Source of the DNA: Allorhodopirellula heiligendammensis
GTDB lineage: Bacteria; Planctomycetota; Planctomycetia; Pirellulales; Pirellulaceae
Assembly (NCBI RefSeq): GCF_007860105.1
Contig: NZ_SJPU01000003.1
Location: forward strand, 62,001 to 126,000
Reading direction: 5' to 3'
Length of the DNA stretch: 64,000 nt
The notes under the pieces are model-generated. The model was given only the letters and a program-made list of their open reading frames with translations, was not told the origin of the DNA and ran no database searches. A program made the position numbers and the translations under genes. The first letter of the stretch is position 1. The number at the start of each line of letters is the position of its first letter. This document shows positions 1 through 64,000 of this stretch, in pieces.

Positions 1-1795
1 GTGCGTCCACTTTGGCGGTCGTGTGAGCGTCTTCGACCAACGGAGGTGCATGATGTGGTTTGACTCGTGCATCAATCAATAACGGCCCCCGGCAACCCCA
101 GTGTTTCTCAAGAGTAAACTCGTCAACGCCACCGATGTCCGCTGCTGGATTGCTGCGGGTGAACGTGCTCCAGAGCCAATTGTTGGCTGCAGCGGCAGCA
201 AAGCCGGCATCGTCGCACAGCGTAATCAACGGAAACGCTTTGGCATCGCATTGAGCGGATAACGCAGCGGCGAGGATCGAGCGGTCGTCTGCTCGCGCGG
301 GGCAGTCATATCGAGGAGCGGTGATCGCGAGCACACCGGGCATCACCACAGCGGCGTGGCTGAATCCATCAGGTAGTTGCAGGCCGGGTGGTACTTGGTG
401 AGGTAGTTCACGGCAGGGTTGCCCCGTCGCGGCGATCACGACCTTCGATCCCTGATTGAGCCCCGTGCCTGAATAATCGAGTGTGTCGATTGTTGTGCGT
501 GTTTGGAAATGGAGGTCTCGTCGCCAATCCACACGGCAAAGCATGTACTGTAGAAATTGATTAATGTTGTGAATGTCCAGCTCATTCGCCGGATCGTCCG
601 TGATCCAAAGGTATTTCGCTAGGGAGAGCTGCCCATTGCCCAGAATTGCGTTGGCCTGAGTCAGCAATTCCTGAGGCTCGCTGACGCCGAGGTAGGGCAT
701 GTACCGTTCGCTACCGATCGCCAAGAGCAGTGGGTGGACGCCCGCGGCATCGACAGCGTGAACCGCTCGCACGCCTGGAATCACAGTTGGGATGATGGGG
801 TCGGTCAGTTCGTGAATCAACTTTCCAAACGTCGTGTCCTCTTGCGGCGGCCGGCCGACAACAGTGAATGGCCAGACCGCATCATCACGATGCCAGACCC
901 GCTCAACTTTCATATACGGGAATGGATGTGTGAGCGAATAATAGCCGAGATGATCTCCAAACGGTCCTTCGGGCATGGTCGCCTGCGGATCGATTCTGCC
1001 GACGATTGCGAAGTCGGCATCGGCGGCGATTGGAGCATGGTTGCCGCAGATCATCCGCATCCGCCGACCGGCGAGGGCTCCCGCGAAGGTGAGCTCTGTT
1101 AATCCCTCGGGCAGCGGCATCACCGCCGCCAGTGTCATTGCGGGTGAGCCGCCCACGGTAATGGTGACCGGCAGGTCTTCGCGGCGCTCCATCGCGGCGC
1201 GGTGATGGATGCCAATGCCACGGTGGATTTGGTAATGCAGCCCCACCTGTGACAGTGGATCGTATTGATTACCCGCTAGCTGCACCCGGTACATACCGAG
1301 GTTCGCGCTCATCAGGTTATCGGGATCATTCGGATCCGTCGTGAGCACTTGCGGTAGGGTGACAAATGCACCGCCGTCATCCGGCCAACACTTCAGTTGC
1401 GGGAGATCGGCAAGCTCGCACGCGTTCGCCATGACAGCGCCATGACGAACTCGTTTGGGCAGCATTCGCAGTCCCGTCAGTGGCACTCCCGCATACCGGT
1501 GAGGCCGTTTCGGAAGCACCGCAGGATCGAGCTTTACCTCGATCACTCGTCGGACGGCCTCGAGCGTGTCGCGAAACAGATAGCGAGCTTGCTCGAGCGA
1601 GCCGAACAGGTTCGATGCCATCGGAAACCGGCAACCGCGTACGTTCTTAAACAGCAACCCAGGGCCGCCGTTTGCGTAAACACGTCGCTGGATTTCGGCC
1701 AGTTCGAGGCACGGGTCGACTTCGTCGGTAACCTCGATCAAGCGATGGTCACGACGCAGGTCTTCGACAACGTCTCGGGTGCAGCGATGCTTCAA
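1..1795 (-). CDS. UbiD-family prenylated-FMN decarboxylase, 3' end cut by the window
   Basis: The reverse strand is open for about 598 codons and continues past the left edge, so the very C-terminus is missing. I read the family signature directly: an N-terminal EIQRRVYANGGPGLLF segment, a LGMYRVQ stretch placing the conserved Arg near residue 170, and EGPFGDHLGYY with Glu about 276 and Asp about 281, the acidic pair of the catalytic Glu/Arg/acid network. UbiD enzymes reversibly decarboxylate aromatic or alpha,beta-unsaturated acids in the cytoplasm using prenylated FMN made by UbiX; no ubiX is present here. The length fits the ~600-residue branch that includes quinone-pathway enzymes, but the substrate cannot be told. 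The only usable start in frame is a TTG at 1795-1793, five bases after the stop of the DUF1080 gene, so the two are probably co-transcribed. Confidence 0.88.
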   Translation of the reverse strand, partial: MKHRCTRDVVEDLRRDHRLIEVTDEVDPCLELAEIQRRVYANGGPGLLFKNVRGCRFPMASNLFGSLEQARYLFRDTLEAVRRVIEVKLDPAVLPKRPHRYAGVPLTGLRMLPKRVRHGAVMANACELADLPQLKCWPDDGGAFVTLPQVLTTDPNDPDNLMSANLGMYRVQLAGNQYDPLSQVGLHYQIHRGIGIHHRAAMERREDLPVTITVGGSPAMTLAAVMPLPEGLTELTFAGALAGRRMRMICGNHAPIAADADFAIVGRIDPQATMPEGPFGDHLGYYSLTHPFPYMKVERVWHRDDAVWPFTVVGRPPQEDTTFGKLIHELTDPIIPTVIPGVRAVHAVDAAGVHPLLLAIGSERYMPYLGVSEPQELLTQANAILGNGQLSLAKYLWITDDPANELDIHNINQFLQYMLCRVDWRRDLHFQTRTTIDTLDYSGTGLNQGSKVVIAATGQPCRELPHQVPPGLQLPDGFSHAAVVMPGVLAITAPRYDCPARADDRSILAAALSAQCDAKAFPLITLCDDAGFAAAAANNWLWSTFTRSNPAADIGGVDEFTLEKHWGCRGPLLIDARVKPHHAPPLVEDAHTTAKVDA

Positions 1796-1799
1796 GTGA

Positions 1800-2534
1800 C
1801 TATAGCGAGCGGAACCGAATGTCTTTGTACTCAGCCCACATGGCTTTGCCAGCATGCAGTTGCAGGCCGAGCACGCCATCAAGCAATGCTTGCTCGGGCG
1901 AATCCGTGAAGTCGAGAATCAGACGACCGTTGAGGTAATGCTGAATGTGGCGACCCTTGGCAACGATGCGAACCTCGTTCCATTCGTTCAACCGAAACAG
2001 CTGCTTGAATTCATCCTGCGTGATGAGCGACCCAAGGACTTTCTTTTTGCCATCTGTTTGAACGGCCTTCTCGCCAACCAAGCAAATGCGACCTCGATTG
2101 AGTCCTTCGCCATAGATGAATCCCGACACATTGGGCAGATCCACTTCGTTGCGAATCTCATGCTGGTAGCCCTTGAGGGACCATCCGTTCGGGGCACCCT
2201 TGGCCGTGTTGTGCTTGGAGCGATATTGAATTCCGGAATTGTTGGTCGCATTGCAGCGGAAGGAAAGCTGCAGTTCAAAATCCGTGGTGCGGCCACCTTG
2301 CCAGATTAGAAACGTATTGCCTTTGGCTTTGTTTTCCTCGGTCGTTTCACCGTGGATGACGCCATCGCGGACCGACCACAGGCGTTCGTCGCCGCTCCAA
2401 CCCTCCAGGTTCTCGCCATTGAAAATTGACTGGGCGTCCGCCGCGGTCGCCGACGAGCCAGCGGGGGAATCGGCAAGGCAGGGAGACGCGACGAAAAACA
2501 GCAACGCAGCGGACAAACAGACTTCACGAACCAT
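1800..2534 (-). CDS. Secreted DUF1080 (3-keto-disaccharide hydrolase-like) protein
   Basis: The product is 244 residues. Its N-terminus is a signal peptide (MVREVCLSAALLFFVASPCLA), followed by one DUF1080 beta-sandwich starting at SIFNGENLEGW and containing SGIQYRSK and GYQHEI, typical of the family. DUF1080 domains are concanavalin-like folds abundant in planctomycetes; some members hydrolyse 3-keto-glycosides and others may only bind sugars. I start at the ATG at 2534, because GGAG lies seven bases upstream and the signal peptide begins there; the open frame continues 28 codons further without sense. The stop lies just before the UbiD start, suggesting one transcript, although a functional link between the two is not obvious. 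Confidence 0.85.
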   Translation of the reverse strand: MVREVCLSAALLFFVASPCLADSPAGSSATAADAQSIFNGENLEGWSGDERLWSVRDGVIHGETTEENKAKGNTFLIWQGGRTTDFELQLSFRCNATNNSGIQYRSKHNTAKGAPNGWSLKGYQHEIRNEVDLPNVSGFIYGEGLNRGRICLVGEKAVQTDGKKKVLGSLITQDEFKQLFRLNEWNEVRIVAKGRHIQHYLNGRLILDFTDSPEQALLDGVLGLQLHAGKAMWAEYKDIRFRSL

Positions 2535-2783
2535 CAAGGACTCCAGTGAATTTCGGGGTGGAAGGATTACGCTAGGCGAGGAGGAAACCGCCGCCTTAGA
2601 CGCCCGCCAGGGACCCATTGAGCGCCTGTGCGGATCCGTATCCTAGTTCAACGACGCCGTGATGCCATCCCACCAGCCGAGTTACCCAGTGGCAGAAGCG
2701 ACGGAATGCTGGCACGGGCCAATTCATGTTACAAAGTCCTTGTTCTGCTGCGAATTCTCGGTTTTTCTGCAGATCGACGCGGA

Positions 2784-3692
2784 CTAGTTGGTCGAGCTGT
2801 TCAACGCGGCTCGGATATTGGCGGGTTGATTTGTCGTAATGGAATCAAATCCGAGCTGTCGTAGCGTCTTGGCAGTGGTGGGGTTGTCGACGGTCCAAGC
2901 GTGAATTCCGCAGCCCAGCTCGCGGACGGCGTTTACCAGATCGGCGTCGATCGCGTCCATGTCGTCCTTGGTTCCTAGACCCGAAGCCGAGGTTTGACGC
3001 AAGGTTTCGACAATCGCGGGGGTGGTCGGCGAGAGGGTCTGCGTGTCGGGATGGCGACGGTAGGACGTCAGCCAGTTCGTTTGATACTGCCCCATTGTCT
3101 GGCGGGCTTGCTTGACGACGTCGGTATTGAAACAGATCAGCACGATTTGATCTGGTAGCAAGTCACTCTCGGCCAACTGGTCCTTCAGGACAGGCAAAAT
3201 TTCTACGCCGCATTTAATTTCGACAAAGATTTTCTTACCGGCTGGAACGGTTGCCAGCACTTCACTTAGGGTCGGGATTTTTTGCCCAGCATATTCTGGG
3301 CTTTTCCAGGCACCGAAGTCCAGCTCCCGAAGTTGATCAAAGGTGGCTTCACTGACGGTATAGGAAGGTTGATTTGGTGCCGTTCGCGTGGTGGTTTTAT
3401 CGTGCAGGCAAACGATTTGATTGTCGGCAGAGAGATAGAAGTCTCCCTCGATGACGTCGGCCCCCTGTTCCCACGCGAGCTCGAATGCGGCGAGAGTATT
3501 TTCGGGAGCATCATGTGAAGCGCCGCGGTGAGCCACGATGAGCGGCATTGCGGAGACAGATTTCGTTGCAGAGACCGTGGGCTCGGCTCCCAAGGAGGCA
3601 GTGCTGGGAATGGTGAGCGAACACAAAATTGCTCCCCATGCAACACAGACAGATCGGCACATTCTAATCCAAAGCAATGAGTTCTGACGCAT
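2784..3692 (-). CDS. Exported glycerophosphodiester phosphodiesterase
   Basis: The product is 302 residues. A hydrophobic leader (about residues 10-35, ending near SLGAEP) indicates export. The GDPD catalytic pattern is clear: AHRGASHDAPENTLAAF gives His55-Arg56 and Glu64-Asn65, EGDFYLS gives Glu82 and Asp84, and CLHD gives His97. The C-terminal HAWTVDNPTT and GFDSITTNQP segments are also standard. These TIM-barrel enzymes cleave deacylated phospholipids such as glycerophosphocholine to sn-glycerol 3-phosphate and an alcohol, so the role is probably periplasmic phosphate and glycerol scavenging. The start at 3692 is preceded by AAGGAAAG; Met11 is an alternative. It stands alone on this strand, about 250 bases upstream of the DUF1080 gene. 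Confidence 0.93.
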   Translation of the reverse strand: MRQNSLLWIRMCRSVCVAWGAILCSLTIPSTASLGAEPTVSATKSVSAMPLIVAHRGASHDAPENTLAAFELAWEQGADVIEGDFYLSADNQIVCLHDKTTTRTAPNQPSYTVSEATFDQLRELDFGAWKSPEYAGQKIPTLSEVLATVPAGKKIFVEIKCGVEILPVLKDQLAESDLLPDQIVLICFNTDVVKQARQTMGQYQTNWLTSYRRHPDTQTLSPTTPAIVETLRQTSASGLGTKDDMDAIDADLVNAVRELGCGIHAWTVDNPTTAKTLRQLGFDSITTNQPANIRAALNSSTN

Positions 3693-3968
3693 CGTGGACT
3701 TTCCTTAAACGTTGAATTGAGAGGTCAATGAAACCGATAGTTGTATCGCGTTGAAGTCTTTCGTCGATACGTGCCTACTCGGGGCAGCATATCTTTTTCA
3801 GAATTCTAGCGGTGCTCATGAAGATGCTATGAAAGTGCTGGGAAGGTTTGGAGAACGCGGTCAGCTGCGCCTGTGGTATGGCCGAGATCATGGGTGGTGT
3901 ATGATCATTCGGGCCCTCCGGTCGGGGTGTTTCCCCGGCATGATCACTCTCTGCGAGACCTCACCGCC

Positions 3969-5144
3969 ATGACGTTGAAGCACATTGCCCTGTTCCTGTT
4001 CGCCTCGATCGGTATCGCGATTCCTTTCGGTACCGGGTGCCGCAATGAGTCTGCTGGTGTACCTGGCGGGGGCGGAGAACGCCCGCCGCAAAAAGTGATT
4101 TACGTACGTGCCAAGGCGAAAAAGGTGACGGAGTACGTCGAATTGGTAGGCCGCACAGCTGCCAATGAGAGCGTGGAGATTCAATCCCGGGTGTCTGGGT
4201 TTTTATTGAAAACGCACTTTATCGACGGACAGACGGTCCAGGCGAATGAGGTCCTGTTTACGATCGACCCCGAAGAGTACAAAGCCATTTATCTGCAGAG
4301 CGAAGCTCAAATTGAAGTTGCTAGGACACGTCTCGATGTTGCCAGAAAAACATTTACTCGATCGAAAAAGCTGATCGAGAACGACGCCATCTCGCGAGAG
4401 GAATTCGACCAAAATCAAGCGGCGGTGGAAGAGGCCGAAGCACGCGTGATCGTGGCGAAGGCGGATGCCGCGAGGGTGAAGCTGGATGTCGACTACACGG
4501 AAGTCAAATCGCCAATCGCAGGTCGGGTGGATCGAGCACTGTTAGACGACGGGAACTATGTTATCGGAGGGATGAATGGGGGGACGGTGCTCACCACAGT
4601 CGTCGATGATCAGCCGATCAAGGCGATTGCAAATGTCGATGAGAACGTACGACTGAAATTCATGAGGCAAATGCGTGAAGTCGCGGGAGAAGACTTCAAG
4701 CAAGCCGATAAAATCGCGGAGCTGAATATTCCCTGTGAACTGCAACTGCCAGACGAAGTAGGGTATCCGCACAAAGGCACTTTGGAATACGGCGAAATCA
4801 TTGTCGACACGCAGACCGGCACGTCGCAGGTTCGAGCGATATTTGAGAATAAGAGTGGTCTACTGACACCAGGCATGTTTGTGCGGTTGCGGATTCCATC
4901 TTCCGAGCCACATGAGGCTGTCGTTGTCCCTGACGTCGCGATTGGCACCGATCAGGCAACAAAGTTTGTCTACATCGTCAACGACGAAAACGAGATCGTG
5001 CTGCGCACCGTCAAACTTGGTTCTCAACAGGAAGGCCTGCGTGTCATCGAAACGGGGGTGAAGGCAGGAGATGCGGTTGTCATTGGTGGATTGCAACTGG
5101 TTCAACCGGGGATGAAGGTCGATCCCGTTGAGCAGGCGGATTGA
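3969..5144 (+). CDS. RND efflux periplasmic adaptor (HlyD/AcrA type)
   Basis: The product is 391 residues. It opens with a hydrophobic leader and a cysteine near residue 24 (FGTGC), so it is probably a lipoprotein, though the lipobox is not canonical. It then shows the adaptor order: first lipoyl half (RVSGFLLKTHFIDGQTV), an alpha-helical hairpin rich in Glu/Ala/Arg, second lipoyl half (DYTEVKSPIAGRVDRALL), a beta-barrel (GTLEYGEIIVDTQTGTSQVR) and a membrane-proximal domain ending GLQLVQPGMKVDP. Such adaptors bridge an inner-membrane RND pump and an outer-membrane channel. The pump gene starts 85 bases downstream. I start at the ATG that begins the leader; 32 codons of upstream frame have no signal character. 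No TolC-like gene is nearby. Confidence 0.93.
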   Translation: MTLKHIALFLFASIGIAIPFGTGCRNESAGVPGGGGERPPQKVIYVRAKAKKVTEYVELVGRTAANESVEIQSRVSGFLLKTHFIDGQTVQANEVLFTIDPEEYKAIYLQSEAQIEVARTRLDVARKTFTRSKKLIENDAISREEFDQNQAAVEEAEARVIVAKADAARVKLDVDYTEVKSPIAGRVDRALLDDGNYVIGGMNGGTVLTTVVDDQPIKAIANVDENVRLKFMRQMREVAGEDFKQADKIAELNIPCELQLPDEVGYPHKGTLEYGEIIVDTQTGTSQVRAIFENKSGLLTPGMFVRLRIPSSEPHEAVVVPDVAIGTDQATKFVYIVNDENEIVLRTVKLGSQQEGLRVIETGVKAGDAVVIGGLQLVQPGMKVDPVEQAD

Positions 5145-5229
5145 TGGTATTGCGTGAGGCGATACGTCTCACGATGTCATTGTTTGCTTTTGTACTTCGT
5201 CCGCTTCCGCCCTTCCGACGCTCGCTTCT

Positions 5230-8200
5230 ATGTCTCAGTTCTTCATCAGCCGTCCCATCTTTGCCTGCGTGATCTCAGTCTTGGTCGTGTTGGCGGGGAG
5301 CATCTTCGTGTGGACGCTGCCGATCGCGCAGTACCCTGAGATTACACCGCCGTCGGTACGCGTGACGACGAAGTACCCAGGTGCTAGCAGCGAGGTCGTT
5401 GCGGAAACCGTGGCTGCGCCGATTGAGCAACAGGTCACGGGGGTTGAGAATATGTTGTACATGTCCAGCCAATCGACCAACGACGGCGGTTACTCACTTA
5501 CGGTGACATTCGCAGTGGGCACGGATCTGGACATGGCCCAGGTGCTCGTGCAGAACCGCGTGAATCTAGCGACGCCAGTGTTGCCTGCCGAGGTAAAAAG
5601 CATCGGTGTGTCGGTGGTTAAGAGTTCTCCCAATTCACTGATGGCCGTTAATTTCTTTTCGCCCGATCAGTCACGCGATCAGTTGTACCTGAGTAATTAT
5701 GCGACCATTCGCGTCAAGGATGAGCTGGCGCAGATCGACGGCGTGGGGAGTATCAACATCATTGGGCAGCGTGACTATAGCATGCGAGTGTGGCTGGACC
5801 CGGATCGCATGGCGGCGCTGCAATTGACTGCCACTGATATTATTGCGGCGCTGCAGGAGCAGAATATTCAGGTGGCGGCCGGATCGCTGGGGCGTCCACC
5901 AGTGCCGCGCGGCGAGGATTTCCAGTACACGCTGAAGACGCTCGGACGTTTATCGACTCCTAAGGAGTTTGCAGACGTGATCGTCAAAACAGGCGACAGC
6001 GGTCAGATCGTCCAGCTCCGCGATGTCGTCACCGAACGCCGCACCTCGGCGGAAGGCATTGCCTACGGCGGGATCGCGTTCGGTTCGGGATTTGAAGACA
6101 CGATGTGTAATCTTGATGGTGTGCCGTCATCGGGCCTGATGATCTACCAGTTGCCGGGGTCCAATGCCCTCGATACTGCCGACGCGATTCGCGCAAAGAT
6201 GGAAGAGCTCAAGACGCGGTTCCCATCGGGCGTCGAATATTCGATCAGTTACGACACGACACCCTTCATCGGGGAATCAATCCACGAAGTTTTTAACGCC
6301 TTGCGGGATGCAATCATCTTGGTGGCGATTGTGGTCCTCGTCTTCCTGCAGTCCTGGCGTGCGGCGATCATCCCACTGGTCGCCGTGCCCGTAGCGATCA
6401 TCGGCACCTTTGCGGTGATGGCGGGAATTGGATTCAGTCTGAACAATTTATCGCTCTTTGGATTGGTCTTAGCGATTGGGATTGTGGTCGACGACGCGAT
6501 CGTCGTCGTCGAGGCGATCGAGCATAAACTGGAGCACGGGCTGACACCTGTCGAAGCGTCGCGGCAAGCGATGCGGGAGGTGACCACGCCGATCATCGCG
6601 ATTTCGCTGGTGTTAATGTGCGTGTTCATTCCCTGTTTGTTCATCACCGGGATTACCGGACAATTTTTCAAGCAGTTTGCGGCCACCATTGCTGTGTCAA
6701 CGTTTTTCAGCGCAGTCAATTCGCTCACGCTCAGCCCCGCACTGAGCGCTCTCCTGCTGCGTCCTAAGTCCGAGCAGCGTGATCCGTTATCCCGGTTGAT
6801 CAATTTTTTGTTTGGATGGTTCTTCGCACTGTTCAATCGCTTTTTCACGACGGTCTCAGGGGCCTATGCAAACATTGCCGGTTGGTTGGTGCGGTTATCG
6901 TTCGTCGTACTCGTTGTGTATGTCGGTTTGTTGTGGGCTACCTACAAAGGCATGACCACGGTCCCCACCGGATTTGTACCCGAGCAAGATAAAGGATATC
7001 TGCTCGTCGACGTCCAGTTACCTGACTCGGCGTCGTTGGAACGGACCGAGGCCGTGGTGAAAGAACTGAGCAAAATCTTGCTGGGGGAACGCAGTGGAGA
7101 CAGCCAAGCGTTAGCGGCCTCACTCTCAGCAGCATCGCAGGTGGAGCACGAGCACGAGCCGGGCGGGGAGTCAGCAACCGGCGGGTTGGCAGGCGTTGAC
7201 CATACCCTGGAAATTATCGGCCAATCCTTTGTTCAGAATGCAGTCGCCTCGAACTTCGCCTCCCTGTTTGTGATCCTTGATCCGTTTCACGATCGCGAAG
7301 ACGCTGCACTGTATTCCGATCGAATTGCGATGAAGCTCCGTCAGGCCGTCGCCAGCCAGATTCTTGACGCAAGAGTGGCGGTGTTCGGTCCACCACCAGT
7401 CGATGGTTTAGGCAGCGGTGGTGGGTTCAAGATCATGGTTCGTGACATCGGCCAGTTGGGTCTGACTCAGCTCGAAGAGACGACCACGGCACTGGCGAAA
7501 GCGGGTTCAGCCGAGCCAGCGATCATGGGCATGCAATCGGGCTTCCGTGCCAATACGCCGCAAATGTTTGTCGACGTGGATCGTGAGAAGTGCAAGCAGA
7601 TGGACGTATCGCTGAGCGAGGTCTTCACCGCGATGCAGACGTACTTAGGCGGATACTACGTCAATGACTTCAATGCATTCGGACGGACATGGCAGGTCAA
7701 CGTACAAGCCGATCCGCTCTATCGTTTGACGCCCGAACAGATCACTCAGCTCTACGTGCGTAGCAACCGTGGCAAGATGGTTCCGCTGGGCGCAGTCGTC
7801 ACCGTTCGAGATACCACCGGGCCCGCCTTGGTGACGCGTTATAATGGTTTCGCAGCGGCAACAATCAACGGCATGGCCATGCCTGGGGTTAGCTCCGGCG
7901 AGGCCATCAAGACAGTCGATCGTGTCGTGGCCGATGAGCTTCCGTTTGGATTCGATACCCAATGGACGGAGTTGACGTTCCTCCAAATCCAGGCTGGCAA
8001 CACCGCACTGGTGGTTTTTGCACTTGCAGTCGTGCTGGTGTTTTTGGTGTTGGCGGCGCAGTACGAGAGTTTGAAGCTGCCGCTCGCGGTGGTCTTGGTG
8101 GTGCCGATGTGTTTGCTGTGCGCCGTGATTGGCGTTGCCCTCGCGCACATGGATATTAATATCTTTGTGCAGATCGGCTTTGTCGTCCTGGTGGGGCTGG

Positions 8201-8505
8201 CAAGTAAAAACGCCATCCTGATCGTCGAGTTTGCCAAAGAACAGCAAGACGCGGGACTGAGCAAATATGACGCGACCATTCAGGCGTGCCGCCTCCGCCT
8301 GCGGCCTATCATCATGACCTCACTCGCGTTCATCCTCGGCGTGGTGCCGTTGGTGTTAGCCTCGGGTGCGGGTGCCGAGATGCGTGCCACGCTCGGTGTC
8401 GCGGTGTTCTCGGGAATGCTCGGTGTGACGTTCTTCGGTATTTTTCTGACGCCTGTATTCTATTACGTGCTAGCGTCGCCGACGCCTGACGAGAAGCTGA
8501 AATAG
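5230..8505 (+). CDS. RND multidrug efflux pump, AcrB/MexB (HAE1) type
   Basis: The product is 1091 residues, close to AcrB in length, and starts with the family hallmark MSQFFISRPIFACVISVLVV. There are two copies of the 6-TM plus large periplasmic loop plan. The proton relay is present: GIVVDDAIVVVE in TM4 (Asp421-Asp422), Lys993 in LASKNAILIVEF and the following RLRPIIMTS Arg. PQMFVDVDREKCKQMDV and the porter-domain motifs also match. The protein would extrude hydrophobic drugs, bile-like compounds or solvents by proton antiport together with the adaptor upstream. The two genes are probably one operon. A short stretch rich in Glu/His/Gly after residue about 630 (EHEHEPGGES) looks like a lineage-specific loop insertion. 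Confidence 0.96.
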   Translation: MSQFFISRPIFACVISVLVVLAGSIFVWTLPIAQYPEITPPSVRVTTKYPGASSEVVAETVAAPIEQQVTGVENMLYMSSQSTNDGGYSLTVTFAVGTDLDMAQVLVQNRVNLATPVLPAEVKSIGVSVVKSSPNSLMAVNFFSPDQSRDQLYLSNYATIRVKDELAQIDGVGSINIIGQRDYSMRVWLDPDRMAALQLTATDIIAALQEQNIQVAAGSLGRPPVPRGEDFQYTLKTLGRLSTPKEFADVIVKTGDSGQIVQLRDVVTERRTSAEGIAYGGIAFGSGFEDTMCNLDGVPSSGLMIYQLPGSNALDTADAIRAKMEELKTRFPSGVEYSISYDTTPFIGESIHEVFNALRDAIILVAIVVLVFLQSWRAAIIPLVAVPVAIIGTFAVMAGIGFSLNNLSLFGLVLAIGIVVDDAIVVVEAIEHKLEHGLTPVEASRQAMREVTTPIIAISLVLMCVFIPCLFITGITGQFFKQFAATIAVSTFFSAVNSLTLSPALSALLLRPKSEQRDPLSRLINFLFGWFFALFNRFFTTVSGAYANIAGWLVRLSFVVLVVYVGLLWATYKGMTTVPTGFVPEQDKGYLLVDVQLPDSASLERTEAVVKELSKILLGERSGDSQALAASLSAASQVEHEHEPGGESATGGLAGVDHTLEIIGQSFVQNAVASNFASLFVILDPFHDREDAALYSDRIAMKLRQAVASQILDARVAVFGPPPVDGLGSGGGFKIMVRDIGQLGLTQLEETTTALAKAGSAEPAIMGMQSGFRANTPQMFVDVDREKCKQMDVSLSEVFTAMQTYLGGYYVNDFNAFGRTWQVNVQADPLYRLTPEQITQLYVRSNRGKMVPLGAVVTVRDTTGPALVTRYNGFAAATINGMAMPGVSSGEAIKTVDRVVADELPFGFDTQWTELTFLQIQAGNTALVVFALAVVLVFLVLAAQYESLKLPLAVVLVVPMCLLCAVIGVALAHMDINIFVQIGFVVLVGLASKNAILIVEFAKEQQDAGLSKYDATIQACRLRLRPIIMTSLAFILGVVPLVLASGAGAEMRATLGVAVFSGMLGVTFFGIFLTPVFYYVLASPTPDEKLK

Positions 8506-8681
8506 TGTGGGCAACGCCGTTCGGATTGACGTTTGCATATTTGTATCGGGCTGGCACGGAGCGCGGTTGTTCGCCGCCGGAGGTTGTCAGCGTCGATCGT
8601 CCAGCATTTCTGGAGGAGCTCGGTGATTGTTCAGCGTTCGCTCAGCAACCATTGACCATTGGTCCCAAACCGGTAGCAGAT

Positions 8682-9296
8682 TCAGTCCAGCTGAATCATG
8701 GTGCCCGCGGGACCGGCATTGAGGATGAGCGATGTTCCTAACTGCACCTGTTTGCCCCAATCGCTGTGGATGTGGCCGCAGACCACCAATTTCGGCTGAC
8801 ATCGCAGGACACATGCTCGAATACTGTGACTGCCGCGAATGCGACCGGCGCTATCGTGGTCGACAGTGTCAATCGGGGGGGAGTGGGTCACCAGGATGCC
8901 GCCGCTGGGGCAGGCTGCCAGCATTTCCGTGGCAGTTTCCTCGTCAAAGTCGTAGCTCCAATCGCCGAAGGGGGTGACCGGAATCCCGCCACCCACTCCC
9001 CATAGCTCGATATCACTCGCTGTGGTGGGGAGCGTCCAGCCATCACCGTGCAGTACCCGGCAGTTCGCCCAGTCACGCGTTGCTTGCCGGAATTCGTCGA
9101 CAGTTTCACCATTGCCTGGGACGAGACAGGTCGGTTTCTCGATCCGCCGGAGGATATCGAGCGTATCAGATAACCCTTGGTGTCGGTTGGCAAAATCTCC
9201 GGCACCGATGACAAGATCGGCTTGGGCAGCCATTTCAACCAGATGTTCCGCGGCGTCTTGATCGCGGTGTAAATCGCTAAAACAGAGGATATTCAT
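8682..9296 (-). CDS. Calcineurin-like metallophosphoesterase
   Basis: The product is 204 residues with all metal-binding motifs of the family in order: FSDLHRD (Asp8, His10), GAGDF (Asp34), PGNGE (Asn62), THSPP and CGHIHSDWG. There is no signal peptide, so it acts in the cytoplasm. Similar small proteins act on phosphodiesters or nucleotides; the substrate is unknown. I start at MNILCFSDLH because the fold begins there, although the frame stays open for 70 more codons. It is transcribed divergently from the cytochrome gene at 9442, and the roughly 145-bp gap probably holds both promoters. Confidence 0.88.
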   Translation of the reverse strand: MNILCFSDLHRDQDAAEHLVEMAAQADLVIGAGDFANRHQGLSDTLDILRRIEKPTCLVPGNGETVDEFRQATRDWANCRVLHGDGWTLPTTASDIELWGVGGGIPVTPFGDWSYDFDEETATEMLAACPSGGILVTHSPPIDTVDHDSAGRIRGSHSIRACVLRCQPKLVVCGHIHSDWGKQVQLGTSLILNAGPAGTMIQLD

Positions 9297-9429
9297 GGCG
9301 GGGGCTTGAGCGAGCAGGGGCGTTTTCGGCGTGACGATTGAGTTATTGTGGCGTGAAACAGAAACAAGATGCAATGCGGGCAAAGTTTCCTGTAAACTGG
9401 TTGCTATGAATACGATATTTTGCCGCACT

Positions 9430-9433
9430 GAGG
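9430..9433 (+). promoter_or_regulatory. Shine-Dalgarno site deciding the start of the PSCyt1 gene
   Basis: GAGG lies eight bases before the ATG at 9442, whereas the upstream in-frame ATG at 9406 has no purine-rich site. The site therefore favours the shorter product. Confidence 0.5.
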
Positions 9434-9441
9434 CATCGAAA

Positions 9442-12400
9442 ATGGGTGACGCGATCGGGCGCAACTGCGGTCTGGCGTGTTGGTGGCTGATGGGCGTTTT
9501 TCTCATCGCTCCGTGTGAGGCTGCCGACGTTGCATCGGCGCAGCTACGGGACTTAGCCAGCCCCGAGGAGCTGGAGTTCTTTGAGAAGGCGGTTCGCCCG
9601 CTGCTTGTGGAGCATTGTTACGAGTGCCACAGTACCAAATCGGAAAAGCTGCAGGCGGGATTGTTGGTTGATAGTCGAGCGTCGTTACTCGAGGGCGGCG
9701 ATTCCGGGGCTGCCGTGGTGCCGGGCGACGTGGACGGAAGCTTGTTCATCGAAGCGGTGCGGTATGAGTCGTACGAGATGCCCCCCGAGGGGAAACTCGC
9801 GGACGCCGAAATTCAGACGTTCGAACGATGGATCGAAATGGGCGCGCCGTGGCCCGAGGAAGCCGCACCGACTGCATCGGCGGCGCGACCTGAGTTCGAT
9901 TTGGAGGATCGTAGAAATCAACACTGGTCATGGCAGCCCATCCAGCGAGTCGCCCCGCCGCACGAGCACAGCGGGTGGTCGCGAGATGAAATCGATCAAT
10001 TTGTCTTCGCTCGGCTCGACCAGGAGGGGTTACAGCCTGCCCCTGATGCGGATCGTCACGTCCTGATGCGACGATTGTATTTCGATTTAATTGGGCTGCC
10101 GCCAACGCCCGCACAAGCTGCTGAGTTCCTAGCACAGCCGGGCCCGCACGCGGTTACTGAGCTCGTTGATAAGTTATTGGTATCGGAGCAATTTGGTGAA
10201 CACTGGGCACGGCATTGGCTCGACCTCGTTCGCTACGCGGAATCGCGTGGTCACGAGTTTGATAATGATGCGCCGAATGCCTATCAATACCGAGACTACG
10301 TGATCCGTGCACTCAATGCCGACGTGCCATATGACCAGTTCGTGCGAGAGCAGATCGCGGGTGACTTGCTTCCCCAGCCGCGTCTAAATCGGGAGTCTGG
10401 ATTCAACGAATCGATTCTGGGCACTGGCTTCTGGCATCTCGGTGAGTGGGTGCATTCACCAGTTGATATTCGCAAAGACGAGAGTGACCGTTTTGACAAC
10501 ATGATCGACGTGATGTCCAAAACGTTCTTGGGGGTGACCGTCGCCTGCGCACGGTGTCACGATCATAAATTCGATGCGATTTCGACGGCAGACTACTATT
10601 CGCTGAGCGGATTCCTGCAGAGCAGCGATTATCGGCAGGTGCGGTTTGAATCCATCGAGCATAATGCACGTGTCGCCGATGAGCTCAATGAGTTGGACGC
10701 TAAGTATCGTGCCATCATCGAGTCGTCGATTGAGAATAGTGGGTTCATTGATCAGACGCCCAAGCTTAGTGACGACGCTGCGGCTGCGATCGTCGTTGAT
10801 TATGAGGCGGTCGAGCCGATTGACTACCTTCAAGACGGATTCATTTTTGGCGGGCACCCCCGTCACGCGGGTGAGCCTGGACTGACAGTTACCGGCGGTG
10901 AACCAACGATTCAGTTCTCTCGTGTTAGTGCCGCCGTAAGCGATCGCTTCTGGGATGGACTCGAGTCGGTTTCCGGTCCCGTGACGAGTGACAAGAGCTC
11001 GCTCGCGAAAATTCCGCGTTCTGGTCGTACTCTGCATACGCCGTCGTTCGAAGTCCGACATGGCAATGTCGCCGCCCGCGTAGAGGGGCGTGGTCACGTG
11101 TTCGCTTGCGTGGATTCACATCGGATGGTTGCCGGACCGCTACACGGCGAAGTTATCCGGCCTATCAAAGAGAAAAATGCCTGGGTGGAACTCGATCTGA
11201 GCCGCTATATTGGGCACCGTGTCCATCTGGAGTTCACGCCTGCAGTGGATGCTGACCTTAAGGTTTCCGCCGTCACGGATGGCGCGACCACCGAGGTTCG
11301 AAAAGAGCTCGACGAGCGGGCGAAAACACTCGGCGATGCAGTGACAGATTTTGAGTCGGAGGTTCGTAAGCGTCTCGGTGATCAATGGGAGTCACTGACA
11401 GCCGATTGGGCGAAAGAACGCGAACAACTGAGCGACCAGGTGATGCGTCGCTCGGAGCTCGCGATCGCGATGATCGATGGGGATGGTGAAGACGATCACG
11501 TGTTGATCCGAGGCAATTCTGCCAAGCCTGGCGATCTCGAACCCCGCCATTTTTTAACCGCGATTAGTGGCTCAGCACCGATCGAGATACCTCAGGGTAG
11601 CGGTCGTTTGCAGCTCGCCGAGCACATCACGGCAGCCGATAATCCGCTGACCCGTCGTGTCATCGTCAATCGCATTTGGCATTACTTGTTCGGTCGTGGA
11701 ATTGTGCCGACCACCGACGACTTTGGAGTCCTTGGTCAGTTACCAACCCATCCTGAGTTGCTCGACTATCTCGCGACGGAGTTTGCCGAGGATGGCCAAA
11801 GTATCCAGCGTATGATTCGCCGGATCGTGCTGTCGCGGACCTACCAGATGGCCAGTAACACGACACCAGCGGCCGTGGCCGCTGATCCGAAGAACTTGCT
11901 CTGGCATCACCGACCCATCAAACGGCTCGAGGGTGAGACGATTCGTGATGCCCTGTTGGTGTTATCGGGGCGACTGGATGCCACCATGTACGGCCCATCG
12001 GTACCCGTATATCTGACGTCGTTTATGGATGGACGGGGGCGGCCACCGCACAGTGGGCCGCTCGATGGAGCGGGGCGACGTTCCATTTACACGGCTGTCC
12101 GTCGCAATTTTCTCTCACCTTTCATGACCACGTTTGATGCGCCCACACCGTTCAGCACGATGGGCCGTCGAAATGTATCCAATGTGCCGGCGCAAGCTCT
12201 GATTCTTATGAACGATCCTCTCGTCGTGGAACTGGCGCGGGATTGGGCAGCTCGTGGCATCCAGCAATTTCCTCAGCCCCGTAACCGGATCAACTGGATG
12301 TTTCAGTCTGCCTTCGCTCGCCCAGCGAGCGCCCAAGAGCTCCAGCTCGCAGCGGACTACATCGATGCCCAGTCCGCGGCTCGTGAACTCGACACCAATT

Positions 12401-12468
12401 CGCTCGACGTGTGGGCCGACCTTGCTCACGCGTTGGTTAACGCAAAAGAATTTATCTATATTCCATGA
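9442..12468 (+). CDS. Planctomycete cytochrome protein, PSCyt1-DUF1549-DUF1553
   Basis: The product is 1008 residues. After a signal peptide (CGLACWWLMGVFLIAPCEAA) comes a PSCyt1 domain with one c-type haem site, CYECH at residues 59-63; then DUF1549 (about 160-395, with RRLYFDLIGLPPTPAQA and FGEHWARHWLDLVRYAES) and DUF1553 (about 724-1008, with NPLTRRVIVNRIWHYLFG and FSTMGRRNVSNVPAQAL). This architecture is almost confined to planctomycetes and related phyla and is nearly always paired with a DUF1501 gene, as here with a 4-base ATGA overlap. The biochemical role is unproven; polysaccharide oxidation or electron transfer is suggested. GAGG at 9430-9433 supports this ATG; an ATG at 9406 and a longer frame from 9331 are alternatives. 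Confidence 0.92.
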   Translation: MGDAIGRNCGLACWWLMGVFLIAPCEAADVASAQLRDLASPEELEFFEKAVRPLLVEHCYECHSTKSEKLQAGLLVDSRASLLEGGDSGAAVVPGDVDGSLFIEAVRYESYEMPPEGKLADAEIQTFERWIEMGAPWPEEAAPTASAARPEFDLEDRRNQHWSWQPIQRVAPPHEHSGWSRDEIDQFVFARLDQEGLQPAPDADRHVLMRRLYFDLIGLPPTPAQAAEFLAQPGPHAVTELVDKLLVSEQFGEHWARHWLDLVRYAESRGHEFDNDAPNAYQYRDYVIRALNADVPYDQFVREQIAGDLLPQPRLNRESGFNESILGTGFWHLGEWVHSPVDIRKDESDRFDNMIDVMSKTFLGVTVACARCHDHKFDAISTADYYSLSGFLQSSDYRQVRFESIEHNARVADELNELDAKYRAIIESSIENSGFIDQTPKLSDDAAAAIVVDYEAVEPIDYLQDGFIFGGHPRHAGEPGLTVTGGEPTIQFSRVSAAVSDRFWDGLESVSGPVTSDKSSLAKIPRSGRTLHTPSFEVRHGNVAARVEGRGHVFACVDSHRMVAGPLHGEVIRPIKEKNAWVELDLSRYIGHRVHLEFTPAVDADLKVSAVTDGATTEVRKELDERAKTLGDAVTDFESEVRKRLGDQWESLTADWAKEREQLSDQVMRRSELAIAMIDGDGEDDHVLIRGNSAKPGDLEPRHFLTAISGSAPIEIPQGSGRLQLAEHITAADNPLTRRVIVNRIWHYLFGRGIVPTTDDFGVLGQLPTHPELLDYLATEFAEDGQSIQRMIRRIVLSRTYQMASNTTPAAVAADPKNLLWHHRPIKRLEGETIRDALLVLSGRLDATMYGPSVPVYLTSFMDGRGRPPHSGPLDGAGRRSIYTAVRRNFLSPFMTTFDAPTPFSTMGRRNVSNVPAQALILMNDPLVVELARDWAARGIQQFPQPRNRINWMFQSAFARPASAQELQLAADYIDAQSAARELDTNSLDVWADLAHALVNAKEFIYIP

Positions 12469-13913
12469 AGACATCATCTCCCTTTCCCTGCCGCCGACTG
12501 CAGTCCCAACCGGTCACTCGGCGCCAGATGCTTACCCAGTGCGCTGGCGGCTTTGGGGCCCTGGCATTATCCGCCCTGCAGCGGCAGCCCGCTTTCGCTG
12601 CCCAAGACAGTTCCGCCTCTCGAGCCGGGCATGGGCCGCACCATCAAGTGCGTGCCAAAAACGTGATTTTCCTGTATATGGACGGCGGACCCTCGCAGAT
12701 CGACACGTTTGATCCCAAGCCGCTGTTGACGAAATTTGACGGCAAAGATCCCAGTAAGTTATTTGATGTCGAACCGACCCAGTTCAACAACAATGGCAAC
12801 GTGCTGGCGAGTCCATGGAAGTTTCATTCGTACGGCAAATCGGGGATCCCTGTCAGTGATCTGTTTCCCAACATTGCTAAGTGCGTCGACGAATTGGCAG
12901 TGATTCGCTCGATGGTGTCGGAGTTCCCCGAGCATTCGTTTGCGAATTACTTTTTGCACACCGGCAGCGGATTGCAGGGGCGGCCGAGTATGGGGGCGTG
13001 GGTGAATTATGGGCTCGGTAGCGAGTGCGAGAATTTGCCTGGATTTGTCGTCATCAATGGTGGTTTGATCCCACCGGGTGGTCTGGATTGTTTTGGCAGC
13101 GGTTTCCTGCCGGCAAGTTACCAAGGTTCGATTTTCAAACCATCCGGCAGTGGCGTAGCCAATATCTCGCCCACCGAACCCAATGGCCAACAGCAACGCA
13201 GCAAACTTGACTTGATACGCCAGCTTGATGACATTGCCGTCGAGCGGGATGGCGAACATGACAGCATCGATTCTGCAATCCGCAACTATGAACTGGCCTA
13301 TGCGATGCAGATGGCTGTACCGCAGGTCATGTCATTGGCGGATGAACCCGCCCATTTGCAACGCATGTACGGTATGGAGTCCAAGTACGAACCTACTCGT
13401 ATTTATGCGGCCCAGTGCATGATCGCACGGCGGATGATCGAGCAGGGAGTGCGGTTCATTGAACTGACGTGCCCGCAGGTCGGTGGCGACCGCTGGGATC
13501 AACACAGTAACCTGAAGCAGGGCCACGAGAACAACGCGCAGGCGGTCGACCAGCCAATTGCAGCGTTGTTGCAAGACCTTCGTGCCCGCGGCATGCTCGA
13601 TGACACTTTAGTCGTTTGGGCAGGAGAGTTTGGACGCACACCGTTCGCACAGGGGGCTAACGGGCGCGATCATAATCCGTTTGGATTCACGGTCTGGATG
13701 GCGGGCGGAGGAGTGAAGCCGGGTACCGTCTACGGAGCAACCGACGAATGGGGCTACAAAGCGATCGAAAACCGCGTGGAAATCCATGACTTGCACGCGA
13801 CGATGCTGCACCTGATGGGCGTTGATCATACCCGTTCGACCTTTCGCTTTGGTGGCCGTGACATGCGTTTGACGGACGTCAAAGGAAACGTGATTCACGA
13901 CGTCATCTCTTAG
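12465..13913 (+). CDS. DUF1501 sulfatase-like protein with Tat signal
   Basis: The product is 482 residues. The N-terminus has a twin-arginine signal (VTRRQMLTQCAGGFGALALS), so it should be exported folded. The body carries the DUF1501 features: FLYMDGGPSQIDTFDPKP, GRPSMGAWVNYGLG, RMIEQGVRFIELT and GEFGRTPF followed by NGRDHNPFGFTVWMAGGG. The family belongs to the alkaline-phosphatase/sulfatase fold, but no member here shows a formylglycine CxPxR site, so the catalytic type is uncertain. The start codon overlaps the stop of the PSCyt1 gene (ATGA), indicating translational coupling; the two are expected to function together at the cell surface. Confidence 0.93.
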   Translation: MKTSSPFPCRRLQSQPVTRRQMLTQCAGGFGALALSALQRQPAFAAQDSSASRAGHGPHHQVRAKNVIFLYMDGGPSQIDTFDPKPLLTKFDGKDPSKLFDVEPTQFNNNGNVLASPWKFHSYGKSGIPVSDLFPNIAKCVDELAVIRSMVSEFPEHSFANYFLHTGSGLQGRPSMGAWVNYGLGSECENLPGFVVINGGLIPPGGLDCFGSGFLPASYQGSIFKPSGSGVANISPTEPNGQQQRSKLDLIRQLDDIAVERDGEHDSIDSAIRNYELAYAMQMAVPQVMSLADEPAHLQRMYGMESKYEPTRIYAAQCMIARRMIEQGVRFIELTCPQVGGDRWDQHSNLKQGHENNAQAVDQPIAALLQDLRARGMLDDTLVVWAGEFGRTPFAQGANGRDHNPFGFTVWMAGGGVKPGTVYGATDEWGYKAIENRVEIHDLHATMLHLMGVDHTRSTFRFGGRDMRLTDVKGNVIHDVIS

Positions 13914-13954
13914 CTGCCTATTGAATCACTACCTTGGTGATGCAATTGTGAGCC

Positions 13955-14007
13955 GAGTGCGGTAAGGCACCGGACAGCGTCGCCAGCCCGGTCGCCTAGG
14001 CACACTC
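13955..14007 (+). terminator. Possible hairpin after the DUF1501 gene
   Basis: GAGTG...AGGC.ACCGG on the left pairs imperfectly with CCGGT.GCCT...CACTC on the right. No T-run follows, so this may be a Rho-dependent or merely structural element. Confidence 0.28.
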
Positions 14008-14111
14008 AGTCAACAGTCCGTCAAGCTTCCTAACAGCACTGTCGGATGAAATTGCTCGAGGGACATCTTGATAGGCCGAGTCGTCCGTCCAAGTCACAAT
14101 GAGAATATGAG

Positions 14112-14993
14112 ATGCGCCATTGTCAAAATGCAATGTACTCCTCGACCAAGGCCATGATCCTGCTGGGGATGATCATGGTGATCGCGATGCCAGTGTGGAG
14201 TACCTCCGACGGCCCCGTCAGGCGTCTCTGCGCGTCCGAAAAAGAATTGGCAATCCATGGGAACATGAATGAATTGCCTTCGGGTGAATTGGGACGAGTC
14301 GTGCAGCTTGGGCACGACATCGTTGAAAACACGAAAGACCACCCGCTATCGAAACCCTTCGTCGGCAATTCGCTCAATTGCACATCGTGTCACCTGGATT
14401 CTGGCAAGCATCCCGAGGCCGCCAGTTTTCTCGGCATCGCGACGGCATATCCGGCGTGGTCGCCGCGCGAGCAACGCGTGATTACTCTGCAGGATCGGAT
14501 TCTGAATTGTTTCATGCGCAGCCAGCATGGAACCCGTCCACCACTGGGCAGCGAGGTCTCCGTCGCAATTACCACTTACATCACCTGGTTGTCGAACGGC
14601 CAAGCGATACAGCAGAATCCAGCTAAGCCGCTCGGGCCACGTCATGTGCCCCGGATAACCGCAGAAGACGGCAGTGAGCTTAAGGGCAATGTGCAGCGAG
14701 GAGAGGTACTCTATGCCGATCACTGTGCCTCATGCCATGCTGATGATGGCGTCGGTGGCGATGATGGGCCACCGGTATGGGGTGATCAATCGTACAACGA
14801 TGGCGCCGGACTGAGTCGCGAAGACAAACTCGCGTCGTGGTTAAAGGTCGCCATGCCGCTGGACGACCCGTATCTGACCAACCAGGAAGCATTTGACATC
14901 GCGGCGTTCGTCAACAGCCATGATCGTCCGCGATTCGAGCTTCAAAATCATCTGCCGAGTCCGCAAGGCCTCGGCCAATACAACGCGAAGTAG
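14112..14993 (+). CDS. Dihaem c-type cytochrome, thiosulfate dehydrogenase (TsdA)-like
   Basis: The product is 293 residues with an N-terminal hydrophobic signal (about residues 14-30). Haem site 1 is CTSCH (Cys90-His94) and haem site 2 is CASCH (Cys205-His209). The segment DRILNCFMRS around Cys133 matches the region that supplies the unusual Cys axial ligand to haem 1 in TsdA, and AMPLDDP offers a Met ligand for haem 2. TsdA enzymes interconvert thiosulfate and tetrathionate in the periplasm. The context (DUF3365 haem protein, MOSC and GlcG proteins) fits redox or sulfur chemistry but does not prove the substrate. Met15 is a plausible alternative start. It converges on the GlcG-META gene, sharing a hairpin. 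Confidence 0.8.
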   Translation: MRHCQNAMYSSTKAMILLGMIMVIAMPVWSTSDGPVRRLCASEKELAIHGNMNELPSGELGRVVQLGHDIVENTKDHPLSKPFVGNSLNCTSCHLDSGKHPEAASFLGIATAYPAWSPREQRVITLQDRILNCFMRSQHGTRPPLGSEVSVAITTYITWLSNGQAIQQNPAKPLGPRHVPRITAEDGSELKGNVQRGEVLYADHCASCHADDGVGGDDGPPVWGDQSYNDGAGLSREDKLASWLKVAMPLDDPYLTNQEAFDIAAFVNSHDRPRFELQNHLPSPQGLGQYNAK

Positions 14994-15024
14994 GTTGATA
15001 CATACCTTCGATCCGCGTCTCTAT

Positions 15025-15045
15025 ATACGTCATCTCGTGACGTAT
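15025..15045 (+). terminator. Hairpin between two converging genes
   Basis: ATACGTCA, loop TCTCG, TGACGTAT form a perfect 8-bp stem followed by TTC. It lies 31 bases after the dihaem cytochrome stop and overlaps the stop codon of the opposite GlcG-META gene, so it may end transcription from the left. Confidence 0.45.
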
Positions 15046-15971
15046 TTCGAAGCACGCAACAGTTCATTCCAGTCTCCGTCGAACAGGTGCAGCAAATCTT
15101 TGTCGTCGATCTTGTAGCGCGTCACTTTGCCGAGCGCGTTCAAGAATTGTTGTTCTTGATCCATTAATGCGGGTGGTCCGGCGCGGCGTGTTGCGCCCAT
15201 TTTTCCAAATTGAATTTGGTCCCCTGCGATGGTTGCCTTGCCGAAATAGCGATTGACAGACGTATTGCCCGAGACCGAGCCATCGGCTGCGATCTCAAGT
15301 GTGGGTTCGGCCAGTTCGACAACACCATGACCGTCGATATCCACAATCACCCAGTTGCCAAACACAGTGTTTTCCTTCGTAGTTGGGGGCCCTTGGACGC
15401 TCTGGTCCGCATCAGTGAGCGATTGAGTGACTGCCGCGATGCCTGCTGCGGCGACCTCAGCATCCTGTTCGCCCGTCGCACCTCCGACCCCGATAGCACC
15501 GATCACCTGATCGTCCAGGACGATCGGTATGCCGCCCCGGAGTGTTGTGAATTTGCCACCACTTGCCGTCGCCGCATTCTCCAAAGCGAGACTCAAGTGC
15601 ACGCCACTGAGTTGGTCTCCGCCTAAAGGCCCAGTGGGTTGGCGGTGAGTCGCCGCGGAAACTGCCTTGGTGATTGCCGTGTAAATGCTGCTTGGACGAG
15701 CACCGTCCATGCGAGCAAACGCCAGCAAGTGTCCGCCGTCATCCACCACGGCGATGTTGGACTGCACTCCCATCTGCTCGGCCTGTATCTGGGCCGCAGC
15801 AATGACCCGCTGGGCACCTGCCAACGTGAGTCTCGCGACATCGCGACGTACCAAGGGCTGCTCTTTGTCAGCTGAAGCCGATTGAGCAGAGGCGGTCGCG
15901 GTGCCGATCAGCAGTAACGCAGCAACAAAAAAATTCTGTCTCGTTGAAATGCAACCGAGAGTTTGAAACAT
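15030..15971 (-). CDS. Exported GlcG/HbpS-type haem-binding domain fused to a META domain
   Basis: The product is 313 residues. A signal peptide ends near ATASAQS (residue 30). Residues about 40-188 are a GlcG/DUF336 domain (LTLAGAQRVIAAAQIQAEQM, NIAVVDDGGHLLAFARMDGA, GGIPIVLDDQVIGAIGVGGA). Residues about 195-313 read as a META/HslJ domain (NTVFGNWVIVDIDG, LEIAADGSVSGNTSVNRYFG, QQFLNALGKVTRYKI). GlcG-type domains bind haem or serve as extracellular sensors; META domains occur in lipoproteins linked to stress. Their fusion is unusual. It may sense or sequester haem near the neighbouring cytochromes, but this is inference. It is on the same strand as the MOSC and DUF3365 genes upstream. Confidence 0.85.
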   Translation of the reverse strand: MFQTLGCISTRQNFFVAALLLIGTATASAQSASADKEQPLVRRDVARLTLAGAQRVIAAAQIQAEQMGVQSNIAVVDDGGHLLAFARMDGARPSSIYTAITKAVSAATHRQPTGPLGGDQLSGVHLSLALENAATASGGKFTTLRGGIPIVLDDQVIGAIGVGGATGEQDAEVAAAGIAAVTQSLTDADQSVQGPPTTKENTVFGNWVIVDIDGHGVVELAEPTLEIAADGSVSGNTSVNRYFGKATIAGDQIQFGKMGATRRAGPPALMDQEQQFLNALGKVTRYKIDDKDLLHLFDGDWNELLRASKYVTR

Positions 15972-16067
15972 TGGAAAATCCTTTCATGTGGAGACAAAGC
16001 CGTCCGCTGGATCCGCGAACAAATCACTCAAAATCTGTGGGCGTTCTAGATTAGGTGTACCGCGCGT

Positions 16068-16748
16068 TCAAGCTCCGTCTAAACGAGCAATTGCATTCGG
16101 GGGCGATTTTCGTTCGACACGCCGGTTCAGCGTATCCTTCCAACTGGGCGATAGCGTCGGCAGTGAGGCAAGTTCCTTCGCCGCGATCAGGTCACTGCGA
16201 TCATGGTGCATGATTCGGTTTGCCTCGGCGATCGTCCAGTCTGGGTGTGGGCGTTCGGCGAGCCTCATGGGCATGCCCTGTTGAACAACGCCCTCAACGA
16301 GGACGCGGAGATACCAGCCCGTTCGTCCGCTTTGCTGGACCTGGAGGGCAAGATCCTTGATACCCCAGCGGCGCGCTAGTTTCCAACACGGCTGGCGTGG
16401 CTGGGACACTTCCACCGTGGCGGACCCAATCGTCCACACGTCGCCAATGCAAACTTCGTTCTCGACCAGTCCGTCGAGGGTGAAGTTCTCACCGAAATCA
16501 CCGCCGGTGAGTTCGGGTATCCGGAGTGTTTCACGCCACCACGGGTAGTGACTCGCGGGATAGACGCACACCGCTTTATGCGTACCGCCATGATGCACGC
16601 GATCGCTTTGACCGTCGCCGTCCAGATTGGTCGCTCCCAACCAGAGTGATTCAGACACGGATTGTTTCAGAAAGCCCGAGGTCCACGGCTTCTCTCCTGG
16701 AATTTCTTGCGGTAGGCCGACTTGAATGGAACGGACGAATACTTGCAT
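16068..16748 (-). CDS. MOSC-domain protein (YiiM-like)
   Basis: The product is 226 residues without a signal peptide. It shows the YiiM arrangement: TSGFLKQSV near the start, DGDGQSDRVHHGGTHKAVCVYP, GDFGENFTLDGL, NEVCIGDVWTIGSATVEVSQPRQPC with the conserved Cys, and the C-terminal 3-alpha segment LAERPHPDWTIAEANRIMH. MOSC proteins transfer or bind molybdenum-bound sulfur; YiiM reduces N-hydroxylated base analogues with the molybdenum cofactor. The role here is thus probably detoxification of N-hydroxy compounds. It lies 38 bases before the DUF3365 gene stop and may share its transcript. Confidence 0.9.
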   Translation of the reverse strand: MQVFVRSIQVGLPQEIPGEKPWTSGFLKQSVSESLWLGATNLDGDGQSDRVHHGGTHKAVCVYPASHYPWWRETLRIPELTGGDFGENFTLDGLVENEVCIGDVWTIGSATVEVSQPRQPCWKLARRWGIKDLALQVQQSGRTGWYLRVLVEGVVQQGMPMRLAERPHPDWTIAEANRIMHHDRSDLIAAKELASLPTLSPSWKDTLNRRVERKSPPNAIARLDGA

Positions 16749-16785
16749 AAGAATCTACTTGCGTGAAAATCGCTCCCGGAAAGAT

Positions 16786-17325
16786 TTACTCACCGCTCAA
16801 GTTCAATGGCATCGAGATCGTTAAACCCGCTGTACGGTCTTCCGTGCTGAGGCGATGTTTGACATGACACTTCAAGCATTGAGATGCCAATCGAATCGGG
16901 CCGGCGAAACGGTACCGGTCCTCTTGCACCTCTTCGTAGCGCGGTGCATCAGCACGGAGTGCCTTCACCGCCGCACGTTCGAACTCGTCTTGGGGGAGGT
17001 GATCGACATTCAGGTTGTCTGTTTCGACGATCAACCACTTTAACTTAACTTGATAAGTTTCTTCCAATTCCGCGAAGACATCTTCGAGCGACCCCGAAGG
17101 GATGGCACTGGGGTTGTCCTCATCAAAGTAGTCGCGATGGACGACCTGTAGTGTCCCGTGGATCAGCTCGTGAAGTAGTCGGGCTCGGCCATGCGCCTCG
17201 GCGACTGTGGTCGGCCGCGATATCGAGTCATCGGCGACAACATCGGTAACCTCGTCGGCACGGAGGCTCATCAAGAGGACTGCCGAGCAGAGCATAATCA
17301 ACGCAAGTCGCATTGGATGTTTCAT
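16786..17325 (-). CDS. DUF3365 (Tll0287-like) periplasmic monohaem protein
   Basis: The product is 179 residues. A signal peptide (residues 1-22, ending SLRAD) is followed by a helical domain and one haem attachment site, CLKCH at residues 150-154, near the C-terminus. A segment FDEDNPSAIP and YRFAGPIRLASQCLKCH match the DUF3365 sensor or haem family, which in other bacteria is found alone or in front of histidine kinases and may report redox state. Here it is a stand-alone secreted protein. Along with the dihaem cytochrome 1.8 kb away it suggests a local group of periplasmic haem proteins. Confidence 0.82.
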   Translation of the reverse strand: MKHPMRLALIMLCSAVLLMSLRADEVTDVVADDSISRPTTVAEAHGRARLLHELIHGTLQVVHRDYFDEDNPSAIPSGSLEDVFAELEETYQVKLKWLIVETDNLNVDHLPQDEFERAAVKALRADAPRYEEVQEDRYRFAGPIRLASQCLKCHVKHRLSTEDRTAGLTISMPLNLSGE

Positions 17326-17461
17326 GTCAGATCCCTCAATCGGTACACGTAGACGAGTTTCCGCAATGCAAAGTGGCGACCGAGCGAAAACTAAAAAATC
17401 ACCATCAGGTATATGTTAGCTGAAGGCTTGTGACGCGTGAAAGGGGACCGGGCGAGTCCGA

Positions 17462-18232
17462 CTAAGAGCGAGTGTTTTCAGGTATTGTCCGGAGGGCTTT
17501 CGCGAGTGGGCAGTTTTTCATCGCCTCGGGATCGCCGCTGCGATATTTTTGCAGCAGACGACGAGACTCAGTCGCGAGTTGCCGACGGACTTCGCGCCGC
17601 TCACCCTTGATGCGGGCGATCGCCATGTTGTCGTAGGCCGTGGTTTGATGTCGCATCCAGGCAATCACAGCAGATTCTGCTCGCCGCTCGATTGGAATGC
17701 GTTCGGTCCGCGCCACTGTGCCGCTGCCGACAGGCGTCGCGTGCTCGGTGACGGCGTTGGAGAGTCGGTCGGCGATACTGCCATAGGTTGGGTTGAAGGC
17801 CAGAAACGCGGTCACGGCGGCCTTGAAATCTTCGACGTATTCTCCCTGTTTTTCATCCCGGCGGGTTTTGGCGGCGGCTTTGGATTTGGCGTATTGAGGC
17901 GTGCTGCGGGTCGCTTCCATGGACGCCCGGGCCGTTCGGATTTGGGCCGCGTCCGCCCACAGCCCTTGTGAAAACTCCCGCCGGCCCTTGCGTTCTTTGA
18001 CGGTCCATGTGGGCCCCGCCGCTTTGACCCGGCGCGTCACGCCAGCATCCCCGGGAGGTAGCAACTCCCAAGTGTCCGGTACGACGACCACCTCACCAGC
18101 GGGCAAGGTGATGCTGCGATCGTCAGGCCCGGGGCCAACAATCAGCGTCTGTTTCACCAGCGACACGTTGGGATTGGGATGAGGGTGATGAGATGGCGTT
18201 TTGGGTTTGGTCTTTGCTTTCGACTTGGGCAT
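17462..18232 (-). CDS. DUF2293 protein
   Basis: The product is 256 residues. The N-terminus is basic and low in complexity (MPKSKAKTKPKTPSHHPHP), followed by a small beta-domain (KQTLIVGPGPDDRSITLPAG) and then the DUF2293 block (about residues 120-235: FKAAVTAFLAFNPTYGSIA, RIPIERRAESAVIAWMRHQT, YDNMAIARIKGERREVRRQL). The function of DUF2293 is unknown; it is cytoplasmic and very basic, so nucleic-acid binding is conceivable. I start at the ATG at 18232, where the Lys-rich tail begins; the longer frame adds Pro-rich residues with no conservation I can see. Confidence 0.78.
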   Translation of the reverse strand: MPKSKAKTKPKTPSHHPHPNPNVSLVKQTLIVGPGPDDRSITLPAGEVVVVPDTWELLPPGDAGVTRRVKAAGPTWTVKERKGRREFSQGLWADAAQIRTARASMEATRSTPQYAKSKAAAKTRRDEKQGEYVEDFKAAVTAFLAFNPTYGSIADRLSNAVTEHATPVGSGTVARTERIPIERRAESAVIAWMRHQTTAYDNMAIARIKGERREVRRQLATESRRLLQKYRSGDPEAMKNCPLAKALRTIPENTRS

Positions 18233-18740
18233 GGAGGCAGGCAGCGAAAAGGGTTCTGAAGAGGCGATTAGGTCAGCGAGCGGTAGTGCACGCAAGGATC
18301 CCGCTAGCTGCGGGCAAGGCATAACTAGCCCCCTCACCTGGATGGGTCTGGGTGGGGGAGGGAACCAAAATGCCATTTCGAGCGTCAAAAGTGACAAAGT
18401 CGGAATAGTGGTCCCTACAGGAATATCGTGCACCTGCGTCGGACAAACTCACTCGAACACCATCTTTGATAGTGGCCGAGTGTCGGCCTGGGAACGTTAA
18501 TAAAGTGTTTTCGGACGGCGGGCAGTTGGACCGGGTGCTAGAGTTTTTTCGCTGGCACAACTGGAACTTAGCTGGGTGTTTGCGAAGACTGAGGTGAGTT
18601 ATCCGGTTGCCCAAACCCATCCGGCTGTGCTGAAATACCTTGTTGAACCGACGGTTATTCGTCGACTTTTCCGATATGTCCTGCGTTGCCATGCGATGGT
18701 GGCGGCAGGTACCACAAAAACCCTTGCAACGCGTTTGCCG
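18233..18740. other. 508-bp intergenic region between two divergent genes
   Basis: This region separates the DUF2293 gene from the giant surface-protein gene and should hold both promoters. The frame of the giant protein stays open to a GTG at 18576, but the leader begins at 18741. I see small GC-rich palindromes such as CCCGC-TAGCT-GCGGG near 18300 and no RNA gene. Confidence 0.5.
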
Positions 18741-21700
18741 ATGAATCTCGCTCAAAAACTCCGCCAACGTCTCGCCCGTCTGATCGCCTTGGATGCTCGC
18801 GGCGGGTCTGTGGCCAAGATCTCAGCTGATCGCGGACGGTTGTTGTTGGAGACGCTCGAGGGGCGGCAAATGATGGCGGGCGACGTCAGCATGTGGTTTA
18901 CCGACCCGGCCCCAACTGCGGCCGATGACGTGTCGAACATGACGGATTCGACGGCAAATGATCGTGGCAGTTCGAGCATCGCGGCCGCTGGCGAATCGCC
19001 CGTTGACCTGGTCGAGCTCGCGAAACACCTCGATCAGGAAGGCTTTGAATTCTACGGAGCGGCCTGGTGTCCGGCGTGCACCCAGCAGAAGCAGCTGTTC
19101 CAGGACGGCCAAGAGTATCTACCGTTCACTGAAGTTACGCTCAACGATGCCACGCGATCGCAAGACCCGCAGTACGCAGATCTCAATATTACGGAGTATC
19201 CAACTTGGGTGTTCCCTGATGGGACGCATCACTCCGGCGTGCAGTCCATTGAATCCCTGATCAGCGCCAGCGGATTTGTCAATCCAGAGGAGGCCTTGCC
19301 TACCTTTGCGCAAATTGGCCCTCAGACCGTGGCGATTGGTTCGCCGCTGCATATCCCAATTGACGCCTATGACGCTGATGGCGGGCCACTGACAGTGACC
19401 GTTTCGGTCCAAAACCCCTCGATCTTGTCAGGCACAGTGCTCACGGGCAACCGATCGCTGCGTCTCGATATGGAGGGTTATGGCGACATGGTGTTCGAAC
19501 TGTTCGAGCAGCGGGCCCCAGAAGCTACTGGTCGCGTGATCGAACTGGCTGAGGAAGGTTTTTATGACGGGCTGTTGTTTCACCGGGTCGTCGACAATTT
19601 CGTGATCCAAGCAGGCGATCCCAACGGCGATGGCACGGGTGGTTCCGATCTCGGGTCCTTCGACGACGACTTTAACGCCGAATTGCAACACAATCGCTCG
19701 GGCGTGCTGTCGTTCGCAAAGTCTACCGATGATACGAACAATTCGCAGTTCTTCGTGACGGAGGTCCCGACCCGATTTTTGGATTTCCAGCACTCTGTGT
19801 TTGGGCAGCTTGTCGAAGGAGACGACGTCCGCGAAGCGATTAGTGAAACCAATGTGAATGCGAGCGATAAGCCGACCAACCCGGTCAGGATCACGCAAGC
19901 GACGGTCTTCAATGACACTGAGAATAGTGTCGTCATGCTGAAGGCGCTCAGCACACCGGGGACGACCAATGTGACGTTTACGATCACAGACAGCAGTGGC
20001 AGGCAGTACCAAGAAGTCGTCCCTGTCACGGTCACGCAGGACGTGGACGCGAACGGCGCGCAGATCAACAGCCAGCCCTTCCTCAAGCCGATCGACGATC
20101 CGATCCTGTCCAGTGGTGATGGTCCTGCCACATTGCAGCTTGAAAGTGTCGACGTCGAGGGCGACGCGGTCAGGTACTACGTTACCGGTACGAGTTCGGA
20201 CGATGCGACCGCCACGGTGGATCCCACGTCGGGCCTGCTCGTCGTGACGCCGAAAGCAGGTTTCCAGGGTGATGTCCGGGTCGGTGTGGCCGTGCTCGCG
20301 GCGTCGATATCCTCGCCGAGTTCAGACTCGCCGATGGATTCTCAGGTCGTCACGTTCACGTTCGATGATTCTGCCATTGCGGTGCCCAGTTCGATCGATT
20401 TGCGTGCTACTAGCGATTCGGGTAGTAGCAACACCGATAACGTCACCAACCTTGGCTCGATGACGTTTGACATCAGCGGTGTAACCACCGGAGCGACCGT
20501 TCAGATCATCGACACTTCCGACAACACGGTCGTCGGTGTGGGGACGGCGACGGGCAATACGATTGCCATCACGACAAACAACATTGCCGCGATCGGCCAA
20601 GGTACCTACACCCTTGCCGCACGGCAGGTGATCGACGGGACTGCCGGCGAAGCGTCCGCAACGCTGACCCTCACGTACGACACATCCGCACCAACGCTCG
20701 ACACCAGTACCATCAAGACGACGGGGAACGTTAACACTCTCTATCAAACCAATTTGGTGAGTGCGGAAGAGGGCAGCGGAGCAACTTATGCTTTGACCAC
20801 GCGTCCGAGCGGCGCGACGATCGTCGCGGGAACGGGTGTGATTAACTGGACGCCGTCAGCCTCGCAAACTGGAGCGAATCCATTCACCGTCACGTTGACG
20901 GACAAGGCTGGTAACGTAAGCACCAAGTCGTTTACAGTCGATGTCGCTGGAGAGCCGCTCGCGGGGATCAAGTTAGAAATCACCGATCTGAACGGAAATC
21001 CAGTCAGCTCGCTCGATGTGGGCGACAAGTTTCTGTTGAAGATGTACGGCACCGACGAGCGCGCACGTGCTAATCGAGGTGGGATCTACGCCGCCTACGC
21101 AGACATCGTCTTCGATGGCACGCTTGTGCGAGTGGTACCTGGCACGTCGATCGACCATCCCGTCGCATTCTCCAACACGCCCTCGGGCACGATCAACACA
21201 GGATTAATCGACGAGATTGGCGGTGTCAGCACCAGCACAGCGCCGAGCAACGATGATCAATCATTGATCGCAACGCTGCAGATGGAAACACTCGCAGCAG
21301 GATCAGTCAATTTTGTGACCAACCCAGCTGACGGCGGCAATCGCGAAGTGTTGCTGTTCTTTAATAATGACAATGTGCCTGCCGATGCGATCAGCTACGG
21401 CAGCGCTTCGCTTGCCGTCGGTCAGAGTTTTACTGCGAACTCGGATAGTTTCACTGTGGCCGAAGACAGCGGACCTACCGAACTCGACGTGCTCGCCAAC
21501 GACACGATTGTGTCTGGGTCGGGAACCTTATCGGTCGTCAGCGTTACCCAGCCGAGTAGTGGCGGCAGTGTTACCCTGAGCGATGGCATTGTCAGCTTCA
21601 CGCCTGCGGCAAACTTCGTTGGCACCGCGGAATTCACGTACTTGGTGGCAGGTCCTGGTGGGGTGCAAAATACGGTGCCGGTAACCGTAACGGTCACCGG

Positions 21701-23630
21701 GACGAATGACCCACCCGTTGGTGTCGATGACACCTTCATTGTTGACACCGGTTCAGTTGCAAACACGCTCGACGTGTTGGCAAATGATCTGGATTCGGCC
21801 GATCCCGGTGAAACATTCACCGTGACTGGTGTGACGACGCCGACCTCTGGCGGTACGGTGACCATCAATGCTGATGGTAGCGCGGTCAGCTACACCCCGC
21901 CGGCAACTTTTGTCGGCACGGATACGTTTGAGTACACGCTCAGCGATGGTACCAGTACAGACACGGTTTCGGTGACGGTCACCGTGCAACCAGCCGATGC
22001 GCCACCGACGGCAGTCGATGACTCCTTCCCTGCCAGCGGCAGTCCCGCGATCAACGAAGATGCTCCCCAAGCGAGCTACGATGTGCTCGCCAATGACACT
22101 GCTGATGTGGACAATCAAACCTTCGAGATTTCAGCGGTGGGAACGCCGTCAGCAGGCGGTACCGTTTCGATTAGCGCTGATGGTGGCTCGTTGTTGTATC
22201 AACCGAAAGCCAACTTCCATGGTACTGAAACAGTCACTTACACTATCCGCGATAGTGGTGGCGGCTTGGCGACAGCGACAGCGACTTTTAACGTGACAAG
22301 TGTCAATGATGTCCCGCCAATTTCGGATGGTTCGATCACGATTTCAAAGGGCGCTGATCCAACCACGGTGCTGTCGATCTCGGATTTGCCTGCCAATGTG
22401 GACATCGGTGAGGCTCTCAAATTCATCAATCTGACGGCACCTAACAGCGGCACGGTTGCGATCTCCGCGGATGGTCAATCGATCCTCTTCACACCCGCAG
22501 ATGCTGACTTCACTGGTGAAGTGACATTCGATTTCTCGGTCGAGGATGCTGGCGGTTTGCAGAGTGGCCCTGCGACGATGACGATCACGGTTGCCGAGTA
22601 TTTACCGCGATCTTTCGAAGTGCTGTTCAGCGGCAGTTCATTTGGATTTCTCAGTGGGAATCTGTCGCAGTTTGTCCTGACCGGTACCGACGTGCAAAAC
22701 AATGCGGTGAGCATCCCACTGAATGACACCAGTGTGGTGGTGACCGACAATGGCGTCCGTATTCCGAACCTATTGCCCGGTTCCTACCAACTGAACGTTC
22801 CGGCGATCCCGTTCCTGCATCATGGCGAGACAGCACAAACGATTGATATTGAGAGCGGTGTCGACGAGAGTGACGAATCCGTGGAACTGAGCTTTGGTAG
22901 TATCAAAGCTCAATATTATAGTGTCGCCGACTGGCTCGGATCGGCACCCAAACTTTCCGTCCTGGCCGCCGTTAATCCTGGCGGCGAAGCAGTTTTTGCC
23001 TATACCAGTTCAGCGGCGAGCGATGCGGTTTCGGGACTGCAGGTTCGGCTCGATGACACTGGGGATGCCTTCACCATCAATGCGGACAGGAAAGCCGCTG
23101 CAGACGCCACGGACCAATCGCCAGTGCCGGTGAGCCTGTCTGCGAGCGTCAACGACGACTCCGTCGTGCAGGTGCGAGGGACGTCGGGAGAAATGCAGTT
23201 CTTTCGCATCAGTTTGCAAAACAGCAAGGGAGAATTGAATTTTACCGTGGCGGGATCCAGCGGTTCATCAGCGAGTTCGGCTAACGCGGCGGCCGCGACG
23301 GCCATGTCGAGTTCGGCTGGCACGACGGTCACCGACGAAACCGTCCCACAGAACGCCGCAGACCTATTCAATCCCAGCGGGGAGCCGTTGCCAGGTGCCG
23401 AAGCGACCGCGGCGGACGACTCGAGTTTGCAGAGCGACACACAGCCTGTCGGCGAACCACTACCGACATCGAGCTTATCTGCGAATGTCGATGCCGCGAT
23501 GGCCGACGTGACCGACGGTTTGAAGCGTATTTCGCCAGCCGGAGATCAGATTGCCGAAGCCGGATCGGGCGCCGTTGAAACGTTCTCAGCCGCCGTGGAT
23601 CGGGTCTTGACAGACCTCTCAGATGCGTGA
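18741..23630 (+). CDS. Giant exported protein: thioredoxin-like, cyclophilin, cohesin-like and cadherin-like domains
   Basis: The product is about 1629 residues. A basic leader ends with LEGRQMMAGD, the motif seen at the N-terminus of many large planctomycete surface proteins. It is followed by a thioredoxin-like domain with WCPAC at about 109-113; a cyclophilin-type peptidyl-prolyl isomerase (about 230-393: LLFHRVVDNFVIQAGDPNGD, NNSQFFVTEVPTRFLDFQHS, VFGQLVEGDDV); Ig-like repeats; a cohesin-like domain (about 739-893); and at least four cadherin-like modules (about 894-1290) with repeated DVLANDT and SYTPPATFVGTDTFEYT motifs. The C-terminus is Ser/Ala-rich and low in complexity. It probably sits on the cell surface; the two enzyme domains suggest a role in folding of exported proteins or adhesion. 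The start could also be ATG 18696 or GTG 18576. Confidence 0.88.
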   Translation: MNLAQKLRQRLARLIALDARGGSVAKISADRGRLLLETLEGRQMMAGDVSMWFTDPAPTAADDVSNMTDSTANDRGSSSIAAAGESPVDLVELAKHLDQEGFEFYGAAWCPACTQQKQLFQDGQEYLPFTEVTLNDATRSQDPQYADLNITEYPTWVFPDGTHHSGVQSIESLISASGFVNPEEALPTFAQIGPQTVAIGSPLHIPIDAYDADGGPLTVTVSVQNPSILSGTVLTGNRSLRLDMEGYGDMVFELFEQRAPEATGRVIELAEEGFYDGLLFHRVVDNFVIQAGDPNGDGTGGSDLGSFDDDFNAELQHNRSGVLSFAKSTDDTNNSQFFVTEVPTRFLDFQHSVFGQLVEGDDVREAISETNVNASDKPTNPVRITQATVFNDTENSVVMLKALSTPGTTNVTFTITDSSGRQYQEVVPVTVTQDVDANGAQINSQPFLKPIDDPILSSGDGPATLQLESVDVEGDAVRYYVTGTSSDDATATVDPTSGLLVVTPKAGFQGDVRVGVAVLAASISSPSSDSPMDSQVVTFTFDDSAIAVPSSIDLRATSDSGSSNTDNVTNLGSMTFDISGVTTGATVQIIDTSDNTVVGVGTATGNTIAITTNNIAAIGQGTYTLAARQVIDGTAGEASATLTLTYDTSAPTLDTSTIKTTGNVNTLYQTNLVSAEEGSGATYALTTRPSGATIVAGTGVINWTPSASQTGANPFTVTLTDKAGNVSTKSFTVDVAGEPLAGIKLEITDLNGNPVSSLDVGDKFLLKMYGTDERARANRGGIYAAYADIVFDGTLVRVVPGTSIDHPVAFSNTPSGTINTGLIDEIGGVSTSTAPSNDDQSLIATLQMETLAAGSVNFVTNPADGGNREVLLFFNNDNVPADAISYGSASLAVGQSFTANSDSFTVAEDSGPTELDVLANDTIVSGSGTLSVVSVTQPSSGGSVTLSDGIVSFTPAANFVGTAEFTYLVAGPGGVQNTVPVTVTVTGTNDPPVGVDDTFIVDTGSVANTLDVLANDLDSADPGETFTVTGVTTPTSGGTVTINADGSAVSYTPPATFVGTDTFEYTLSDGTSTDTVSVTVTVQPADAPPTAVDDSFPASGSPAINEDAPQASYDVLANDTADVDNQTFEISAVGTPSAGGTVSISADGGSLLYQPKANFHGTETVTYTIRDSGGGLATATATFNVTSVNDVPPISDGSITISKGADPTTVLSISDLPANVDIGEALKFINLTAPNSGTVAISADGQSILFTPADADFTGEVTFDFSVEDAGGLQSGPATMTITVAEYLPRSFEVLFSGSSFGFLSGNLSQFVLTGTDVQNNAVSIPLNDTSVVVTDNGVRIPNLLPGSYQLNVPAIPFLHHGETAQTIDIESGVDESDESVELSFGSIKAQYYSVADWLGSAPKLSVLAAVNPGGEAVFAYTSSAASDAVSGLQVRLDDTGDAFTINADRKAAADATDQSPVPVSLSASVNDDSVVQVRGTSGEMQFFRISLQNSKGELNFTVAGSSGSSASSANAAAATAMSSSAGTTVTDETVPQNAADLFNPSGEPLPGAEATAADDSSLQSDTQPVGEPLPTSSLSANVDAAMADVTDGLKRISPAGDQIAEAGSGAVETFSAAVDRVLTDLSDA

Positions 23631-23809
23631 AACGGTAGCATTTTGCCACAATTTCAGTAAAAACACGTGAAAACACACGCTTTTTAGCGGTCAAGTGGGT
23701 TGCGGGTTTTAGAGTGCCGACATAACACTTGGATCGCAACGAAGCAGAAACGTTTTTCTGATTTCTCTCGTTTTTTCCTGTCTCCGAATCCATTTCACAG
23801 GTTCAGCCC

Positions 23810-24130
23810 ATGCCCGCAGCCATTCCACCCAAAGCGCCCACCAAGACTCAAATCCTTGCTAACATCGCCGAAGAAACTGAGTTGAGCAAGAAAGACGTCG
23901 CCGCCGTTCTCGACGCCTTGGCTGGCGAGATTGGCAAGTCGCTCATGAAGGGTGGCCCCGGCCAGTTTGCTATCCCAGGACTTTGCAAGATCGTCCTGAA
24001 GGATGTGCCTGCCAAACCGAAGCGTAAAGGTCGCAACCCAGCCAACGGCGAAGAAATCTGGTTAGCTCCCAAGCCTGCCAGCAAAAAGTTGACCATCCGC
24101 CCGCTCAAGGGCCTCAAGGAAATGGTCTAG
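23810..24130 (+). CDS. HU-family DNA-binding protein
   Basis: The product is 106 residues. It has the HU helical base (TKTQILANIAEETELSKKDV), then the beta-arm region (GGPGQFAIPGLCKIVLKDVP) and a GRNPANGEEIWLAPKPASKK arm carrying the conserved Asn-Pro. The family bends DNA and compacts the nucleoid. The N-terminal MPAAIPPKAP extension makes it slightly longer than E. coli HU. It is a single-gene unit: a long gap lies upstream and a strong hairpin terminator lies 38 bases downstream. Such HU-like proteins are highly expressed, which fits its own terminator. Confidence 0.93.
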   Translation: MPAAIPPKAPTKTQILANIAEETELSKKDVAAVLDALAGEIGKSLMKGGPGQFAIPGLCKIVLKDVPAKPKRKGRNPANGEEIWLAPKPASKKLTIRPLKGLKEMV

Positions 24131-24168
24131 GCGTAAAGCTCCGACCTCCTCATTTTTATATCAATGCG

Positions 24169-24215
24169 ACTGCCTTCCTCCCGATGACCCTCGGGACGGA
24201 AGGCAGTTTCATTTT
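24169..24215 (+). terminator. Rho-independent terminator of the HU gene
   Basis: ACTGCCTTCC plus TCCCGA pair with TCGGGA plus GGAAGGCAGT, a 16-bp stem with one bulged C and a six-base loop, then TTCATTTT. It lies 38 bases past the HU stop codon. This is the clearest terminator in the window. Confidence 0.85.
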
Positions 24216-24312
24216 GGGATGGAGTTGTCTCGGCCGATTTGCTAATGACGGCGTACCGTGGGGCGATTGCCCCAAGCGGGCGAATCGGGTTTTGACGGAG
24301 TCAGCGGATGAA

Positions 24313-24318
24313 AAGGAG
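24313..24318 (+). promoter_or_regulatory. Strong Shine-Dalgarno site (AAGGAG)
   Basis: AAGGAG lies eight bases before the ATG at 24327. It is one of very few canonical sites in this window and fixes the start of the exported unknown. Confidence 0.75.
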
Positions 24319-24326
24319 ATAACGCC

Positions 24327-25118
24327 ATGACACTCACGCGAGGCAAACGCATTCAGGTGGTGCTGCTTGCATGCGCCGGAGCGTTGATGATGGCCGCTAC
24401 CACGCGGGCTCAAGACACGCTCGTCTCGACTGCTGCAACACCGCGTTGGGTAGTGCTGACCGAAGTGTTTCAAGGTGATGCCAAGCAACCACACGAGACA
24501 CACCACATCGTTTTTCAAAACGGCATCTACTACGACTTTCCCGCCTCAGACGCTCAGTCGTGGACTGTTTTTGATCTCACCAAATCACGAGTGATCTTGC
24601 TTGACCGCGAGCGCCAAGAACGAACCAGCATCCCGATGGAAGATCTCGTGCAACTGACTGCGCGGGCAGAAACTGAACTCACCAACAAGGATCAGCGAGC
24701 GCGGTTTGGGATGGATGCGCAGCCCGCCCAAGCGAACGCGACACAGTTCTCGATTCAGTTCGATGACACGGAGTATCACATCAGCGGTGTCCGCCCCCAG
24801 GACCCCGAGGTCGCCGCGCAGTATGGTCGATTTGTGGACTGGGTGTGCCGATTGAATATCGCTCGCCCACGCGGAGTGCCCCCGTTCGCGAGAATGAAAC
24901 TCAATGACCTGATGACGGCGCAAAATATCCTGCCGCGAGAAACTTCAGTCACCCTCACCCGACACCTAGGTGCTGAGCGGATCGCTGCAACGATTCGTCT
25001 GCGATCAATGACATCACACAGCAGTGAAATTGACGAGACCCTGGCAGGGCAAATTCAGGACGCGCAAACGATGCGTGTTGTTTTCAACGAAGTCCCCTGG
25101 GATCAATACGAGCACTAA
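24327..25118 (+). CDS. Exported protein of unknown function
   Basis: The product is 263 residues. It has a clear signal peptide (about residues 8-28: IQVVLLACAGALMMAATTRA, cut before QDT). I do not recognise a domain. The mature part reads as alternating beta-strands and polar helices (WVVLTEVFQGDAKQPHETHH, GIYYDFPASDAQSWTVFDL, ERTSIPMEDLVQLTARAETE). The His- and Asp-rich early segment does not form a known metal motif. The stop is immediately followed by the ATG of the DUF374 acyltransferase, so the two are surely translated from one mRNA. A role connected with envelope lipid is conceivable but not shown. Confidence 0.8.
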   Translation: MTLTRGKRIQVVLLACAGALMMAATTRAQDTLVSTAATPRWVVLTEVFQGDAKQPHETHHIVFQNGIYYDFPASDAQSWTVFDLTKSRVILLDRERQERTSIPMEDLVQLTARAETELTNKDQRARFGMDAQPAQANATQFSIQFDDTEYHISGVRPQDPEVAAQYGRFVDWVCRLNIARPRGVPPFARMKLNDLMTAQNILPRETSVTLTRHLGAERIAATIRLRSMTSHSSEIDETLAGQIQDAQTMRVVFNEVPWDQYEH

Positions 25119-25895
25119 ATGAGTCACTCTGATCAGAGCGAAACGGTCGACCGATCACCCTCTCGCAAGCGCGGCAGAAATAAAAAGATCACCCTGACCA
25201 AACGCGTCGAAGCGATGGTCGTGATGTGGTACTTCACGTTCATGCGGCGAACCGTCCGCATTCGTGTGAACAATGACCGGCGTGACGCGATCCGGCATCA
25301 CTCCGAGCGACAGTTCATCTATGCGTTACTGCATGCTCACCAGGCCGCCGCGATCGCGCTGTCTGATCCCAATACTGGTGCGTTGGTTTCGCGTTCCCGT
25401 GACGGTGAATTACTTGTCCCCCTGCTAAAGTCCTGCGGATGTATTCCGATTCGCGGTAGCAGTGGCCGAGGCGAAAAAGGAGGTGCCACGGCGTTGAGCC
25501 ATATGATCCGGCACTGTCGGGCCGGGCACCCGGCTGTGATCGCCGTCGACGGCCCCAAAGGTCCGCGCGGCAAGGTCCAGAAGGGAGTTGCGATGCTGGC
25601 GCAGAAAAGTGGCATTCCTATCGTGCCTGTTGTTCTCGTGCCCGGCCGACGAATCACCTTCGCCAAGGCATGGGATCGCATGCAACTACCGATGCCATTC
25701 TGTGAATTGGATTGTCGATTTGGAGACCCCATTGTCGTCGGCGAGGATGACGACCTCGACCAGGTTGCACTCCGCGTGGAGTCATCACTGGAACGACTCG
25801 AATGGGCCACCGATCCACAAGAGGCGACGATCGCACGCGGAGCTCGGCCGGTTCCGATCGACAGCGAAGCCTCGTTGCTAAGCCGAGCGGCATAA
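25119..25895 (+). CDS. DUF374 lysophospholipid acyltransferase-family protein
   Basis: The product is 258 residues. The N-terminus is basic (PSRKRGRNKKITLTKRVEAM). The DUF374 core follows: ALLHAHQAAAIALSD, the ALVSRSRDGELLVPLLKSCG segment, IPIRGSSGRGEKGGATALSH and VIAVDGPKGPRGKVQKG, then IPIVPVVLVPGRRITF. DUF374 proteins belong to the LPLAT/LpxL-like acyltransferases that may add acyl chains to lipid A or related lipids at the inner membrane. The usual H-X4-D box appears as HAHQ..., so the catalytic His is plausible but the acid is not clear. The start codon abuts the TAA of the upstream gene (TAAATG). Confidence 0.85.
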   Translation: MSHSDQSETVDRSPSRKRGRNKKITLTKRVEAMVVMWYFTFMRRTVRIRVNNDRRDAIRHHSERQFIYALLHAHQAAAIALSDPNTGALVSRSRDGELLVPLLKSCGCIPIRGSSGRGEKGGATALSHMIRHCRAGHPAVIAVDGPKGPRGKVQKGVAMLAQKSGIPIVPVVLVPGRRITFAKAWDRMQLPMPFCELDCRFGDPIVVGEDDDLDQVALRVESSLERLEWATDPQEATIARGARPVPIDSEASLLSRAA

Positions 25896-26096
25896 GCCCG
25901 CCTGTGCGGCGCATGCGCGGGACGTCGCCCACGGAGCTCAACGGGGTTTCTGCATGCACTTCGGACAAAGCATTTGACTAGCGGCGGGAATGGCTGTCCT
26001 TGCCGTCCCACCTCGCAACTGTTGACGCTACAATTAGAGCGTGTATGCACGGTATCGACGCCCGCGTCGATTGCGTTTCAAGGAAAAAGGAAAGCA

Positions 26097-26987
26097 ATGC
26101 GATTGTTACGGTTTACTCTGATTTTGTTCGGTTTCAGCGCTGCTTTGGCGAGTGCCGAGCCACCGACGGTGGCCTCCACGTCAGTCGCGGCAGCGGCCCC
26201 TGTCGAGGCCACGCTGACCTACAAAGAAGTCCCGGCGGACGAGGGGACTCAATCGGAGACTCGGAAGCTGAAAATTGATTGGACGCGTCCGCAGGATTGG
26301 CAGGCCTCGGATTCCCGTGGCGCCGTCGTCTTCTTTCACGGTGGCGGCTGGGTGGGTGGCAAGCCAGGGCAGTTTGCCGAGCATTCCAAGGCGTTGGCGG
26401 ACCTGGGATTGGTTTGCTTTCGTGTGGAGTACCGATTGCTAGATCGAAAGCAAAACGATCCGCCGCAGATCTGTGTCGAAGATGTCTCCGACGCGATGCG
26501 ATTGATCCGGGGTTCGGCTGCGAAGTTTGGTATTGATCCGGACCGTATCGCCTGTGGTGGTGGCTCGGCAGGTGGTCACTTGGCTGCCTATTTGGGCATG
26601 ATGGACGATGAGCCGGTCGACGGGGTATCCAGGAAAGCGAATGCGCTGTTGCTTTACAATCCTGTTTACGACAACGGCCCTGGCCAGTGGGGAGCAGCGC
26701 GGGTGGGCGAGCACACCGATCGATATTCGCCGGCACACAACATCACGTCGGATGATCCGCCGGTAATCGTATTTCTAGGTGAAGCGGATGCCTTGATTCC
26801 TGTGGCGACCGCAGAGCGTTTTCAGCGTCTCAGCCGTGAGGCAGGCTTGGTCAGCGAACTGCATACTTATCCCGGTCAAGAGCACGGTTTCTTCAATGTG
26901 CAGGTCCAAAAAGGAAAATACTTCCGCGATACGCTGGCAAAGTCGATTGCGTTCCTCGAGCAGTTGGGCTGGATGGACGAGAAGTAG
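26097..26987 (+). CDS. Exported alpha/beta-hydrolase esterase (HSL/BD-FAE type)
   Basis: The product is 296 residues with a signal peptide ending near ASAEPP. The oxyanion motif HGGGW is at 81-85, the nucleophile elbow GGGSAGG has Ser157, the acid is probably Asp in GEADALIP and the base His lies in GQEHGFF. The nearest groups hydrolyse short acyl esters, including acetylated xylans; the secreted location fits polysaccharide de-esterification. The start at 26097 is preceded by AAGGAAAG, and it sits at the signal peptide; the longer frame upstream is not conserved in character. It is followed by the 27.1 kb hairpin element and is not closely linked to its neighbours. Confidence 0.9.
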   Translation: MRLLRFTLILFGFSAALASAEPPTVASTSVAAAAPVEATLTYKEVPADEGTQSETRKLKIDWTRPQDWQASDSRGAVVFFHGGGWVGGKPGQFAEHSKALADLGLVCFRVEYRLLDRKQNDPPQICVEDVSDAMRLIRGSAAKFGIDPDRIACGGGSAGGHLAAYLGMMDDEPVDGVSRKANALLLYNPVYDNGPGQWGAARVGEHTDRYSPAHNITSDDPPVIVFLGEADALIPVATAERFQRLSREAGLVSELHTYPGQEHGFFNVQVQKGKYFRDTLAKSIAFLEQLGWMDEK

Positions 26988-27395
26988 ATTGGAGTGTGCC
27001 GATGGCTTGTTGCGAGCCCAATTTGGCGGCGCATTGCCGTTACTCACGGCCTGGCAAACGGTACACTACTACGATGTACCGACGAAGTTCGCTTAGGCAG
27101 ATTTCATCGCGAGCCTAACTGGACAGCGCCACTATGGATGGGTTCCCTCGCAATTCGCTGGGTTTCCGAACGGATTAACCGTTTTGGCGCTAGCCACGGT
27201 TCCTCTCGTGAAAACCGCGGCTAGCGCCGTGCGGCTAATCCAAAGTGGCGCTGTCCAGCTAAGGTGCTCCCCAAATTTTGCCCGCCACATTTACTGTGAC
27301 GAGACCCTTGTCTCGCGATCGAAACCGCTCAAAACTCTGTCGTTGTCGGCAGACTTTTTACCAGTTTGTGATCCACACTTTTCCATACCATCGCC
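26988..27395. other. 408-bp gap holding the MITE-like hairpin
   Basis: No gene is visible. The centre (27114-27264) is a long imperfect inverted repeat described separately. The final 130 bases before the MoxR gene presumably hold the promoter of the large MoxR/VWA operon. Confidence 0.6.
27114..27264. repeat. About 150-bp MITE-like element with 20-bp terminal inverted repeats
   Basis: The left end CCTAACTGGACAGCGCCACT (27114-27133) is mirrored by the right end (27244-27264), differing only by a T insertion and one base. Nested inside, GGCGCTAGCCACGGTT (27186-27201) pairs with AACCGCGGCTAGCGCC (27213-27228) with one mismatch, and GGATTAACCG/CGGCTAATCC continue the pairing. The whole unit folds into one long hairpin. 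No transposase is present. The sequence resembles short repeats that are dispersed in planctomycete genomes, to my recollection. Confidence 0.72.
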
Positions 27396-28361
27396 ATGTC
27401 AGCATCACGCGATTCCATTCTAAAAATCTCTGCGGCAATGAATGCCGCGATCATCGGCCAGGAGACTGTCGTCGAGCGTTTGTTGATCGCGTTACTGACC
27501 GGTGGCAACGTACTGATGGAGGGTCTGCCGGGGACGGCCAAAACACGCTCGATCAAGACGCTATCGCGGCTGATTGAAGGCGAGTTTTCGCGGGTCCAGT
27601 TCACGCCCGACCTCCTGCCCTCTGATGTGACGGGATCAGAAATCTATCGAGAGAAAACGGCCACGTTCGAGTTTCAGCCCGGACCGATTTTTGGCAATTT
27701 GGTACTCGCTGATGAGATCAACCGGGCGCCCGCAAAGGTGCAGGCGGCCCTGCTCGAAGCGATGGAAGAACATCAGGTGACGGTCGCTGGCACGACTCAT
27801 AAACTGCCCGAGCTGTTCCTCGTGTTGGCGACGCAGAACCCGATCGAACAAGAGGGTACGTATCCATTACCGGAGGCCCAGATGGACCGATTCCTGCTCT
27901 ATGTGCAGGTACCCTATCCGGCTGCCGAAAACGAGTTGTCAATATTGCAGTTGGTTCGCCGCGAGAGCGTTGCAGAGACTCCAGCGGTGTTGGATCCAAT
28001 CTTGCAAGAGACAATTTTTGCGATCCGCAAAGAGATTGATTCAATGCATGTCGCCCCTGCTGCAGAGCAGTACATGGTGGATCTCGTCGTCGCCACCCGC
28101 GACCCAATCCGTTACGACAAGGAACTGGCGAGTTTGATCCAGCTCGGTGCCTCGCCCCGTGGAACCATCGCACTGGATCGAGCGTCTCGCGCACGGGCTT
28201 GGTTGCAAGGCCATGACTTCGTCTCACCCGCGGACATTCAAGCGATCGCTCCGGCCTGCTTGGCTCATCGTGTCCATTTGTCGTATGAAGCCGAGGCGGC
28301 AGGCAAATCACGAGAGGACGTCATCGGCGAAGTCATTCAGCGGGTCGCCGTCACAGCTTGA
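27396..28361 (+). CDS. MoxR-family AAA+ ATPase
   Basis: The product is 321 residues. Walker A GLPGTAKT spans 43-50, Walker B LVLADEINRAPAK has Asp105-Glu106, sensor 1 is LVLATQNPIEQEGTYPLPEA and the arginine-finger area is QMDRFLLYVQV. The C-terminal lid contains GASPRGTIALDRASRARAWL. MoxR ATPases act as chaperones that insert metals or activate VWA-domain proteins. It starts a seven-gene cluster whose members overlap or nearly touch: DUF58, DUF4381, two VWA proteins, a TPR protein and a BatD-like protein. This matches the Bat (Bacteroides aerotolerance-like) arrangement. Confidence 0.96.
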   Translation: MSASRDSILKISAAMNAAIIGQETVVERLLIALLTGGNVLMEGLPGTAKTRSIKTLSRLIEGEFSRVQFTPDLLPSDVTGSEIYREKTATFEFQPGPIFGNLVLADEINRAPAKVQAALLEAMEEHQVTVAGTTHKLPELFLVLATQNPIEQEGTYPLPEAQMDRFLLYVQVPYPAAENELSILQLVRRESVAETPAVLDPILQETIFAIRKEIDSMHVAPAAEQYMVDLVVATRDPIRYDKELASLIQLGASPRGTIALDRASRARAWLQGHDFVSPADIQAIAPACLAHRVHLSYEAEAAGKSREDVIGEVIQRVAVTA

Positions 28362-28373
28362 GCTATTTGAGTC

Positions 28374-29288
28374 ATGGGCAGTCATCCCTATACACGATTC
28401 GAAGACCTTGTTCGCCTGCGTCATGCCGCCGGCGGGTTTTCGTTGTTACCGAAGCAGCCCGTCAGTAGCTTGCTCAGTGGCCAACATGCGTCACGGCTGC
28501 GTGGTCGAGGGATGATGTTCGAAGAACTGCGTGATTATCGGCCGGGTGACGATATCCGCCAGATGGATTGGAAGGCGACAGCGAGGTTGCGTAAACCTTA
28601 TATACGTGTCTACTCGGAAGAACGTGAGCGGACGGTTTTATTGGTTGTCGATCAACGGACGTCAATGTTTTTCGGTAGCGAGCGAACGACCAAGGCGACA
28701 GCCGCAGCCGAGGTCGCGGCTTTGGCTGCGTGGCGAGCAATCGATGGGGGCGACCGCATTGGAGCCATCGTGTTTGGCGACGATGAGACGTTGGAATTGC
28801 GGCCCCGACGCAGCCGAGAAAGCGTGCTGCACATCTGTCATGAAATCACACGCATGAACCAGCAGTTGTCCGCGGACCAGCTTGCGGAGGACTCGTCGAG
28901 GCGTCTCAATGATGCGTTGAGGCAGTGCGTCAATGTTGCCAAACACGATTGTCTCGTTGTTCTCGTCACCGACTATGCAGGCGACGATGATGAAACCCGA
29001 CGCCTAACCACCCAGTTGGCTTCTCATAACGATGTGTTGGCGTTTTTGGTCTACGATCCGTTGGGGATCCGTCTGCCTGCAAGGGGCCAACTGCACGCGA
29101 CCGATGGTAGTACCCAGTATTCGATTCCCTCGGGTCCGGAATTTGCGCAGTCTTTTGAAACCTCCTTTCGCGCTCGCTGTGATCAATTGCGAGAGCGACT
29201 CGGCGCGATCCGTGTTCCCATCGTGCCGATTTGCACCCATGAGCCGGTGGCTCGACAGATCTTGGCGGCAATGGGGGAACGACCGTGA
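28374..29288 (+). CDS. DUF58 protein of the MoxR/VWA operon
   Basis: The product is 304 residues. The DUF58 hallmark ELRDYRPGDDIRQMDWKATA is at about 52-71, followed by LLVVDQRTSMFFGS, a VWA-like MIDAS loop, and CLVVLVTDYAGDDD. DUF58 proteins are the usual direct partners of MoxR ATPases; the exact activity is unknown. It starts 12 bases after the MoxR stop and overlaps the DUF4381 gene by four bases (GTGA). There are no membrane segments, so it acts in the cytoplasm, unlike the two VWA proteins downstream. Confidence 0.94.
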   Translation: MGSHPYTRFEDLVRLRHAAGGFSLLPKQPVSSLLSGQHASRLRGRGMMFEELRDYRPGDDIRQMDWKATARLRKPYIRVYSEERERTVLLVVDQRTSMFFGSERTTKATAAAEVAALAAWRAIDGGDRIGAIVFGDDETLELRPRRSRESVLHICHEITRMNQQLSADQLAEDSSRRLNDALRQCVNVAKHDCLVVLVTDYAGDDDETRRLTTQLASHNDVLAFLVYDPLGIRLPARGQLHATDGSTQYSIPSGPEFAQSFETSFRARCDQLRERLGAIRVPIVPICTHEPVARQILAAMGERP

Positions 29289-29791
29289 ATGACTCCCATG
29301 ATGTTGGCAGCCTGGATAGTCTTCGCGATATTGTCGAGCTGTCACCTGTATCGTGGTGGCCGCCCGCTCCGGGGTGGTGGATTTTACTGGCACTGGCAAC
29401 TGCGCTGGTGTGCTTTGCCGTGTGGCGTTTTTGGCGAAACTGGCGTCGCAACGCCTACCGCCGTGCGGCGATCGCGGACTTAAGTTCAGCGACGAGCCCA
29501 GCACAGATTGCAGCGATCCTTAAACGCACCGCGCTGGTCGCCTACCCGCGGATAGATGTCGCGTCGATGACAGGGACACAGTGGTGTGACTGGTTGGCCA
29601 AGTCGAGTGGGGCTCCCGTGTCAAGCCGCGCCTCGCAACAACTGATATCGGGCGTTTTTCAGGAGGAGGAGGTAGCGAGTCTTCATGAGTTGAGTGAATT
29701 CGCGACGGCCTGGATTCATCACCACGTCGACGCTCGTTTCGCGACTGAAGATATCTGTGACGCAGGTACCGGGAGGCCGACCGAATGCTGA
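29285..29791 (+). CDS. DUF4381 membrane protein
   Basis: The product is 168 residues. After a short proline-rich lead (SPVSWWPPAPGWWILLAL) comes one transmembrane segment (about residues 30-50), then a cytoplasmic helical domain with YRRAAIADL and ALVAYPRIDVASMTGTQWCD. This is the DUF4381 pattern found only in MoxR/VWA operons. The start is a GTG overlapping the DUF58 stop codon, and the 3' end overlaps the start of the first VWA gene by seven bases. It probably anchors the soluble MoxR/DUF58 pair to the membrane VWA proteins. Confidence 0.88.
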   Translation: MNDSHDVGSLDSLRDIVELSPVSWWPPAPGWWILLALATALVCFAVWRFWRNWRRNAYRRAAIADLSSATSPAQIAAILKRTALVAYPRIDVASMTGTQWCDWLAKSSGAPVSSRASQQLISGVFQEEEVASLHELSEFATAWIHHHVDARFATEDICDAGTGRPTEC

Positions 29792-30858
29792 CCTTCGCCT
29801 ATCCATGGCTATTTTTGCTGACGCCCTTGCCCGTCCTGGTTTATTGGCTGGTGCCTCCGCGAACATCCAATGATGTTGCCGTTCGGACTCCGTTCTTCGA
29901 TCGCGTACAACAGGCGAGCGCGGGTCAACTGAGGACTGACGCGAGTGATCCGATGCGCAGCCCGCTAGTGATCTCCACTCTCGTGTGGCTGTTCATTTTG
30001 CTGGCACTGACGCGTCCACAATGGCTCGAACCACCGATTGAGAAGACAATCCCCACGCGAGACTTACTATTGTTGGTGGATTTATCGGGATCGATGGATG
30101 AAAAAGATTTCACGGGCACCGATGGTAAGCCGATCACCCGATTAGCGGCAGTGAAAGAAGTATTGGGTGATTTTCTGATTCGTCGCAAAGGCGACCGCGT
30201 GGGTTTAGTCGTGTTTGGAAATTCGCCATTTCTGCAGGTTCCTTTCACAACCGATTTAGAACTGTGTCAGCAATTGCTCGATGAGACCGCCGTGCGGATG
30301 GCGGGTCCGAGGACCGCATTGGGGGACGCGATTGGATTGGGGATTCATCTGTTCGACAATAGTGACGCTCCTGCCAAGACGATCATTGCCTTGACCGATG
30401 GCAACGACACAGCGAGCTCGGTACCGCCCGTCGAGGCGGCCAGGGTGGCGAAAGATCGCGGGATCAAAATCAACACGATCGCGATGGGTAACCCCCAGAC
30501 AGTCGGAGAGGAGAAACTCGATCAGGTATCGTTGCGCTCGGTGGCTCAGGAAACCGGCGGCAACTTTTTCCTCGCTCTGGATCGGTCGCAACTTGTCAAT
30601 GTTTATGCGGAACTGGACAAAATCGAAACGCGAAAAGTGAAGACAGTCAGCTTCCGCCCGCGACGCGATCTGTATTATTGGCCCCTTTCAGCGGCCGTGT
30701 TGGTCTCCCTGGCCGGTCACATTTGGCTGCTGTGGACCAATCGTCGGGATACCACGGCGAGTTCATCGCCGATGCGATTGAAGGTAAATCCGCGAACCTT
30801 TGAGCTGGAGACCATTGAGTTGACTCCTGCCCGCGGGGAGGTCAACCATGCTGGCTAA
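29785..30858 (+). CDS. VWA-domain membrane protein (BatA-like)
   Basis: The product is 357 residues. Two transmembrane segments at the N-terminus (about 6-25 and 60-78) and one near 310-330 frame a periplasmic or cytoplasmic VWA domain. The MIDAS site is intact: DLSGS at 99-103, Thr in AGPRTALGDA and ALTDGND at 202-208. This is the BatA/BatB layout. VWA domains bind a divalent metal and a protein ligand, and their assembly is assisted by MoxR. Its start overlaps the DUF4381 gene and its end overlaps the next VWA gene, so all are translationally coupled. Confidence 0.93.
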   Translation: MLTFAYPWLFLLTPLPVLVYWLVPPRTSNDVAVRTPFFDRVQQASAGQLRTDASDPMRSPLVISTLVWLFILLALTRPQWLEPPIEKTIPTRDLLLLVDLSGSMDEKDFTGTDGKPITRLAAVKEVLGDFLIRRKGDRVGLVVFGNSPFLQVPFTTDLELCQQLLDETAVRMAGPRTALGDAIGLGIHLFDNSDAPAKTIIALTDGNDTASSVPPVEAARVAKDRGIKINTIAMGNPQTVGEEKLDQVSLRSVAQETGGNFFLALDRSQLVNVYAELDKIETRKVKTVSFRPRRDLYYWPLSAAVLVSLAGHIWLLWTNRRDTTASSSPMRLKVNPRTFELETIELTPARGEVNHAG

Positions 30859-31777
30859 TTTTCATTTTATCCGTCCGTACTGCCTCTTGTTCATTCCGGT
30901 CGTCATCCTGGTGTGGTGGCTGGTACGTCGGGCTCACGATCCACTGCGTGGTTGGCGGTCTTCAATGGATCACGAACTCCTGACAGCCCTGACTGTAGGG
31001 GATACCACACGTGACAGATGGCGCAGCGTGGTAGTACTGGTCGCATGGTTGCTGGCAACTATTTCCGTGGCGGGGCCGACATGGCATCTGGAACCCTCGC
31101 CCTTTTCAGATGATCCGGTTCCGCTGCTGCTGCTGCTGCTAGCGGACGAGTCCATGGACCAGGACGACCTGGCCCCGAGCCGGATGGAGCGAGCTCGATT
31201 GAAGGTAGCTGATATTGCGAACAGTCGCAAAGGTCAGCCGCTCGGGTTAATCGCTTACGCTGGCACGGCGCACCTCGTGTTACCACCGACACGCGATACT
31301 TCGGTGGTTGCGACCATGGCTGCCGAAATCAGTCCAGCTATCATGCCCAAAGACGGTAATTCTCTCATCGACGCGTTGCAGCTTGCCAGTCGAACGCTTC
31401 AACAGAGTGGCGGCTCGGTGATTGTGATCGCCGACGGCGTGCCTGTGGAAGGTGCCGCGGCATTGACGAGGTTTCAGCAATCAAGCTCGCTACCTGTACA
31501 GATACTGGAGGTGGCACCAGCTGATTCTGCCGATGCATCTGCAATGGATGCGGCGGCAGCAGCATTGAAGGCGAGAGTGGTTCGGATCACCCCGGATGAC
31601 GAGGACGTGCGAGGATTGATACGTGATGCCGCACGCTCTCCACGAACTGTGGCTGCGGCGGATCGTGGAACCCGCTGGGCCGAATCCGGCTGGTGGCTTG
31701 TGCCGGTTCTTTGCGTCCTAACGCTAGTCTCGTTTCGCCGCACGGTCTCGAATGTTCTCCAGGAGCGGGACTCATGA
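30848..31777 (+). CDS. Second VWA-like membrane protein with altered MIDAS
   Basis: The product is 309 residues, related in plan to the preceding VWA protein: N-terminal transmembrane segments (about 10-26 and 60-76), a VWA-like domain and a C-terminal transmembrane segment. The MIDAS motif is altered. The first motif reads DESMD (100-104) in place of D-x-S-x-S, and the usual T-D pair reads IADGVP. It may not bind metal. A leucine run (VPLLLLLLADES) precedes the site. It overlaps the gene before by 11 bases and the TPR gene after by four. It fits the BatB position. Confidence 0.85.
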   Translation: MLANFHFIRPYCLLFIPVVILVWWLVRRAHDPLRGWRSSMDHELLTALTVGDTTRDRWRSVVVLVAWLLATISVAGPTWHLEPSPFSDDPVPLLLLLLADESMDQDDLAPSRMERARLKVADIANSRKGQPLGLIAYAGTAHLVLPPTRDTSVVATMAAEISPAIMPKDGNSLIDALQLASRTLQQSGGSVIVIADGVPVEGAAALTRFQQSSSLPVQILEVAPADSADASAMDAAAAALKARVVRITPDDEDVRGLIRDAARSPRTVAAADRGTRWAESGWWLVPVLCVLTLVSFRRTVSNVLQERDS

Positions 31778-32367
31778 AACTAATGGCAACAATGCTGCTG
31801 ATCGGTGCGTTCACGTGGTCGGATCTTTGGTTTTCTCCCGACCAACGAGGACAGCGACTGATGCGTGACGGTGAGTTCGCTCAGGCCGCTGCTGCGTTCC
31901 AGGATCCAATGCGGCAAGGCATTGCATGGTTTCGCGCGGGCGAGTTTAAAAAAGCGGAGCAATCCTTTCGACGGCTTTCAACTCCCGACGCGATCTATAA
32001 CCGTGGCAATTGCCAGGTGATGCAAGGCAAATATGAGGCCGCTGTTGAGACCTACGATCGTGCACTCAAGCGGCAGCCAGATTTTCCAGCTGCCACAACC
32101 AATCGCGAGATTGCAGTCATCCGCGCCAAGCGAGTTGCGCAGGAAGGCGGCGATCTCGGGGATCAGCAGGAAGGTGCTGACGACATCACGTTCGACAAAA
32201 AGGAGCCGGGCGGCCAAGAGACGGTCGTGCAAGCGCAGCAACCAATCTCGAGTGCCGCCATGCAAGCGATGTGGCTCCGCCGCGTGCAAACAAAGCCAGC
32301 CGAGTTTCTCAAAGCAAAGTTTGCTTACCAAGATGCATTTGCCGGCACGCAGGGAGATTCCAAATGA
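31774..32367 (+). CDS. TPR protein (BatC-like)
   Basis: The product is 197 residues. The N-terminus is hydrophobic (MKLMATMLLIGAFTWSDLWF), a signal or anchor, and then TPR helices follow: GQRLMRDGEFAQAAAAFQDP, GEFKKAEQSFRRLSTPDAIY, GNCQVMQGKYEAAVETYDRA, LKRQPDFPAATTNREIAVIR. The C-terminal part is charged and probably disordered. TPR proteins of this type sit in the BatC position of VWA operons and may bring the VWA subunits together. The start overlaps the VWA stop (ATGA), which is why I take 31774; its stop overlaps the next gene by four bases. Confidence 0.88.
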   Translation: MKLMATMLLIGAFTWSDLWFSPDQRGQRLMRDGEFAQAAAAFQDPMRQGIAWFRAGEFKKAEQSFRRLSTPDAIYNRGNCQVMQGKYEAAVETYDRALKRQPDFPAATTNREIAVIRAKRVAQEGGDLGDQQEGADDITFDKKEPGGQETVVQAQQPISSAAMQAMWLRRVQTKPAEFLKAKFAYQDAFAGTQGDSK

Positions 32368-33647
32368 CAGAGTTGCGTGGGACTTTTTTGCTGCTAGCAC
32401 TGATTGGGCCAGTATCGAGTTGGGCTGAGCAAAGTTCGGTCGAGGCATCGATCGAAAAGAAGTCAGCCTGGACGGGGGAGGCCGTGCCGCTGACGATAAA
32501 GCTGTTCTCGCCGGGGCCATTCGATGGCACGCCAGCCTTCGATATTCCTCAACTACCACTCACTGCCATTATCAAGACCTCTGGCAGCCCGATTGTGCAA
32601 AGCGAGGAAATCGACGGAGATTCCTGGTTTAGCCAACAGTATGAGTTCGTGATCTATACCCAACGTGAGGGCGAAATCGTGCTTCCCTCATTCCAAGTTC
32701 GCTTTGAGGGAAAGAGAACATTCACGGGCGACGCTGAGCCGATGCAGGGCAACACGAGCGAACTGCGGTTCCAGTCCAAGCGACCTCCTGGTACGCGTGA
32801 ACTTGGATTTGTTGTCGCAGTGTCTGCGTTAGAAATTTCACAGCAATGGAACCCCGATTCGGACAGCCCCATTAAGGCGGGTGACGTGATTGAACGAAAA
32901 ATTTCGCGTCATGCCGACGGCACCACTGCGATGATGTTTAACCCGATCGAGCCCGCCGCACCCGAGGGGATTCAGGTATATCCCTCCGACCCCGTCGTGC
33001 AGGACGATACAGAGCGGGGGGCATCCCAGGCCGAAAGAGTCGATACGATCAAGTATCAGTTCCCGCGCGGCGGCACGTTTGAATTGCCGGACATCACTCT
33101 GACATGGTGGGACACGAAGAACAGCTCACTGCAACGCCAAACGTTGGCGGGACGATCGGTCGAGGTTGTTGCTGCACCGCCAGTAGCCGCTGTGCCCACA
33201 TCATCTTGGCGGGGAAGATTGAGCTGGATTTTCATATCGATCGCAGCAATGGGTATCCTGGGATGGTTGATCCGTAAACCGGTAGTGGCAGCCATTTCCC
33301 GGTGGCATGCCGTGCGAAATAGCCCAGAGCGACTTGCCGCCAGACGATTGGGTTCCGCGTGCCAGTCGAACGATGCGCCAGCGGCCTACATGGCTTGGAT
33401 GGATTGGCAGTTGGCCATGGAGGCATCCGATCCGACTTGGCAGACTCGGTTGCCAGTCGCGCTTGCCAAGGAGTTTCGCAGCCAATGCGACGTCCTCACT
33501 GGTGAGCTCTATGCAAGCCATAAAGCCGAATCTCGTTGGGACGGCCCAGCGTTCATCGAAGTTTTTAAGCGTGTCTGCCACGCGCTCACTCAACCTGCCG
33601 GATCACAGGGTGCTCCTCCCGCACTTCCCAAACTCAACCCGACCTAG
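32364..33647 (+). CDS. BatD-like membrane protein
   Basis: The product is 427 residues. A signal peptide (ending near SSWAEQ) precedes a large region of beta-sandwich domains (SSVEASIEKKSAWTGEAVPL, VRFEGKRTFTGDAEPMQGNT, KAGDVIERKISRHADGTTA), then GTFELPDITLTWWDTKN, a transmembrane segment at about 310-330 (WIFISIAAMGILGWLI) and a cytoplasmic helical tail. This is the BatD plan. Its start is fixed by the ATGA overlap with the TPR gene. It closes the seven-gene operon; a weak hairpin follows about 30 bases later. Confidence 0.88.
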   Translation: MTELRGTFLLLALIGPVSSWAEQSSVEASIEKKSAWTGEAVPLTIKLFSPGPFDGTPAFDIPQLPLTAIIKTSGSPIVQSEEIDGDSWFSQQYEFVIYTQREGEIVLPSFQVRFEGKRTFTGDAEPMQGNTSELRFQSKRPPGTRELGFVVAVSALEISQQWNPDSDSPIKAGDVIERKISRHADGTTAMMFNPIEPAAPEGIQVYPSDPVVQDDTERGASQAERVDTIKYQFPRGGTFELPDITLTWWDTKNSSLQRQTLAGRSVEVVAAPPVAAVPTSSWRGRLSWIFISIAAMGILGWLIRKPVVAAISRWHAVRNSPERLAARRLGSACQSNDAPAAYMAWMDWQLAMEASDPTWQTRLPVALAKEFRSQCDVLTGELYASHKAESRWDGPAFIEVFKRVCHALTQPAGSQGAPPALPKLNPT

Positions 33648-33673
33648 CGACTTCCAGTTTCGCAAGGCTGAAC

Positions 33674-33695
33674 CAATCGCCATCGCTGGTGATTG
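33674..33695. terminator. Weak bidirectional hairpin between converging operons
   Basis: CAATCGCC, six-base loop, GGTGATTG form an 8-bp stem with one G-T pair between the BatD and the PhnX-like genes. No T-run follows. It could still slow transcription from both sides. Confidence 0.3.
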
Positions 33696-33730
33696 ATGCT
33701 CCTTAATAGGCTTTTGCTGTCGATTTGAGT

Positions 33731-34405
33731 TCAACCGAGAACGTGTGGTAATAACTCGCTGAGATGATTGATCACTGCCGTTGGGGTCGCGTTGAGCAGC
33801 TGCGTTTGCGTTTGTGCGCCGGTCGTGATGCCAAAGGTCATTCCGCATTTCGCATTCTTGCCCTCTTCAATATCAATCTCGCTGTCGCCTACTTTGACAA
33901 CCGCGCGAGCGTCCTTTACTCCCGTGGCAGACATCGCTTGGAAAATCATATCAGGAGCCGGCCGTCCATTCTGAACGTCGCTCGCGGTGATCAATCCGTC
34001 GATATCTGCGCCGATCGTCCAGCCAATCTTGTCAATCAGGCCTTTCGCTGTGACTCGGTCGTAGCCAGTATTTAGTACGACCTTAATCCCTCGTTTCCGT
34101 AACGCCACAAAGACTTCGGTTGTACCGGGTTGCGGTCGGACATGCAGGACCGCGTATGCTTGGGCGAGCCGCTGTTGGAAGTCCGCGAAGATGGCTGCCA
34201 CCTCGTCTGCTGAGTGCTGGTTTCCATCGGTAGCCAAAACGTCGCGGATCGCTTGTGATTTTTCCTTGCCAGCTCCAGCCGTCTGAACTTGGTCCTGGGT
34301 AAATGCATATCCAGCAGCGTTGATTGCTTGGCGAACGGTTTTGTAGACGACGTTATCTTCATCGACAGTGGTGCCAGCCATGTCGAATACAATCAATTCA
34401 ATCAT
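33731..34405 (-). CDS. PhnX-like HAD hydrolase (phosphonatase-like)
   Basis: The product is 224 residues. HAD motif I is FDMAGTTVDEDN, with the Ala-Gly seen in phosphonatases instead of the common Asp-Gly. It has a cap segment GAGKEKSQAIRDVL that aligns with the MGxxKxxxI loop which in PhnX supplies the Schiff-base lysine (candidates Lys47 and Lys49), motif II LNTGYD, motif III Lys in RPAPDMIFQ and motif IV KVGDSEIDIEEGKNA. Phosphonatase hydrolyses phosphonoacetaldehyde to acetaldehyde and phosphate. The PhnX-like subgroup often lacks the lysine, so its substrate may differ. It is the last gene of an operon with the PhoD-like and alcohol-dehydrogenase genes. Its start at 34405 overlaps the upstream gene by eight bases. 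Confidence 0.85.
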   Translation of the reverse strand: MIELIVFDMAGTTVDEDNVVYKTVRQAINAAGYAFTQDQVQTAGAGKEKSQAIRDVLATDGNQHSADEVAAIFADFQQRLAQAYAVLHVRPQPGTTEVFVALRKRGIKVVLNTGYDRVTAKGLIDKIGWTIGADIDGLITASDVQNGRPAPDMIFQAMSATGVKDARAVVKVGDSEIDIEEGKNAKCGMTFGITTGAQTQTQLLNATPTAVINHLSELLPHVLG

Positions 34406-36533
34406 TGTCCAATTTCTTTTCACGCGAATGTTGCGAGCCGGATGCTGGCTCATTGTGTTGTGTGAAGACCGACTCGATTTCTTGTTGACTAAGCGCACGT
34501 TCCCATACTGCGACTTCGTCGACCCAGCCATCGAAGTTGCGTCCCACCGCGTCGCGGTGACCGCCGATTACCAACCCACCGAACTCGGCGGCAGGTCCAG
34601 AGACAGGCAATTGGTTTGATGCAGCTCGTTTACCATCGATGTAGAGGTTGATTTGCTTTGAATCAAATGTGAATAACACGTGAGTCCAGCGGTCGAGGAG
34701 CTGTTCGCGATCAATCAAGAAGTCAAATGGACCCTGCGCGAGAGTCGTGGGTGCCATTTGAGATTGCGCTGGTTTCAACGTAACGGTATGCAATTGCAAA
34801 TTAACTTTACCTTCGTCCGCTGCTGCCGCGCGGAGCCCCAGTGACAAATGCCATGCCGTTTTGGGGCTGGGATGACCTTCGGCAGTACTCTCCAGCAAAA
34901 AGTGTCGGTCCGTCGATTCTGCACCTGGCAGACTTTCAGGCTTGAACCAGAGCGAGACGGTGTGGGCGTCTGAGTTATCATCCAGAAAGCTTCGCTGAAC
35001 CGTCACGGATTGCTGTTGGTCACGATGCAGGCGAACGGCTCCGCCGCGGATCCCTCCCTCTGCGAAGATCGCAGCACCATGGTGTGAAACGGCGTCGATG
35101 CGATTTCCCAAGATGGAATCGTTTTCAAAGCCATCATCGAAGTGCCAGTTCGCTCGCAATGAGTTTTGCAATCCTTGAGGGAGTTCTCGCGGTGTCATCT
35201 CGCTGAGCCTTAACTCGACGCGGCGATTGACCTTTCCATCGGTTTGCCGATACTCGGCGATCAGGTGAGGCTCCTCACCGGTTCCGTCTGCGGTCAGAGT
35301 GAGGAATTGCCAGCCTTCGACTAAGGACCACTCCAGCGATGGGTGATAGACATCCAGTTCTGTGATGGTGCGAGTGTGGCCAGGTGAGATGACGAAATCG
35401 TGAAGGTTGTAGCCAACCCGTTGTGGGTGGACGAGGTGTCGGGACACGTGGATGTCCCCACCCAATAATGTGACACCCGAAATTTGCTCTTCGGCGACGA
35501 AATCTAACAACGCGTCCCGTTCGTACCAGTAGGTAAACATGTCGTCGATCTCTCTGTTCTTCTTATCCTGCCAGACGGAGCCAAGTGCGATCACCTTGAA
35601 GGGCGCTTCGGACGCTTTCAGTCCACTGAGCAACCAGGTCCATTGGTCGGCACCAAAGCATGTCGTCTCCGCCGGATCGACTGGCGACGGTTCGGTTTGA
35701 GAGAAATAACGTGGATCCAGTAGGAAAACTTCAATCATGCCTAGATCAACTTTATGATAGACGCCCTCGCGGCCATTGCCATACTGAGTATGTGCGCGAT
35801 AGTCGACGAATCCCCTCCGCGTGTTGGGCTTGCCAGATATCATATTCAGACCATTGCCGTTATTGCGGCCAAAGTCATGATCGTCCCAGACACCAATGGT
35901 CGGCGTGTGCGTCGCCAACGATGCTAGGTCCGGCATTTGCAGAAACATCCGATGCCGCTGGCGGACAACATTCAAGTCAGAATTGTCGATGTATGGCGTG
36001 TCCCCCATCAAGCACAACGTATTCACGCCCAAGGACTCCATCTCGTTCCAAATGCCATTGGGCTCAATGTCGACGCAGGATACAAAACCAACGGTGACGC
36101 AGTGTCCCTCACGGGCGGGACTGGCTGTGGTGAACCTGTGCTTGGGACCGGGGGCAATCAGCGTCCTGGTCGGACTGCCGAGAGCATCGATTTGGTAGCG
36201 ATAAGTAGTCGCCGGGGTGAGACTATTGACAGTGAACTTGGCGACGTGGTCCGTGCTCTCGTCAGCCAATGATTCGACGATCGAAACAACGCTGCCACTC
36301 TCGGACAGTACAGTCAGCTGCAGTTTTTGTTCCTCACCACTCGGCCGGTAAAGCAAATGGGCAGTAGTCGCCTCTACCGTACCCACAAGTGGCCCAACGA
36401 CCTCATTGGCACGTACATGCCAATGCGGCGGAAAGATCCAGGCGAGGCAGAAACTCAGCACGAAAAGCATCCACTCTGGTATGCGAAATAACATGACCGT
36501 GCGTTGCAAACTTACTCGCTGGTTTATGATCAT
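34398..36533 (-). CDS. PhoD-like phosphoesterase fused to a LamG domain
   Basis: The product is 711 residues. A signal or anchor segment (about 12-35) is followed by a fibronectin-like PhoD N-domain (about 45-135), a metallophosphoesterase core with GDTPYIDNSD, GVWDDHDFGRNNG and LGGDIHVSRH, and a C-terminal LamG/concanavalin domain (about 500-705: HTVSLWFKPESLPGAES, FDSKQINLYIDGKRAAS, GWVDEVAVWERALSQQEIES). PhoD enzymes are Ca/Fe-dependent phosphodiesterases. The LamG suggests it acts on a phosphate ester carried by a glycan or cell-wall polymer. The ATGA overlap with the alcohol-dehydrogenase stop fixes the start. It would release phosphate or phosphonate esters for the neighbouring genes. 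Confidence 0.87.
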   Translation of the reverse strand: MIINQRVSLQRTVMLFRIPEWMLFVLSFCLAWIFPPHWHVRANEVVGPLVGTVEATTAHLLYRPSGEEQKLQLTVLSESGSVVSIVESLADESTDHVAKFTVNSLTPATTYRYQIDALGSPTRTLIAPGPKHRFTTASPAREGHCVTVGFVSCVDIEPNGIWNEMESLGVNTLCLMGDTPYIDNSDLNVVRQRHRMFLQMPDLASLATHTPTIGVWDDHDFGRNNGNGLNMISGKPNTRRGFVDYRAHTQYGNGREGVYHKVDLGMIEVFLLDPRYFSQTEPSPVDPAETTCFGADQWTWLLSGLKASEAPFKVIALGSVWQDKKNREIDDMFTYWYERDALLDFVAEEQISGVTLLGGDIHVSRHLVHPQRVGYNLHDFVISPGHTRTITELDVYHPSLEWSLVEGWQFLTLTADGTGEEPHLIAEYRQTDGKVNRRVELRLSEMTPRELPQGLQNSLRANWHFDDGFENDSILGNRIDAVSHHGAAIFAEGGIRGGAVRLHRDQQQSVTVQRSFLDDNSDAHTVSLWFKPESLPGAESTDRHFLLESTAEGHPSPKTAWHLSLGLRAAAADEGKVNLQLHTVTLKPAQSQMAPTTLAQGPFDFLIDREQLLDRWTHVLFTFDSKQINLYIDGKRAASNQLPVSGPAAEFGGLVIGGHRDAVGRNFDGWVDEVAVWERALSQQEIESVFTQHNEPASGSQHSREKKLDND

Positions 36534-37702
36534 CGGAAAGACTCTGTCCTTGGGGAAGATTGCAGCAGTTCCATGAGTGTCGTCGCATCGGCGGACCGGG
36601 GATTGTTCGACATGCGCTCGGCGTTCACGCTGGTGACGATTTTTCTCAGCGTCGCAGCGTCTCCGACCCCTGCCCGCGCAGGCGAACACGCACACCCGAT
36701 AGCGGTGATCATTGTATCGAGCTGCACGCAAGCCTCGTGCACACCGGCAGTACCCAACAGGTTCATAATCAATTCGATTCGCTTGCGAACATGATCAGCG
36801 CCCCTTGGATCCATGCAGTCTTCGTCGGATACGCCGGCATTGTGTGCCAGCATCCGGCTAATGGTCATCGCAACGGCCATGCCATGTGGAATCTTGTGCT
36901 GTGAGGTGAAGCCATACGATAGGGCGTGAGAAGCAGTCGTTTTGCTGATGTTGATCGCCTTGCCGGACAGATGCGAAGCTTGGCACATGCCCATCCGCGA
37001 TACTGGCGATGGTTGAACGACCGCATCGACGAGGTGCTCTCGAGCGAGCTCAACGGCTGCTGCTGCGTAGCCGACCGATTCGTCGGTCGCGCCGACCGCC
37101 CAGATCGATTCAATGGCTTGGCAAAATGCATCCAATCCCGTCGCCGCTGTGATCCGTGGCGGCAGACTTGCCGTCAAACTCGGGTCAACGATCGCGTGGC
37201 TTGGCAGCAGGAACTTGTGAGAGACAGAATACTTTTGCTGGTCCACGTAAGCGACAGCGAATTGGGTCGCCTCACTTCCCGTGCCCGCTGTTGTTGGAAT
37301 CGCCACCAGGGGCGGACCGCATTTCGTAATACCGACCCTACCGGTCACAATATCCATAGCCGTGGCGGGCTGGACCGCGATCGACCCAATTAATTTGCCC
37401 AAGTCGATCGCAGTGCCTCCGCCCAGTGCAATCACTATCTGCGGGCGAGTCTTTTGGAATTGTCGAATTCCTCGCTCGATGTCATGAAATTGAGGGTTCA
37501 GTTCAAAGTCGTTGAACCGTGTAGCCTGGCATGTTGCCAATGCCGTGGTGAGGATCCGATTCGCCCCCGACGCGTGCGCAGCGTCCTCGTCAACGACCAG
37601 CAAAACCCTCTCGGCACCGAAATCTCGAACCAGAACGCCTATACTATGGATCGCGTTCTCCGCGAGGTTAACCGTCGGTTCGCCGCAAAGGTTCTCAGGC
37701 AT
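36530..37702 (-). CDS. Fe-dependent alcohol dehydrogenase, phosphonoacetaldehyde/HEP type
   Basis: The product is about 390 residues. Group III alcohol dehydrogenase signatures are present: ALGGGTAIDLGKLIGSIA (NAD loop), IPTTAGTGSEATQFAV, LDAFCQAIES and HALSYGFTSQHKIPHGMAVA. Metal ligands Asp and the two later His are kept, but the first His is Gln (DAFCQ). The segment GKAINISKTTASHALSY closely resembles enzymes that interconvert phosphonoacetaldehyde and 2-hydroxyethylphosphonate. The operon with a PhnX-like hydrolase supports that assignment. Starts at 37756 or 37807 are also open. It is divergent from the XRE-cupin regulator. Confidence 0.78.
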   Translation of the reverse strand: MPENLCGEPTVNLAENAIHSIGVLVRDFGAERVLLVVDEDAAHASGANRILTTALATCQATRFNDFELNPQFHDIERGIRQFQKTRPQIVIALGGGTAIDLGKLIGSIAVQPATAMDIVTGRVGITKCGPPLVAIPTTAGTGSEATQFAVAYVDQQKYSVSHKFLLPSHAIVDPSLTASLPPRITAATGLDAFCQAIESIWAVGATDESVGYAAAAVELAREHLVDAVVQPSPVSRMGMCQASHLSGKAINISKTTASHALSYGFTSQHKIPHGMAVAMTISRMLAHNAGVSDEDCMDPRGADHVRKRIELIMNLLGTAGVHEACVQLDTMITAIGCACSPARAGVGDAATLRKIVTSVNAERMSNNPRSADATTLMELLQSSPRTESFR

Positions 37703-37870
37703 GGCTGGTTTGGGGTAGTGATTTACGATCAACAGAAAGTGATTTTTAATCCACATGGGCTTCCGATGCAATGCAGCTCTTGGGCCGAGCATGGCAGCGG
37801 CCAGCAAGCAGCGACGTCACCGTTATCCGAGCATATAGCTATCGATGATCGCTTGATTTAGAATCACGAC

Positions 37871-38425
37871 ATGAACGTCGTCGAACTTGCTCAGCGAATC
37901 CGCGCCCATCGTCTCGCCCAGCATCTAACTCTCGAGGAGGTGGCCTCGCAGACGGGCCTGACGCGGAGTTGGCTTTCCAAGGTCGAGAATTTTCGCGTCA
38001 CACCGTCACTGCAGGCGCTAGGTCAGATTGCCAGGGCGTTGGGCGTGTCGGTCAGCGACTTAGTATCCGGCCTGGATGAGAAACCGACACTCGTATCGGT
38101 GCGTAAAGACGAACGTCAAGTGGTTCAGCGGGACAACAATGCTCGCAACGAAACCGTCTACGAATCGCTGGCTCATAAACGTCCCAATCGATCGATGGAT
38201 CCGTTTTTGCTGACGGTGCCAGCCGAAACTGTTCGCGACGAAGCCCTCTCCCACGAGGGTGAGGAGTTTCTGATGTTGCAGGGTGGCACGATCGACTTTG
38301 AATATGACGGCAACATCCAGACCCTGCGAGCGGGAGACTGCCTTTACTTCGACAGCAATGTGCCGCATCGAATTCTTAATCCGTATAAGCGTCCAGCGAC
38401 GGTGCTATGTGTCTTTAGTAAATAG
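37871..38425 (+). CDS. XRE-cupin transcriptional regulator
   Basis: The product is 184 residues. An XRE helix-turn-helix occupies about residues 5-62 ([40 protein letters not shown]), then a linker and a small cupin barrel (about 112-182: [39 protein letters not shown]). Such regulators bind small metabolites in the cupin and repress neighbours. It is transcribed divergently from the alcohol-dehydrogenase operon with a gap of about 170 bases, so it likely controls that operon and itself. The cupin keeps Glu/His candidates for metal binding. Confidence 0.9.
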
Positions 38426-38588
38426 CATTCTCGCGCGCCCCTAGCGTCAAGAATATTTTTGTGATCACCCTCCGCTCCGCGATCGCGATGCATTGAGAAG
38501 CTCTCGCGGAGCGCAGATGATCACAATGGTTTACTTGAGCCGGCATCAGGTAATCTTTGCGTTCGGCTCGCAGTTCATCGGTGTGCCG
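38426..38588. other. Gap with a two-tier hairpin
   Basis: This region lies between the XRE-cupin gene and the convergent small lipoprotein gene. It holds the strong inverted repeat at 38459-38526 and no other structure I can see. Confidence 0.5.
38459..38526. terminator. Two-tier perfect inverted repeat between converging genes
   Basis: Outer arms TTGTGATCA (38459-38467) and TGATCACAA (38518-38526) pair perfectly over 9 bp. Inner arms GCTCCGCGA (38474-38482) and TCGCGGAGC (38504-38512) pair perfectly over another 9 bp around a 21-base loop. The position between convergent genes suggests a bidirectional terminator, but no T-run follows. A dispersed palindromic element is the other possibility. 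Confidence 0.55.
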
Positions 38589-38768
38589 TTATTTGTCTAT
38601 GGAGACGGATTCCTCGTTTGAGAAGTTGGACTCATCTGCGTAGAAAGCAGCCCGTTCGTCCCACAGTTCACCCTGTGTTTCAATGGTTCGGTTTTCAGAA
38701 CTCCCGCATCCTGGAATCAAAATGCCAAGTGTGAGAGTGACGGCTGAGACAATAAAAAGTCGGATCAT
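38589..38768 (-). CDS. 59-residue lipoprotein downstream of the DUF1559 gene
   Basis: The reverse strand encodes 59 residues with a convincing lipoprotein signal: MIRLFIVSAVTLTLGILIPG then Cys20-Gly-Ser-Ser, followed by a short acidic tail (ETQGELWDERAAFYADESNF) ending at TAA. The frame is too short for a 60-residue cut-off. It is on the same strand as the DUF1559 gene, which ends 142 bases upstream. Tiny lipoproteins directly after DUF1559 genes are a recurrent planctomycete pattern, as far as I recall. It may be part of the same pseudopilus-like assembly; the function is unknown. Confidence 0.72.
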   Translation of the reverse strand: MIRLFIVSAVTLTLGILIPGCGSSENRTIETQGELWDERAAFYADESNFSNEESVSIDK

Positions 38769-38910
38769 TTGAGAATTGGTATGGTTAGAGTGTGTGGATT
38801 GAGACTGGGGACTGTTGTCTCGTAATCGTCGGGAATAGTTGCGCCGTTTCCCACAAACCAGTATCGTGGACCCGAGGCGCGCCGCACTCAGACGAGACGT
38901 TTGTGAGCGG

Positions 38911-40155
38911 TCAAAAATCGCTATCGATCACTTCACTGGATGCTCGTGTTCCCAACGCGCCCCAAAGACCATAAGGGCTTTGCGATCCTGGTTGTCTTGC
39001 GCCGTTGCCGTTGATCCACACGCAGCCCGCTGATCCATTCCCGGCGTCAATGGAGTCTGTAATGAAACGGACCGCTCCATCACCCATCAGGACGTGAGCA
39101 CCGCCTTGGTGTCGACTCGACGCGGGAGCGATTCCGTATCCAGAGTCCCCACCTGAAACACAGAGCTCTGAATTGGGTGCAAGAATTGCGGTGAAGCATG
39201 AGAACCCAGTGCGTGCATCGGACCATATGTAGCCGCGCATCTGGAAGACCTTTGCAAATCCATTCGGAGAGTTGGAGTAGTTGATATCGCTCTTGTAAAA
39301 TTGGGGACGCTCGGGATCGATGTATTTCGCACATGCTTGAGCGGGGGCGTCTCTCAGGAGACCTTGGTTGCCATTGATCATTAGCGTGGTGGAAATATCA
39401 CGATCGCCAATATCGGTCGCAATTTCGCCGCACATCATCGTTGAGGACAGCCCATCGAGCACCTCTCGAAATTGGCCTTGGAATCCGGGCTGAAAAAATC
39501 CACGATAGGCCGCCCTGGCTCGGGAGACATCGTTGGAAGTGTAGCGCAACTGTCCGTTCTGAGGGTTGTCGGGCCACCTCATGTCAGACCAGTCGGGCGA
39601 ATCTCCAATGCAGGCGGCGTAATTGGTGCGTCCCAAGGCTGGTAGTCCAAATCCCGGATCACTAGGGCATCGGTAAGTTCCTACCTCGGTGATCCAGGGC
39701 TTGTACTCTTGCTGTCTGGGTGAGGGGCCCATCGGTGACCAGGGCTTGCCGGGCGCCCCACCGCTGGAGGTCTCATTGTTTGGATTGGAAATTTGTTGCC
39801 ACAGGGCTTGCTGCTCTATAAATGGTGTGAGTCCAACTAAGAAGCTGAGCGTATATTCGTTGTGGCCTCCCCCATTATTCTTATTGCTGATGCCGCTGTT
39901 GTAGTAGCTGCCCTGGGCGGAGTGGGTGCCCATGTGATGAACTGGCATACGGCCGTACGCCGCATGATAGTTGTGGATGCCCAGTCCAATTTGTTTGAAA
40001 TTATTGCTGCAGCTCATTCTCCGAGCCGCTTCTCGTGCCGCTTGAACGGCCGGTAGCAACAGACCGACCAACACACCAATGATCGCGATCACAACCAGCA
40101 ACTCGACGAGCGTGAATCCGTCCCGTTGTTGACGCTTCATACTAAAATGCCACAT
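38911..40155 (-). CDS. DUF1559 pseudopilin-like protein
   Basis: The product is 414 residues. The N-terminus is a type IV pilin-like cleavage and helix (GFTLVELLVVIAIIGVLVGL), continued by QAAREAARRMSCSNNFKQIG, the standard DUF1559 opening. The domain ends with the H-X9-DG motif (His in RHQGGAH..., then GDGAVRFITDSIDA). These proteins are present in dozens of copies in each planctomycete and probably form pseudopili or surface structures through a type II-like system. The start at 40155 has GAAGGC eight bases upstream; 40140 is a second Met. A short lipoprotein gene follows. Confidence 0.95.
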   Translation of the reverse strand: MWHFSMKRQQRDGFTLVELLVVIAIIGVLVGLLLPAVQAAREAARRMSCSNNFKQIGLGIHNYHAAYGRMPVHHMGTHSAQGSYYNSGISNKNNGGGHNEYTLSFLVGLTPFIEQQALWQQISNPNNETSSGGAPGKPWSPMGPSPRQQEYKPWITEVGTYRCPSDPGFGLPALGRTNYAACIGDSPDWSDMRWPDNPQNGQLRYTSNDVSRARAAYRGFFQPGFQGQFREVLDGLSSTMMCGEIATDIGDRDISTTLMINGNQGLLRDAPAQACAKYIDPERPQFYKSDINYSNSPNGFAKVFQMRGYIWSDARTGFSCFTAILAPNSELCVSGGDSGYGIAPASSRHQGGAHVLMGDGAVRFITDSIDAGNGSAGCVWINGNGARQPGSQSPYGLWGALGTRASSEVIDSDF

Positions 40156-40508
40156 AGGATTTGCCTTCAATATAGAACCGGGGTGAACTTCAAATCGACA
40201 ACGCCAAGATTGCCCGGCTGACTGCACGGCGCGCCTCAGGGCTCCACTTCGTGCGTGGCTGTCGCTCGAAAAACCTTGACGAGGTCTTACGGTATCACCA
40301 GGGTGTCATTAATGCGCTATTGAAGGCGGTTCATTCTCCCTAATATCATTAGGCAGCGTTAAATCGCTGGGTGACCGATTAAGCTGGATCAGATCATCAG
40401 CACTCGTTCTGAGCACGTCCATGCGATCCTAAACACTGGGGGCGGCGCATCAACCAGGTCTTGGGGAGCCGCCACTGGGGGCTCTTTCAATTCGGTCTCG
40501 CCTGCCAA
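40156..40508. other. 353-bp gap upstream of the DUF1559 gene
   Basis: The gap lies between two genes of the same strand, downstream of the LysR gene. It must hold the promoter of the DUF1559 gene. A small GAGCC/GGCTC stem at about 40471-40490 could end LysR transcription weakly. I see no coding region or RNA gene. Confidence 0.4.
40163..40168 (-). promoter_or_regulatory. Shine-Dalgarno site setting the DUF1559 start
   Basis: On the reverse strand GAAGGC lies seven bases before the ATG at 40155. The ATG at 40140, five codons in, has no such site. Confidence 0.5.
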
Positions 40509-41456
40509 TCAATGGCTTGCCAACGCTAGAACGCACTGACGGAATGCGCTTTGATGAGCGGGTTCACGACGGTTGCGGCGTGACAGAATGACCAGCTTTT
40601 CCTCGCCGAAGACTGTCTTTAAACTGCGAAAGCCGAGTTTCTTTTGGACTCCCCTCTCCGCATTGAAAAGCGTAATCTGACGGCGGTTAAGGGGGACGAT
40701 CGCGATCCCAATTCCGAAGCGTACAAACTGCAGCATCAGCTCTTTCGTGTTGGTCTCACAGACATTTCGCACATCAGCCAGCAACCCAGCACTTTCGAAT
40801 ACTTGATCGACACGCGTCCGTGTATTCGATCCGGCGTGATACATTACCAGCGGATATCTGACGAGCGCCTCTGGTGTGATCTTGACTTCATCCAGGATTG
40901 GATGGTCGTCCGGGCTCACCATCGTGAATGGGACTGAGGCGAGATGATCGACATTCAGGCTTTTTGGGAACGAAGTTTCCAGTGTACCGGCAATGGCGAG
41001 ATCCACATCACCTTCCTCGAGCATTTTTCGGGCTCGATTGGAGTCCACGTCAATGAAGTTAAGTTCAACGTTGGGGAATTGAAAGTTATATTCGCGAATC
41101 GATTCCATGAGATCGTAGATGAGCTTGTTCGCCGGCGAGGCGATCGTGAGTCGTTGGGCAGCTAATGAAGCTCGCCCTTTGAACTGCTCCAAGATCGAAT
41201 CGAAACCCTCCAGAATCGGCCGGGCGAGTTGAACGAACTGTTTGCCATCTTTGGTGAGCGTGACCTCCTGACGATTGACCTCTACCAAGGCAATGCCGAA
41301 CTCCTGCTCAAGGGCACGCACTTGCTGCCAAACCGAAGGCGTCGACAATTCCAAGACCTCGGCCGTGGCAGCAAATCCATCGCCCTTGGCAAGCTCTACA
41401 ATCGCGCGAAACTGAGCAATTCGGATCTGCTTGTAGTATCGGCGTTTGGTCGTCAT
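40509..41456 (-). CDS. LysR-family transcriptional regulator
   Basis: The product is 315 residues. The HTH is at about 13-72 (IAQFRAIVELAKGDGFAATA, LELSTPSVWQQVRALEQEFG, VEVNRQEVTLTKDGKQFVQ), and the type 2 periplasmic-binding-like effector domain follows (RLTIASPANKLIYDLMESI, DVDLAIAGTLETSFPK, LMLQFVRFGIGIAIVPL). LysR regulators respond to small co-inducers. No divergent target gene is present; the 550-bp region upstream contains no gene, so the target is unknown. The N-terminal MTTKRRYYKQIRI lead is slightly longer than usual. Confidence 0.93.
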   Translation of the reverse strand: MTTKRRYYKQIRIAQFRAIVELAKGDGFAATAEVLELSTPSVWQQVRALEQEFGIALVEVNRQEVTLTKDGKQFVQLARPILEGFDSILEQFKGRASLAAQRLTIASPANKLIYDLMESIREYNFQFPNVELNFIDVDSNRARKMLEEGDVDLAIAGTLETSFPKSLNVDHLASVPFTMVSPDDHPILDEVKITPEALVRYPLVMYHAGSNTRTRVDQVFESAGLLADVRNVCETNTKELMLQFVRFGIGIAIVPLNRRQITLFNAERGVQKKLGFRSLKTVFGEEKLVILSRRNRREPAHQSAFRQCVLALASH

Positions 41457-41730
41457 GGGCCTGGCCTAGAAGTTGCGTAGATGGAACGAGCTCCTTCGTC
41501 AAGATGGCCGACATGACGCTCGCAAGTTTCTGTGCTCATCCTTGCAGACTCATGCGATGATCTCTCGCTGCGGTGGTATGCCGACATCGCTCAAACACCG
41601 CCTTACTCGAATGGTGCTGTGACCGCATTGATCCAAACACATTGAGCCATTGCAGGCACGTAGCGTCTTGCCGCACCACAATAAGATGGCGGAGCGAGAG
41701 ACATGGTCCCTGACCCGGGTGAAGGCCCTT

Positions 41731-41771
41731 GAATTCTACACGTCCCCCCTGACGGTTCCATTGTAGAATTC
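41731..41771. repeat. 10-bp perfect inverted repeat with 21-base loop
   Basis: GAATTCTACA (41731-41740) and TGTAGAATTC (41762-41771) are perfect complements about a 21-base loop. This could be a regulator-binding site, a hairpin or chance. Confidence 0.4.
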
Positions 41772-41840
41772 TGAACGTCCATTAGGAAAAATGGAAGGAT
41801 GCATCGGTTTTTCTCAGCCGAGACCGAATGATCCCCGCTC

Positions 41841-41900
41841 CGCGTCACGGCGGGCGAGGCCGCGTCACGGCGGGCGGGGCCGCGCAACGGCGGGCGGGGC
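41841..41900. repeat. Three tandem copies of a 20-bp GC-rich unit
   Basis: CGCGTCACGGCGGGCGAGGC is followed by copies with one change (G in place of A in GGGG) and with CGCGCAACGG in place of CGCGTCACGG. The unit is far more GC-rich than its surroundings. Confidence 0.8.
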
Positions 41901-42006
41901 CGCGTCGAAGATTATGCGGGCCATCCATGCTTGGCCTGAGGTCACTTTCAACCGCCCAAATGAAGGACGGCCTCGCACACAACGTCGCGAGCGTGTGCGA
42001 ATTGGG

Positions 42007-44343
42007 CTAGTTGTTGGCGGGCGCGTTCGCACCAGGGACAAGAATGGTCAGTGATCGCCATCGTCCACGCGAGAAAGCGTATGCATCGCCCTCTGGTACC
42101 TTGCCATTGGAGGCCGAGTTGAACTCGATACGAATCGTGTCCCCGGGTTTCAATGACACAGCATCGAAGCGATGTTGAATTGCCTCATAGTCACGAACAG
42201 ACTCCGGGTTTTGAACCTCATCGATCTTTTTTTCTGCAACGAAGATCCGATAGGTGGATTCACCGTCAGTCTCGGTGAGTGACGTCAGTACCAAATCGTA
42301 GACGCCCGCATCCCCTTTAAATTCGGTCTCTGCTGCGGCAAATTGACTTTGATATTTGGCTGCATTGATTGCTAATGCTCTGCGGACGCTATCTTTGTAG
42401 CTCGGCACGAATGGGTCCGAGGCGACGGCCTCAAAATTGATCACGGCGCGCAATACCCATGTGTTCTCCGGGGAGCCTTTCTCGCTTACTTGAGAATGAT
42501 CTTTGCCACTGGATTCGCTACGGCGTACCACGGCTAACCAATCGTGTCCTGGATCGCTCGGCGGATTGCCGAGCGAAACCTTGCCGCCCCCCTGCACGAT
42601 CTGGGTGGATCCAGTTAGCAGCGGGCCACCGTCACGTGGATTGAACCACTGAACCTCGAAGGTTCCTGTGACATCCGAGAGATCGAGCGTCGCTGAATTC
42701 GCCTTCTTAGCGAACACGATGTAGAGCGTCCCGGGATCGCAGAGGCAGTAGGCATTTTTATCGTCAATCTTGCTGTCGGCATTTTTCATATTCCAGAACG
42801 GGATCTCGTGTTCCGTGAAGAAATCGATCGCAATTCGGCTTTGTTCCCACATCTTCTGACGCACGCGATAGTCTTCACAAGTCAGATCGCTGTGCGCGTG
42901 TTTGTATCCGAAGTACCATTCCACGCCGGCACCGCCAGCCATGATGTTCCCCCAAAGTGCATTTTTCCGCGCGTTATCACGAGTCGGGTCCTCCGTGTCG
43001 GGAACTAAGGAGTGCTGGGCATCGCCAGGCTCATCGCATGCCACCACCCACGGTTTCCCTGCTTCGTCAGAGCGGCGAATGTAGTTCAGGGTGGCGCCAT
43101 GCACTTGACTGAAATCAGCTCGATTGGTCTGGAGAGAGAAGCCCGTGAGTGCCGAGGCGTCTCCGAGTAGATCAAAGTGATTGTTCCCGTTATGTATCAC
43201 GATGGGGTGTTGATAAGGATCGTGGGTCCAAAAGTATTCTGCCCAATCCGTTTTCTTTTGTGTGGATACTTTGTGACCCAAGCCAACCTCTTCGCCCAGG
43301 TTCCAGTTGAGCGCGAGATGGTGGGCGAAGCGGGCGATGATTTCGCGATAGTACAACTTTCGCTGGGGGCCCATGTTGCCGTCATCGAGCAGATTGACGT
43401 TCTCGGCTTCCTGAGTCTTGAAGTGCAGGTGCATGCCTCGATGGGTTCCATGGGCAAAGACAATTTCCCATTGATCCATCCGTGAACAGTCGATTCTTGC
43501 GCGCTCATCATAGTTGGTGTAGGGGAACACATTTCGATCATCGCCGTCGATATTGAGGGTGAGGAATGAGAATGCATTTAGCCCTTGGGAGGCGAGATAA
43601 TTGACTGCGCCAATGATTCCCTTACCTTTACCGTCCTGCCAGCTTGGATCACCAGGCATCCAGTCTTGGACATGGGGTGCCCAGTCCTTGACCAGATTGT
43701 CTTTGTGACCATCGGATTTAAAATCGCCATCAAAGTCTTCGTAGGCAAGAAAATTTTCAGGAGCGTCCGCTCCGGCTTTCAGAAAGAACTCACCGCTCCC
43801 AGCGAATTGCAGATGATGCTTGCCGACATAGTTCAGCCGCCCTTTGCTGCGAAAATCTCGTCCCGATTTGTTGGTTTCTTGAATCTGCAAGGTGCCACTC
43901 AAACCGTCGACAGCAGGTACGGGCGATCCCGCGCTGTCGACATCCGAGATACCGATATCGGCGCCTTCTCGGAATGAAACTTCGTACGTCCACTTGCCGG
44001 GGTGATCGGGTGCGAGATGAGCTCGCCATCGATTGCCCGAGGTCGCCGAGGTATTGGCAGCATCGCCATCGGCGGCGAAGTAACCAGGCACGACGTAGGT
44101 CAGTCCTGACGCAGCATGTTGAAACGTTACCTGCATGCGGTAGTCGAGGAATGGATTCACGTCACCATCTTCGGAGGCGTGCGGCCCGTCGAGCGTGAGC
44201 GTGATCTTGTGCCACTGCCTCAGCTCCCCGCTGACCGTCGCTTCGGCCGCAATTGCGACGCCCGACAGCAGTAACGAAATTCCCAGGATAAAAATACTGC
44301 AACTGAAAAGTCGCGTTCCGTTTGCCTGAAGCCGTTTTGTCAT
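42007..44343 (-). CDS. DUF5060 glycoside-hydrolase-like secreted protein
   Basis: The product is 778 residues with a signal peptide (about 12-32, ISLLLSGVAIAAEA). The DUF5060 Ig-like domain follows (WHKITLTLDGP, NPFLDYRMQVTFQHA, HPGKWTYEVSF). Then comes a TIM-barrel-like catalytic region (GKHHLQFAGSGEFFLKAGAD, LNAFSFLTLNIDGDDRNVFP, HHLALNWNLGEEVGLGH, WVVACDEPGD) and a collagen-binding-like beta-domain (LSDVTGTFEVQWFNPRDGG, GNPPSDPGHDWLAVVR). The Glu in GEEVG and another in CDEPG may be catalytic. Such proteins degrade complex polysaccharides in planctomycetes. The neighbouring ECF sigma, FecR and sulfatase genes suggest a shared glycan-use theme. Confidence 0.83.
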   Translation of the reverse strand: MTKRLQANGTRLFSCSIFILGISLLLSGVAIAAEATVSGELRQWHKITLTLDGPHASEDGDVNPFLDYRMQVTFQHAASGLTYVVPGYFAADGDAANTSATSGNRWRAHLAPDHPGKWTYEVSFREGADIGISDVDSAGSPVPAVDGLSGTLQIQETNKSGRDFRSKGRLNYVGKHHLQFAGSGEFFLKAGADAPENFLAYEDFDGDFKSDGHKDNLVKDWAPHVQDWMPGDPSWQDGKGKGIIGAVNYLASQGLNAFSFLTLNIDGDDRNVFPYTNYDERARIDCSRMDQWEIVFAHGTHRGMHLHFKTQEAENVNLLDDGNMGPQRKLYYREIIARFAHHLALNWNLGEEVGLGHKVSTQKKTDWAEYFWTHDPYQHPIVIHNGNNHFDLLGDASALTGFSLQTNRADFSQVHGATLNYIRRSDEAGKPWVVACDEPGDAQHSLVPDTEDPTRDNARKNALWGNIMAGGAGVEWYFGYKHAHSDLTCEDYRVRQKMWEQSRIAIDFFTEHEIPFWNMKNADSKIDDKNAYCLCDPGTLYIVFAKKANSATLDLSDVTGTFEVQWFNPRDGGPLLTGSTQIVQGGGKVSLGNPPSDPGHDWLAVVRRSESSGKDHSQVSEKGSPENTWVLRAVINFEAVASDPFVPSYKDSVRRALAINAAKYQSQFAAAETEFKGDAGVYDLVLTSLTETDGESTYRIFVAEKKIDEVQNPESVRDYEAIQHRFDAVSLKPGDTIRIEFNSASNGKVPEGDAYAFSRGRWRSLTILVPGANAPANN

Positions 44344-44557
44344 TACCGAGATTCCCTGAAACTGTGATTGAAATCAAATCATTCATCTTGTTACGGACCA
44401 TTGAATCAAAGATGCCAACCGTGCACATGGAAAACAAAATTTTCCCAAACCATACTGAATCTTGTGCACGATTTGAGCATTCCGGCAAAGTATATTCAGC
44501 GGGTTGCTGCAGCTGCCCAAGAGACAGGTGCTGTGGTCCTATTTGAAAGAAAGTGTT

Positions 44558-45091
44558 GTGGACAGTCGCTCATTTCAGGCATTCCTAAGTATTACTGAGA
44601 ACCGATCTCGGATTCTGGCGATGATTGTGACCATGGTCCAGGACTTTGACGTTGCGGAGGATTTATTTCAGGAAACCGTGATCGAAATACTCAACAGCGA
44701 AGAGCAGTTTGATCCGACAAGGAGTTTTACGCCCTGGGCCTGTGGGATCGCCAAGAATGTTGTGAGGCAACATTGGCGGCGCCAAAAACAAACTCCCTCC
44801 AGCGGGCTCGATGAGATGATTTCCGACTTGGCGATGGTCAGTACCGAGGGCGACGATGATCTGTGGCATCGGGAGCAGAAGGCGCTGCGAAGTTGTTTTC
44901 AGAAGTTGCCCAGCCGCATGCAGCAACTTTTGCTGTTGCGTTACGGTCATAACATCAAGGGCCGAGAATTGGCTGAGTCCGTCGCCTGTCGCCCCGGTTC
45001 GATTCGGACGACGCTGGCGAGATTGCGCGGACAACTGCGTCATTGCATTCAGGCCAAGACAGCCGAGAAAATGGTAAAGGCGAATCTGTAA
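44558..45091 (+). CDS. ECF-type RNA polymerase sigma factor
   Basis: The product is about 177 residues. Region 2 (IVTMVQDFDVAEDLFQETVI, FDPTRSFTPWACGIAKNVVR) and region 4 (ALRSCFQKLPSRMQQLLLLR, GRELAESVACRPGSIRTTLA) are clear, and the linker is short, as in extracytoplasmic-function sigma factors. The GTG at 44558 gives the usual start (MDSRSFQAFLSI); an open TTG at 44504 gives 18 more residues. Its stop overlaps the start of the FecR-like gene (TAATG), so the pair is a regulatory unit. It is divergent from the DUF5060 gene and may control that gene and the sulfatase. Confidence 0.92.
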   Translation: MDSRSFQAFLSITENRSRILAMIVTMVQDFDVAEDLFQETVIEILNSEEQFDPTRSFTPWACGIAKNVVRQHWRRQKQTPSSGLDEMISDLAMVSTEGDDDLWHREQKALRSCFQKLPSRMQQLLLLRYGHNIKGRELAESVACRPGSIRTTLARLRGQLRHCIQAKTAEKMVKANL

Positions 45092-46527
45092 TGACTGAGA
45101 GTCGCTTTGACGATTTGATGAACTGCTATCTCGATGGAACGGCCACCGCAGACGAGCTGAGTGAACTGCACAAGGTGGTGCATGCGTCGGAGTCGTGGAA
45201 GCAGCAATTTCAAGCGGCGACGCGCTTACACGTTCTGCTGCGCGAGACGCTTGTCGAGCAGGTGGAACTCCAATCGATTCAGGGGACGATCACCCAGCCG
45301 GGCTTTGGAAAATCACGGAGCTGGATGTACGCGATGATCGCCATCGCGGGGGTTCTCTTGATCACGTCCACCATCGGCTACCAGAGGTTTTTTCGCCCCG
45401 GTGATGCTGGCCTGGAGATGGCGGTCTGTATGAGCGTATCGGGTAGCGGCGAGACATCGATCGAAAGAGGTGCAAAGCGTTTTCAGGCAGTACCGAACTT
45501 CTCGCTCCGGGCGGGAGACCATGTCGTTTGCGATGCGGATGCGCAAGCGATGGTGCGTCTGGCGGACGGATCGATTTTATCAATGGAACCCGGCGCAAGG
45601 CTAACACTGGTCGCAGACTCGGCCGAAGTCACTCTCCAGCAGGGCGAGGCCTTTTTCGAGATCGCGCCACGTCGACAGGGAATGCCCGCCTTTCAGGTCC
45701 GTACGGGGCACTCCACCGTGGCTGTGATGGGTACGATTTTCTCACTCGTGGCGAACGACCAGACCGAGCTTAAAGTCTACGAAGGCAGCGTGACGCTGAC
45801 CCGAAACAGTGACCGCGCCACGGTGGAGGTTCGCTCTCAGGAAATGGCGTCGACCGGGATGGCGAGTTTCGCGGCAGAGAAACTGTCGCAGCCACCGATG
45901 GAAGTTCTACAGCTACTCCCAACCGACGACGTGACGCTGGATCGGGGCGAGCCAGAGCGCAATCAGCGACTGAAGGTGGAGGGTGAGCGGCGCCGTGCCT
46001 ACCTGCGGTTTGATATCCCAGAACGAACGGGAGTCCGCTCAGCTCGGCTACGGCTAACCCAGAGCATCGACTCCGGTACCGGGACGCTCCGGTACTTTTT
46101 AGGCGACCACGCTGATTGGAGTGAAGATAGCTTGGCCGCTACGGCAGCACCGAGTTTATGGATCCAGGTCGCAGAACGCACTGGGGTGGTTCAGCGAGGT
46201 CAGGTCATCGAAGTCGACGTTTCCAATGCGGTACAGCGTCCCGGGCCAATAACGATCATCGTGACGTTAGACACAACGGACGAAGATGACATCTGGTTTG
46301 GTTCGAGGGAAAGTGACACGCCTCCGCAGCTGATCCTGAGCTATCCGCCAAGCGGCGTGGACGGCTCACAATTCCCAGATACAAATTCGTCCCAGCGATC
46401 TGGCGATTCCGAGCATCATGGTGCCGTGAGGATGTTGAAGTCGGTCGCGCCTGCCGCCAATGCAACCAATCATCCGCCCGTCGTAGCGACGCAGCTTCCC
46501 AGGTTCGCTCAGGCTGGTCAACTTTAA
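45091..46527 (+). CDS. FecR-like anti-sigma/transducer with DNRLRE domain
   Basis: The product is 478 residues. A short cytoplasmic part (DDLMNCYLDGTATADELSEL, typical of the pirellulal FecR start) is followed by a transmembrane segment (about 78-95, WMYAMIAIAGVLLITSTI), a FecR domain (about 145-260: VCDADAQAMVRLADGSILSM, EVTLQQGEAFFEIAPRRQG, TGHSTVAVMGTIFSLVAND) and a DNRLRE-like beta-domain (about 290-440: RAYLRFDIPERTGVRSARLR, DIWFGSRESDTPPQLILSY). It should hold the ECF factor inactive until an outside signal is bound. The start is fixed by the TAATG overlap at 45091. The DNRLRE domain hints at binding of a polysaccharide. Confidence 0.88.
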   Translation: MTESRFDDLMNCYLDGTATADELSELHKVVHASESWKQQFQAATRLHVLLRETLVEQVELQSIQGTITQPGFGKSRSWMYAMIAIAGVLLITSTIGYQRFFRPGDAGLEMAVCMSVSGSGETSIERGAKRFQAVPNFSLRAGDHVVCDADAQAMVRLADGSILSMEPGARLTLVADSAEVTLQQGEAFFEIAPRRQGMPAFQVRTGHSTVAVMGTIFSLVANDQTELKVYEGSVTLTRNSDRATVEVRSQEMASTGMASFAAEKLSQPPMEVLQLLPTDDVTLDRGEPERNQRLKVEGERRRAYLRFDIPERTGVRSARLRLTQSIDSGTGTLRYFLGDHADWSEDSLAATAAPSLWIQVAERTGVVQRGQVIEVDVSNAVQRPGPITIIVTLDTTDEDDIWFGSRESDTPPQLILSYPPSGVDGSQFPDTNSSQRSGDSEHHGAVRMLKSVAPAANATNHPPVVATQLPRFAQAGQL

Positions 46528-46640
46528 CGTTGTGGCCCGGGGCGATTGTCCTGACGCTGGAACGGGCGAGATGATTTTCGATTATCCTAGTTTTCGATTT
46601 ACCTACCTGCGCGTAGCGATTGCGGCCTCTGAAGGGGCCA

Positions 46641-46678
46641 GCCTCCTGTTGATTTACTAACCCGATGCGCCAGGAGGC
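46641..46678. repeat. 8-bp inverted repeat in a REP-like segment
   Basis: GCCTCCTG (46641-46648) and CAGGAGGC (46671-46678) are perfect complements. The loop carries ACTAACCCGATGCGC. About 20 bases on, TCGCTTACGCTTTGGATTAA looks like a degenerate inverted copy of the loop. This could be a terminator for the FecR gene or a dispersed palindromic unit. Confidence 0.4.
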
Positions 46679-46822
46679 AGTCCCACTCTTCGCTCGCTTA
46701 CGCTTTGGATTAATATTCGTGCATTTGGCCAGCGAAAGCAACTAACCCAACAGGCTGCTAGGTGCCACGTCCGCTTAGGAATCAGCAGTGCGCCCCATTC
46801 AAGCGATCTCGGAAGTCTCACG

Positions 46823-48721
46823 ATGCAAAGAATGATATTCAAGATGATTCAGCTGCTTGGTCAGCCCACCTACGAACCGGTTGGTGCTACGTCCCGCAGG
46901 TTTTTTCGGCTTCCGTTGCTGCACCTAACGATGCGTTTGGCACTATCTGCTGCGTTCGTCTTGCTGGCATCGCTGTTTCGTACCGCCCCACTTCGAGCTG
47001 ATGAAAATGATCGACCCAACGTTGTGGTGATACTTGCCGACGATCAGGGGTGGGGAGATTTGAGCCTGCATGGTAACCCCAATCTATCGACGCCCCACAT
47101 TGATTCGTTGGCTCGCGATGGAGCGCACCTCGAAAACTTCTATGTATGCGCTGTCTGTTCGCCCACACGAGCGGAGTTTCTGACAGGACGCTATCACACG
47201 CGGATGGGGGTCTACAGCACGTCGGCGGGCGGAGAACGCTTTGACGCGGGCGAGCAGACGATCGCCGAACTGTTTCAGCGGGCGGGCTACGCCACTGCGG
47301 CTTACGGCAAGTGGCACAGCGGAATGCAGTGGCCCTATCATCCCAACGCGCGAGGATTTGACGATTTCTACGGATTTTGTAGCGGGCACTGGGGCAACTA
47401 TTTCGATCCGATGTTAGAACATAATGGTCAGATCGTCCAAGGACAGGGGTTCCTGCCTGATGACTTGACCAATCATACGTTGGACTTCATTAGCGACCAC
47501 AGCGGCAAGCCGTTTTTCGTGTATCTAGCTCTGAATACGCCGCATTCGCCGATGCAGGTCCCACAAGAGTATTGGGATCGCTTTTCGGATAAGGAGATCG
47601 TTCCGGACCCGGCTGCCGAAAACGCCAAAAAGCAGGATACACCCCACACGCGCGCCGCCCTGGCGATGTGCGAAAACATCGACGACAACGTCGGCCGCTT
47701 GTTAAATCACCTGCAATCCACCGGAATCGCGGATAACACCCTGGTAGTTTATTTCAGTGACAACGGCCCGAATGGCTCTCGGTTCAATGGGGGCATGCGT
47801 GGCCGCAAGGGGGCCACATTCGAAGGTGGATTGCGGTCTCCCTGTCTGATCCGGTACCCGCGTCGTATCGCGCCGGAGACGACGGTGAAGTCCATTGGCG
47901 GTGCGATTGACGTACTCCCCACGCTCTGTGAATTTGCGGGCATCGATTGGGAGTCACAGCAGTTGCCCGATCGTCCGGTCGATGGCCTGTCCCTCGTGAG
48001 ACAGCTGACAGGACAACTGCCATCGGGCTCCAGCGGAGAACGAATGCTGTTCAGTACTTGGCACCAACGTCCTACCGTTCGAACCCAGCGTTATCGATAC
48101 CACGACAACGGTGGTCTCTTCGATATCGTGAACGATCGCGGAGAAAATAACGACATCAGCGGAGCCGAGCCCGCGACTGCCAATCAACTTGCCGAGAAAT
48201 TGCGGGATTGGAAGTCAACCTGGGCAGATGCGGAGAATCAGCAATTTCGTCCGTTCCCGCTCGGACATCCAGAGGCAACCTGGACCCAACTGCCCGCTCG
48301 AGATGCTGAATTCAGCGGCACCATCCAACGTAGCAATCGATACCCCAATTGCACCTATTTGAGGAACTGGATTGATACCGATAGCGAGATCACGTGGGAC
48401 GTCGACGTGCTCAGCCCAGGACGCTACGAGGTACAGCTCTATTACGCGTGCCCGCAGGCCGATATCGGATCGAGCGTTGAACTGTCTTTGGGAACCGAAA
48501 CGCTCAATGCTACGATCAGTCGCCCGGTGGAGAGCCCGCTGTTGGGCGCAGCGGATGATCGCGTTGCCCGGCAAGAAGGCTACGTCCGAAACTGGCAGCC
48601 GATGACCCTGGGCATGATGGAACTGACGCCGGGGCGGGAAAAATTGCGGTTGAAGGCAACCGAGGTCGCTGGTTCTCAGGTCGCCGAAATGCGTTTAATA
48701 ATGTTTCGTCGCTTACCTTAA
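46823..48721 (+). CDS. Exported type I sulfatase
   Basis: The product is 632 residues. The leader is long (about 37-60 is hydrophobic: MRLALSAAFVLLASLF) and the catalytic domain starts RPNVVVILADDQGWGDLSLH with metal-binding Asp73-Asp74. The formylglycine site is CSPTR (112-116) in VCSPTRAEFLTGRY, so Cys112 is the residue to be oxidised. GKWHSGMQWPYHPNARGFDD and YFSDNGPNG carry the other metal and sulfate ligands. The C-terminal ~130 residues are a separate beta-domain, perhaps carbohydrate-binding. It should remove sulfate esters from algal polysaccharides. GGAAG before 46823 supports this start; 46931 is an alternative. Confidence 0.93.
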   Translation: MQRMIFKMIQLLGQPTYEPVGATSRRFFRLPLLHLTMRLALSAAFVLLASLFRTAPLRADENDRPNVVVILADDQGWGDLSLHGNPNLSTPHIDSLARDGAHLENFYVCAVCSPTRAEFLTGRYHTRMGVYSTSAGGERFDAGEQTIAELFQRAGYATAAYGKWHSGMQWPYHPNARGFDDFYGFCSGHWGNYFDPMLEHNGQIVQGQGFLPDDLTNHTLDFISDHSGKPFFVYLALNTPHSPMQVPQEYWDRFSDKEIVPDPAAENAKKQDTPHTRAALAMCENIDDNVGRLLNHLQSTGIADNTLVVYFSDNGPNGSRFNGGMRGRKGATFEGGLRSPCLIRYPRRIAPETTVKSIGGAIDVLPTLCEFAGIDWESQQLPDRPVDGLSLVRQLTGQLPSGSSGERMLFSTWHQRPTVRTQRYRYHDNGGLFDIVNDRGENNDISGAEPATANQLAEKLRDWKSTWADAENQQFRPFPLGHPEATWTQLPARDAEFSGTIQRSNRYPNCTYLRNWIDTDSEITWDVDVLSPGRYEVQLYYACPQADIGSSVELSLGTETLNATISRPVESPLLGAADDRVARQEGYVRNWQPMTLGMMELTPGREKLRLKATEVAGSQVAEMRLIMFRRLP

Positions 48722-48784
48722 CTTTAGGCATCGAAACATTAGACCTCGTCTTACCCCTCGCCGAGCGAAGTCTTGCGGACCGAT

Positions 48785-49327
48785 TCAGTCCCTGCTATTC
48801 AACGCTCGCTCGACGGAGGATCGTGTCGGCGCAGGCGGCGCTAGCGCAATACCAGCGGACTGCAGCGCGTCGTCGAAAATTGGCTGGGGACTACCCATCA
48901 CGAGGAACCCGTCTTGTCGCTCATCGTCGACGTACAGTCGAGCTTGCAGGCAATCGAAACAAAGGATGACGTCGTACGTCGTACCCTCGTGTTGGGCCCG
49001 GATCGCGTGCCGGGGGGTAAAACAGGCTGCTGCGATGCCGTCGTTCTCGTCGATCCCAGCCTGGAGGGCGTCGAGCAACGCACCGCTGGCTTCTTTGTCT
49101 GAAATGACGGTCGATCCCAGTACAGTCCAGTCATGAAACAACGGCTCCGTTTCCGCCTGCGGATCCACGTCCGGTGCAACGACTGGTTCCGATTTCAACA
49201 GGGTGGGGTCGAGGGAGTACAGTTCAATCGAGCTTGCCTCACGCAGTTTTTCAACGAGCGTTGTGGGTGATCGCTCTGTCGAACACCCGGCACCTAGAAG
49301 TAGCAGGACGATTATCGTGAATCGCAT
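48785..49327 (-). CDS. Lipoprotein of unknown function
   Basis: The product is 180 residues. The lipoprotein signal is clear (MRFTIIVLLLLGAGC, Cys15). The mature part begins with STERSPTTLVEKLREASSIE and contains a CFTPRHAIRAQ...ILCFDCLQAR stretch with three cysteines, two of them in a CFDC motif that could bind metal or form a disulfide. DERQDGFLVMGSPQPIFDDA follows. No known domain is recognised. I start at 49327, where the lipobox begins. It is convergent with the sulfatase and lies alone. Confidence 0.75.
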   Translation of the reverse strand: MRFTIIVLLLLGAGCSTERSPTTLVEKLREASSIELYSLDPTLLKSEPVVAPDVDPQAETEPLFHDWTVLGSTVISDKEASGALLDALQAGIDENDGIAAACFTPRHAIRAQHEGTTYDVILCFDCLQARLYVDDERQDGFLVMGSPQPIFDDALQSAGIALAPPAPTRSSVERALNSRD

Positions 49328-49420
49328 GGCAGTCGGGCGCTGAGAAATCGAGATAACATCTGTCCGGGGATGCACGCTGCGCTCGACGACCGGATCGACT
49401 CTGAAACGTTTTGGGAATTG

Positions 49421-49467
49421 AAAAAAATTTCCGTCACAAGCACGCCTATCGCCCCAGACGATAGGCG
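49421..49467 (-). terminator. Terminator candidate after the TlpA-like gene
   Basis: On the reverse strand CGCCTATCG, loop, CGATAGGCG form a perfect 9-bp stem (49443-49467). A T-rich stretch (about seven T) follows 15 bases later. A second small stem CCCCGC/GCGGGG (49488-49502) lies closer to the stop codon. Together they probably end transcription of the TlpA-like gene. Confidence 0.6.
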
Positions 49468-49538
49468 GTTGCTCATTTCAAGGCTTACCCCGCCGAGCGG
49501 GGATTCACGGTGTCAGCAATGCCTGTGACAGCGGCTCG

Positions 49539-50717
49539 CTATTTCGCGGCCTTGGCGTCGTCAGCTTTCGCGTCCTCGTCGGCTGGTTCGTTCGCCATTT
49601 CCTTGATTTCATCAAGCATCTGTTGCATGCGTTCTTTCTGTGTGCCTTCAGATAACTCGATTGCTTGAGTTTGAGCCGCGATGGCTTTGTCGAAGTCAGA
49701 CATTGAGGCACTGATCTGAGCGATGCACAGATACATCAGAGGTTTGATTTGATCGTCGGCTTTGTCAACGTCCGCTTCCAACGCTGCGATCGTTTCCGCA
49801 GCGAGTGGGCCGGGATCAGTACCCTGTTGCATGGAGGACATCAGACCGAACCCGAACTGGGTGACCGCGCGGGCGTCGCCCTTGGCATCAGCGATTTGCT
49901 TGCGGAAGAAGCTAATCACTTCATCGGACATGTCACCAGCATCCAAACGGAGGTTGTAGCGGAAATTGGTGAGTTGCTCGCGAATCATTTCCGATTTGGG
50001 GCTGTCACCCTTGATTTCTTCGAGCACCTTGTCGACGACCTTGATGGCGTCGTCAAACTTGCCTGCCCGGGCGAGCTGATTGATTTTCTGCATTGCTGCG
50101 AGCATTTGCTGCTCCTGCTTCATCTGCTCCTTGTAGGCTTCTCGATCCCACGTACCCGCAACAACCTCGGCGAGTGGTTCGTCCATTTCCATCGGGTGAC
50201 CAATCCACTCAACCAAGCCCGTTTTGCCCACGAGGAATGCACATGGAATGCCGTTTTGTCCGGCAGCCAACATGTAGTCGGTGCTGACCGATGCATCGGG
50301 ATCGGTCGTGATTGTGTAGGCGCTGGTCAGTTCACCGAACGTTTGATCTTTCTCGGGATAGTCCTTCGCCATCAGTTCGTCGACCGTCTCGACGTCTTCG
50401 TCCGAGATGCTAATGATCTGCACGCCTTCACCCCGGTATTGGTTCTGCAGTTCAGCCAAGTGCGGCATGCTGGCAATGCAGGGGCCACACCACGTTGCCC
50501 AGAATTCAACGACGTAGATTTTGTCTTTTTCAAAATCCGTGACTTTCCCAAGACCGTCCTTGGGGTCATGGACATAGTGTTCGATGTCCAATGCAGGTGC
50601 CTTGTCACCGATGTGCAGAGTCACTTCGGCCGAAGCGGGTCGGGAGGCGAGGAGAAATCCCGTCGCGGCGACGGTGCAGGCAAGCGTAGCGGCGAAACGA
50701 AAATATCGGCGGGTCAT
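49539..50717 (-). CDS. TlpA-like thioredoxin with a long helical C-terminus
   Basis: The product is 392 residues. A signal peptide (MTRRYFRFAATLACTVAATG to ASA) precedes a thioredoxin-fold domain with WCGPC at 76-80, ISDEDVETVDELMAKDY and the cis-Pro region GIPCAFLVGKTGLVEWIGHP. The C-terminal ~200 residues are helical, Lys/Glu/Ala-rich and TPR-like (KINQLARAGKFDDAIKVVD, IAQISASMSDFDKAIAAQT). It would act as a periplasmic disulfide reductase or redox sensor. The end is a low-complexity acidic/Lys tail (EPADEDAKADDAKAAK). It lies upstream of nothing on its strand but a terminator. Confidence 0.9.
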   Translation of the reverse strand: MTRRYFRFAATLACTVAATGFLLASRPASAEVTLHIGDKAPALDIEHYVHDPKDGLGKVTDFEKDKIYVVEFWATWCGPCIASMPHLAELQNQYRGEGVQIISISDEDVETVDELMAKDYPEKDQTFGELTSAYTITTDPDASVSTDYMLAAGQNGIPCAFLVGKTGLVEWIGHPMEMDEPLAEVVAGTWDREAYKEQMKQEQQMLAAMQKINQLARAGKFDDAIKVVDKVLEEIKGDSPKSEMIREQLTNFRYNLRLDAGDMSDEVISFFRKQIADAKGDARAVTQFGFGLMSSMQQGTDPGPLAAETIAALEADVDKADDQIKPLMYLCIAQISASMSDFDKAIAAQTQAIELSEGTQKERMQQMLDEIKEMANEPADEDAKADDAKAAK

Positions 50718-50844
50718 GCGGAAACCTGAGCGGGTTGATAGTTAAGCGAGTGAAACACGATCGCTTGCGCGACCGCCACTTCAGAATACAGGTGGGTTGT
50801 CGGCCCGTCGAGTGTGGCCGTCCTTCTCTAAATGGCGGACGAGA

Positions 50845-52035
50845 TCATCCCTCCGCCGCCATCTCGGCTTGCCGCAGCGTTTCGACGAGCGTTTCAATCT
50901 GCTGCAGATCAAGTTCCTCAGCGCGAGCGTTTTCACCGTGTCCCAGTGAGGCGAGCACCTCATCAACGGCAGATTTGTCTAACCGTCCCTTAAAAGCACT
51001 GATGACCACACTGCGAAGAAACTTGCGGCGATGAAAGAACAGCGACCGCACCGTCTGATGGAAGTACACCAGGTCGGGGATCGCTTCGCGTCGGGCATGA
51101 TCGAGGTCGAGCCGGATGATGGCCGATTCGACTTTGGGCCGCGGCCAAAACACGCCCGGGGACAACACTCGCACGATCTCAGCGTGGCAGATCGACTGCA
51201 CCCATACGCTCAGCGCACCGTAATCCTTCGTACCGGGAGAGGCGATCATCCGCTCGGCGAGTTCCTTCTGGATCGTTACGACAATGCGATCAGGCGGCGG
51301 CGTTTCGTGTAGCAGGTTGCTGATGATTGGCGTCGCGACGTTGTATGGCAAGTTGGCAACGAGCATGAAGCGGCCGCCCTCGGGTAATCGTGCCTTGGCA
51401 TCGCGAACACTCTCCATGATATCGCTGCGGAGGGAATTCTTGTTCCGTAGAGCGTCACCCTGGATGAGCTTGACGTGGGGGTAGTCAGCCAATTCCTCGC
51501 CAGCGAGTTGGTGTAGGTTTTTGTCGATTTCCACCGTCAGAATTGCGCCGGCTTGCTCCGCCATGATCGCTGTGAGCGAACCGACACCGGTCCCGATTTC
51601 CAGCACCAGATCGCGTTTCGTCAACTCTGCAGAGCGGGCGATCAGCTCCACCAAGTTGAGGTCGACGAGGAAATTTTGACCGTACTTGGAAACCGGACGC
51701 AGCCCGGCCGAAGCTAATCGTTCGGAGAGATAGCTGACCGTTTGCCGCGGTCCCTGCTGGGCCCGTTTGGCCCGGATGTAGGCGGCATGCGAGGTGTCGA
51801 CCGGCGCATCGTCCACCACCGAGCGTTTGGACGCCGGTTGCTTCGATTTCGATTTGAGTGGTTCCGAAGCGGTGGACGATGTCGGTCGGGTGATCGAAGC
51901 GGGACGCCGATGCCGACTGCGGTCGCGATCGAGCCGGATCGGCTCAATCGATTCGGCAGAGGATTCATCGGCCCGGGGGCTACCGGGCACATCGGCGGGA
52001 TCGTCAGTGGGGGGCACGTCGTCAGGAGCGTTCAT
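50845..52035 (-). CDS. rsmA: 16S rRNA dimethyladenosine transferase with N-terminal extension
   Basis: The product is 396 residues. The catalytic domain starts near residue 95 with [24 protein letters not shown], then the SAM site [11 protein letters not shown] (146-156), an acidic VEIDKNL and NLPYN (228-232). C-terminal [30 protein letters not shown] completes the fold. It dimethylates A1518 and A1519 of 16S rRNA. The N-terminal ~95 residues are Pro/Ser/Arg-rich and unstructured, not present in E. coli KsgA; no internal Met would remove them. The gene lies 11 bases after ribE, so the two are cotranscribed. Confidence 0.94.
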
Positions 52036-52046
52036 CGATATTTGTT

Positions 52047-52670
52047 TTAGTTTCCGCGTTGTTGCAGGCTGCGCTGCACGTATTTAGCAAGGATATCAGT
52101 TTCTAGGTTTACCGTATCGCCGACGATACAGTGCCCCAAGGTAGTGGCGGCGAGGGTGTGAGGAATCAGAGCGACGGTGAAGTAAGCGTCGTCAGCATCC
52201 CCCACATCGACAACGGTCAGGCTGATGCCGTCGACTGTGATGCTGCCCTTGGCGACGATTTGGTGGATATATTGGCCAGGGATGCTGAATTTTAAGTGGG
52301 ACCAAGGCGGATCGTCCGTCCGCTGGGTCAATTTGCCGATTGCGTCAACGTGCCCTGTCACGTAGTGACCGCCGAGCCGATCGCCGACGGCGAGGGCCCG
52401 CTCTAAATTCACGCGAGATTCCCCAGGATGGAGCTGACCCAGATTGGTTCGCTGCAGCGTTTCCTCGCCGGCTTCGAATGAAAACCGCTCCGCCTCGATC
52501 TCGACGACCGTCAAGCAGCATCCGTTGATCGCGATACTGTCCCCAATACTCGCGCCCGGCGTCCCGTCATCGCTGCAGAACGCAGGTGCGGCCACGGTGA
52601 TCCGTTTCCCGGGAGGTTGGTCGTCGATCGCGACTACGTCGGCGAGGGTTTCGATCAGTCCGGTGAACAT
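52047..52670 (-). CDS. ribE: Riboflavin synthase alpha chain
   Basis: The product is 207 residues. [12 protein letters not shown] is the classic start of the family, and the two tandem lumazine-binding barrels follow: [43 protein letters not shown] in the first half and [31 protein letters not shown] in the second. It dismutates two 6,7-dimethyl-8-ribityllumazine to riboflavin. I start at the MFTG ATG at 52670. The promoter region is shared with the divergent enolase gene 144 bases away. No FMN riboswitch is visible. Confidence 0.97.
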
Positions 52671-52766
52671 GAAGGGGCAAGGTCGATTGAGTATGGGGGC
52701 GGGGTATTCAATTTGCCGCTCATTGGACAAACTACGCCACGAAAGCACAACGCCCAGCGTTTTTGA

Positions 52767-54101
<1,335 letters not shown>

Positions 54102-54151
54102 TAGAGCGGGCGCGGTAGCGTTTAACGAGCGTTAAGACGCCTCGTCCTTCA

Positions 54152-54187
54152 CCCTCGAGACGCCGATTTCACCGGCGATCTCGAGGG
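54152..54187. terminator. Bidirectional hairpin between enolase and the sigma gene
   Basis: CCCTCGAGACGCCG (54152-54165) pairs with CGGCGATCTCGAGGG (54173-54187), about 14 bp with one bulge and a short loop. It lies between the stops of two convergent genes, 50 and 41 bases away. No T-run is present, so this may be a bidirectional structure. Confidence 0.6.
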
Positions 54188-54227
54188 AGTTCCGCATTGG
54201 GCAGGACTTGGCGTCCCGTGATCGACC

Positions 54228-55901
54228 TCAGCTGGCACCGAGTTCGACATCGATTTTCGCATCGCGTGCGGCTTCGCGAAGCTTGGTTAACGCTCGGGCT
54301 TCGAGCTGACGAACGCGCTCTTTGGTCACACCCATCTCGGCACCGACCTCTTTGAGCGTCAGCGGCTCGACACCTCGTTGCAGCCCGAAGCGTGCGGAAA
54401 TGATCTTCTGCTCACGCTCGTCGAGGCGATCGAGAATTCGTGCGAGTTCTCGCTGCCGCTGTCGCTGCACGGTTTCTTCGGTGTACGGATCGAGCCGCTG
54501 GTCTTGGTGCGCGTCGAACATCTCCTCGCCACTGGTGCGGAAGCGATCGCGGTGTTTGAACTCCTTCGGGATCGTTCGTGCAAAATTTTTCATGATCGCC
54601 CACGTTGCATAAGTGCTGAACTTGTTGCCACGCGAATAATCAAATTTTTCCACGGCGCGGATCAATGACATGTTGCCGTCGCTGATCAGTGAGAAGAAAT
54701 CATCCGTGCTCGCGAGGTGCCGTTTGGCGATCGAAACCACCAGACGCAAGTTCGCTTGCACAATCTTGTTCTTGACCCGCACCGCTTCCTCGTACAGCGA
54801 CTGGATTTGATCCATGCTCGCTGCATTGTTCTGGCCACTCGCGATGAGTTCATCCCGCAGCACACCTGCACGGTGTTTGAGGTAATTCATCTTGCGAAAC
54901 AGATGTCCTTCTTGCTCGCGGTTGAGCAGAGCGACGTCATACAGAGCGGCCAAATAGCTGGGGAGATCGGATGGAGTGCGGACCTTCCGCGACGCCGTGC
55001 CTGCGGGCATATCGGCCAAGTACTCCGCTTCGCGACTGGTGTCTTCGAAGTCTTCGTTGTAAATGTGATCCAGGGGCAGCTCCGTGAGTTGCTGCATACG
55101 CACCTCATCAAGAATCCGCCGGATACTCGAGCGGGTGCGCTTGAATCGCTTGCACAATTGCGGGATGGTTGCCCCGTGGTCATGCAGTTGGGCAATCACG
55201 CGTTTGTCCTCTTCGGTCAACGACTCGCGATGATGTGGGAAGATCGCGAGCTTCTGGTTTTTGACGTCAAAGTTTTTGAGTGTGTAGCGGATCGTCTCCG
55301 GTGAACGGTCCATCTGTCCTGCCAACTGCAGCGTGACCTCCGAAAGGCTCGCACCGCCCTCGGCCAATTGCCGGGCACGTTCGATCATCTCCGATTTCTC
55401 TTCGCCGCTCAGTTGGCTGAAACGCTCGCCCCGGCGGACCTTGTCACGATTCGTCGCGATAAACCGGTCCACACTGCTCTGCAGAAAACCAACGCGTTTG
55501 CGTTTGCCGAACATGAACTTGCGGGCAACCAAGCCCGCATCACGCCAGCGGCTGATGGTTTTGGTAGAAACGTGGAACTTCTTCGCCAATTCGTCGACGG
55601 TCAGCACCCGCTCACCGGCGTTGTCGGCGTCAACGGCTGCCGAATCGGCCAGATCTTCGATCAACAGACGCAGGTCGTGTTGAAGATCTTCGGAGCGGAT
55701 TGTTTGGCGTAGTTTCGAATCGGGGCGATAGTTCGTGATTCGGAAACACACGTAATCAATCACGTAATCGCGATCATCCACGAGTTCGCTGAGCAGTTTT
55801 TCGGCGAGCAGTCCTTGTTCAATTTTCTTGGGACGGGGCGCAAACCGAGTCAGCTGGTCGCGAAGTTCGATAAGTCCGGTGTGACGGTAGCTGGTATGCA
55901 T
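54228..55901 (-). CDS. Multi-HTH sigma-70 factor (planctomycete-type)
   Basis: The product is 557 residues. An excisionase/MerR-like HTH is at about 99-150 (LTVDELAKKFHVSTKTISRW, GKRKRVGFLQSSVDRF), followed by two further HTH-like helices (about 175-212 and 230-268: ATIPQLCKRFKRTRSSIRRI). Then sigma region 2 (about 375-445: NLRLVVSIAKRHLASTDDFF, SDGNMSLIRAVEKFDYSRGN, KFSTYATWAIMKNFARTIP) and region 4 (about 485-545: LDEREQKIISARFGLQRG, LTLKEVGAEMGVTKERVRQL). Region 1.1 is replaced by the HTH modules and region 3 is short. It recognises promoters with RNA polymerase. I start at MHTSYRHTGL (55901); the upstream frame is open 71 codons but not conserved in nature. Confidence 0.92.
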   Translation of the reverse strand: MHTSYRHTGLIELRDQLTRFAPRPKKIEQGLLAEKLLSELVDDRDYVIDYVCFRITNYRPDSKLRQTIRSEDLQHDLRLLIEDLADSAAVDADNAGERVLTVDELAKKFHVSTKTISRWRDAGLVARKFMFGKRKRVGFLQSSVDRFIATNRDKVRRGERFSQLSGEEKSEMIERARQLAEGGASLSEVTLQLAGQMDRSPETIRYTLKNFDVKNQKLAIFPHHRESLTEEDKRVIAQLHDHGATIPQLCKRFKRTRSSIRRILDEVRMQQLTELPLDHIYNEDFEDTSREAEYLADMPAGTASRKVRTPSDLPSYLAALYDVALLNREQEGHLFRKMNYLKHRAGVLRDELIASGQNNAASMDQIQSLYEEAVRVKNKIVQANLRLVVSIAKRHLASTDDFFSLISDGNMSLIRAVEKFDYSRGNKFSTYATWAIMKNFARTIPKEFKHRDRFRTSGEEMFDAHQDQRLDPYTEETVQRQRQRELARILDRLDEREQKIISARFGLQRGVEPLTLKEVGAEMGVTKERVRQLEARALTKLREAARDAKIDVELGAS

Positions 55902-56629
55902 AATCTTGTTTTTCCCAGTGCTTGATCGCTTGTGTCTATCTTTCCTTGCAACCCCGGCGGGTCGCCAACACGTCAATCTGATTTGCCCGGGGATCGCCAA
56001 ATCCATATGGCGATGTGGTGGGTTTGACCCGTCGAGGCAAACGATTCGATCAGCAACCGAAAGCTTACCAGACCAGTCAACGGTTTCGAGTGGCTCCGTG
56101 CCACCCGACGTCAATCTCGGCGATCCGAAATGACTGACGAGCTCGCCGATCCGCCTAAATCCGGTGATTCAGCCCACTCATCCATTTCAAAACAACCTGT
56201 CCGATGTCCTTAGTAAAGACCGCAAAAGGAACTAAAATGTTCATCTGATATCGCGAAGTTCCCGCGGGGCGGGCGACGACATCACACGGCTCTGATCCAG
56301 ACGAACCAGATACACTGAAACTTTCAGGCCAAAGTCGCCCGCAATCCGTTTGTATGGAGCCTTGACTTGGTAAGTGTCCCGCAAAACAGTGGGTTTTTGT
56401 ACGCCGAAAACTTTTCGCGCGTCCCCAAGTGTCGCGTGGGGGGCGGGGTGAAATTGTTACTTTTACAATCAGATTGAAACTTTGGTGTCTCACAATGAGA
56501 ATGCCGGTGTTTCTGCGACATCGATTCAATCGCGTGGCACGTGTGTGCCGATTGTCCGGAGGTGCGGTGTTGCTTGCGCCGCGATCCCCGTGATTTTTGC
56601 CTCACTCTCCGATTGACTGGCCCGCTACT
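55902..56629. other. 728-bp intergenic region, divergent promoters
   Basis: This gap separates the sigma gene from the Tat protein gene. Short open frames on the reverse strand (for example 56155-56529) show no conserved motifs and I do not accept them. No repeats or RNA features are apparent; it likely holds the leader and promoters of both genes. Confidence 0.4.
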
Positions 56630-58276
56630 ATGTCGCATCGCCTCCGCCATGGAATCTCGTCCCGTCCGTTGTCGCTCGAAACGCTCGTTGAAGAACTTTC
56701 CCAAGCGAAGTGGCGGACTGTTTCGCCAGCGGGTGAAAACCATTCGCGGCGTCGATTCCTCAGGTCGCTCTCGAGCGGTACCGCTCTGGCGTTTGCCACG
56801 GTGGCGGGTTCGTCGCTGGCGGGCATTGGCGGTGTGTCACACGCCACCGCCAATGCGGCCGACGAAATTCGCTTGAGCGTGAACAAGAACCAGGACCTGT
56901 TCCGGGTGCGAATGGAGATCGACGTGAAGGGCAACGTGAATTTGGTGGCTGACCCTTTGGTCCGCAATGGCAAGCGACGGATGTTGCCACTCGAAGCGAA
57001 CCTGACGCTGGATTTCGAAGAGCGGTTCCTCCGCCCCAGCGGGGCAACGGCCGCCTCCGCCATCATCGCCGCAGAGCGACGGTTCCACGAGGCGGTCGGC
57101 ACCGGCAGGCTGAGCAAGAGCGACCAGCAGATCGAGCTGCGTGAGTCGGTCCGCGAAGTCATCGCCCGACGCGAGCAGTTGCCTGAAACGATCTACTCGC
57201 ACCAAGAATACTTGACGCACGAAGAGGTCGACCTGCTACGCACGCCCATCGCCAGCGCTGCGATTGACGCCCTGGTTCCCGAGCAGTTGATGCGCACCGG
57301 CGAGAAAGCAAGCATCGCCGCAGCGGATCTCGCATCGTTTTTCAACCTGTCGTCCGTGGCGACGAGCGACGTTGAGATTGAACTGGTCTCGGCAGATGCC
57401 GCCGAGGCGAAATTGCAATTGCGCGGCAAGATCGATGGGTCTGTCTCGGGAGTACCGACGCTGTTGCGAGTGGTCGGAAAAATGACACTCGACCGCGGCG
57501 CCGGTGCGGTTACTTGGGCCGCGATCGCGATCCATGAGACCCGTGAGATCGGCAATGCTGAGCCAGGGTTCGATGTGACTGCGACAATTCGGATGGTTCG
57601 TAAACCGCTATCAAATCCCCAATCCCTGTCATCGAAACCTGCCAAAATTGCGTTTGATGAGCCTCCACCGCAGGACAGATTGCTCGTTGCGATGTCAAGT
57701 AAACATGTGGGCGTGCAGGGCTTGATGGACCGGCGCTGGCGAGTGATGAAGGATCTTCCTGGCGAAGCGATCTTGCGAATGATCGAGAATGATCGATCCA
57801 TCGCGCAACTGAACATGCGACCTCTCGCGAGGTTGCCCGCAGGCGAACAATTGACTCTGGAGGCCTTTGAGAGCGACGTTCAGAAAACGCTGGGCGACCG
57901 TTTTGGTGAGTTGATTGAGAGCCAAGAGGGGGTGACTGACGGTGGCCTCAGGATGCTCCGCGTGGTCGTGGGGGGCCAGGTGGAGGGGGTGCCGATTCAA
58001 TGGATCATGATGCACTTCAGTGACGACAACCGCCACCGCGTCCTGGCGACCTGGACCATGGACGGTCAAAGCGTCCCCCAGTTGGCAGGGTCGGACACCC
58101 AGCTCGCAGCTTCGTTGCAACTGACCGGTGATTCCAAAGACACGGGCGAAAGCGACTCGCCAGGCGTGAAAAACAGCAAAAATCTCGAATTATCAGCGGC
58201 CCAAACGGTGGACGAAGTAGAATCGGAAGCAGCCATCGCAGCGTCGCTCTCGCCGAGCGACGTCAAGACCCGCTGA
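56630..58276 (+). CDS. Tat-exported protein of unknown function
   Basis: The product is 548 residues. A twin-arginine signal is visible (HSRRRFLRSLSSGTALAFA, about residues 38-56), so it is exported folded. The rest has no domain I recognise. It is rich in beta-strands, for example DLFRVRMEIDVKGNVNLVAD, LPLEANLTLDFEERFLRP and VVGKMTLDRGAGAVTWAAIA, and the C-terminus is Ser/Glu-rich (ESDSPGVKNSKNLELSAAQT). I start at the ATG at 56630; the longer frame starts with TTG 33 bases upstream. The next gene, another exported unknown, is 220 bases downstream. Confidence 0.75.
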   Translation: MSHRLRHGISSRPLSLETLVEELSQAKWRTVSPAGENHSRRRFLRSLSSGTALAFATVAGSSLAGIGGVSHATANAADEIRLSVNKNQDLFRVRMEIDVKGNVNLVADPLVRNGKRRMLPLEANLTLDFEERFLRPSGATAASAIIAAERRFHEAVGTGRLSKSDQQIELRESVREVIARREQLPETIYSHQEYLTHEEVDLLRTPIASAAIDALVPEQLMRTGEKASIAAADLASFFNLSSVATSDVEIELVSADAAEAKLQLRGKIDGSVSGVPTLLRVVGKMTLDRGAGAVTWAAIAIHETREIGNAEPGFDVTATIRMVRKPLSNPQSLSSKPAKIAFDEPPPQDRLLVAMSSKHVGVQGLMDRRWRVMKDLPGEAILRMIENDRSIAQLNMRPLARLPAGEQLTLEAFESDVQKTLGDRFGELIESQEGVTDGGLRMLRVVVGGQVEGVPIQWIMMHFSDDNRHRVLATWTMDGQSVPQLAGSDTQLAASLQLTGDSKDTGESDSPGVKNSKNLELSAAQTVDEVESEAAIAASLSPSDVKTR

Positions 58277-58418
58277 CGAACACGAACCGATGACTTGCCT
58301 CGTAGGCCGCGCCAATGAACTTTGGCACGTGACGACGCGGCTCTCATCGATCCAATTCGCGGGGCCCTGCGTCGTATCAGTATCAATTTGACAGCCGTTT
58401 TCGAGTTTTGGGCGTTTT

Positions 58419-58466
58419 CCCCGATGCTACCTTCCCGCAATGCCCCGATGCCACCTTCCCGTAATG
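58419..58466 (+). repeat. Tandem duplication of a 24-bp unit in the leader
   Basis: CCCCGATGCTACCTTCCCGC plus AATG is repeated directly with only two changes (58419-58442 and 58443-58466). It lies 30 bases upstream of the start codon of the next gene and may affect its expression, or only its unused upstream frame. Confidence 0.7.
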
Positions 58467-58495
58467 AACGTTCCTGCCGCTTGGTTACCCCACCT

Positions 58496-59515
58496 ATGGT
58501 CACACCGATGAGCAGATGGACTGTCACGTTGAGTTTTTTGGCGGTTGTCCTGGCGAGCGTCGGCACGATCTCCAAAGCGAGTGGCCAGGATGCTGGTGCG
58601 GAGACTAAGCAGGATCCGTCAACCCAAATGCAGACCCAGTTCGCACCGGGCGTGGTGACGGTGATCCCACCGGCGCCCGATCCCAAGGAGACCTTTGATG
58701 GGCCGCAGACATTGCAATCGATGATTGACGCTCATCCCGAAATCGCCTGGACCCAAACGGGGAATCACGCTGAGGGCAAACCGCATTTCGATCCGCGATC
58801 GCGAACGCTGGAAGAGATGCTGAAACAGGTAATTTACCGCCGCGAGATTTTTTGTCTGGAGTTTTCCTTTAAACCGCTGCGGCAACTCTATCTCGACATC
58901 CCTCGTCCGGACGGGAAGATGCAGCGAAAACTCGTGCAGTACATGGTCTATCGCGTACGCTACCGGGGTGGCGACCTGCGTCCGGCGGCGGACAATCTGG
59001 ACGAGCCGATCTTCAAGAGGATCGAATCGGTGAGTTACCCCTCTCGCCGGTTTTTCCCGATGTTCGTTCTCGAGGACCGTGAGTCTGGCCAGCAGTACAT
59101 CGATCAAATCTTGCCGACGGCGGTCGACCGCATCGCTCTGCGTGAGCAGATTACCGCACCGATCCACAACAGCGTAGATATTTCGCGGGTCAAGATCCCA
59201 CGCACGGAGGACCCCAACGCGCCGGGTGTGTGGGGTGTCGTGACCTGGGTCGATGTGGATCCCAATATCGATTACATCGCCGTTAACGTGTTCGGCTTGA
59301 CGAATGCCTTTGAACAGGATGGCGAGGGGGCTGACGCCCCCTACCGACGCAAGGCACTGATGCTAAATTTCTATCGCCCGGGCGATGCCACGAACCAGAT
59401 CGCCGACCGGGTACGCTTTGGCGTGCCGGCTTACGACGATGCTGAGGACCAGACTTACGTGCTGAAAAAATATGGCCTTGATAAACGGCTTGATTACCGG
59501 TGGGTGTTCCGGTAA
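58496..59515 (+). CDS. Exported protein of unknown function
   Basis: The product is 339 residues with a signal peptide (SRWTVTLSFLAVVLASVGTI, cut near KASGQD). The mature protein contains IEPV-like beta-stretches: HFDPRSRTLEEMLKQVIYRR, FKPLRQLYLDIPRPDGKMQR, YMVYRVRYRGGDLRP and VWGVVTWVDVDPNIDYIAVN. It ends with LDYRWVFR, like a conserved C-terminus. I recognise no family. It is followed 79 bases later by rpmA, which may be on its own promoter. ATG 58508 is an equal alternative start. Confidence 0.78.
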   Translation: MVTPMSRWTVTLSFLAVVLASVGTISKASGQDAGAETKQDPSTQMQTQFAPGVVTVIPPAPDPKETFDGPQTLQSMIDAHPEIAWTQTGNHAEGKPHFDPRSRTLEEMLKQVIYRREIFCLEFSFKPLRQLYLDIPRPDGKMQRKLVQYMVYRVRYRGGDLRPAADNLDEPIFKRIESVSYPSRRFFPMFVLEDRESGQQYIDQILPTAVDRIALREQITAPIHNSVDISRVKIPRTEDPNAPGVWGVVTWVDVDPNIDYIAVNVFGLTNAFEQDGEGADAPYRRKALMLNFYRPGDATNQIADRVRFGVPAYDDAEDQTYVLKKYGLDKRLDYRWVFR

Positions 59516-59594
59516 CTTTCTCCTCTTCCCATACCAATTCAATTCTTGGACGCCGCCTTGCAGGCAGTGTCGAAATTAGCAAAACGAAGACAAC

Positions 59595-59840
59595 ATGGCA
59601 CATAAAAAGGGTCAGGGCAGCAGCCGGAACGGTCGCGACAGCAACGCACAACGTCGCGGCGTGAAGAAATTTGGTGGCGAAGCTGTATCGGCAGGAAATA
59701 TTCTCGTTCGCCAGGTAGGGACAAAGTTCCACCCTGGTAAGGGCGTTGGCATGGGCAACGACTACACGATCTACGCCCTCGTCGCGGGCAAGGTACGTTT
59801 CGATCGCGAAGGTCGCCGCATCAACGTCGACGTGGCCTGA
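59595..59840 (+). CDS. rpmA: 50S ribosomal protein L27
   Basis: The product is 81 residues. [20 protein letters not shown], the [20 protein letters not shown] and [18 protein letters not shown] are all as expected. The N-terminal Ala-His-Lys-Lys reaches the peptidyl-transferase centre, with no cleavable extension. In most bacteria L21 (rplU) lies just upstream; here the upstream gene is an unknown exported protein, so L21 is elsewhere. The helicase gene begins 10 bases downstream, in another frame. Confidence 0.98.
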
Positions 59841-59850
59841 GCACTTTCTG

Positions 59851-61870
<2,020 letters not shown>

Positions 61871-61872
<2 letters not shown>

Positions 61873-62083
61873 GTAGCCGAGTCTCTCCGAGACTCGCGCA
61901 CACCACCTCCAGACGAGTCTCGGAGAGACTTTGGCAGAGCTTGCCTTTGCGAGTCTCGGAGGGACTTTGGCAGAGTTTACCTTTGCGAGTCTCGGAGAGA
62001 CTTTGGCAGAGTTTACCTTTGCGAGTCTCGGAGAGACTTTGGCAGAGCTTGACTTTGCGAGTCTCGGAGAGACTCGCCTACTC
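61871..62083. repeat. Tandem 36-bp repeat cassette bounded by inverted hairpins
   Basis: Four 36-bp units begin CGAGTCTCGGAGAGACTTTG at 61914, 61950, 61986 and 62022, each with few changes, and a partial fifth at 62058. The ends (61871-61896 and 62058-62083) are 26-bp inverted copies with one mismatch. Each end is also a hairpin: CGAGTCTC, three-base loop, GAGACTCG. The cassette lies between the helicase stop and the FetB gene start. Its translation (repeated LRVSERLWQSLP) is low in complexity and probably not a protein. Confidence 0.85.
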
Positions 62084-62097
62084 AGTTGGTGGTTTTG

Positions 62098-62781
62098 ATG
62101 GCTGAGCCTATTTCGCTGTCGAGGTTGGCGATCGCCTTGGTGCCTGTGGTTGGATTGCTGATTTGGCTTGCCATCGAGGGGCACTCGCTGCGCGGGACCC
62201 TGCAAGGGCTCGCGCGGATGCTGATTCAATTGTCTTTGGTCGGATATGTGCTCGTCTTTTTATTCGAGTCTGACCGGATCTGGGTGACGCTCGTCTCACT
62301 GACGGCGATGATGATGGCCGCGTCAGCGATCGCGATTCGCACCGCCGAACAGAAACCATGGGGACGCTATCTGCAAGTCATCGTATCGATCATGCTCGGG
62401 GGAGGTGTCACGCTCGCGGTGATCACCGTGGGCGTTCTCAATGTCCAGCCCTGGTACAATCCTCGCATCTTGATTCCGCTCGCAGGAATGACGTTCAGCA
62501 ACTGCATGAATGCGCTTTCGCTGGCGATCGAGCGTCTCGATTCGTCTACTGACGGCAGTCCGGATTCTGCGGTGCGAGTAGCGCTCATCCCGATTACAAA
62601 CAGTCTCTTCGCCGTCGGTGTGGTTTCGATTCCCGGGATGATGACCGGTCAAGTTTTGGCGGGGGTGTCGCCACTGATCGCGGCACGCTATCAGATCATG
62701 ATTATGTGCTTGATTTTCGCATCAGCGGGATTGTCCCTGCTCGTCTTCATGCGTTTGCAACCGAAAGCAAAGGCTGCATAG
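62098..62781 (+). CDS. fetB: FetB/UPF0014-type iron-export ABC permease
   Basis: The product is 227 residues with seven or so transmembrane segments (about 9-27, 38-56, 60-80, 92-110, 120-140, 175-195 and 200-220). The UPF0014 signature GLARMLIQLSLVGYVLVFLF and LIPLAGMTFSNCMNALSLAI and PGMMTGQVLAGVSPLIAARY fit FetB, the permease of the FetAB system that exports iron in response to oxidative stress. Its ATPase FetA is not adjacent. The ATG at 62098 lies 14 bases after the repeat cassette, so the cassette may influence its translation or promoter. Confidence 0.88.
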   Translation: MAEPISLSRLAIALVPVVGLLIWLAIEGHSLRGTLQGLARMLIQLSLVGYVLVFLFESDRIWVTLVSLTAMMMAASAIAIRTAEQKPWGRYLQVIVSIMLGGGVTLAVITVGVLNVQPWYNPRILIPLAGMTFSNCMNALSLAIERLDSSTDGSPDSAVRVALIPITNSLFAVGVVSIPGMMTGQVLAGVSPLIAARYQIMIMCLIFASAGLSLLVFMRLQPKAKAA

Positions 62782-62837
62782 CAACCGTCACGAGAGCATG
62801 GAATCCCTGTGTTGGCGGAGGCTGCCAGTTCATTTCA

Positions 62838-64000
62838 TCACTCGTGATTGCTAAAACCGGCTTTGCGATCGCGAATCAGCAGACTGGTGAGGTCACTTCG
62901 ACGAACGGTGGCGATCAACCGATGCGGGGCATCATCGGTGACGACGGCCACGCAATCGTCACTGGTATTGCGGAACAAATGGACGGCATCGCGAACGGGT
63001 TGAGAAGGCCGCAACAACAAATCCGGTGGCGTTGCCAGATCACCGGCACGGACGAGCAGGTCTGACTGCGGGTCAAAGAAGGCTTGGTTGAGCAAGTCAA
63101 ACCGGATCAATCCCACGACGCAGCGATCATCGTCGACGACGGGGAACGTATTGGCGTGGGAGTGCTCGACAAAATGGACGACCTCGTTGAAGTCCGCGTT
63201 TTCGGCGATGCCGTCGACGCTGCGCCGCATCACCTGCTCGACTCGCATCCGCTCGGACAAGGCCACTTTTTTATCGAGCAAACCGGCTGAACCCGCCAAA
63301 CGTGTGAACACGTTCCGCAGTGCGCTCAGCGGTGTGCCGAAGGTATGGTGGATTGAATTAGCAATTGGCATCTCGCCACTGTGCAAGACGGCGGCGCGGG
63401 TGAGCAGAGGGCCAAAGATCTCAAAAACGACAACCGTGCCGAGGATAATCGTCTGGACGTGGCCGGCGATCTCCGGATTTCTCGCGGTCGCCGTCGCGCT
63501 CAGTGAGATCGCCACACCAGCCTGGGCCAAGAGGGCAGGACCTAACCAGGTACGGACTTCTGGCGAGGCCCCCGTGCGGGTTGCCACCGCCCACACGCCG
63601 AAGACCTTCCCAAGGCTTCGCAGGACAACATAACCAGCACCCACTGCCCCCACCTGCCATAGCAGGCGGAGGTTCAGTTCACTGCCGTGAACGGAAAAGA
63701 ACACCACCGTTAGAAGTCCGCCGATCGAATCAAATTGCGCCGTGATTTTCTGTGTACCGCTCGATGAATTGACGACGACGACACCCACGACGAGAAACAC
63801 CAGCATGTAGGGAATCTGCCAAGTCTCGCTCAACCCGAGCAGCAGCGAGGCCATACCCACCAACAGCACCAGCCACCGCCGTGTGTGCATGATCTCGCAG
63901 GCGTAGCTCATCACCAATCCGCCGACCAGCCCCAGCAGAGTTGCTCCGCCGAGGGATTGAACCAGTCGCAATAGAGTAGTGCTGATTGAGTTTGACTCCC
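62838..64000 (-). CDS. CPA2-type cation/proton antiporter with CBS-like domain, 5' end cut
   Basis: The frame is open to the right edge, so the N-terminus is missing. The visible ~387 residues begin with transmembrane segments (LLGLVGGLVMSYAC, WLVLLVGMASLLLGL, YMLVFLVVGVVVVNSSSG, GGLLTVVFFSVHGSELNLRL, WLGPALLAQAGVAISLSATA) and then a cytoplasmic part with two CBS-like repeats (about the last 120 residues: VHFVEHSHANTFPVVDDDRC, VHLFRNTSDDCVAVVTDDA). This is the plan of Na+(K+)/H+ antiporters of the CPA2 group. CBS domains bind adenine nucleotides and regulate transport. It converges on fetB. Confidence 0.85.
   Translation of the reverse strand, partial: ESNSISTTLLRLVQSLGGATLLGLVGGLVMSYACEIMHTRRWLVLLVGMASLLLGLSETWQIPYMLVFLVVGVVVVNSSSGTQKITAQFDSIGGLLTVVFFSVHGSELNLRLLWQVGAVGAGYVVLRSLGKVFGVWAVATRTGASPEVRTWLGPALLAQAGVAISLSATATARNPEIAGHVQTIILGTVVVFEIFGPLLTRAAVLHSGEMPIANSIHHTFGTPLSALRNVFTRLAGSAGLLDKKVALSERMRVEQVMRRSVDGIAENADFNEVVHFVEHSHANTFPVVDDDRCVVGLIRFDLLNQAFFDPQSDLLVRAGDLATPPDLLLRPSQPVRDAVHLFRNTSDDCVAVVTDDAPHRLIATVRRSDLTSLLIRDRKAGFSNHE

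Follow-up and report, generated by a model that had tools for sequence, protein, structure and literature searches.

The known hydrolytic pathways for aminophosphonates are PhnW-PhnX, PhnW-PhnY-PhnA and PbfD-PhnX (PMC10590968; this and the other articles cited here are drawn on in excerpt). In these pathways a variable first enzyme delivers phosphonoacetaldehyde (PAA), from which PhnX, a PhnX-like enzyme or PhnY with PhnA then frees phosphate. Polysaccharide esters of 2-hydroxyethylphosphonate (HEP) and methylphosphonate make up as much as 20% of the phosphorus in high-molecular-weight marine dissolved organic matter (PMC9381506; PMC5649143 gives the 20% figure for phosphonates). Use of both compounds has been described via C-P lyase, with HEP converted to ethylene (PMC9381506, PMC5649143). 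Alkaline-phosphatase-like enzymes, PhoD being named, have been postulated to free phosphonate esters from marine polysaccharides (PMC5649143). Oxidation of HEP would feed the hydrolytic pathways directly; in the excerpted study that makes this point, the candidate PbfF was without such activity (PMC12366243).

The locus examined here lies in a window of 64,000 nucleotides from Allorhodopirellula heiligendammensis. In place of the aminotransferase, ammonia lyase or FAD amine oxidase of those pathways, the first step here is assigned to an alcohol dehydrogenase that depends on a metal and has HEP as predicted substrate. A further difference is the PhoD-LamG esterase encoded in the operon, whose N-terminus looks signal-like. 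As shared elements, DUF5690 and XRE-cupin genes turn up repeatedly in the related loci. An earlier note, made from the sequence alone, had read these genes as HEP salvage, and comparative genomics supports that reading. On balance, we favor a salvage operon for HEP, probably supplied as an HEP ester on polysaccharide. A limited literature search, covering titles and the opening of abstracts among the papers listed, with subscription journals mostly outside it and with a word search of the excerpted review PMC10574752, found no description of such an operon.

Gene layout and proposed route

All four open reading frames were located in the arrangement that had been proposed: the Fe-type alcohol dehydrogenase (FeADH), PhoD-LamG and PhnX-like HAD genes overlap on the minus strand, and the XRE-cupin gene is divergent.

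33731..34405, (-): PhnX-like HAD hydrolase, proposed phosphonoacetaldehyde hydrolase (TIGR03351; longest ORF 33731-34531)
34259..34261, (-): Lys91 of the HAD protein, aligned with Schiff-base Lys53 of B. cereus PhnX (profile alignment)
34398..36533, (-): PhoD-LamG, proposed extracellular or periplasmic esterase (PF09423, PF13385; longest ORF 34398-36731)
34476..35015, (-): LamG / concanavalin-like lectin domain (Pfam, residues 573-752 of the long ORF)
35442..35975, (-): PhoD catalytic domain (Pfam, residues 253-430 of the long ORF)
36530..37702, (-): FeADH, proposed HEP dehydrogenase (PF00465, PF25137; longest ORF 36530-37807)
37118..37120, (-): Gln230 of FeADH, atypical metal ligand with Asp226, His294 and His308 (alignment; ligand in 6JKO)
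37703..37870, strand not applicable: intergenic stretch between the divergent genes, presumed to carry promoters and operator (start-codon positions)
37871..38425, (+), divergent: XRE-cupin transcription factor (HTH and Cupin_2)

The long ORFs overlap extensively because each was opened at the earliest start codon available. If family-fitting starts are picked from the listed candidates instead (FeADH ATG 37702, PhoD ATG 36533, HAD ATG 34405), the overlaps are 4 bases between FeADH and PhoD and 8 bases between PhoD and HAD. The likely FeADH start is ATG 37702 or 37756, and 168 bases separate the FeADH ATG from that of the XRE-cupin gene.

In the proposed route, PhoD-LamG would be exported, its LamG domain would hold a glycan, and a phosphonate (or phosphate) ester would be hydrolysed to free HEP. 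HEP would then enter the cell, the DUF5690 protein encoded elsewhere in the genome being a candidate carrier. FeADH would oxidize HEP with NAD(P)+ to PAA, a step well supported by context, and the HAD enzyme would form a Schiff base with PAA and release acetaldehyde and phosphate, a step for which family, lysine and context all provide good support. The XRE-cupin protein may sense a pathway compound and control the operon. It carries HTH and Cupin_2 domains, and its homologues (52-75%) recur at phosphonate loci of the FeADH type as well as the PbfD type. Across 16 XRE-cupin upstream regions, a search for an operator conserved among relatives turned up nothing convincing: the best half-sites occurred in 5/16 and 4/16, the five mainly at same-genus loci, against a maximum of 3/16 in 20 simple shuffles.

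The dehydrogenase, the hydrolase and their partners across genomes

FeADH scored 130.7 bits against PF00465 (cut-off 31.3) and also exceeded the PF25137 cut-off. Its best match among 18 NCBIfam families was the phosphonate Fe-ADH model TIGR03405 (PsrA), at 177.3 bits and below the cut-off of 423.7; the second-best was the bifunctional acetaldehyde-CoA/alcohol dehydrogenase, at 154 bits. The closest solved relative was 6JKO, the sulfoacetaldehyde reductase BkTauF. The earlier note would have counted against its reading the clustering of FeADH with butanol or lactaldehyde dehydrogenases together with a HAD enzyme lacking the Schiff-base lysine; as far as these could be tried, neither was seen. 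For FeADH, TIGR03405 and 6JKO scored best: lactaldehyde reductase models fell under TIGR03405, and PDB entries for lactaldehyde reductase and butanol dehydrogenase matched less strongly than 6JKO. As FeADH lies far below the TIGR03405 cut-off, its substrate assignment rests on context and on analogy with the sulfonate enzyme.

BkTauF converts isethionate, which is the sulfonate counterpart of HEP, to sulfoacetaldehyde and back, and its metal site contains the same Gln ligand as that of FeADH (PMC6616044). The two proteins have in common the Asp, Gln, His and His ligands and a Thr. They differ at Phe252 of BkTauF, which is Ile in FeADH, and at Phe265, which is Tyr, a substitution that occurs in BkTauF homologues as well; the BkTauF substrate is the sulfonate analogue, in taurine metabolism, whereas that predicted for FeADH is HEP. 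We compared 147 related genomes (G000 being the organism's own), which are not independent of each other. The FeADH subfamily was present in 21 of them, set apart by a score gap from 214 to 130 bits. D226, Q230, H294 and H308 were invariant in 18/18 aligned members, the alignment covering 18 of 22 subfamily places (left out were the second copy of G047, on contig C227, and G050, G112 and G135). The ligand was Gln in 21/21 of the subfamily loci retained for the comparison and His in the next 9/9. A Gln in this position throughout the subfamily suggests a specialized substrate.

The HAD protein scored 278.3 bits against the PhnX-like model TIGR03351 (cut-off 218.9) and carries an FDMAGT motif. 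Against PhnX itself (TIGR01422) it reached 114.9 bits, under the cut-off of 220. The HAD fold, the Asp nucleophile and the Schiff-base lysine are common to both, and the PhnX-like family model is the shorter (220 positions versus 251). The earlier note had proposed aligning the protein with Lys53 of PhnX, and an hhalign profile alignment placed the Schiff-base lysine at K91; it was invariant in 13/13 PhnX-like proteins. In the same kind of alignment PhnX Met49 and His56, positions that we take to have functional roles, are both Ala in the HAD protein, which may affect its efficiency on PAA. B. cereus PhnX structures ranked 1-3 in a Foldseek search with the predicted structure, and other HAD phosphatases followed close behind (2hi0, E 3e-14 versus 3e-15). 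A plain phosphoglycolate phosphatase assignment was rejected (59.9 bits, versus 278.3 for TIGR03351). Pairing with PbfD and FeADH suggests that the protein is a PAA hydrolase.

We defined a sink as PhnX, PhnX-like or PhnA over its cut-off. Whole-genome searches scored the best candidates (for example, the best 12 of 52 for TIGR03364 in the organism's own genome), so a missing match is no proof of absence. Among the matches listed for this genome, the one PhnX-like gene over cut-off was the sole sink; PhnW over cut-off, PhnJ and PhnA at E 1e-50 were not found. At C1:480245-482775, a gene for the aminophosphonate oxidase PbfD (TIGR03364, 400 bits; cut-off 285.1) adjoins DUF5690 without a hydrolase; the HAD enzyme probably serves that locus too. 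PbfD of Mariniblastus fucicola converts N-methyl-AEP and AEP to PAA (PMC10590968). PbfD was tallied over cut-off only, which applied to 44 of the 46 genomes listed for it. DUF5690 tracked with sinks, which were present in 67/73 genomes with DUF5690 and 14/74 without; we consider it a candidate phosphonate transporter.

PhnX, PhnX-like or PhnA lay within 5 kb of FeADH in 11/21 genomes, against a rough random expectation of 0.2% per genome, so the proximity is beyond chance; the other 10/21 had no sink within that distance. The neighbor was PhnX in six genomes (G001, G018, G083, G025, G055, G065) and PhnX-like in four (G000, G048, G023, G086, with G023 and G086 below the TIGR03351 cut-off). In G006, FeADH neighbored PhnA over cut-off and PhnY just under it (625.9 versus 635.65). 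Sinks were present in 20/21 genomes with FeADH and 61/126 without (p 2e-5, kinship ignored); counted by genus, the figures were 16/17 and 44/93 (p 2e-4). To judge by their families, PAA is the compound common to these swapping neighbors, PhnX, PhnX-like and PhnY with PhnA, which makes HEP the simplest alcohol substrate. From its PAA-consuming partners we infer that FeADH is an HEP dehydrogenase. Among those listed of at least 80 more distant FeADH loci (2 named planctomycete records), only L119, where PhnX adjoins FeADH, and L166, where PhnA and PhnY lie 3-5 kb from a His-type FeADH, had PhnX or PhnA. Several distant loci held generic aldehyde dehydrogenases matching PhnY at 24-30%, which were excluded from the counts.

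The esterase and the competing explanations

PhoD-LamG scored 69.9 bits against PF09423 (cut-off 27) and 81.9 bits against Laminin_G_3 (cut-off 27.6), and 25.8 bits against NF058638 AlkPhosPhoDBac, far from its cut-off of 1000. The PhoD domain keeps the GDTPY, WDDHDF and GGDIH motifs, and by eye the N-terminus has a hydrophobic segment resembling a signal peptide. The best Foldseek match of the model (moderate confidence, pLDDT 72.5) was the PhoD structure 2yeq; its low-confidence LamG part matched many jelly-roll binding domains at low TM-scores, which we read as fold only. The protein has the domain and conserved motifs of the PhoD alkaline phosphatase/phosphodiesterase (PF09423; 2yeq). Unlike plain PhoD, it has an added LamG domain and lies within, or tracks with, C-P hydrolase genes.

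Genomes with this PhoD subfamily (at least 200 bits) had a sink in 26/28 cases, versus 55/119 of the others (p 3e-6, kinship ignored), and the association held when genomes with FeADH were set aside (17/19 versus 44/107, p 8e-5). Genomes with only weaker PhoD paralogs had a sink in 8/17 cases versus 73/130 (p 0.83). PhoD lay inside the FeADH cluster in 8/9 genomes having both, and the co-occurrence of the two was modest (9/28 versus 12/119, p 0.006; by genus, p 0.04). Orthologues of PhoD-LamG (61-65% in the PhoD part) were apart from phosphonate genes in G002, G004, G005, G009, G040 and G057. Because the subfamily is often away from sinks, the PhoD substrate is the weakest step of the pathway. 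There is a real possibility that PhoD-LamG is instead a general extracellular phosphodiesterase or phosphatase, a phosphorus-scavenging passenger beside an FeADH and HAD that still handle HEP and PAA. The PhoD of B. subtilis acts as a phosphodiesterase/alkaline phosphatase; 19/28 genomes with the subfamily lack FeADH, and 15 PhoD loci fetched from these genomes (8 to 18 kb each) showed none of FeADH, PhnX, PhnX-like, PbfD, DUF5690, PhnA or PhnY, the PhnX-like gene of G095 lying about 9 kb from PhoD, outside the fetched stretch. The tracking with sinks in genomes without FeADH argues the other way, as do LamG-metallophosphoesterase or type I phosphodiesterase genes near FeADH or PhnX-like in G135, G112 and G095, where some neighbors were scanned; such genes are presumably common in these genomes.

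For the dehydrogenase, an unlikely alternative is a helper role, reducing acetaldehyde from PhnX or PhnX-like to ethanol, with an aminophosphonate or outside PAA as the true substrate and no HEP step. FeADHs often act on acetaldehyde, and the second NCBIfam match of this one is an acetaldehyde-CoA/alcohol dehydrogenase. PhnX chemistry does yield acetaldehyde (PMC10590968). However, FeADH accompanies PhoD and no PhnX in G030 and G043, where a different contig carries PhnX together with PbfD, and it was found in 0/17 fetched PbfD-PhnX(-like) stretches, lying 18 kb off in G112 and 13 kb off in G135. In G006 its partners are PhnA and PhnY, not PhnX, and the PhnY-PhnA route ends in acetate, not acetaldehyde. 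The special substrate to which the Gln ligand points also speaks against a helper. Still less probable is an alcohol other than HEP, either another 2-hydroxy-phosphonate or a sulfonate such as isethionate: BkTauF, the nearest relative with a solved structure, does work on isethionate and sulfoacetaldehyde, but the recurrent FeADH partners act by family on phosphonoacetaldehyde or phosphonoacetate, and oxidation of HEP yields PAA directly. We give very little weight to a reversed FeADH, a biosynthetic PAA reductase with neighbors that recycle excess PAA. PsrA and the Fe-ADH PhpC, listed as a phosphonoacetaldehyde reductase (PMC9381506), have the HEP/PAA chemistry predicted for FeADH. Unlike them, FeADH is found with degradation genes, its partners being C-P cleaving enzymes; among the matches listed, neither its own genome nor 12 same-genus genomes had a PEP mutase match at E 1e-20, and the PEP mutase matches in 16/40 genomes examined were all below cut-off.

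Implications for planctomycete phosphonate use

The HEP salvage reading gives concrete candidate genes for both missing steps, ester cleavage and HEP oxidation. More tentatively, and with somewhat more doubt than belief, we suggest that planctomycetes possess a complete HEP-ester route free of C-P lyase, in which PhoD-LamG would be a true phosphonate-ester hydrolase, followed by a Gln-ligand FeADH, interchangeable sinks and a DUF5690 carrier. If true, this route would give acetaldehyde or acetate plus phosphate, in contrast to the ethylene that C-P lyase produces from HEP, and the Gln-ligand FeADH subfamily would be the missing catabolic HEP dehydrogenase.

Locus layout and the PhnX-like hydrolase

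The earlier note had described three co-oriented, overlapping genes beside a divergent XRE-cupin regulator, and this arrangement was borne out by the open reading frames and family matches located in the window.

Features of the locus in the window (G000:C3:62001-126000; genome, 7.2 Mb)
27396-33647, (+), MoxR-DUF58-Bat-type operon; BatD by Pfam, remaining genes by eye
33731-34531, (-), PhnX-like HAD hydrolase; TIGR03351 above cut-off
34398-36731, (-), PhoD-LamG; PhoD and LamG above Pfam cut-offs
36530-37807, (-), Fe-type alcohol dehydrogenase (FeADH); Fe-ADH above Pfam cut-off
37871-38425, (+), XRE-cupin; HTH and cupin above Pfam cut-offs
40509-41456, (-), LysR regulator; NCBIfam matches

With starts that fit the families (37702, 36533 and 34405), the overlaps between the FeADH, PhoD-LamG and HAD genes are 4 and 8 bases. 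The Bat-type operon on one flank is not obviously related, nor are the DUF1559 pilin-type gene and the LysR gene on the other. The second-best NCBIfam match of the LysR protein is the aminoethylphosphonate model TIGR03339 (113.8 against a cut-off of 341.1), which makes this assignment tentative at most.

Whether the hydrolase carries the Schiff-base lysine of PhnX, a point raised in the earlier note, was answered by profile alignment of 13 PhnX-like with 10 PhnX proteins (probability 99.9%, E 9e-38): the lysine is present as Lys91, invariant in 13/13 PhnX-like proteins. Close to it, in the window protein, Ala occupies both the Met and the His positions of PhnX. In a fold search, the three best matches of the AlphaFold2 model (pLDDT 82.6) were PhnX structures from B. 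cereus; other HAD phosphatases scored almost as well. This is the only TIGR03351 gene above cut-off in the genome (next match, 48.7 bits); searches of the same genome found no PhnX (TIGR01422) above cut-off and no PhnA at E 1e-50.

Dehydrogenase and phosphonoacetaldehyde-consuming enzymes in related genomes

The FeADH subfamily occupies 22 places in 21 of 147 related genomes at 214 bits or more, and the next matches score at most 130 bits. Enzymes that consume phosphonoacetaldehyde (PAA), here called sinks, exceeded their own cut-offs in 81/147 genomes (PhnX in 54, PhnX-like in 14, PhnA in 14), where absence means no match among the limited number of candidates scored per genome and is not proof. 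In one-sided Fisher tests, whose p-values are too small because the genomes are related and which genus-level counts correct only partly, a sink was found in 20/21 FeADH genomes versus 61/126 without FeADH (p 2e-5), and by genus in 16/17 versus 44/93 (p 2e-4). The sole exception, G046, is a 72% complete genome. With PhnX and PhnX-like alone, the counts were 18/21 versus 50/126 (p 8e-5).

The PhoD subfamily (at least 200 bits, 28 genomes) behaved similarly, with a sink in 26 genomes versus 55/119 others (p 3e-6), in 17/19 versus 43/91 by genus (p 5e-4), and in 17/19 versus 44/107 once FeADH genomes were excluded (p 8e-5). Genomes with weaker PhoD paralogs only showed 8/17 versus 73/130 (p 0.83). 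Co-occurrence of PhoD with FeADH itself was modest (9/28 versus 12/119, p 0.006; by genus, p 0.04).

A sink gene lies within 5 kb of FeADH in 11/21 genomes. Its companion is classic PhnX in G001, G018, G083, G025, G055 and G065, PhnX-like above cut-off in G000 (the source genome) and G048, a divergent, below-cut-off PhnX-like form in G023 and G086, and PhnA with PhnY (the latter slightly below its cut-off) in G006. FeADH therefore has three kinds of partner, which consume PAA or its oxidation product. The compound common to these partners is PAA, and the simplest route to it for an alcohol dehydrogenase is oxidation of 2-hydroxyethylphosphonate (HEP).

At nine loci of other genomes of the same genus and family (L034-L042), PhnX-like adjoins a PbfD-type FAD enzyme (TIGR03364 above cut-off) and DUF5690, with an XRE-cupin match at 5/9. 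PbfD enzymes are known from experiment to make PAA from N-methyl-aminoethylphosphonate and aminoethylphosphonate (PMC10590968); PhnX-like thus has two kinds of partner, one from an established PAA-producing family. Class III aminotransferase genes lie near PhnX, DUF5690, PhnX-like and FeADH at L047 and L048 (G023 and G086; PF00202 checked for L047), and are possible further aminophosphonate entry enzymes.

Families of the dehydrogenase and the phosphoesterase

Asp226, Gln230, His294, His308, Thr290 and Tyr298 are common to 18 aligned subfamily FeADHs. Gln230 is kept in all 21 subfamily loci retained, whereas the next nine matches have His. The best solved relative is the sulfoacetaldehyde reductase BkTauF (6JKO), which shares the unusual Gln; it requires the corresponding Thr, and a Phe where FeADH has Tyr, and the Gln is reported as poorly conserved in its close homologues (PMC6616044). 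The two compounds that BkTauF converts into one another, isethionate and sulfoacetaldehyde, are the sulfonate counterparts of HEP and PAA, the pair proposed for FeADH. The phosphonate Fe-ADH model TIGR03405 is the top NCBIfam match of FeADH, at a score far below cut-off. Among 80 contig matches listed, the nearest relative (41%) is from a Planctomycetota MAG. Together with the DUF1559 gene, a type typical of planctomycetes, this suggests that the window comes from a planctomycete. Outside planctomycetes, a Bacillota MAG (JASGUW010000135.1, L119:6058-7974) has PhnX (40%) followed directly by a distant FeADH (31%).

PhoD-LamG combines PhoD motifs, a LamG domain and a hydrophobic N-terminal segment (judged by eye). 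This PhoD is within the FeADH cluster in 8/9 FeADH genomes that have it. In six genomes (G002, G004, G005, G009, G040 and G057), however, its orthologues (61-65% identity) are located apart from phosphonate genes, so PhoD-LamG is not confined to HEP use. Release of phosphonates from marine polysaccharides by alkaline phosphatase-type enzymes, including PhoD, has been postulated, not shown (PMC5649143).

Other phosphoesterase folds occur beside or near FeADH in G135 and G112, and beside a PhnX-like gene in G095; as phosphoesterase genes are common in these genomes, this is weak support. In G135 (L097:7994-12309), FeADH adjoins genes for a type I phosphodiesterase and for a protein that joins LamG to a metallophosphoesterase. 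In G095 (L044:1281-9031), the PhnX-like gene is closely grouped with those for XRE-cupin, a type I phosphodiesterase and a pair of LamG proteins, as another glycan-esterase-like phosphonate locus.

One sink, probably shared by two proposed sources of PAA

The source genome has a second phosphonate locus outside the window (C1:480245-482775; L223:8051-10827), where DUF5690 adjoins a PbfD-type oxidase (TIGR03364, 400 bits against a cut-off of 285.1) and there is no hydrolase. Similarly, PbfD is distant from the FeADH-adjacent PhnX or PhnX-like gene, or on another contig, in G018, G083, G025, G055 and G048. The same-genus genome G006 has only a PhnX-like relic after PbfD (L225:9467-9669), which matches the query over about residues 1-19 and 170-219, with a large internal deletion in between; in this genome PhnA and PhnY adjoin FeADH. 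The reverse layout, PhnX adjoining PbfD with FeADH elsewhere, occurs in G030, G043, G050 and G070. PbfD is present in 16/21 FeADH genomes, and a sink in 43/44 genomes with PbfD above cut-off versus 38/103. One sink seems to serve both proposed PAA sources, FeADH and PbfD.

DUF5690 is a candidate phosphonate transporter: it occurs in 73/147 genomes, with a sink in 67/73 versus 14/74 lacking it (p 1e-20), and for one member a weak match to MFS, under the cut-off, was obtained. A literature search on DUF5690 found nothing.

A biosynthetic role for the locus was rejected, as a search of the source genome for PEP mutase at E 1e-20 gave no match; such matches occurred in 16/40 genomes examined, none above cut-off. 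The source genome also yielded no PhnW above cut-off (best, 35.5 bits) and no PhnJ.

HEP oxidation has been named as a possible feed into hydrolytic pathways in a study that excluded its own enzyme for this step (PMC12366243), and our literature search did not find FeADH feeding HEP into PhnX- or PhnYA-type sinks with LamG-PhoD. The component families are known already; we regard their combination as a variation on the hydrolytic routes of phosphonate breakdown.
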